Shown here: piece after piece, positions 1 to 22,393 of the stretch
How the letters are laid out: every line of letters starts with the position of its first letter
How positions within the stretch are numbered: the first letter of the stretch is position 1
Origin: a virus
IMG/VR virus record: IMGVR_UViG_3300027659_000232
Span: 1-22,393 of that record
Direction: 5' to 3' (one strand)
DNA: 22,393 nucleotides
The notes under the pieces: model-generated
What the model was told of the DNA's origin: nothing
The model's input: only the letters and a program-made list of their open reading frames with translations
Database searches by the model: none
Position numbers and translations under genes: made by a program

Positions 1-635
1 CCTGCACCGCCACCGCCTGCACTACCACCACTACCGCCTTGAGATATTGGTATCTGCTGATTGAACATTGTGACAACCGTTTGTAGAGGATAATATAATG
101 CAGTGCCTGTGGTTACTGTTGATCCACCTGCGCCTCCTGATGCTGCACCTCCTGCGCCACCATTGCCACCACCGATGACAAATGATGCACTTCCGCCTGA
201 TACAGCTGTGCCAGTTGCACCTGCTGCTATTGATGCACCTGTTGCACCAAATGCACCGCTGCCACCCATACCGATACCGCCAATGCTCATTGTATAAGTT
301 CCTGCTGTACCTCTCGCACCACCTGCTCCACCATTAGCACCATTGCCACCTGCAACACCATTGGCTCTTCCTGATATTGTGCCATTGTTTATAATTTCGC
401 CTGTGCAGAATATTTGATAGTCACCACTTGAAAGAGTAACACCATTATTCACAGTCAAACTTGAATAATACATGTTCCTTGTGAGGGTAGTATTTCCACT
501 GATAGTCACTGCGCCATCTGATCCTGCGCCAAAATAACTATTCAAAGATTGAACACCAACAGGGCCGATGGTCTGTGCGTGATATGCGCCTATTGATGTG
601 ATCAACAGCGCAACAATTAGTAATAACTTTTTCAT
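1..635 (-). CDS. Glycine-rich fibre-like protein with signal peptide (3' end outside window)
   Basis: The frame stays open from an ATG at 633-635 to the left edge, giving 211 visible residues. Residues 1 to about 20 (MKKLLLIVALLITSIGAYHA) look like a Sec signal peptide with a Bacteroidetes-type HA|Q cleavage site. A beta-rich stretch follows (GSDGAVTISGNTTLTRNMYY, then NNGVTLSSGDYQIF). From about residue 85 the protein is dominated by Gly, Ala and Ser with many GG, GGAGG and NGG runs. The beta-rich part resembles the N-terminal region of glycine-rich phage fibre or adhesin proteins, known to me from memory only. It is the last visible gene of the structural operon and starts one base after the stop of the preceding gene, so it is probably translated from the same mRNA. 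A signal peptide is unusual for a virion protein; a secreted or surface-displayed adhesin is the alternative. Confidence 0.75.
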   Translation of the reverse strand, partial: MKKLLLIVALLITSIGAYHAQTIGPVGVQSLNSYFGAGSDGAVTISGNTTLTRNMYYSSLTVNNGVTLSSGDYQIFCTGEIINNGTISGRANGVAGGNGANGGAGGARGTAGTYTMSIGGIGMGGSGAFGATGASIAAGATGTAVSGGSASFVIGGGNGGAGGAASGGAGGSTVTTGTALYYPLQTVVTMFNQQIPISQGGSGGSAGGGGA

Positions 636-636
636 A

Positions 637-933
637 TTATAATTGATGAAATTCTTTGGCAACAAATTTCTTTCCACTTACAGCACAAAAAATACTGATT
701 CTTTCTTGTGTGCAAAAACTTCCCGAGCTGATTGATTGCCCGGCAGGTAATTGGATTGAACTTCCTGCGGCAGATGCTGCAGATGTGAAATTGATGTACA
801 TAACAGTATCAGAAGTATTTTGGATAAACCATCCTGCTCTTCTGTTGATTGATTCTGCACTCATTATAATTTGGCTTGTCGTGTCGGAAGTTCCGCTTCT
901 ATCGGTGTACGTTCCTATTTGGATTCCTATCAT
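637..933 (-). CDS. Small beta-rich phage structural protein, hypothetical
   Basis: 98 residues. The centre reads RRAGWFIQNTSDTVMYINF and is followed by LPAGQSISSGSF. The end has a GKKFVAKEF strand. This pattern (a residue that packs against 'IQN-SDT', a strand 'MYINF', then a proline-glycine turn) recurs in small phage proteins encoded near connector and fibre genes, whose role is mostly unassigned. I infer a minor virion or decoration protein and cannot name it. The start is the ATG at 931-933, because a conserved promoter-like element lies just upstream with the same spacing as at three other late genes. It is followed, one base after its stop, by the glycine-rich gene. Confidence 0.7.
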   Translation of the reverse strand: MIGIQIGTYTDRSGTSDTTSQIIMSAESINRRAGWFIQNTSDTVMYINFTSAASAAGSSIQLPAGQSISSGSFCTQERISIFCAVSGKKFVAKEFHQL

Positions 934-938
934 ATTTT

Positions 939-965
939 TAAATATATTTTATTTGTTTTTTTTAT
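939..965 (-). promoter_or_regulatory. Candidate phage late promoter/start element before the 933 gene
   Basis: Read on the minus strand, ATAA begins 19 bases before TATATTTA, and exactly 5 bases separate that box from the ATG of the gene at 933. The same arrangement precedes the genes at 4563, 7383 and 14830. The spacing fits a Bacteroidetes -33/-7 promoter, although the -33 TTTG is replaced by ATAA. Confidence 0.55.
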
Positions 966-1396
966 GAATTTGGTATTGAACATCTGTCCATATCTTTTGG
1001 CACACCAAGGGTTATATCCATTGACCATCCTGTGACTTCATCATCAAACCTATCTCCGAATGGATCTAACTTTGGTGACTTGGTATCGAATGACCAAGTA
1101 TAATTGGGGCTCTGCAGCTCGTGAATTACATCCAAGGCAATGGATAACATATCACTCTCTACTTCTTGCATATTGGTTTCGCCTTTATGCACTAAATCGC
1201 AAAAGATAATTGTGAAATTTAGATTTAATTTTAAGTCCACAACCGTTGCAGGCTTGACAAGTACAAACATCATGGGGTAATAAATCGTTCCCGATGTTGC
1301 AATGTTATCAAGACTATCGTACTGAAATGAATTTATTTGCAGATGGTTATCCGCAATATCATTTAGTGACTTTATTACCTGGTTGTATGTTAGCAT
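962..1396 (-). CDS. Hypothetical neck/tail-terminator-like protein
   Basis: 144 residues. It begins MLTYNQVIKSLNDIADNH, a helix common at the N-terminus of small Bacteroidetes phage neck-region proteins. It continues with alternating strands (YYPMMFVLVKP, KLNLNFTIIFCDLV) and ends with a strand, GWSMDITLGVP. The size, the helix-then-beta layout and the position directly after the head-tail connector candidate suit a tail-terminator or head-completion protein, but this is inference from position and no diagnostic motif is visible. The start is the ATG at 1394-1396. The 69 bases between it and the previous gene hold a short ATCTC/GAGAT inverted repeat but no clear promoter. Confidence 0.7.
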   Translation of the reverse strand: MLTYNQVIKSLNDIADNHLQINSFQYDSLDNIATSGTIYYPMMFVLVKPATVVDLKLNLNFTIIFCDLVHKGETNMQEVESDMLSIALDVIHELQSPNYTWSFDTKSPKLDPFGDRFDDEVTGWSMDITLGVPKDMDRCSIPNS

Positions 1397-1465
1397 TTTG
1401 TTTTTCTTTATCTCTTTTTATGAGATATATTTTTAACTTCTCTAAATTCTTTTTGTAGGCTGCCA

Positions 1466-2041
1466 TTAATCTTCTGCATTTGGATTCTCATATCTATCTT
1501 GCACACTTCTGAAAGTGTATGTTGATCCTAAAAATATACCGCTTTGATATGCTGTTCTGTCAGGTCTAATTATATCAATGCCATTGCCGGGATTAAGGTA
1601 CAAAGGAAAGGTGATAACGTTTTCTTTTAAGTAATTAATTATCCTCTTATCATACCACTGCGCTTTGTCCATCAATCTATCCATTAATCTTTTCACATCA
1701 GACACAGAAATAGGATTGCTATTCTCGCTGTTTTTCATCATGATGGATTTGTTAGTCATCTTGAATGTCAGCACATCAATACCCTCGTATAATGTCCAAT
1801 ATTTTAAGGCAGGGGCAATGTAGTCATCAAGTAATGTCTTGTTGCTAATCGTTCCAGTGGTGACAGTGTTTGCCACTACTTGGGAAATCAGTTGGTTGTA
1901 TAAACCGCTACCAAGCAAGGGATGAATGTGTAAATCTTGCGCCTCTTTGATTACAGGTCGGATAAGGTTTACATCCACATTCTCATCGAGGTAGGACATA
2001 TCCTTTATGTATTGTTCAGATATGAATAATGCTGTTGCCAT
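1466..2041 (-). CDS. Head-tail connector-like protein (DUF6712-like)
   Basis: 191 residues, mostly helical. It begins MATALFISEQYIKDMSYLDE, followed by NLIRPVIKEAQDLHIHPLLG. This opening, with an early 'PxIxxAQDxxIxPxLG' helix, is typical of the DUF6712-type proteins of Bacteroidetes phages, which resemble gp6-type head-tail adaptors. A C-terminal FPLYLNPGNGIDIIRPD loop follows. It lies immediately downstream of the portal gene (stop and start one base apart), the usual position of the first connector. The protein would form a ring below the portal in the mature head. The family name is from memory; the connector role is inferred from fold pattern and position. Confidence 0.65.
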   Translation of the reverse strand: MATALFISEQYIKDMSYLDENVDVNLIRPVIKEAQDLHIHPLLGSGLYNQLISQVVANTVTTGTISNKTLLDDYIAPALKYWTLYEGIDVLTFKMTNKSIMMKNSENSNPISVSDVKRLMDRLMDKAQWYDKRIINYLKENVITFPLYLNPGNGIDIIRPDRTAYQSGIFLGSTYTFRSVQDRYENPNAED

Positions 2042-2042
2042 A

Positions 2043-4202
2043 TTACTTTTTTGTTACGATATTCTGCTGCCAAAGATGCCTGCAATGCGGGATGTGAATC
2101 GTTGTGCCGGGCTTTGTATACCAACCGCCACGCATGGACCAAACATCTCTGCCTGTTTCCGCACTGATGGCTTCAATCTCATTCCTTGTATATAGTTTAT
2201 CAAGATTCAATAAATCTTTGCAGAAACTTCTTGAGGTGTCTATCATTCCTTGATTGAAACCTGGGGCCCAATCGTAAGAGTACATGACAATGATTTCAGC
2301 AGTCTTTGCAGGATTCTCATCGAGTATGTTTTGAGCTTCCGGTGTTACTTCATTGATAGGAAGCCCCATATCTGATGTGCCGGGCTTTAACAATCCGTTG
2401 TCGGTAAGGTTTTTCAAGATTTCAACCACCCTATCCGTTGAGATTTTCAGCGTTTTGGCAATGTTTTCAATCGGCATCAAGGCATCTTTGGACAATAAAT
2501 CAATAATTGCCCTCTCATTTGAGGTGTAAAAGTACCCTTTAGCAATAGAAAGTTCACTTTCAAGGCTCATTTCTCTGTTGAAATGGTGCAAATATTTTTT
2601 ATTTAGCACGTTAAATTGGTCTTTTGGCGTGCCATATTTCTCGAATATCGGCAATATCTTTGAGTTTTTCTGCTCTTGAATGCTGATGCAGATGGCAACC
2701 GCTTGGTCTTGCGGCTTTCCTGCGCTGATATGTTCTGAAATACATGCAGAAAGTTCCTCCTGGTCAAGTTTAAAGTTAGAATATTTATTTAATCCGGTCG
2801 GAAGTGCAGCAATAGTATCAGTAGGAATCATATCACCATTTGCTTGTGGTGGTAAACCTGCTAAAGACCTAATCTCATTGGTTGTTAATGATGATAAAAC
2901 CTTGTTTGCAACCAATGGAGAAAGTGAATTAATTGAATCAGCAACCGCATTGGTATTTGATTGTGCATCAAGTTCGGGATATCCTGCTTTTATTCGCAAT
3001 TCGTTTTTAGTTAAAATTTGCATCAATGCAGTTTCAGTCAATTGCTCACTGATAGGCTCTGCTTCTTTCAAGAATAATCTATTGTTAAGCCCTGAATATT
3101 TTGCAAGCATATTGAATACTGATTCAATCTGCATTTGCTCAGGTCTTACATAAGTATTTTTAAATAATTCATAAGCCTCAACAATTTCACTTCTGCCACC
3201 TAATTGGCCCTCTGTCTTGATGCCAAATAACATTGGTGATGTGATACGGTGTCCAGTGAATATTTCTTCTTGCACCCACTTGGTAAGCTCCATAAACATC
3301 TTATCCGCATTACTCATTCCAATTGGAAGAATCTCGGCAGCCTTTTCTTTACCATCTGCAAAGTTTAACACAAATGATCCTGCATTGTCAGTGCCTGTAA
3401 ACTTCTCTTTGAATTTTCTTTCAATATCTCTTTGCTCTTCCGCTGTTGGCATTCCATTTAGGAAGTTCACCATGAAAGTTCCTGCAAATTGATTCTTAAC
3501 ATTGTTGTAATGGTAATTACTTATCTCAATATCCGTTTCAATGTTGCTGATTGCACCCAAATACTCGGGCAATGGATATACATCAAGGGCTGGGTGATAT
3601 GTCTTGTAGAAGAGTATTTGAGCCCCTGTTGCATTGAATGGATCAAATGCAGGATATACTTTGTAATCAGGCTCTGACTTTACATCACGATTCATCTTGC
3701 CATTCTTATCAAGCCATCTTTCAGAATAAAAGAACGTAGTGTTGTCCATATTTGAACGCATCTTGCGGAATGGAATGTGCTTGATTGATGCAGGCTTCTT
3801 GCCCATCTTATCCCAAATAACTTCGAGATAGAAGCCACCAAAGATTTTTTTATCCTCATCACATTTCATCGACACATCTTTCAAGCTCTCACCATCAGGA
3901 TTCATTCGCTTCATAAACTGATTCAAAGCAATGGTCTGTTGAGGTGTCAAATTTTCTTTGTCATAATCCCAACCTGCACCAGTGGTGTAGTTTACTTTTG
4001 CTTTAACAATAGCAGCATGTTTCGCTGACCTATCATACAGCTGTATGAGATACCAGGCGTAATCATTTTTCTCACCAAGTTGAATCCACTCTTCACCACG
4101 CACCTCTTTGAATATTGGTACTTTGTGATTCTCAAGTTGGACCACTGATGGCATCTGAAATTTACCCGGTGTAGGCTGTATATTCTTTGTCTTGCTGCTC
4201 AT
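2043..4202 (-). CDS. Portal protein with C-terminal winged-helix and minor-head-like domains
   Basis: 719 residues, clearly longer than typical 400-550-residue portals. Residues 1 to about 440 carry portal features: an early WYLIQLYDRSAKHAAIVKAK helix, the GFYLEVIWDKMGK strand pair, and IEISNYHYNNVKNQFAGTFM followed by an EIFTGHRITSPMLFG region. Residues 479-511 match a short phage motif built around ISAGKPQDQAVAICIS. Residues 561-608 look like a winged helix (IDLLSKDALMPIENIAKTLK, then a wing ending NGLLKPG). Residues 641-719 hold Cys661, His706-Cys707, His709 and Trp711 (PHCRHLW), like the metal-binding end of Mu gpF-type minor head proteins. The portal would form the dodecameric DNA gate. 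It overlaps the upstream gene by 41 bases. Confidence 0.88.
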   Translation of the reverse strand: MSSKTKNIQPTPGKFQMPSVVQLENHKVPIFKEVRGEEWIQLGEKNDYAWYLIQLYDRSAKHAAIVKAKVNYTTGAGWDYDKENLTPQQTIALNQFMKRMNPDGESLKDVSMKCDEDKKIFGGFYLEVIWDKMGKKPASIKHIPFRKMRSNMDNTTFFYSERWLDKNGKMNRDVKSEPDYKVYPAFDPFNATGAQILFYKTYHPALDVYPLPEYLGAISNIETDIEISNYHYNNVKNQFAGTFMVNFLNGMPTAEEQRDIERKFKEKFTGTDNAGSFVLNFADGKEKAAEILPIGMSNADKMFMELTKWVQEEIFTGHRITSPMLFGIKTEGQLGGRSEIVEAYELFKNTYVRPEQMQIESVFNMLAKYSGLNNRLFLKEAEPISEQLTETALMQILTKNELRIKAGYPELDAQSNTNAVADSINSLSPLVANKVLSSLTTNEIRSLAGLPPQANGDMIPTDTIAALPTGLNKYSNFKLDQEELSACISEHISAGKPQDQAVAICISIQEQKNSKILPIFEKYGTPKDQFNVLNKKYLHHFNREMSLESELSIAKGYFYTSNERAIIDLLSKDALMPIENIAKTLKISTDRVVEILKNLTDNGLLKPGTSDMGLPINEVTPEAQNILDENPAKTAEIIVMYSYDWAPGFNQGMIDTSRSFCKDLLNLDKLYTRNEIEAISAETGRDVWSMRGGWYTKPGTTIHIPHCRHLWQQNIVTKK

Positions 4203-4563
4203 ATCTTATGAATTGTGATGGTGTTCCTACCACCAATAATTTGCCGATCTCTAATTGATTTGGAAGTGCCAGTGTGTAATCTAAATTGGTTGTGCTTGTC
4301 TGCTCATAAACTTCATAATGCCAATACCCGGCAGGTGATAGCTCAATGATTCCTGATGTTGGAGTTTGTGGTCCTGCAGTTTCAACGATAGTAAATTTAT
4401 TATAGCGAGTAGGATAAGCACTAATATCAGCTGCAATGAATGCCACCTCTGTTCTCTGCATATCATTGATGCAGCGAAAAAGGAAAACAGGTGATGCAAG
4501 CGTTTTCTTTTCATTCAAAGTAAGTATTAGCGTATTGCTCTGATTTTTGATTACTTTCAGCAT
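4162..4563 (-). CDS. Small beta-rich hypothetical structural protein before the portal
   Basis: 133 residues from the ATG at 4561-4563 (MLKVIKNQSNTLILTLNEKK). A longer frame upstream would start inside the terminator and promoter element, so this start is preferred. The chain alternates strands (FLFRCINDM, EVAFIAADIS, KFTIVETAG, GYWHYEVYEQ) and ends with a charged, tyrosine-rich tail (YEQQDKEYTAYTG). Proteins of this type with a closing 'EYxxY' tail sit near portal genes in Bacteroidetes phages, and their role is unknown to me. The gene is the first of a transcription unit, lying behind a terminator and a late-promoter-like element, and overlaps the portal start by 41 bases, suggesting coupled translation. 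Confidence 0.7.
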   Translation of the reverse strand: MLKVIKNQSNTLILTLNEKKTLASPVFLFRCINDMQRTEVAFIAADISAYPTRYNKFTIVETAGPQTPTSGIIELSPAGYWHYEVYEQTSTTNLDYTLALPNQLEIGKLLVVGTPSQFIRYEQQDKEYTAYTG

Positions 4564-4568
4564 ACCTA

Positions 4569-4595
4569 TAAATATAAAAGATGCAGTTTTTTTAT
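4569..4595 (-). promoter_or_regulatory. Candidate phage late promoter/start element before the 4563 gene
   Basis: On the minus strand, ATAA-N15-TATATTTA is followed by 5 bases (TAGGT) and the ATG. The 40-base leader is strikingly like that of the gene at 7383: both have ATAAAAAAA, then GCATCT, then TTTTATATTT, ending in TATG. It lies directly downstream of an intrinsic terminator, consistent with a new transcript starting here. Confidence 0.6.
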
Positions 4596-4630
4596 AAAAA
4601 GAAAGCCCCACCAATTAAGGCAGGGCTTTC
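4592..4630 (-). terminator. Rho-independent terminator after the capsid/tube genes
   Basis: GAAAGCCC (4601-4608) pairs perfectly with GGGCTTTC (4623-4630), with a 14-base loop. On the minus strand the stem is followed by TTTTTATAA, while the plus-strand side lacks a U tract, so it acts on the minus strand. It ends the unit containing the genes at 6122 and 5169. Confidence 0.75.
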
Positions 4631-4650
4631 CAAAACTAATGATGAACAGA

Positions 4651-5169
4651 TTATGCTACAAGAGCAGTCATAAGTGATCCTGTTACCTGCTGTGCAGGAG
4701 CTGGCTCTTTGCCCATAAAGGTCAAAGAATAACCATTTAAGTCACCCATTGCTTTTCCTGTCTTGCCATCGGAAGCACCAAGGTCACAACCATTCACTTC
4801 GCCAAGCAACCAATACACACCATTGTTATCCTTAACAATAATAAATAAACGATTCTGAACGATTTGACGGATGTTATTCCTGTTACTTGCTGACAATTGT
4901 TTCATGCTGAATTTAACTTCTTGTTCATAATAAACAGTTCCGTTTTCAACACTTGGCACTATCTTTTCGGTAAATTCTGCATTCTCTTTTTCAAGTTTGA
5001 ATGTCCAGAATTTCTTGCCCGAAGATAATGTGAAGGCAGTGATTACACCTGACGCAGCTGTCAAAGAAACTTTGTTCTCGATTTCTGTCAGATATATTTC
5101 GGAGATACCCCCCACAGAATTTCTGCAGGGGATCTCATATCCTTGAATTATAGCGCAATTGGTTGGCAT
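4651..5169 (-). CDS. Putative major tail tube protein (or other abundant structural protein)
   Basis: 172 residues, almost all beta by pattern. Recognisable stretches are ISEIYLTEIENKVSL near residue 25, GKKFWTFKLEKENAEFTEK, NGTVYYEQEVKFSMKQL, and RLFIIVKDNNGVYWLLGEV, then GDLNGYSLTFMGKEPAPA near the end. The 'EQ-V-F-' strand, the 'NGVYWLLG' hairpin and a C-terminal 'GYSLTFxGKE' strand are shared with a common Bacteroidetes phage structural family that I think corresponds to tube proteins; a capsid decoration protein is the main alternative. It starts two bases after the stop of the major capsid gene and is followed by a strong terminator, as expected for abundant virion proteins. Confidence 0.6.
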   Translation of the reverse strand: MPTNCAIIQGYEIPCRNSVGGISEIYLTEIENKVSLTAASGVITAFTLSSGKKFWTFKLEKENAEFTEKIVPSVENGTVYYEQEVKFSMKQLSASNRNNIRQIVQNRLFIIVKDNNGVYWLLGEVNGCDLGASDGKTGKAMGDLNGYSLTFMGKEPAPAQQVTGSLMTALVA

Positions 5170-5171
5170 AA

Positions 5172-6122
5172 TTAGATGTTTTTGTAAGTAACGATTTCAC
5201 TTGGGAATGCAACTTGGCAACCTGCTTTGAAGCGGAATAAGGTTTTGATGTTTTGGTCATCTTGAGAAAACCATACATCATACTTTTCATATTCGTTCAA
5301 AAGGTCAGTACCAAAGTAAAGGTTTGAAGTACGAGCAGCAACAATACGATTTTTGTAAACTGCGGCAGCACCTGAATCATTATCGGCATTCAATCCTGGT
5401 ACACCAACGATTTTCAAGTTAGTACCTGGGTACATCATTTCAAAACTTCCTGCTGCAGAATCAGTTGTATAGTTATACAAGTTGTCAGCAGTTAATTTGG
5501 TTACCAATGTACGGAAAGTATCATATCCGCAGAATGCAACCAAGTCATCCATACCTAAAATGGCAGATGGGATTTTTGCATAGATATCTTCGAAGATACC
5601 TCTTACAGTTGATGAGCTGATAGATGCTTGAGCAGTTGCAATGGTTGCAGTACCGGCAGCATCAATGATTTTCAACCAACCATCAAATTGTTTTCTATTT
5701 GTGTTACCTGCATTGGTATCACCTTGCCATACAGCAACCTCTAATTGTTTTGCAATCAAAGCAATCTTGCGATCTGTGATTTCTTTTTCCAATGGAAGTT
5801 TGTCATGCATACTTCCTGGCTGCACAAGTCTTTGCAAGAATTTAGCTTCCAAATCTTCAGGGCATAATGTTTCTGCAATCATCACCTTGCTAACTGCAAG
5901 ATTTCTTCTGCTGAAAGTTGTTGTTCCTGATGTGTTGTAAGCACAACCGTTGTCCGCTTGGAAATCGGCTGATGTTTCCATGATTTCGATATCTTCTGAT
6001 GATTTGATACCTACTTGCACTTTCACCATTGATATACTCTTTGCAGAGAATAATGATGAGCTGATAATGTCTTTTTCGTTTTCTTTGATATAGTCTGTTA
6101 GACCAGTTACGTTGAATGCCAT
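5172..6122 (-). CDS. Major capsid protein (HK97-fold type)
   Basis: 316 residues. The chain begins MAFNVTGLTDYIKENEKDII, a helix like the N-arm of Bacteroidetes phage capsid proteins. The middle contains LPLEKEITDRKIALIAKQLE followed by AVWQGDTNA, and a segment reading DDLVAFCGYDTFRTLVTKL that fits the A-domain core. Near the C-terminus come GTNLKIVGVPGLN, RIVAARTSNLYFGTDL and DQNIKTLFRFKAGCQVAFP, the usual closing strands ('RFKAG-Q-AFP') of this capsid group. The scaffold and protease genes lie just upstream, the standard assembly cassette. It would form the icosahedral shell. The fold is inferred from family resemblance and neighbours. Confidence 0.88.
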   Translation of the reverse strand: MAFNVTGLTDYIKENEKDIISSSLFSAKSISMVKVQVGIKSSEDIEIMETSADFQADNGCAYNTSGTTTFSRRNLAVSKVMIAETLCPEDLEAKFLQRLVQPGSMHDKLPLEKEITDRKIALIAKQLEVAVWQGDTNAGNTNRKQFDGWLKIIDAAGTATIATAQASISSSTVRGIFEDIYAKIPSAILGMDDLVAFCGYDTFRTLVTKLTADNLYNYTTDSAAGSFEMMYPGTNLKIVGVPGLNADNDSGAAAVYKNRIVAARTSNLYFGTDLLNEYEKYDVWFSQDDQNIKTLFRFKAGCQVAFPSEIVTYKNI

Positions 6123-6151
6123 TTTATTTTATTTTTTTAAAGGGTTTAAAT

Positions 6152-6754
6152 TTAGTATTTGAAATCTTTTCTGATTTGTTTTGCAGCGTCTGCAATTTCT
6201 TTCATTGTTTTCATAGAGCTGAAAGATGATGCTCCGGATGTTGCAGTTTTTGTTGGCTCAACACTTGGCTCGGCAGCTAACTTTTCAACGATGTTGAAAG
6301 TATCTTCTGCAAGTTTCTTTGTTGAATCAAAGGCAGCAATTGCTGATTTTAATTCTGCATTTTGTGCTTCCAATGCTGTAATCTTTTCAGTCAAAGGAGT
6401 AATTTGTTTTGACATTTCGCCAAACAATTTATCCAATAAGGATTGCAATTCTGCAGCAGAGTTGTCAGATCCCATTTCTTCTTCGCCTGGTTCCATTGCA
6501 CCAATTTCGGTAATCAAACCACCGGCAACAGTTAGCATCGTGCCATCAGGCAATTGATATTCTCCATCAGCAGCAACACCTTGAACACCTGCTGTATCTG
6601 TGTGCATTACTTTTGCACCCACAACAGGCATATCACCCTCGTAAGAGAGGACAGTGCCATCAGCTAAAGTAACATCAGCGAATGCTGCAGGAGCTTCCGT
6701 AGTATCGAATTTTGCAACCAAAGTTTTAAGTCTTTCGACAATTGATTTGTCCAT
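6152..6754 (-). CDS. Putative capsid scaffolding protein
   Basis: 200 residues, strongly acidic in the middle. Residues about 25-85 contain small beta units (LADGTVLSYEGD, VVGAKV, QLPDGTMLTVAGGLITEI), a repeat style seen in Bacteroidetes phage scaffold-like proteins. An EPGEEEMGSD acidic spacer follows, then a coiled coil from about residue 105 to 150 (LLDKLFGEMSKQITPLTEKI and onward). The C-terminus is basic (KQIRKDFKY), as in scaffolds that bind the capsid subunit through a basic tail. It lies between the protease and major capsid genes. I infer that it guides procapsid assembly and is cleaved by the neighbouring protease. Confidence 0.7.
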   Translation of the reverse strand: MDKSIVERLKTLVAKFDTTEAPAAFADVTLADGTVLSYEGDMPVVGAKVMHTDTAGVQGVAADGEYQLPDGTMLTVAGGLITEIGAMEPGEEEMGSDNSAAELQSLLDKLFGEMSKQITPLTEKITALEAQNAELKSAIAAFDSTKKLAEDTFNIVEKLAAEPSVEPTKTATSGASSFSSMKTMKEIADAAKQIRKDFKY

Positions 6755-6807
6755 TTTTGTTCTTTTTTAATTGTAAGTATAATATGAATTGATAATTTAT
6801 AATTTCA

Positions 6808-7383
6808 TCACATAGATTGAATGAGGTCAATGATTTCCAAAAGGATGTCCTCATCCGTTTCCTTGACATAATCGAAGCCCAAAAGGCCCTCAACGGAGAA
6901 TCCTGTGAATGTGCCATCTTTAACTTGTTGCCATATTTCATCGTTGTCCACTTTGAACGAGCCAAACCAAGAGCCATCGGGCAGAATGTCAAATCCCTTT
7001 GGAGTTGCTATGCCTCTGCTCTCATCGATAATCATGGATTCAAACATATACACGCCATCAGGTTTTTTTGATGGATCATGATTTAGATTGACATGGCTTT
7101 GATACCCAAGGCGGAAAAACTTTTGAGCAATCTCCATTGTTGTTGGGGCATCAAATACCACATAATATTCACCCTGTGCATCCCTGCGATAGATTGGCAA
7201 GTTAGCCACAATCAAAGGCCCTGACACTATCCTTTTGTCCTCGCTTTGCATGATGAATCTCTTTTGGTTGTTGAACGCCATGAAGTTTTTTTCAATTGCC
7301 GGATCATCAGTAAGAGCAATGTAATCAACACCAGTATCTTCTGTATTTATCCTGATTTTGTAAATGGGTAGTTTGCGAATCAT
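6808..7383 (-). CDS. XkdF-like prohead protease
   Basis: 191 residues from the ATG at 7381-7383 (MIRKLPIYKIRINTEDTG). A longer frame exists upstream but would read through the promoter-like element and into the tape measure gene. The protein matches the XkdF-type putative serine protease family: an opening beta hairpin, DYIALTDDPAIEKNF, RIVSGPLIVANLPIYRRD, then HVNLNHDP with His102 and the tail DGSWFGSFKVDNDEIWQQVK followed by GTFTGFSVEG with Ser163. His102 and Ser163 are the likely catalytic pair, with Glu115 as a possible third residue (inference). It would process the scaffold and capsid proteins in the prohead. It heads the head-gene unit. Confidence 0.85.
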   Translation of the reverse strand: MIRKLPIYKIRINTEDTGVDYIALTDDPAIEKNFMAFNNQKRFIMQSEDKRIVSGPLIVANLPIYRRDAQGEYYVVFDAPTTMEIAQKFFRLGYQSHVNLNHDPSKKPDGVYMFESMIIDESRGIATPKGFDILPDGSWFGSFKVDNDEIWQQVKDGTFTGFSVEGLLGFDYVKETDEDILLEIIDLIQSM

Positions 7384-7388
7384 ATCTA

Positions 7389-7415
7389 AAAATATAAAAT
7401 AGATGCTTTTTTTAT
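7389..7415 (-). promoter_or_regulatory. Candidate phage late promoter/start element before the protease gene
   Basis: On the minus strand, ATAA-N15-TATATTTT is followed by 5 bases (TAGAT) and the ATG of the protease gene. Spacing and much of the sequence are identical to the leader at 4563. Its upstream end abuts the last codons of the tape measure gene. Confidence 0.6.
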
Positions 7416-7417
7416 AA

Positions 7418-9361
7418 TTAAGGGAATTGTGATTTGTCCACAATCGACTTGACATGGAGCTGGCTTTGTGTCATTTCACTTTCCACCACATAGGCTTTGA
7501 CTACCATTGGCGCAACCACCTGCCCTGATTCGCTGATGGTTGTGGATGTGTTTCCGACATTGGAAGATGTGGGGGTTAATGGGGTAGAAGTTCCACCGCC
7601 TGCACCGGTATCAAATGATGGGCTTGGAGTTGATGGTGCTGATACACCTGTGTCAGATAATGCGGCCTTGGCAGCAACAATTCCGCTTAATACTGCTGAT
7701 ACCCCTGTGATGATGGCAGGAATATTGCCAGGGAAAGGAATCCCGGCACCTGCGGCAACAGCTGATGAAATACCTTTTGCTGTATCAATTCCAATTTGAA
7801 CCACAGCGAGTGCTTTGTTCAGATTAATTGCTGCCTGACCTTGTATTCCTGATAACTTTGCCAAGGCAGTCAAACCATTCAAGGCTTGTTGCGCCATTTC
7901 TATTTTGGCATCCCTTACTTTTTTCTCGTTTGCAATTTTTTCCTCTGCTTTTTTCTTGTCATCAGCTGCTGTTTTAAGGTCATCAGCTTTCTTTTTTTCA
8001 TCTGCTGCTAACTTCTTGGCGGCATCTTCTTCTTGGAATTTAGTATCAAGGGCAAGCATGGCCACCCTTTGCTCTTCTTTTATTTGAGCCCTTAATGCTG
8101 TTTCTGTTGCACCATCCCCAACGATAGCATCTAATCTATTTCTGAATGATAGTTGAGCATTTGCAATTTCCTTTTCTCTTTCATCTGCTATTGAATTGAC
8201 AATTGATTGAGCAAGTTCCCCCCTTAATTTTAATTCAAGTTCAGCGGCTTTCTTTCTTTCTTCCTCTGCTGTTGTATCTGCTTTCTTTTTTTCTTCTGCA
8301 CTTTTTGTAGCTGCATCATCATCAATCTTTTTTATTGCTACCTTATGCCCTGCTTGAGTATTTTGCAATTCAAGAAGTTTCTGCTTCTGTTCTTCAATCG
8401 CAGCCTCACCCTCTTTTTTAACTTTTGCAGGATCAAAAACTAAATTGGCAGTCATATCTTGAAACTGCCCCATCAAGTTGAAATTTTTTCCCAGTGCAAG
8501 ACCAACCATATCAATTGTGCGGAGCAATGCAGTAATAGGCAAGGAAATAAAGTTTACCAATCCCTCAAGTATTTCCTTGTTTCTTTTTTCCGCTTCAATC
8601 TGCGCTTGTAAAGTGGTAATATTCATTTCAATCTGCCTCTTTTGAGCAGCAATCATCGCATCTTCTTGGGCAATCTTTATCTGTAATATTTCCTTTTCTG
8701 TCTTGCCTTGCAGCTTCAAGATATTGTCAGAGGCATTCAGTGCTTTCAGTTTCTTCTCTTCCGCAGTGGCATTCTTATCCGCCTCCTCATTGAGTTTCTT
8801 TTGCTCTGATGTTACCCCTGATACCAATCCTTTAATATCATCCCAGTAGGCCACTATCGTTCCAAGTGCCACCACCAAAAGCCCAATACCTGTGCTTCCA
8901 ATGGCCGCCTTGATGCCTTTCATTGCATCGATGGCCACAGCTTTCATAATCTTAAACTGCTCTCCTGCCTGCGCCAATTCGGATATACCTTGAGATAATG
9001 CCAATGCACCCTGTACCTTGAGTAATGTTTTTTCAAGGTCTTTTGATGTGCTACCAAATAAAGCAGCAGCACCTTGCGCAGCTGCGAATCCACCTGCCAA
9101 TGTTCTTGCGAATCCAGTGACCGCACCGATTTTACTTCCTGTATCACCAAAGGCATTCACTTGGTCTTTCAAGTCTGCCATTCTATCTTTGGCCTGACCT
9201 GCTGCTTTGGCAAACTTATTCGCAAGGGCTTCATTTCCCTCGGAGCCTGCCTTTAACGCAGCACTTTGCAAGTCCTTAATACTTTGGCGCAACTCCTTTA
9301 CACTCGTTGCCGCCTCGCCTGCGTTGAGGATTATATCAATCCCTATTGTTTCATCTGCCAT
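7418..9361 (-). CDS. Tail tape measure protein
   Basis: 647 residues. Residues 1-70 are helical (VKELRQSIKDLQSAALKAG). A Gly/Ala-rich region follows, then a hydrophobic segment at about 152-173 (GSTGIGLLVVALGTIVAYW), a hallmark of tape measure proteins. Residues about 185-470 form long coiled coils very rich in Lys, Glu and Ala. A second hydrophobic Gly/Ala/Ile segment lies near 540-570, followed by a Ser/Thr/Pro-rich tail. It sets tail length and may insert in the host membrane during DNA entry. At roughly 0.15 nm per residue the tail would be near 95 nm (estimate). It starts two bases after the preceding tail gene. Confidence 0.88.
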   Translation of the reverse strand: MADETIGIDIILNAGEAATSVKELRQSIKDLQSAALKAGSEGNEALANKFAKAAGQAKDRMADLKDQVNAFGDTGSKIGAVTGFARTLAGGFAAAQGAAALFGSTSKDLEKTLLKVQGALALSQGISELAQAGEQFKIMKAVAIDAMKGIKAAIGSTGIGLLVVALGTIVAYWDDIKGLVSGVTSEQKKLNEEADKNATAEEKKLKALNASDNILKLQGKTEKEILQIKIAQEDAMIAAQKRQIEMNITTLQAQIEAEKRNKEILEGLVNFISLPITALLRTIDMVGLALGKNFNLMGQFQDMTANLVFDPAKVKKEGEAAIEEQKQKLLELQNTQAGHKVAIKKIDDDAATKSAEEKKKADTTAEEERKKAAELELKLRGELAQSIVNSIADEREKEIANAQLSFRNRLDAIVGDGATETALRAQIKEEQRVAMLALDTKFQEEDAAKKLAADEKKKADDLKTAADDKKKAEEKIANEKKVRDAKIEMAQQALNGLTALAKLSGIQGQAAINLNKALAVVQIGIDTAKGISSAVAAGAGIPFPGNIPAIITGVSAVLSGIVAAKAALSDTGVSAPSTPSPSFDTGAGGGTSTPLTPTSSNVGNTSTTISESGQVVAPMVVKAYVVESEMTQSQLHVKSIVDKSQFP

Positions 9362-9363
9362 TG

Positions 9364-10071
9364 CTATAAAGTTACTATTCTGTAAGTAATATAAATTTTC
9401 ATGCTGCCATCACCAACGGTGGAATCTAATGATGATTGAGCAAAGTATAAAGGCTCGTTTTCAAATATCTCTTGTAGAAAATTTAAGTCATTCATAAATT
9501 TAAAAATCATGCTTGGTCCTGCGCCTGGATTAGCTATGTATGCCTGAAATTGACCATATTGCGTTGTCAAGTTATTGTTTCCTATGCACAAACCTGTTAG
9601 ATTATCATAAGCCACCGTTCCAAATTGATAGCTTGCCATTGCTGAAATTACTTCATAGGCAAACCCAGCACCCGGTGCAGGCAGTAATTCATAAGGTACT
9701 GAATTTAATGTTAGTAAATCAGCAGGAGAAAGCTCTGCCTCCAACACCCTAACGATTGACTTTGCATCAATATCCAAGTTGTTTATCCTCGTGTAATTGG
9801 AAGCGGACACCGTTACCCCTGATGAATTGACAAGGGAAACATTGTTCACACCTCCATCGATAATGCAACCCGATGAATTGACCAATGAAATATAGGTGCA
9901 ATCAGGGCCGACAAAATTGTCATTGCCTTGGACACTAATGAATGATGCCTTTGGATCAATGTTATTATTTTGCCCCAAGACCACTTGGCCATTCATTGGG
10001 TAGTAGATATTGCCATCAGGATAAGTGTTTTGATCCTGCGCAAAGATGGGGTTATATTCTTCGTTTACCAT
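9364..10071 (-). CDS. Tail fibre/receptor-binding-like protein with beta-helix repeats
   Basis: 235 residues. The N-terminal half looks like a left- or right-handed beta-helix: repeats around VSVQGNDNF, ISLVNSSGCIIDGG and VSLVNSSGVTVSAS, with regularly spaced Asn, Ser and Gly. The C-terminal half begins near residue 130 with VPYELLPAPGAGFAYEVISA, a segment shared by many phage structural proteins, and continues FGTVAYDNLTGLCIGN. Short trimeric fibres or tip-attached proteins are built this way. I infer a tail-tip or receptor-contacting role, supported by its place among the tail genes. Its start codon overlaps the previous stop (TAATG), pointing to coupled translation. Confidence 0.6.
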   Translation of the reverse strand: MVNEEYNPIFAQDQNTYPDGNIYYPMNGQVVLGQNNNIDPKASFISVQGNDNFVGPDCTYISLVNSSGCIIDGGVNNVSLVNSSGVTVSASNYTRINNLDIDAKSIVRVLEAELSPADLLTLNSVPYELLPAPGAGFAYEVISAMASYQFGTVAYDNLTGLCIGNNNLTTQYGQFQAYIANPGAGPSMIFKFMNDLNFLQEIFENEPLYFAQSSLDSTVGDGSMKIYITYRIVTL

Positions 10072-12302
10072 TATTCCGGGAGTGCTGTTTTAGTTCCACC
10101 TCTGACCGTTCCTGTCTTTGGCGTGAATGCTGTTTGATTTTTAGCTTTTAATAATTCAACCTTTGTCAGCTGATTCAATACTGGATTGAAATCGATGATC
10201 TTATTCAATCGATAGTTGATGCCATCGATGTGAATCAATCTACCAAAGTCCAATTGATTGATGTCCGCTATTGTTAAATATAAATATGCCACCACTATTT
10301 TAGAATCTTTATCAGATATTTCTTCGATGAATGTTTTATAGTAAGTATTGAACAAGTTGGCAGTAGGCCATTTCTTGAGGGTGAAGTAAATTTCTTTCAC
10401 CGCCCCAAAGCCTAAATCCAATGTCGGATTGGTTGGATGGTCTAACATCCCGGCATAAGGGTAGAAAAAGTAATTGAAGTAGGTATTGCTGTAAGCATGT
10501 TTCCAAGCAGTTTGACAAGATATCAATCCGCCATAATATAAGATGCGGAGCTTGCCTGTTTTCTTTGTGATTACATTATTATTATCTTTTGCAAATATTG
10601 CAGGGGTTACCCTGTCGGAGTTGTTAAAGTTCACGCAAGGTGTTGGCGCAAAGATTACTTCAATCTTCTTTTCATTCTTTAGAAACTCATTCTGCACATC
10701 CCAAACCCTCTCGCCATATATTTGGCTGTATTTGCCTGAATAGAGCGCATTGTAGTAGTCATCATCCTGCTTGTATGTAAACTTATAGGTCTTGGCATCA
10801 AGTGCCGCCATCGGCTTTATTTCAAGTTGTTTGTCCAAGGATAGTTTTGCAGTCCAATCAAGGGGTGCGGCAGTGGAATAAAAGGTATTCCTCGGCTCGA
10901 TGTTCAGCTGATTGGTATTGTCCGCATCAGGCTCAACATAAAGATTGAACATTCTGATAATGCTCATCAAATAATCTTTCATCAAGATGTCCGTTGGGAT
11001 GGTGTTATTCATCACCATGGTATCACCCTCCGAAATAGTATTGTTTATGATACGATTAGTAAAGTATGATGTGGATTCCACATTGAGCAATTGGGTTTGT
11101 GTCGAGCCTATAAGTACATTGCTCGCATCATACCAATATATAAAGTTATTGTTAGTCCGAATCTTTACATAAACAGAATCCCCAGTAAATAAAATTACTT
11201 TTGTCTTCACATTATAATCGTAACTCGCTGTGGTGTTACTTGGTGGGATGGGTAATCTTGGGCTCGTTATGGGCTGCGTTGTGAATGGCGCATTGCTGAT
11301 AATAGTGTTCACGCCTGTTAATACATCAACCTTATATATCAACACCTGAAATCCTATTGAGCCATTGTATTGGGTAGCTCCAACAGGTGGAGTTCCAAGA
11401 TTTACCTTTGCAGTGATATTTACTTCAACCTCCTGCGTAGTGTTGGTTGGAGAATAGTAAGTATTAAATACTATATTAAAGCAATTGCCAGGATCATAGT
11501 TTGATCCACTGCTATCATCTTGGAATGGAATCAGCTGACCAGCATTCATGTTGCCATAAAAAGTTGAGCCAATAGGTGTCACCCTGCATTCTTTCAATGC
11601 TATCTGTGCATCGGTCAATGTGCCAGGTATGCCGGGGATAATCAATGACTTGAAAAAAGTTGAATTAAGGAATGTAGAATTGTAAGTGAATCCTGCATAC
11701 TTAAAGATTTTATCAAGATAGGTCTTGGCATATACCGCAGGAATAAGATTCACCACATACCACTTGGTGTGCTGACTATCATCCCCATAATCGATTAAGG
11801 GGTAAACATATCCCTCACCCAAAGTGAATGGGTAAGAGCTGCCATTCTTGATAATACTCGATGCCCACGAATTGGATTCATTAATTGAATTATAGGCATG
11901 GTCATATTCTGACAAGTCAAGATATTCCAATTTATTGTCTGATAGTTCTGCAAAGATATTACCAGTCACCCCAATGATGGTGCAGTCATATTCAATCTTA
12001 TCATTGTCAATCTTCTTGACCGTTAGCAGCTGCAAGTTGCCTCGCATGATTATAACATTGTCAACCGTTAGATTGCAAGGGGTTTTTAAATTCGGATTGA
12101 AAGAGCCATCGATGCCAATCTCAAAGAGTTGCCCAAATAACTTATTATTGTTTTTCGTGCCGGGGATGGTTATGGTCTTGGAGAAACTTGTATTTCGTTT
12201 GTCAGGATCCTTTATGTCCGCAATCGAATAAGTACAAGACACCGCAATGTCATCATACATATCAATAGTGCCCGAAGAGAGTAGGTTGATTTTAGTTTGC
12301 AT
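10071..12302 (-). CDS. Large tail protein (tip/hub-associated candidate)
   Basis: 743 residues. The N-terminus reads IDMYDDIAVSCTYSIADIKD, then NTSFSKTITIPGTKNNNKLF and NPNLKTPCNLTVDN, a pattern I recognise from a large tail protein found in many Bacteroidetes siphophages and prophages. The beta-rich body includes a long Thr/Asn/Pro-rich middle. The C-terminal third contains LDWTAKLSLDKQLEIKPMAA and DINQLDFGRLIHIDGINYRL, the latter typical of a closing tail-hub domain. I infer a distal tail or baseplate hub protein; no enzymatic motif is visible. Both ends overlap neighbours as TAATG, so it belongs to one translational unit with the genes at 13534 and 10071. Confidence 0.65.
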   Translation of the reverse strand: MQTKINLLSSGTIDMYDDIAVSCTYSIADIKDPDKRNTSFSKTITIPGTKNNNKLFGQLFEIGIDGSFNPNLKTPCNLTVDNVIIMRGNLQLLTVKKIDNDKIEYDCTIIGVTGNIFAELSDNKLEYLDLSEYDHAYNSINESNSWASSIIKNGSSYPFTLGEGYVYPLIDYGDDSQHTKWYVVNLIPAVYAKTYLDKIFKYAGFTYNSTFLNSTFFKSLIIPGIPGTLTDAQIALKECRVTPIGSTFYGNMNAGQLIPFQDDSSGSNYDPGNCFNIVFNTYYSPTNTTQEVEVNITAKVNLGTPPVGATQYNGSIGFQVLIYKVDVLTGVNTIISNAPFTTQPITSPRLPIPPSNTTASYDYNVKTKVILFTGDSVYVKIRTNNNFIYWYDASNVLIGSTQTQLLNVESTSYFTNRIINNTISEGDTMVMNNTIPTDILMKDYLMSIIRMFNLYVEPDADNTNQLNIEPRNTFYSTAAPLDWTAKLSLDKQLEIKPMAALDAKTYKFTYKQDDDYYNALYSGKYSQIYGERVWDVQNEFLKNEKKIEVIFAPTPCVNFNNSDRVTPAIFAKDNNNVITKKTGKLRILYYGGLISCQTAWKHAYSNTYFNYFFYPYAGMLDHPTNPTLDLGFGAVKEIYFTLKKWPTANLFNTYYKTFIEEISDKDSKIVVAYLYLTIADINQLDFGRLIHIDGINYRLNKIIDFNPVLNQLTKVELLKAKNQTAFTPKTGTVRGGTKTALPE

Positions 12303-13534
12303 TATCCTCGTTGTCTGTTTCTGATGAATGAGTATTCAAATGTGAGCTTCAAGTTGAATGCCTTATAACTGACTGCTTTCTTTTTCTCGTATGTCTTATC
12401 AATTACATTCACCGCCACAAGGCCATAGGTAGCATCGTCAAGATATATCTCGGGTGATGTTACCAATTCCTCAAGCCAAACACTTTCAGCGTCTGTGAGC
12501 CAATCGGAAAGCACTTCAATCTTATCCTTAATCCTTGTGTCAAAGACAGTGTTCTGATTGTCCGCTGCCGAATAAGAATAAGTTGAGCCACTGATTGTGC
12601 CTGTTGGCTTTTTATAATTTGCCCTGGTGATGTCTGCTTTTTGAGTGTTGGCCCTAATGAATGCAAAGGAATCAAAGCCCCCATACTTGTTGAGCCAATG
12701 AAACACCAACACATCATTCTTGGTGCAGGCATCATCAATGGTGTATGTCAGCGTTTCCGATGTCACAGTTCCCAAGGCCCCTGTTTGAATCTTGATGGTA
12801 TATGATGCAGTGTCACTTGGAATGATTGGCTGCGCCCCAAAGGATATGCTTCCACTTGGAATGAGATTCAAATTGGCAGGGCCTGTGCTTACTCGCATGA
12901 ATTTATCTGCATCAACAGAAGATGGATTGGCAAATGCATTATCCACCACCGTAGTTGTCACCGCACCAGTGGTCGATGTGGCCACAATCTTCATCACATT
13001 GGTCTTATTTGCAGCCTTTGCCATGAAGTGAGCCCATGAATGCATGGTACTTCTTACCCTTTTTGACTTCAAAGAAGTAAAAAATAGACTTGTAGCATGT
13101 GTCAATAGATAATTGTTTTCAAGATATAAGGTAAATTCAAGGAAATCCCATAGCCCATTGAATGCAAATTTGCCTGAATCTATTGTCAAATCAGCATATA
13201 CCGTTGTTCCACTGCTGCTCAATCCGTATTCCTCGCCAAATTTGCAATCATATTGCACCCATGAGGATGTGTTTCGTTGAAATCCGTAGGTGCTTTTATC
13301 GATATTACTTGTCAAATAGTTCTCGATGATACGATGAACATCAAATACCCCTTTGTTGGTGGTTGGATCTTGCGCAGCTTTTAATCTGAAATAGGTGGGA
13401 GTGACACCGGTGATGTACACATCGCACACATACGAGAAGTTAGGCTGTGCCACATTGGTAGATGTGACAAGGAAATTCATTTCGTTGTACGCAGGAGTAT
13501 ATCTCTCCGGTGATTGATTTATAGTGATTGCCAT
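12302..13534 (-). CDS. Tail protein, beta-rich, function not assigned
   Basis: 410 residues. It opens MAITINQSPERYTPAYNEMN followed by FLVTSTNVAQPNFSYVCDVY, a beginning shared by a family of Bacteroidetes phage tail proteins that precede the large hub-like protein. The middle has an Ig-like, Ser/Thr-rich stretch (residues about 175-260), and the C-terminus carries FHWLNKYGGFDSFAF, a recognisable conserved element of the family, plus DWLTDAESVWLEELVTSPEI. It is probably a tail or tail-tip component; the exact role is unknown. Start and stop overlap both neighbours by one base (TAATG). Confidence 0.6.
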   Translation of the reverse strand: MAITINQSPERYTPAYNEMNFLVTSTNVAQPNFSYVCDVYITGVTPTYFRLKAAQDPTTNKGVFDVHRIIENYLTSNIDKSTYGFQRNTSSWVQYDCKFGEEYGLSSSGTTVYADLTIDSGKFAFNGLWDFLEFTLYLENNYLLTHATSLFFTSLKSKRVRSTMHSWAHFMAKAANKTNVMKIVATSTTGAVTTTVVDNAFANPSSVDADKFMRVSTGPANLNLIPSGSISFGAQPIIPSDTASYTIKIQTGALGTVTSETLTYTIDDACTKNDVLVFHWLNKYGGFDSFAFIRANTQKADITRANYKKPTGTISGSTYSYSAADNQNTVFDTRIKDKIEVLSDWLTDAESVWLEELVTSPEIYLDDATYGLVAVNVIDKTYEKKKAVSYKAFNLKLTFEYSFIRNRQRG

Positions 13535-14082
13535 TATTGTTTTCTTATTTGTAGACTAATATCTTTTTTTGCTGCCTTTGCCAAATTGATTTTCAATTCA
13601 TCAAATATCTGTGGGGTGACTACTTCGGAATAGAAGTGGGTTGCCTTTGTTCCTTTACGATGTATCTTCCTTGCTATCATTTTAGCCAAGTTCTCATTTG
13701 CCTCGTTTATGTCCTTGAATGTTCTTCGGGCTAATTGTACACCTTGCTTGGTCCGCTTCTTATAGACCACTGTCATCGGTGGTGCAATTCCTTTATGCGC
13801 TATCCAACCATTAGGCCCGGCAAGACTTCTCCACAGAGATCCATTCCCACCTCGCTTGGTTGGTCCTCTACCCTCATCGACATACTTGGCATAGGTTGCC
13901 TTTCCAAAGTCAAGGGTGAAGTGAGTAATTTCAGGCGAGGTTACTACATGATAGTTCAATGACTGCCTCATCACAGCAGAGGCATTGATGTGCTTTGAAT
14001 CAATACTCTTTTGGATAATGGCAACAGTGTCCTCACCAAACTTCCTAAATACTTCGACTACTGATTCAAACTCCTCTGCCAT
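13534..14082 (-). CDS. HK97 gp10-like neck/tail-completion candidate
   Basis: 182 residues. A helical N-terminus (VVEVFRKFGEDTVAIIQKSI) is followed by strands and the motif ATYAKYVDEGRGPTKRGG. A 'Y-xx-V-D-x-G' core preceding a basic loop is characteristic of gp10-type proteins and related tail-completion families. The later part includes WIAHKGIAPP and MIARKIHRKGTKATHF, also common in Bacteroidetes members. The family assignment is from pattern, not from a search. The role would be to join or complete the tail at its head-proximal end. It overlaps the frameshift extension of the chaperone gene by 25 bases. Confidence 0.6.
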   Translation of the reverse strand: MAEEFESVVEVFRKFGEDTVAIIQKSIDSKHINASAVMRQSLNYHVVTSPEITHFTLDFGKATYAKYVDEGRGPTKRGGNGSLWRSLAGPNGWIAHKGIAPPMTVVYKKRTKQGVQLARRTFKDINEANENLAKMIARKIHRKGTKATHFYSEVVTPQIFDELKINLAKAAKKDISLQIRKQ

Positions 14083-14333
14083 TCTGTTTTATCTTTTTGG
14101 AATGAAACAACATTTAGAAACTCTATCACCCCAAGATTGGTGTAATATTCCCACTTGGAATGATCCCCTTGGGATAATGAATCCAGTGTTATAATCCATC
14201 CCCATTTTTGGAAGTAGCTTTCTTCTTCTTGGTTGACTTCTTCAATATCCTCTTCGCTTTCGCCATCTCCTTGTCCGCTTTCTTTAGAAAATAATCCTGA
14301 ATACCGGCCATTAAGTTCTCGTAAAGCAGACAA
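14058..14333 (-). CDS. Probable -1 frameshift extension of the tail assembly chaperone (GT-like)
   Basis: This frame is -1 relative to the chaperone gene it overlaps and has no ATG anywhere; its only possible local start is a TTG at 14331-14333. It ends with a region that looks like genuine protein (YFQKWGWIITLDSLSQGDHS, then WEYYTNLGVIEFLNVVSFQK), the pattern of small Bacteroidetes phage proteins following the chaperone. The upstream overlapping part is Glu-rich and is only the shadow of Lys-rich codons in the other frame. I infer that it is made as a G-T-type fusion by -1 slippage. Candidate sites are the heptamer T-TTT-TTT at 14333-14339 (in a run of nine Ts) or the A-rich stretch at 14204-14230 nearer the end of the first frame. 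Confidence 0.6.
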   Translation of the reverse strand: MSALRELNGRYSGLFSKESGQGDGESEEDIEEVNQEEESYFQKWGWIITLDSLSQGDHSKWEYYTNLGVIEFLNVVSFQKDKTEWQRSLNQ

Positions 14334-14830
14334 AAAAAAATTGCAATAGGATAAGCCACATCCATTGTCAGATTCTTTTTCAAGAAATCCGCAGTGTCCC
14401 GGTGCTTATCACCGCTGTATGGTACAGGCATCCACATAAAGAAACGCCTTTCCATTGGGTGAATGAAGATGGCAAGTATCTCATGCATCTTTTCAATCAC
14501 CTTGCCACCATCCTTTGTCAAGGTCATTAGGTCGATGTACTGACCTCCCGACAAATCACTAATCATCAAGTTGATGGTGAATTTCTTTCCTGCCACCTTG
14601 ATTGACTTGGGTATCTTCTTGCTGTTGGGTAGGTCGGTTAAGAATGCAGTCTTGCTGATCAGCCCTTTTAAATCTTCCACAGACATATCCTCAAACATAC
14701 TTTCAGGCTCACCTGTTAATGCAGAGAGGATTTGAATCTCCTGTTGAATGATGTCATCGGATTTCTCCAGGCTAATCAAATCTTGATATTTGCCTATCGT
14801 TATTTCTGACCAATTGTGAGGTACTTTCAT
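14189..14830 (-). CDS. Tail assembly chaperone-like protein (G-like)
   Basis: 213 residues from the ATG at 14828-14830 (MKVPHNWSEITIGKYQDLIS). Another ATG lies 6 bases upstream, and the frame is open further, but the conserved late-start element has its usual spacing only to the ATG at 14830. Features include EIQILSALTG near residue 35, GQYIDLMTLTKD near 115 and a hydrophobic AYPIAIFFCLLYENL near 165, then a very Lys-rich tail (KAKRILKKSTKKKKATSKNG). The 'W-xx-ITIGxYQ' opening is common to Bacteroidetes phage proteins of this position. A -1 frame extension makes this a G/GT pair, which in lambda-like phages helps the tape measure and tube assemble. Confidence 0.65.
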   Translation of the reverse strand: MKVPHNWSEITIGKYQDLISLEKSDDIIQQEIQILSALTGEPESMFEDMSVEDLKGLISKTAFLTDLPNSKKIPKSIKVAGKKFTINLMISDLSGGQYIDLMTLTKDGGKVIEKMHEILAIFIHPMERRFFMWMPVPYSGDKHRDTADFLKKNLTMDVAYPIAIFFCLLYENLMAGIQDYFLKKADKEMAKAKRILKKSTKKKKATSKNGDGL

Positions 14831-14835
14831 ATTCA

Positions 14836-14862
14836 TAAATATAAATTTAGGGGTAAAATTAT
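14836..14862 (-). promoter_or_regulatory. Candidate phage late promoter/start element before the chaperone gene
   Basis: On the minus strand, ATAA-N15-TATATTTA is followed by 5 bases (TGAAT) and the ATG at 14830. It overlaps the last codons of the large terminase gene. The spacing equals that at 933, 4563 and 7383, although the spacer itself differs, so the match is not simply one duplicated leader. Confidence 0.5.
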
Positions 14863-16007
14863 AAGATGTGGTATTTGCCACTTGGCTTGGTGAGGTGTGA
14901 GTGGATAGGGTATCGCATAGCATCAAGGGCATGGTCCATCGACTTCACAGGATCTTCCAATGTTTGACCGTTCTTATCCTCCATCCACTTGTAGTTCCGT
15001 ATCTCTTTAATCAAGTCAGGGCTGTCTTGGGTGATGTATAGCCCCCTCGCCTTAATGCTGTCAATTCCTTTCTTGACCGATCCTGGTGATTTGTCAGCTG
15101 ACTTGATATTGTACCCGGCACGATATATCTCTTCAATCCTTTGAGGCTCGGCAGCATCGGCATAGATTACTGACCTGCCAATGTTCAAGGATTCCATTGC
15201 CCTAATCAAATCGGAGTTGGTGAGCAGTGGCTCGTATATCAGCTGCTGCACATATATGTCATTCTCTTTGATGCCTACCCTCACCAATGCACTGGGTACA
15301 TTGAATCCAAAGTCAAGGCCATAGATGACATCGCAGCCATCGGGAATTTCATCAATAGTTTTCCAATGGGTATAGATGCAGCCTTTCAAGCTTCCACGAT
15401 TCCCAAGGCCATAGACCTGCCAATCATTCCCCGATAGCCTTTCAATCTCTTGGACTGTCTGCCTTGGTAGGAATGGATTGTCTTTGTAGGTGGACTTTAT
15501 AAAGGTGCAATCTGACCGGGTTTGAATCTCATCATACACATAATGAAATTCAGGAGCCGGGTTAAAATCCAAGTACACCCTTATCCTTGTCCGAAGCATA
15601 AGCTGCTGCAATGTTATCTGATGCACCAAATCCACCTCGTTCACATAAAGTATATCCCTCCTTGGTCCTCTCGCCTTGCCGGGGTTGTCGAGTGAGAAAA
15701 ACTCCACCTTTGAATTTCCAATCTTAAACACCTGATCGGTCTTATTGTGATCCGCCTCGTTGTATATCTCGTTTGTGGTCAGGATGTCAATCCAATCTTT
15801 CAGCGCACCCTTTTTCAAATGCGGCATGGTCGATGAGCAGACCGAGATATGCAAGGTTTCAGATAGTGCCAAAGTCAAAAGCACCTGCAGGATGGAATAA
15901 GTTTTACCCGATGATGTGCCGCCTTGGTTGAGGACTATGAATGAATCTGCCTCCTTATTCTTTAAAAATATTTCCGATGCCTTAATCCGCAGGGTTGGTA
16001 CTGCCAT
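14859..16007 (-). CDS. terL: Terminase large subunit
   Basis: 382 residues. The ATPase domain has a clear Walker A at 29-36 (GGTSSGKT) and a Walker B ending in the catalytic acid at 118-124 (DILYVNE). The nuclease domain shows acidic residues expected for metal binding: Asp232 in GLDFGFN, Asp284 in YADAAEP, and Asp358 and Asp362 in DHALDAMRY. All motifs of an intact packaging motor are present, and the length is normal for the short Bacteroidetes type. It cuts and pumps DNA through the portal. It overlaps the small subunit gene by 26 bases, so the two are probably coupled. Confidence 0.95.
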   Translation of the reverse strand: MAVPTLRIKASEIFLKNKEADSFIVLNQGGTSSGKTYSILQVLLTLALSETLHISVCSSTMPHLKKGALKDWIDILTTNEIYNEADHNKTDQVFKIGNSKVEFFSLDNPGKARGPRRDILYVNEVDLVHQITLQQLMLRTRIRVYLDFNPAPEFHYVYDEIQTRSDCTFIKSTYKDNPFLPRQTVQEIERLSGNDWQVYGLGNRGSLKGCIYTHWKTIDEIPDGCDVIYGLDFGFNVPSALVRVGIKENDIYVQQLIYEPLLTNSDLIRAMESLNIGRSVIYADAAEPQRIEEIYRAGYNIKSADKSPGSVKKGIDSIKARGLYITQDSPDLIKEIRNYKWMEDKNGQTLEDPVKSMDHALDAMRYPIHSHLTKPSGKYHIL

Positions 16008-16368
16008 AGTCTTTTGGTTTCACTATTTCCACCTCTATCTTGCGGATGGTCAAATCACCAGTGTGATTCATATCGACTTTATCACCGTATGTGCCGGGGT
16101 TTCTCTTTGAGGACTTCCACTTATAATACTGCGCAAGCTCCCTCGCCCTTGTCACCTCTGTCAAAGTACCCTTGGCTTCTTTCAACACCTCTTCTGCCTT
16201 ATCCGCAATAACATCAGCTGATAGTTTGAGGGCTTCCCTCGCGCGCGCGGAGTGTTCGGGTTTGTGGATGAAATCAAACAAAGTACTCAAAGGCACATTC
16301 AAGTCTTTAGCAATGGTCCTGTAAGTCTGGCCATCAATTATTCGGAAAATTATGTCATCAATGTTCAT
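15982..16368 (-). CDS. terS: Terminase small subunit
   Basis: 128 residues. An N-terminal helix-turn-helix is visible at about 8-35 (GQTYRTIAKDLNVPLSTLFD). A long helix follows (ADVIADKAEEVLKEAKGTLT), then the family-typical YYKWKSSKRNPGTYGDKVDM, seen in many small terminases of phages with this large subunit. It would recognise the packaging site and regulate the large subunit. It is the first gene of the late block, next to the control region facing the early genes. The start is the ATG at 16366-16368, the first in frame. Confidence 0.88.
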   Translation of the reverse strand: MNIDDIIFRIIDGQTYRTIAKDLNVPLSTLFDFIHKPEHSARAREALKLSADVIADKAEEVLKEAKGTLTEVTRARELAQYYKWKSSKRNPGTYGDKVDMNHTGDLTIRKIEVEIVKPKDYGSTNPAD

Positions 16369-16392
16369 TGTCGCAAGTTAGGGATTCTCTTT

Positions 16393-16419
16393 TAAATATA
16401 AAAATTTAATCTTTTTTTT
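16393..16419 (-). promoter_or_regulatory. Weak candidate late promoter for the terminase genes
   Basis: On the minus strand a TATATTTA box lies 24 bases before the terminase small-subunit ATG, preceded by an A-rich run. It resembles the late element, but the ATAA at the upstream position is replaced by A residues, and the box-to-ATG spacing is longer. It faces the early promoter. Confidence 0.3.
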
Positions 16420-16427
16420 GTGAAAGG

Positions 16428-16457
16428 TTTGAAATTGAATATTTATTTGTATATTTG
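16428..16457 (+). promoter_or_regulatory. Early promoter, Bacteroidetes consensus
   Basis: TTTG (16428-16431), an 18-base spacer, then TATATTTG (16450-16457). This matches the Bacteroidetes sigma consensus TTTG / TAnnTTTG. If the box is centred near -7, transcription starts at about 16461, exactly where the pseudoknot leader begins. It would drive the whole replication operon and use unmodified host polymerase. Confidence 0.75.
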
Positions 16458-16460
16458 CCC

Positions 16461-16575
16461 TGTCGATGTTATTTTACTACTATTATGATTCATAAAGATA
16501 TTTATTGCCCCAATCTCAAAGCCGCCCATCTTAATGGTAAGGACATCGACACTCTCTGCGCTTTGGGTGAGGGGC
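16461..16575 (+). promoter_or_regulatory. Candidate structured 5' leader (pseudoknot), copy 1
   Basis: Four segments interlock. TGTCGATGT (16461-16469) pairs with ACATCGACA (16543-16551), 9 of 9. GCCCCAATCTCAAAGC (16507-16522) pairs with GCTTTGGGTGAGGGGC (16560-16575) as 5 bp, a 3x3 internal loop and 8 bp. The order A-B-A'-B' is a pseudoknot. It lies directly behind the early promoter and 16 bases before the first replication gene. The same topology and a GCCCCAATC core recur at 22260-22364. It could control translation of the downstream gene. A small ORF also runs through it. Confidence 0.6.
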
Positions 16576-16595
16576 TTAATATATATATACAATGA
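16485..16595 (+). CDS. Small leader ORF inside structured leader, copy 1
   Basis: 36 codons plus stop, starting MIHKDIYCPNLKAAHLNGKD. Its TGA overlaps the ATG of the next gene as ATGA. It begins between pseudoknot strands A and B, so a translating ribosome would unfold both helices before reaching the downstream start. The product shows no known domain. The equivalent leader at 22260 has a similarly placed ORF but with the shared GCCCCAATC core in another reading frame, so the peptide may matter less than the act of translation, or the ORF may be fortuitous. Confidence 0.35.
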   Translation: MIHKDIYCPNLKAAHLNGKDIDTLCALGEGLNIYIQ

Positions 16596-17161
16596 AAAAA
16601 TCTTTTATTTTACACCTGGATAGCCTTTTGGTATTATCCGAATTGACAGATGAGCAAGCCGGTATCTTGTTTAAAGCAATCAGTAATTATCACCTTGACA
16701 TTGAAACTGAATTGGATTTTGGTTTGAAGATGGCCTTTTTGCCATTCAAAAATCAATTCATAAGAGATAGGGAAAAGTATCTTAATGAATCCGAAAGAAA
16801 CAGTTTAAACGGAAAAAAGGGAGGCCGCCCAAAGAAAGCAACTAAAAGCCAAAAAACCCAAGTGGTTTTAGAGAAAGCGAAAAAAGGCGATAGTGATAGT
16901 GATAGTGATAATGGTAGTGATAATGATAAAGAAAAAGATAGTGAAAGAATTATATTCATTCCGCCATCTTATGAAGAGGTATGGAAATATTTTTATGATA
17001 ATGGTTACACAGCAGTGGCAGCAAAAAAAGCATTTGACTATTACGATGCAAGTAATTGGGTAGACAGCAGGGGAAACAAAGTGAAGAATTGGAAACAGAA
17101 AATGATTGCTGTGTGGTTTAAGGATGAGAATAAAAAAGAGGAAAGGGGCTTTGTATGTTAA
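16592..17161 (+). CDS. DUF6291-like replication-region protein
   Basis: 189 residues. Residues 1 to about 75 (FILHLDSLLVLSELTDEQAG, then RDREKYLNESERNSLNGKKG) match the DUF6291-type domain of Bacteroidetes phages, ending in a basic GGRPKK hook. A low-complexity linker of Asp-Ser repeats follows at about 100-115. The C-terminal part (PSYEEVWKYFYDNGY, then NWVDSRGNKVKNWKQKM) is a separate small domain common in phage replication-region proteins. The position immediately before the primase-helicase suggests a replication organiser or helicase-loading role, but this is inference. The stop overlaps the primase start by 7 bases. Confidence 0.75.
   Translation: MKKSFILHLDSLLVLSELTDEQAGILFKAISNYHLDIETELDFGLKMAFLPFKNQFIRDREKYLNESERNSLNGKKGGRPKKATKSQKTQVVLEKAKKGDSDSDSDNGSDNDKEKDSERIIFIPPSYEEVWKYFYDNGYTAVAAKKAFDYYDASNWVDSRGNKVKNWKQKMIAVWFKDENKKEERGFVC
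16889..16927 (+). repeat. Short tandem repeat encoding Asp-Ser linker
   Basis: GATAGT occurs three times in tandem (16889-16906), followed by degenerate GATAAT, GGTAGT, GATAAT units. The repeat stays in frame and encodes an acidic flexible linker between the two domains of the gene. A 6-base unit changes linker length without breaking the frame. Confidence 0.8.
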
Positions 17162-19011
17162 ATGCTCAATTACTTTCAGACCTTGGCATTAATCTGCGAG
17201 GCAAGTCAGGGGGGATTATAAAAACCACCTGTCCGAAATGCAATGGCAAGACACCCGACCTTTCCGTTGATATTGATTCAGGCCTTTACAAGTGCCATAA
17301 ACCAAGTTGCGACTTTAGAGGAAAGGTATTTATCAAGGAAGAAAAGAAACCGTATGTTAAGCCCATATTCAGAGATATAACGAATCTTGGCGAGAAAGTG
17401 GTACATTGGTTTAAGGACAGAGGGATAAGCCAACAGACCTTGCTTAAAATGAAAATTGGGGCAGGTCTTGAATGGATGCCTCAAACGCAAAAGAATGAAA
17501 ATACAATCCAGTTCAATTACTTTCGCAATGGTGAGCTGATTAATGTGAAGTACCGGGATGGGGCAAAGAATTTTAAGTTGTCAAAGGATGCCGAGTTGAT
17601 ATTTTACAACCTTGATGCCATTAAGGATGCAACCGAATGTATAATCGTGGAGGGGGAAATGGATGCCTTGTCGTGGATTGAGGCAGGATATCTTAATGTT
17701 GTATCAGTTCCTAATGGGGCAACAAAGGGAAGTAATAAACTTGAGTACCTTGATAACTGTTGGGAATACTTTGAACATCTTGAAAAGATATATCTTGCCA
17801 CTGACCAGGATGATGCAGGTCACAATCTCAAGATGGAGCTTGCTCGCAGACTTGATCCCGACAAATGCCTAACCGTTGACTTTAAGGATTGCAAGGATTC
17901 AAACGATTACCTAAAGAAATATGGCATCCTTGAATTGCTTGAAGTGGTAAAGAATGCAAAGGAGTTTCCTTTGGATGGAGTTGTCAATGCCTATGACATA
18001 CAGGATGAGATAAACCACCTGTATGATATGGGTTTGAATGCCGGGGCGCAGATAGGTGATGAATACTTTGATCAGCATTTGTCTTTTGAATTGGGAAACA
18101 AGACCATTATCACTGGAATACCCGGACATGGAAAGTCAGAGTTCCTTGATTATATCATGGTGAAGTTAGCCATCAAGTATGGTTGGAAATTTGGAATCTT
18201 CTCTCCTGAAAATATGCCCCTTGAAATCCATGTGTCAAAGTTTGCAGAGAAAATAATAGGCAAATCCTTTTCGGGAAAGTACAAGATGAATCCCATGGAA
18301 AAGGATGCGGCCATTGAATTTGTGAATGAGCATTTTAAATTCATCTGCCCGAATGATGACTTTTCCCTTGAGGGTATTCTCAAGATTACCAAGGGAATGA
18401 TTTTGAGATACGGAATCAAATCCTTTGTAATTGATCCTTGGAATAGACTGGATGATGAGCCGCCAATTGGAAGCACTGAAACGAGATACATTTCAAAGCA
18501 GTTGGATATGATATCCCAATTTCAAATCAAATACATGGTGCATCCGTTTTTGGTTGTGCATCCGACAAAGATGAAAAAGGATAAGGCCGGGAATTATGAA
18601 GTGCCAAATCTTTATGACTTGATGGGAAGTTCAAACTTTTTTAACAAAACAGAAAACGGAATATCGGTGTACAAGTCCTGGAGTAAAGAGGACAATAAAT
18701 ATGTTTCAGAAATCCATATTCAAAAGGTAAAGTTCAAGCACCTGGGTAAGCCCGGCATGTGCAGATACAAATGGAATTTCATTTCAGGAAGATATATGCA
18801 TGATGCTTCCTTTGGATGGGATAATACAAATTGGCTTGACAAAGGTCAGCAGGTAGAGTTGACTTTCTTTGAGGACCAATTACCGACCTTGTCAAAGAAT
18901 GAGAATCTTGGTTTTGCTGCGGACTTCAAGGCCAAGGTAGATGTAGAGCAAACTATGATTGATGGGGTCTTATATAACACGATGCCACCACCAACAGAAA
19001 CACTATTCTAA
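17155..19011 (+). CDS. DNA primase-helicase (T7 gp4 type)
   Basis: 618 residues. Zinc-binding cysteines are at 26, 29, 47 and 52 (CPKC...CHKPSC). The Toprim core has VEGEMDA at 165-171, with Glu166, and TDQDDAG at 216-222, with Asp217 and Asp219. The DnaB-like helicase has a Walker A at 321-328 (GIPGHGKS), a FSPENMP element after it, and a Walker B aspartate at 427 (FVIDPW). All motifs of an active bifunctional enzyme are present. It would unwind DNA and prime lagging-strand synthesis, probably with host polymerase, since no DNA polymerase is visible in this window. The ATG overlaps the previous stop. Confidence 0.92.
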   Translation: MLNAQLLSDLGINLRGKSGGIIKTTCPKCNGKTPDLSVDIDSGLYKCHKPSCDFRGKVFIKEEKKPYVKPIFRDITNLGEKVVHWFKDRGISQQTLLKMKIGAGLEWMPQTQKNENTIQFNYFRNGELINVKYRDGAKNFKLSKDAELIFYNLDAIKDATECIIVEGEMDALSWIEAGYLNVVSVPNGATKGSNKLEYLDNCWEYFEHLEKIYLATDQDDAGHNLKMELARRLDPDKCLTVDFKDCKDSNDYLKKYGILELLEVVKNAKEFPLDGVVNAYDIQDEINHLYDMGLNAGAQIGDEYFDQHLSFELGNKTIITGIPGHGKSEFLDYIMVKLAIKYGWKFGIFSPENMPLEIHVSKFAEKIIGKSFSGKYKMNPMEKDAAIEFVNEHFKFICPNDDFSLEGILKITKGMILRYGIKSFVIDPWNRLDDEPPIGSTETRYISKQLDMISQFQIKYMVHPFLVVHPTKMKKDKAGNYEVPNLYDLMGSSNFFNKTENGISVYKSWSKEDNKYVSEIHIQKVKFKHLGKPGMCRYKWNFISGRYMHDASFGWDNTNWLDKGQQVELTFFEDQLPTLSKNENLGFAADFKAKVDVEQTMIDGVLYNTMPPPTETLF

Positions 19012-19012
19012 A

Positions 19013-19129
19013 ATGAAAAAGAAAATAATTATACAGCCAAAGTTAAACTTTGACAAACCAATAATAAGACAGGACCGACCTGTTAGGATTACGGACTTTA
19101 TACCTTTAAAAGATTTATGGAAAAAATAA
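19013..19129 (+). CDS. Small basic hypothetical protein
   Basis: 38 residues beginning MKKKIIIQPKLNFDKPIIRQ, very rich in Lys, Arg, Ile and Pro. The start lies one base after the primase stop, and the stop lies 12 bases inside the RusA gene, so it fits neatly into the chain of overlapping genes. No domain is recognised. Spacing and packing support a real gene; the function is unknown. Confidence 0.5.
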   Translation: MKKKIIIQPKLNFDKPIIRQDRPVRITDFIPLKDLWKK

Positions 19130-19506
19130 CCTTTGACATTAACCCAATTGGTAAGCCCAGGATGGTGCGTTCTGATTCGTGGAATAAAAGACCGGCAGTG
19201 CAGAGATATTGGGAGTTCAAGGACAGGATAAACATACAGGCCAACCTCCTTGGATATAAAGTAACTGCGGAGCTGTGCCTTGAATTTATTATCCCGATGT
19301 CGGATTCATGGACAGATAAAAAGAAAGCCATGATGTTTGGGAAGCCACATCAGCAGACACCTGACATTGACAACCTTGTCAAAGCCTTTTTGGATTCTTT
19401 ATGTGCGCAGGATAATTTTGTGTATTATATATCTGCAAAAAAAACATGGGGAAATAGTGGTAAAATAATTGTTTATAAAGATAATTGTAATACATTTGCA
19501 GAATGA
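19117..19506 (+). CDS. rusA: RusA-type Holliday junction resolvase
   Basis: 129 residues, close to the usual 115-135. The N-terminus has the expected substrate strand (INPIGKPRMVRSD). The catalytic signature TPDIDNLVKAFLDSL lies at 81-95, with Asp83, Asp85 and Lys89; Asp99 in AQDNF is the likely fourth acidic position. It would cut four-way junctions during phage recombination or before packaging. It is tightly packed between the small basic gene and a ribbon-helix-helix gene (ATGA overlap). Confidence 0.9.
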   Translation: MEKITFDINPIGKPRMVRSDSWNKRPAVQRYWEFKDRINIQANLLGYKVTAELCLEFIIPMSDSWTDKKKAMMFGKPHQQTPDIDNLVKAFLDSLCAQDNFVYYISAKKTWGNSGKIIVYKDNCNTFAE

Positions 19507-19640
19507 AAAAAGAGAAAAGGGAATCAATGATTATGTTCAGGACCTTTCCCACCCTGCAAAAAAGATTGAAAACAAAGGCTGAACGGGATGGCCTAACCTT
19601 ATCCCGGTATATTGAAAACATTTTAATAAAAAAACGATGA
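19503..19640 (+). CDS. Ribbon-helix-helix DNA-binding protein (first)
   Basis: 45 residues. A beta strand (SMIMFRTFPTLQKRLK) is followed by a helix (KTKAERDG), the turn GLTLS and a second helix RYIENILIKK, the minimal ribbon-helix-helix pattern of Arc/ParD-type regulators. Such proteins dimerise and insert the strand into the DNA major groove. It is joined by ATGA overlaps to RusA upstream and the SSB-like gene downstream. It may regulate the early or late switch, but no operator is identified. The closest relative in this window is the protein at 21386. Confidence 0.65.
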   Translation: MKKEKRESMIMFRTFPTLQKRLKTKAERDGLTLSRYIENILIKKR

Positions 19641-19945
19641 GCAATTACACGATTACAGGAACGATTGTAAAGATCAATCAAACAGAAGCGGTATCAGATA
19701 AGTTCAGAAAGAGGGAATTTGTCATAAAGGATTCAAGTGATTACTTTCCGCAGGTAATATCAATGCAATGCTGCCAGGATAAGGTTGCCCTATTGGATAA
19801 CTACAAAGAGGGTGATGATGTTACTGTGACCTTTAATCTAAAGGGTAGAGAATGGATGGCAAAGGATGGCACTGTTAAATACTTTAACACCATCGAGGCT
19901 TGGAAGATAACTAAAAATGCTGTTGCCAATGATATGCCATTCTAA
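19637..19945 (+). CDS. SSB-like DUF3127 protein
   Basis: 102 residues. An OB-fold-like run of strands is visible: YTITGTIVKINQTEAVSDKF, FRKREFVIKDSSDYFPQVIS, EGDDVTVTFNLKGREWMAKD and YFNTIEAWKI. The 'KREFVI' and 'V-VTFNLKGREW' elements are typical of DUF3127 proteins of Bacteroidetes. It ends NDMPF, like the acidic-aromatic tail by which SSB proteins recruit partners. I infer single-stranded DNA binding during replication and recombination, consistent with primase-helicase and RusA nearby. Confidence 0.78.
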   Translation: MSNYTITGTIVKINQTEAVSDKFRKREFVIKDSSDYFPQVISMQCCQDKVALLDNYKEGDDVTVTFNLKGREWMAKDGTVKYFNTIEAWKITKNAVANDMPF

Positions 19946-20156
19946 AAAGATAGCATCCCTTGAGCAGAAAATCAAGGAGCAGGGTGAACAGATCACCAAT
20001 CAGATGGCGAGCCTTGATGCTTATCACATCAAAGAGATCCAGTGGAAAAAGGAAAGGGATATTTGGGAACGAGAAAACAATCTAAAGAATGAAATCAAAA
20101 CCATCATTGAAGAGGGCTTTCAGAGAAAGGAAGCTATGGACAAACGAGGAAATTAA
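19917..20156 (+). CDS. Coiled-coil hypothetical protein
   Basis: 79 residues if started at 19917; an in-frame ATG at 19929 is an equally good start. Most of the chain is a charged amphipathic helix (KIASLEQKIKEQGEQI to about residue 70), so a coiled coil is likely. It overlaps the SSB-like gene by 29 bases at its start and the HNH gene by 68 at its end. No catalytic motif is present. Its partner may be a neighbouring replication protein (inference). Confidence 0.6.
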   Translation: MLLPMICHSKKIASLEQKIKEQGEQITNQMASLDAYHIKEIQWKKERDIWERENNLKNEIKTIIEEGFQRKEAMDKRGN

Positions 20157-20778
20157 AAAGGTTGGGGAGTTATATCCTGATATGGAGTGTGCAGACATTG
20201 CCAAGATAATGGGATGCCGGTTGGACCAAATCTATTATATAGCATACAAGAATAGATTTGAAAAGTCATTGGCATACCGGCAGGCAATGGCAGCAAAGAA
20301 AAACTTTAAGATTGCAGGAAAGAAGTATGTATTTGCAAAAGGCCATACCCCGATTAATAAAGGTAGGAAGATGGAGGATTATGTGCCACCTGAATCCTTG
20401 GCAAGAATCCAAAGCAGCCAGTTCAAAAAAGGTAAAAGAAACTTCAATGAGTTGGAAGATGGGGCAATCACTATCCGGGAGGACAAAACCAAAAGACCAT
20501 ACAAGTTCATCCGCATAGCAAAGGCAAAGTGGAAATCATATCAGGTCCATGTGTGGGAGCAAGCACATGGGCCAATTCCTCCCGGCCATGTAATCATATT
20601 TAAAAACTATGACACTTTAAACTGCGAGCTTTCCAACCTTGAAATGATTACCAAATCCGAGAACATGCTGCGCAATTCCATTCACAATTATCCCGAAGAT
20701 ATAAAGGAAGCAATTTACACATTACGAAAACTAAAAAAGAAAATCAATGGCAAGGAACAAAATTCAAGACCTGCGTAA
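20089..20778 (+). CDS. HNH endonuclease with N-terminal Myb-like helix bundle
   Basis: 229 residues. Residues 16-58 resemble a Myb/SANT-type or helix-turn-helix DNA-binding unit (LWTNEEIKKVGELYPDMECA). A linker carries two FAKGH/QFKKG-type basic motifs (83-91 and 111-115). The HNH part lies at 150-196: His154 in VHVWEQAHG, GPIPPGHVIIFKN, Asn178 and Asn183 in LNCELSNLEMI. The usual second His pair is replaced by IIF, as in the HNH subgroup common in Bacteroidetes phages. It is probably a free-standing homing-type or packaging-associated nuclease. The overlap of 68 bases with the preceding gene makes the ATG at 20089 slightly uncertain, but no later ATG precedes the domain. Confidence 0.82.
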   Translation: MKSKPSLKRAFRERKLWTNEEIKKVGELYPDMECADIAKIMGCRLDQIYYIAYKNRFEKSLAYRQAMAAKKNFKIAGKKYVFAKGHTPINKGRKMEDYVPPESLARIQSSQFKKGKRNFNELEDGAITIREDKTKRPYKFIRIAKAKWKSYQVHVWEQAHGPIPPGHVIIFKNYDTLNCELSNLEMITKSENMLRNSIHNYPEDIKEAIYTLRKLKKKINGKEQNSRPA

Positions 20779-20989
20779 TCACCTCTTTGAGGCAATAGAA
20801 CACCTGATGGATCCGGAAGAGAGCCACATGACTATTGAAAAGGCCAAGGCAATAGCAGACCTGGGGCAAACAATCATTAATTCTGCAAAGTTAGAAATTG
20901 ACTTTATAAAGGTACGAGATCGGAGCGATGGACACTATTCGATTCCTGCCTTTATGGAGGACATGGACCAAAAAAAGCTGACAGATTAA
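20747..20989 (+). CDS. Conserved phage hypothetical protein
   Basis: 80 residues. The helical N-terminus (KIQDLRNHLFEAIEHLMD) and the segment KAKAIADLGQTIINSAKLEI are characteristic of a small protein widespread in phage replication regions, whose function is not established to my knowledge. It overlaps the HNH gene by 32 bases and is the last gene before a strong terminator. Confidence 0.75.
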   Translation: MARNKIQDLRNHLFEAIEHLMDPEESHMTIEKAKAIADLGQTIINSAKLEIDFIKVRDRSDGHYSIPAFMEDMDQKKLTD

Positions 20990-20992
20990 GAG

Positions 20993-21021
20993 AAACCCTC
21001 ACAGAAATGTGGGGGTTTTTT
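20993..21021 (+). terminator. Rho-independent terminator of the replication operon
   Basis: An 11-bp stem (AAACCCTCACA at 20993-21003 with TGTGGGGGTTT at 21008-21018, one G-U pair) with a GAAA tetraloop, followed by a run of Ts to 21021. It begins three bases after the stop of the preceding gene. Confidence 0.9.
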
Positions 21022-21062
21022 GTAAAGTGCTGATTATCAAAGGAAAAAAATTTACATTAAAA

Positions 21063-21094
21063 TGTTATATGTGTGTATGTAGTGTGTATATTTG
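21063..21094 (+). promoter_or_regulatory. Promoter of the second early unit
   Basis: A perfect TATATTTG box at 21087-21094 lies behind the terminator. The -33 element is weak (TGTT at 21063-21066). TATATTTGCAT is shared exactly with the promoter at 22247. Confidence 0.6.
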
Positions 21095-21112
21095 CATATA
21101 TAAATTAACAAT

Positions 21113-21237
21113 TAAAAAAAGCGACACCATGCAAATGCCAACCTACAACGAGTTAATCTTCGCCCTGGAGATTCTCACCATCCCATTTATTGCATCAGCA
21201 ATCTATTATTTATTAACCCCTAAAAAAAGCGACACCA
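21113..21237 (+). repeat. 17-base direct repeat ending at two start codons
   Basis: TAAAAAAAGCGACACCA occurs at 21113-21129 and again at 21221-21237. The ATG follows directly: the final A of the first copy is the first base of the ATG at 21129, and the second ATG starts at 21238. The core GCGACACC recurs one base before the ATG at 22271. It occupies the place of a ribosome-binding site but is not Shine-Dalgarno-like. Confidence 0.8.
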
Positions 21238-21251
21238 ATGGAAGAAACTAA
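21129..21251 (+). CDS. Small single-pass membrane protein
   Basis: 40 residues from the ATG at 21129, directly behind the repeat. A longer in-frame reading from 21009 would pass through the promoter and is rejected. Residues about 9-28 (LIFALEILTIPFIASAIYYL) form one transmembrane helix, followed by a short basic tail (TPKKSDTNGRN). Small early membrane proteins in phages often modify the host envelope or block superinfection, but nothing here proves that role. The end overlaps the next gene by 14 bases. Confidence 0.6.
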   Translation: MQMPTYNELIFALEILTIPFIASAIYYLLTPKKSDTNGRN

Positions 21252-21402
21252 ATTAAAAACCGCAGTGGCAAATTTCCAAGAAACTTTGGAATCATACGCC
21301 ATCACCCTGCCACTTGATTCAATGACAAGGATAGTCTTGATGGGCATAATTGAAAGTGATATGTATATTGAAATGAAACAAGCAAATGGCAAACAGAATT
21401 AG
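21238..21402 (+). CDS. Small hypothetical protein
   Basis: 54 residues beginning MEETKLKTAVANFQETLESY, mostly helical, acidic, with no recognised domain. The start is supported by the second copy of the repeat ending one base before the ATG and by overlaps with both neighbours (the next ATG is 17 bases inside the stop). Confidence 0.55.
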   Translation: MEETKLKTAVANFQETLESYAITLPLDSMTRIVLMGIIESDMYIEMKQANGKQN

Positions 21403-21514
21403 AAAGAATGTGATGCTTCATCCCGAGGTGATTGAGGTAGGTAAAAAAAAGGCAGACAAAAAAGGACTGTCATTCTCCAGGTATCTTGAACACTTAATCC
21501 GAATCAGCAAATGA
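21386..21514 (+). CDS. Ribbon-helix-helix DNA-binding protein (second)
   Basis: 42 residues. The strand RIRKNVMLHPEVIEVGKKK, the turn KKGLSFS and the helix RYLEHLIRIS give the same ribbon-helix-helix plan as the protein at 19503, with a shared GL-S-SRY-E core. It is likely a dimeric regulator of phage transcription. The gene overlaps the preceding gene by 17 bases and the next by ATGA. The target is unknown; the nearby promoters and repeated GCGACACC motif are candidates. Confidence 0.7.
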   Translation: MANRIRKNVMLHPEVIEVGKKKADKKGLSFSRYLEHLIRISK

Positions 21515-21756
21515 CAAAAATAGAAATCATAAAAAAGGCCGCCAAGTCAAATGGGATTGGGCGGCACAAAGTAAGCAGGCAGGCTCTGCAATTATCCGCA
21601 AGGACAATATTGATGTTTGAAGCCCATCCGCACCTACTGGATGAATATGAAATAGAATTGCCCCACCAAGACAACACTTCATTCACGATGGATAAGATGG
21701 ATGTCGATGGATGGAAGAAATTATTTGCTAACCCTTGCCAACAACAAACTCGATGA
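21511..21756 (+). CDS. Hypothetical protein
   Basis: 81 residues. A basic N-terminal helix (MTKIEIIKKAAKSNGIGRHK) could bind nucleic acid; the C-terminus is mixed (MDKMDVDGWKKLFANP). No known domain is recognised. ATGA overlaps on both sides place it in a coupled operon with the ribbon-helix-helix gene and the gene at 21753. Confidence 0.6.
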   Translation: MTKIEIIKKAAKSNGIGRHKVSRQALQLSARTILMFEAHPHLLDEYEIELPHQDNTSFTMDKMDVDGWKKLFANPCQQQTR

Positions 21757-22064
21757 AAAATCCAATAACAGAGATGACCGAATCACTAAAGACTTGCAAG
21801 GATATTTATCTTGCTAACTTCCTAATCGAAACCATCCAAATGATTGAGGATGCTGTGAAGTACCAACACTATGTGGATTATACCAACAGAAAAGACATGC
21901 AGGAATTTCTGACACGTATTCCATTTTTTAAGGATGCTGACTTGCATTACGCCAGTGACAAGCAGCTAAAAGAATGGTGCGAGCTTGCAATGCCGGAACA
22001 TTGTTTGAAGATGCTTGAACACAAGCACAAGCATGATGAGGAAAGGAGCATAGGCCTTGAATAA
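21753..22064 (+). CDS. Hypothetical helical protein
   Basis: 103 residues from the ATG at 21753, which overlaps the previous stop; an upstream TTG reading is less likely. The chain is helical (LIETIQMIEDAVKYQHYVDY) and ends in a His/Lys-rich region (LEHKHKHDEERS). No catalytic motif is visible and the family is unknown to me. Confidence 0.6.
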   Translation: MKNPITEMTESLKTCKDIYLANFLIETIQMIEDAVKYQHYVDYTNRKDMQEFLTRIPFFKDADLHYASDKQLKEWCELAMPEHCLKMLEHKHKHDEERSIGLE

Positions 22065-22245
22065 GTTACAGCTCCTGCAGTTGCTTGCTGACATCATGTA
22101 TGCCAACAGGCAGCCCAAGCCCGATCACGAGGTTAAAAAAATTATTCACCTGTATGCTGACTTTTATCAGATAGACATCAGCGACATCAATGACATTGTG
22201 AATGAAAAATATTTAGAAGAAAATTGTTTGCGAATTAAAAAATAG
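22057..22245 (+). CDS. Hypothetical small protein, TTG start
   Basis: 62 residues if started at TTG 22057, which overlaps the previous stop. The first ATG (22096) would remove an amphipathic helix (KLQLLQLLADIMYANRQ), so the TTG start is preferred, with some doubt. The rest is helical and charged (DHEVKKIIHLYADFYQ, then a C-terminal LRIKK). No domain is recognised. Its end overlaps the next promoter. Confidence 0.5.
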   Translation: MNKLQLLQLLADIMYANRQPKPDHEVKKIIHLYADFYQIDISDINDIVNEKYLEENCLRIKK

Positions 22246-22254
22246 TTATATTTG
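22224..22254 (+). promoter_or_regulatory. Promoter of the third early unit
   Basis: A perfect TATATTTG box (22247-22254) is preceded by TTG at 22224-22226 (20-base spacer) or TTTG at 22227-22230 (16 bases). Transcription would start near 22258, just ahead of pseudoknot copy 2. The -33 element lies in the last codons of the previous gene. Confidence 0.65.
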
Positions 22255-22259
22255 CATCA

Positions 22260-22364
22260 CTGCGACACCGATGAAATCAACTCAACATATATTAGCCCCA
22301 ATCAGGGATTCAAAAAGGCAAGGTGTCGCAGCTTTCAGCCGAGTACGTTTCTTTGTTTGGGGCT
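22260..22364 (+). promoter_or_regulatory. Candidate structured 5' leader (pseudoknot), copy 2
   Basis: CTGCGACACC (22260-22269) pairs perfectly with GGTGTCGCAG (22322-22331). AGCCCCAA (22294-22301) pairs perfectly with TTGGGGCT (22357-22364). CAGGG (22303-22307) can add five pairs with CTTTG (22351-22355), two of them G-U. The order is again A-B-A'-B', and the leader begins at the predicted transcription start. It sits before the gene starting at 22384. It shares GCCCCAATC and the overall layout with copy 1, while the outer helix sequence differs with compensating changes. Confidence 0.6.
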
Positions 22365-22387
22365 TCCCTTTAATACTAAAAAAATGA
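22271..22387 (+). CDS. Small leader ORF inside structured leader, copy 2
   Basis: 38 codons plus stop, beginning MKSTQHILAPIRDSKRQG. The start lies one base after the GCGACACC motif and the TGA overlaps the next ATG. The product is basic and matches nothing I know. As in copy 1, the ORF crosses both pseudoknot helices, so it could be a translated leader that opens the structure, or a chance reading frame. Confidence 0.3.
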   Translation: MKSTQHILAPIRDSKRQGVAAFSRVRFFVWGFPLILKK

Positions 22388-22393
22388 AAACAA
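22384..22393 (+). CDS. Start of next early gene (cut by window end)
   Basis: Only ATG AAA ACA and one further base are present. The ATG is in an A-rich context 19 bases after the last pseudoknot strand, equivalent to the position of the gene at 16592. The product cannot be stated. Confidence 0.5.

Follow-up and report, generated by a model that had tools for sequence, protein, structure and literature searches.

At two places in the window, the 22,393-bp IMG/VR virus record analyzed here over its whole length, a promoter box is followed by a stretch whose transcript could fold into an interlocked structure directly ahead of a gene. Do these stretches encode a structured leader RNA, and what would such a leader do? 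The Bacteroidetes −7 box TATATTTG is present at 16450..16457 (+) for copy 1 and at 22247..22254 (+) for copy 2. Because the TAnnTTTG box of Flavobacterium lies at positions −12 to −5 relative to the transcription start site (PMC9723704), +1 is predicted at about 16462 and about 22259, respectively.

In copy 1, the 5′ strand of helix A (16461..16470 (+)) pairs with its 3′ strand A′ (16542..16551 (+)) through ten pairs, 9/9 between 16461-16469 and 16543-16551 plus a U.G pair between 16470 and 16542. Helix B joins 16507..16522 (+) to B′ at 16560..16575 (+). It has 13 of 16 positions paired, arranged as 5 bp (lower part, 16507-16511), a 3x3 internal loop, and 8 bp (upper part, 16515-16522). A small hairpin, P3 (CCAU/AUGG), occupies 16526..16537 (+), with strands 16526-16529/16534-16537. 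In copy 2, helix A is formed by 22260..22269 (+) and 22322..22331 (+) with 10/10 pairs. The strands of its helix B, assigned from the sequence and a comparison of orthologues, are 22295..22303 (+) and 22355..22363 (+); 22295-22301 pairs with 22357-22363 over 7 bp (7/7), followed by U.U and C-G. When the sequence was shuffled with its dinucleotide composition preserved and A fixed in its 5′ position, interlocked pairing as strong as that of copy 1 arose in 1/4000 cases and as strong as that of copy 2 in 0/4000.

Orthologues of copy 1 show that the pairing has been maintained. L003 is almost identical to copy 1, and L004 and L005 are 80% and 79% identical to it. Helix A is paired in 4/4 orthologues with both-sided changes at three pairs, helix B is 100% paired with such changes at three pairs, and P3 is paired in 87.5% of cells with one such change; all seven are seen in L004 and L005. 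Overall, 98.1% of the cells in the alignment are paired, compared with 87.8% after shuffling and at most 52% when the strands are slid. The covariation score is 0.370 versus 0.162 for shuffled alignments (0/500). The sequence GCCCCAATC in helix B is replaced by GCTCCAAAC in copy 1 orthologues and B′ changes to match, which indicates that what is maintained is the structure and not the core sequence. The orthologues of copy 2 have a mean identity of 94%, and A/A′ is unchanged in all four. The original prediction, made from sequence alone, had placed the four strands in this interlocked order at both copies with 9/9 and 10/10 pairs in helix A, and both of these points held. Its proposal that GCCCCAATC is a conserved core shared by the copies failed. 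Its claim of compensatory change across the two copies needs correction: the decisive changes lie between orthologues, and the two copies are too diverged to align. It had missed P3 and, in both copies, a leader ORF that overlaps the next gene as ATGA.

These leader ORFs overlap the helices, and it could be argued that the pairing is a matter of chance or a by-product of coding sequence. This explanation is all but excluded, and as far as sequence goes it is already refuted. The shuffles and the compensatory changes in all helices speak against it, the reading frame relative to GCCCCAATC differs between the copies, and the length of the ORF is not conserved.

To what extent does the structure occur outside the window? 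A blastn search of cultured phages with copy 1 and with one type I leader (defined below) found no match, so motif and structure searches were needed. A pattern based on GCCCCAATC matched L003 only. Patterns resembling copy 1 or copy 2 gave one further distinct copy 2 orthologue (L253), the remainder being chance matches or known copies. A descriptor scan for the box followed by interlocked A and B, applied at loci with a related primase-helicase, gave similar leaders, and motif scans of IMG/VR then yielded those that we call type I. At least 16 distinct type I leaders are present in IMG/VR phage contigs outside the window. Their order is the box, 4 nt, A (10-12 bp, from +1), AUGAAAACAUUNAAAAAU, B, UUACAYUGCC, P3, A′, CUUUGU, B′, a U-rich stretch, and the gene ATG, which lies at about +114 to +130 as counted from the box.

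Pairing in type I was counted with the strands at fixed offsets from these motifs and not fitted, so that they are anchored independently of pairing. Helix A has 167/176 positions paired (the best of 10,000 permutations reached 141; 0/10000) and helix B has 102/112 (best permutation 94; 0/10000). An alignment of the whole type I set made with MAFFT (A1) shifts helix A by one column where the lengths of A differ, and these anchored counts were used in its place. In alignment A2, 89.3% of cells are paired, both-sided changes occur at 15 of 21 pairs, and the covariation score is 0.448, compared with 0.191 for shuffled alignments and 0.150 for the best slide. P3 covaries in type I as well. A covariance model built on helices A and P3 (R1) detects further copies, and the contigs G003, G006, G008, and G016 each have at least two.

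Two other forms were found. Type II leaders (L007-L011) have a longer helix B. In type III, A sits in the loop of a 5′ hairpin, which gives a kissing-loop form, and a run of U follows B′. Type III includes L078, L080, L127, L130, the cultured Flavobacterium phages filifjonk, morran, and mumin, and the Cellulophaga phages phi10:1 and phi19:1. The leader of Muminvirus filifjonk, a phage grown on Flavobacterium sp. LMO9, is that of NC_048831 13861. In the cultured Flavobacterium (Muminvirus, Lillamyvirus) and Cellulophaga phages these leaders precede replication operons, and compensatory changes are present there too: A pairs as GTGAGACG/CGTCTCAC in filifjonk, GTGAGAAG/CTTCTCAC in morran, GTGGAACG/CGTTCCAC in mumin, and GTACGAC/GTCGTAC in phi10:1 and phi19:1. 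Over seven leaders, helix A has 56/56 positions paired versus at most 43 with mismatched partners. The strands were listed by hand, and this control is weaker than the permutation used for type I. A separate conserved element close to AGTTATCGGTAATCTTAAAACCG, a GGT...ACC hairpin, lies behind the U-stretch of type III leaders and ahead of the gene ATG (L104:13984, L226:10350, L230:362, L228:307, L078:7147, L080:294). A stretch resembling it is found 5′ of an ATG in the crAss-like phage cr55_1, possibly L231:501-548, where no type III leader was seen.

The common fold is an imperfect hairpin B, often extended upward, that encloses P3 and A′; A′ pairs with the 5′ end to make an H-type pseudoknot. 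Sequence comparison thus shows that the predicted transcripts carry, at their very 5′ end, a pseudoknot that covaries and whose B′ lies near the first gene. The 3′ strand of B ends between a few and about 30 nt 5′ of that gene in the window copies and in types I and II. We consider it nearly certain that these structures form one family of promoter-proximal leader RNAs in Bacteroidetes phages, mainly of the Flavobacteriia type. The host-genome scans produced no convincing copy, which suggests that the leader is mainly a phage element. Among 84,980 genomes of bacteria and archaea, a pattern scan returned 28 stretches, none of them a convincing leader. R1, run with stricter filters that lose weak matches, gave one weak match in 399 Flavobacteriaceae genomes; the pseudoknot was not found there and the ORFs do not appear phage-like.

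Membership of an Rfam family requires a covariance-model score at or above the gathering threshold. Rfam 15 had no matches in the window, and copy 1 had none at E<=5, with the caveat that models without pseudoknots might miss the fold. The type I leader L098 gave only sub-threshold, unrelated matches. No description of the leader RNA was found in the open-access full text searched; a subscription paper could have been missed. The family appears to be a so far undescribed phage leader RNA.

In type I and both window copies, given the published promoter spacing, helix A starts at the predicted +1 or within 1 nt of it. This might suggest a 5′-end shield, in which knotted pairing of the first nucleotides guards early phage mRNAs from 5′-dependent decay. 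We find this unlikely. A simple 5′ hairpin would suffice for such a role, and a helix B next to the gene, P3, and an AUG inside the leader would remain unexplained.

This AUG lies between A and B in all 26 leaders checked, and a start codon has that place in type I, type II, and both window copies. In copy 1 it opens an ORF of 36 aa (16485..16595 (+)) whose TGA overlaps the ATG of the next gene; the ORF in L005 has the same length. In copy 2 the ORF has 38 aa (22271..22387 (+)), its TGA overlaps the ATG at 22384, and it is open in L004, L005, and L253. The ATGA overlap is found in both window copies, in the copy 2 orthologues L004 and L253, and in the copy 1 orthologue L005. Read in frame 0, the leader ORF extends as far as the gene start in 15/26 leaders; the other frames give 2/26 and 9/26. 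This control is biased, as AUGA itself places a stop in frame +1. Because early stops occur in L127, L149, and L162, and an AUG in a useful place is lacking in the type I leader L205 (G016) and in type III leaders, the leader AUG is a common but not an obligatory part.

Is the leader tied to one kind of gene? The first gene of the copy 1 operon (16592..17161 (+)) is of a replication or primosomal type (phrog_15768, with a weak match to the primosomal phrog_6451) and is followed by primase-helicase, RusA, SSB, and HNH genes. Copy 2 precedes a gene start at 22384..22393 (+) that is cut by the contig end and that in L004 encodes an ERF single-strand annealing protein (PF04404, E 1.3e-18). Elsewhere, the leader precedes an HTH_36 replication-type protein (L102) and, judged by sight, a RecT-like protein (L036). 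NUMOD4 is found behind 3/3 type I leaders tested (L098, L097, L149) and HNH behind the type II leader L007. By sight, GIY-YIG-like genes lie behind the L140 and L131 leaders, and HNH-like or GIY-YIG-like genes elsewhere. As leaders precede replication, ERF, RecT-like, and often homing-endonuclease-like genes, we regard them as a reusable operon leader and not a gene-specific switch. The small ORF at window positions 20747-20989 matches PHROG 2044 (E 1.8e-15, 80 aa), labelled RNA polymerase beta subunit, a label that seems doubtful at such a size.

Type I leaders often stand before NUMOD4/HNH-like or GIY-YIG-like genes (L098, L094, L097, L149, L156, L162, L085, L151, L209, L205). The pairing of a type I leader with an endonuclease-like gene, sometimes twice per contig, suggests mobile promoter-leader-endonuclease cassettes as a possibility. 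A stronger version holds that the unit of promoter, leader, and HNH/GIY-YIG gene came first, with the leader limiting endonuclease expression, and was later captured by replication operons. In its favor, endonuclease-like genes lie behind most type I leaders, and G003 and G016 have two such cassettes each. However, the genes behind the window copies, L089, L102, L036, L124, and the type III leaders are not endonuclease-like, and we judge this origin very unlikely. In a separate comparison, L229 (mumin6-1) and L104 (filifjonk) keep the type III leader with a different gene behind it, the junction falling just 3′ of the U-stretch. This may reflect modular exchange at the leader boundary.

The original prediction of a conserved, structured, promoter-proximal RNA on more than one operon is strongly supported by covariation in all helices, many phage homologues, phages with several copies, and the lack of an Rfam match. 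The searches for homologues did find further members, with A/A′ and B/B′ pairing retained. It could not match the leader to a named RNA family, and the Rfam search of the window gave no match either. That the operons are early is inferred from their gene content (replication, ERF). The suggestion that the leader is riboswitch-like has no specific support; because the leader precedes unrelated genes, a general control element appears more apt than a metabolite sensor. A riboswitch was rejected, as there is no conserved ligand pocket before genes of one pathway, the downstream genes are unrelated, and the loop motifs differ between types.

We propose that the leader is a cis-acting, cotranscriptional gate on the expression of the first gene or genes of the operon. 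Of the mechanisms considered it is the most likely; it is inferred without expression, termination, or probing data, and could as easily prove wrong as right. In the closed fold, helix B and the U-rich stretch would make RNA polymerase pause or stop, block the A/U-rich zone where ribosomes land on the gene, or do both. RNAfold, which draws no pseudoknots, favored helix B plus inner extensions in each of the six leaders given to it, so B-P3-B′ could fold as a hairpin by itself and A/A′ would then lock it. A ribosome that binds at the leader AUG would sit over A and the first part of B and displace both, opening the gate. In the window, the leader ORF would also couple translation to the gene through the ATGA overlap. 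The gate is supported by the covariation of all helices, the position of helix A at +1/+2, the contigs with several type I copies, the AUG in 26/26 leaders, the frame 0 excess of ORFs that reach the gene, the ATGA overlaps, and the U-rich tail behind B′ in types I and III. As the same fold precedes unrelated genes, it is not tied to one product. In Flavobacterium, translation initiation depends on mRNA structure near the start codon and not on Shine-Dalgarno pairing (PMC6847099). Against the gate, the leader ORF varies in length and ends early in some leaders, a usefully placed AUG is missing from others, the frame comparison is biased, and the U stretch of the window copies is weak.

A U-rich stretch usually follows B′. 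It is seen in types I and III, with the form U(A)UUUUU in type I, and the window copies have only a weak one (CUUAAUAUAU, CUUCCCUUUA), which makes termination doubtful there. We infer that the tails of types I and III favor an action on transcription, and that the weak tails and ATGA overlaps of the window favor translation. A pure transcriptional attenuator would treat helix B and the U-stretch as an intrinsic terminator, its loop held by the 5′ end, with a phage or host factor deciding readthrough. The U run after B′ in type III (L078, L080, L130, Muminvirus) and the U(A)UUUUU of type I agree with this. So do two other phage leaders (L156, minus strand from 3684; L105:9882) in which a plain 5′ hairpin is followed, immediately ahead of the gene, by a separate hairpin of ordinary terminator-like form with a U-run. 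Against it, an A interrupts the type I U-run, which can also pair with an A-rich stretch before B, the window copies have no U-run, and a terminator scan of the + strand of the window region was empty, although its 8-nt loop limit makes it blind to this structure. We consider the pure attenuator unlikely.

The main rival to the gate is a put-like antiterminator, in which the nascent pseudoknot would stay on RNA polymerase and allow readthrough of pauses and terminators along the early operon, as putL and putR of phage HK022 do. This remains possible. The leader starts at +1, is reused on several operons per phage, and is independent of the gene behind it. The HK022 elements are likewise phage-encoded, cis-acting, promoter-proximal structured RNAs of two early operons with a paired 5′ end, the pairing of putL beginning at A3 (PMC9378689). 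However, put is about 70 nt long with two consecutive stem-loops, stem I having a triplex, and a pseudoknot is not mentioned in that work. The leader has 110-140 nt, interlocked helices, an AUG, and a gene start directly behind it, and belongs to a different phylum. Many leaders have a U-rich, terminator-like end and the internal AUG, neither of which put needs, and the terminator scan found no terminators to overcome on the + strand of the window operon. Of the features that define put, the promoter-proximal position on early operons is met, with "early" inferred from gene content, and the two consecutive stem-loops of about 70 nt are not. As this defining feature failed, the leader cannot be called put.

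The repY-repZ leader of the IncI-alpha plasmid ColIb-P9 and its IncB/IncL-M relatives (cited in PMC10724649) offer a second comparison. In repY-repZ, an antisense RNA controls the pseudoknot, whose effect is to activate translation. There, a leader ORF ends at a replication gene start; here, both window copies have such an overlap and the ORF gets as far as the gene in 15/26 leaders, with early stops in several others. There, as here, a long-range pseudoknot connects the 5′ leader to the region before the gene. However, many phage leaders have no coupled ORF or precede genes other than replication genes. The leader thus resembles put in position and reuse and repYZ in its pseudoknot and leader ORF, and cannot be called either. 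The T4 gene 32 leader is a phage 5′ H-type pseudoknot that controls a gene of DNA metabolism through gene-specific autoregulation by gp32, whereas here one fold precedes many unrelated genes. HDV-like ribozymes have the strand order P1-P2-P3-P1′-P2′, which matches A-B-P3-A′-B′. This identity was rejected: P1 would have 9-12 bp and start with U (copy 1) or C (copy 2) rather than G, the A-B linker is long, there is no Rfam match, and a catalytic core was not identified.

A bolder reading is that early mRNAs of many Bacteroidetes phages as a standard begin, at +1, with a widespread and modular pseudoknot leader. It would be a general RNA-encoded switch, whether antiterminator or ribosome-opened gate, that phages and homing endonucleases plug before any gene. 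On balance we lean slightly against it. Little has been described of how Bacteroidetes phages control early transcription and translation in hosts that have unusual promoters and do without Shine-Dalgarno sequences. A pseudoknot leader that covaries and is reused ahead of genes for replication, recombination, and endonucleases offers a concrete handle on this control. Because it also occurs in cultured Flavobacterium and Cellulophaga phages, its function can be tested immediately, and RNA databases can take up the family. As a minor observation, GCGACACC, the core of copy 2 strand A, reappears at codons 4-6 of the ERF gene (L004:13265-13420). A chance recurrence is conceivable; it is also possible that A′ of copy 2 pairs instead with the start of the ERF gene.
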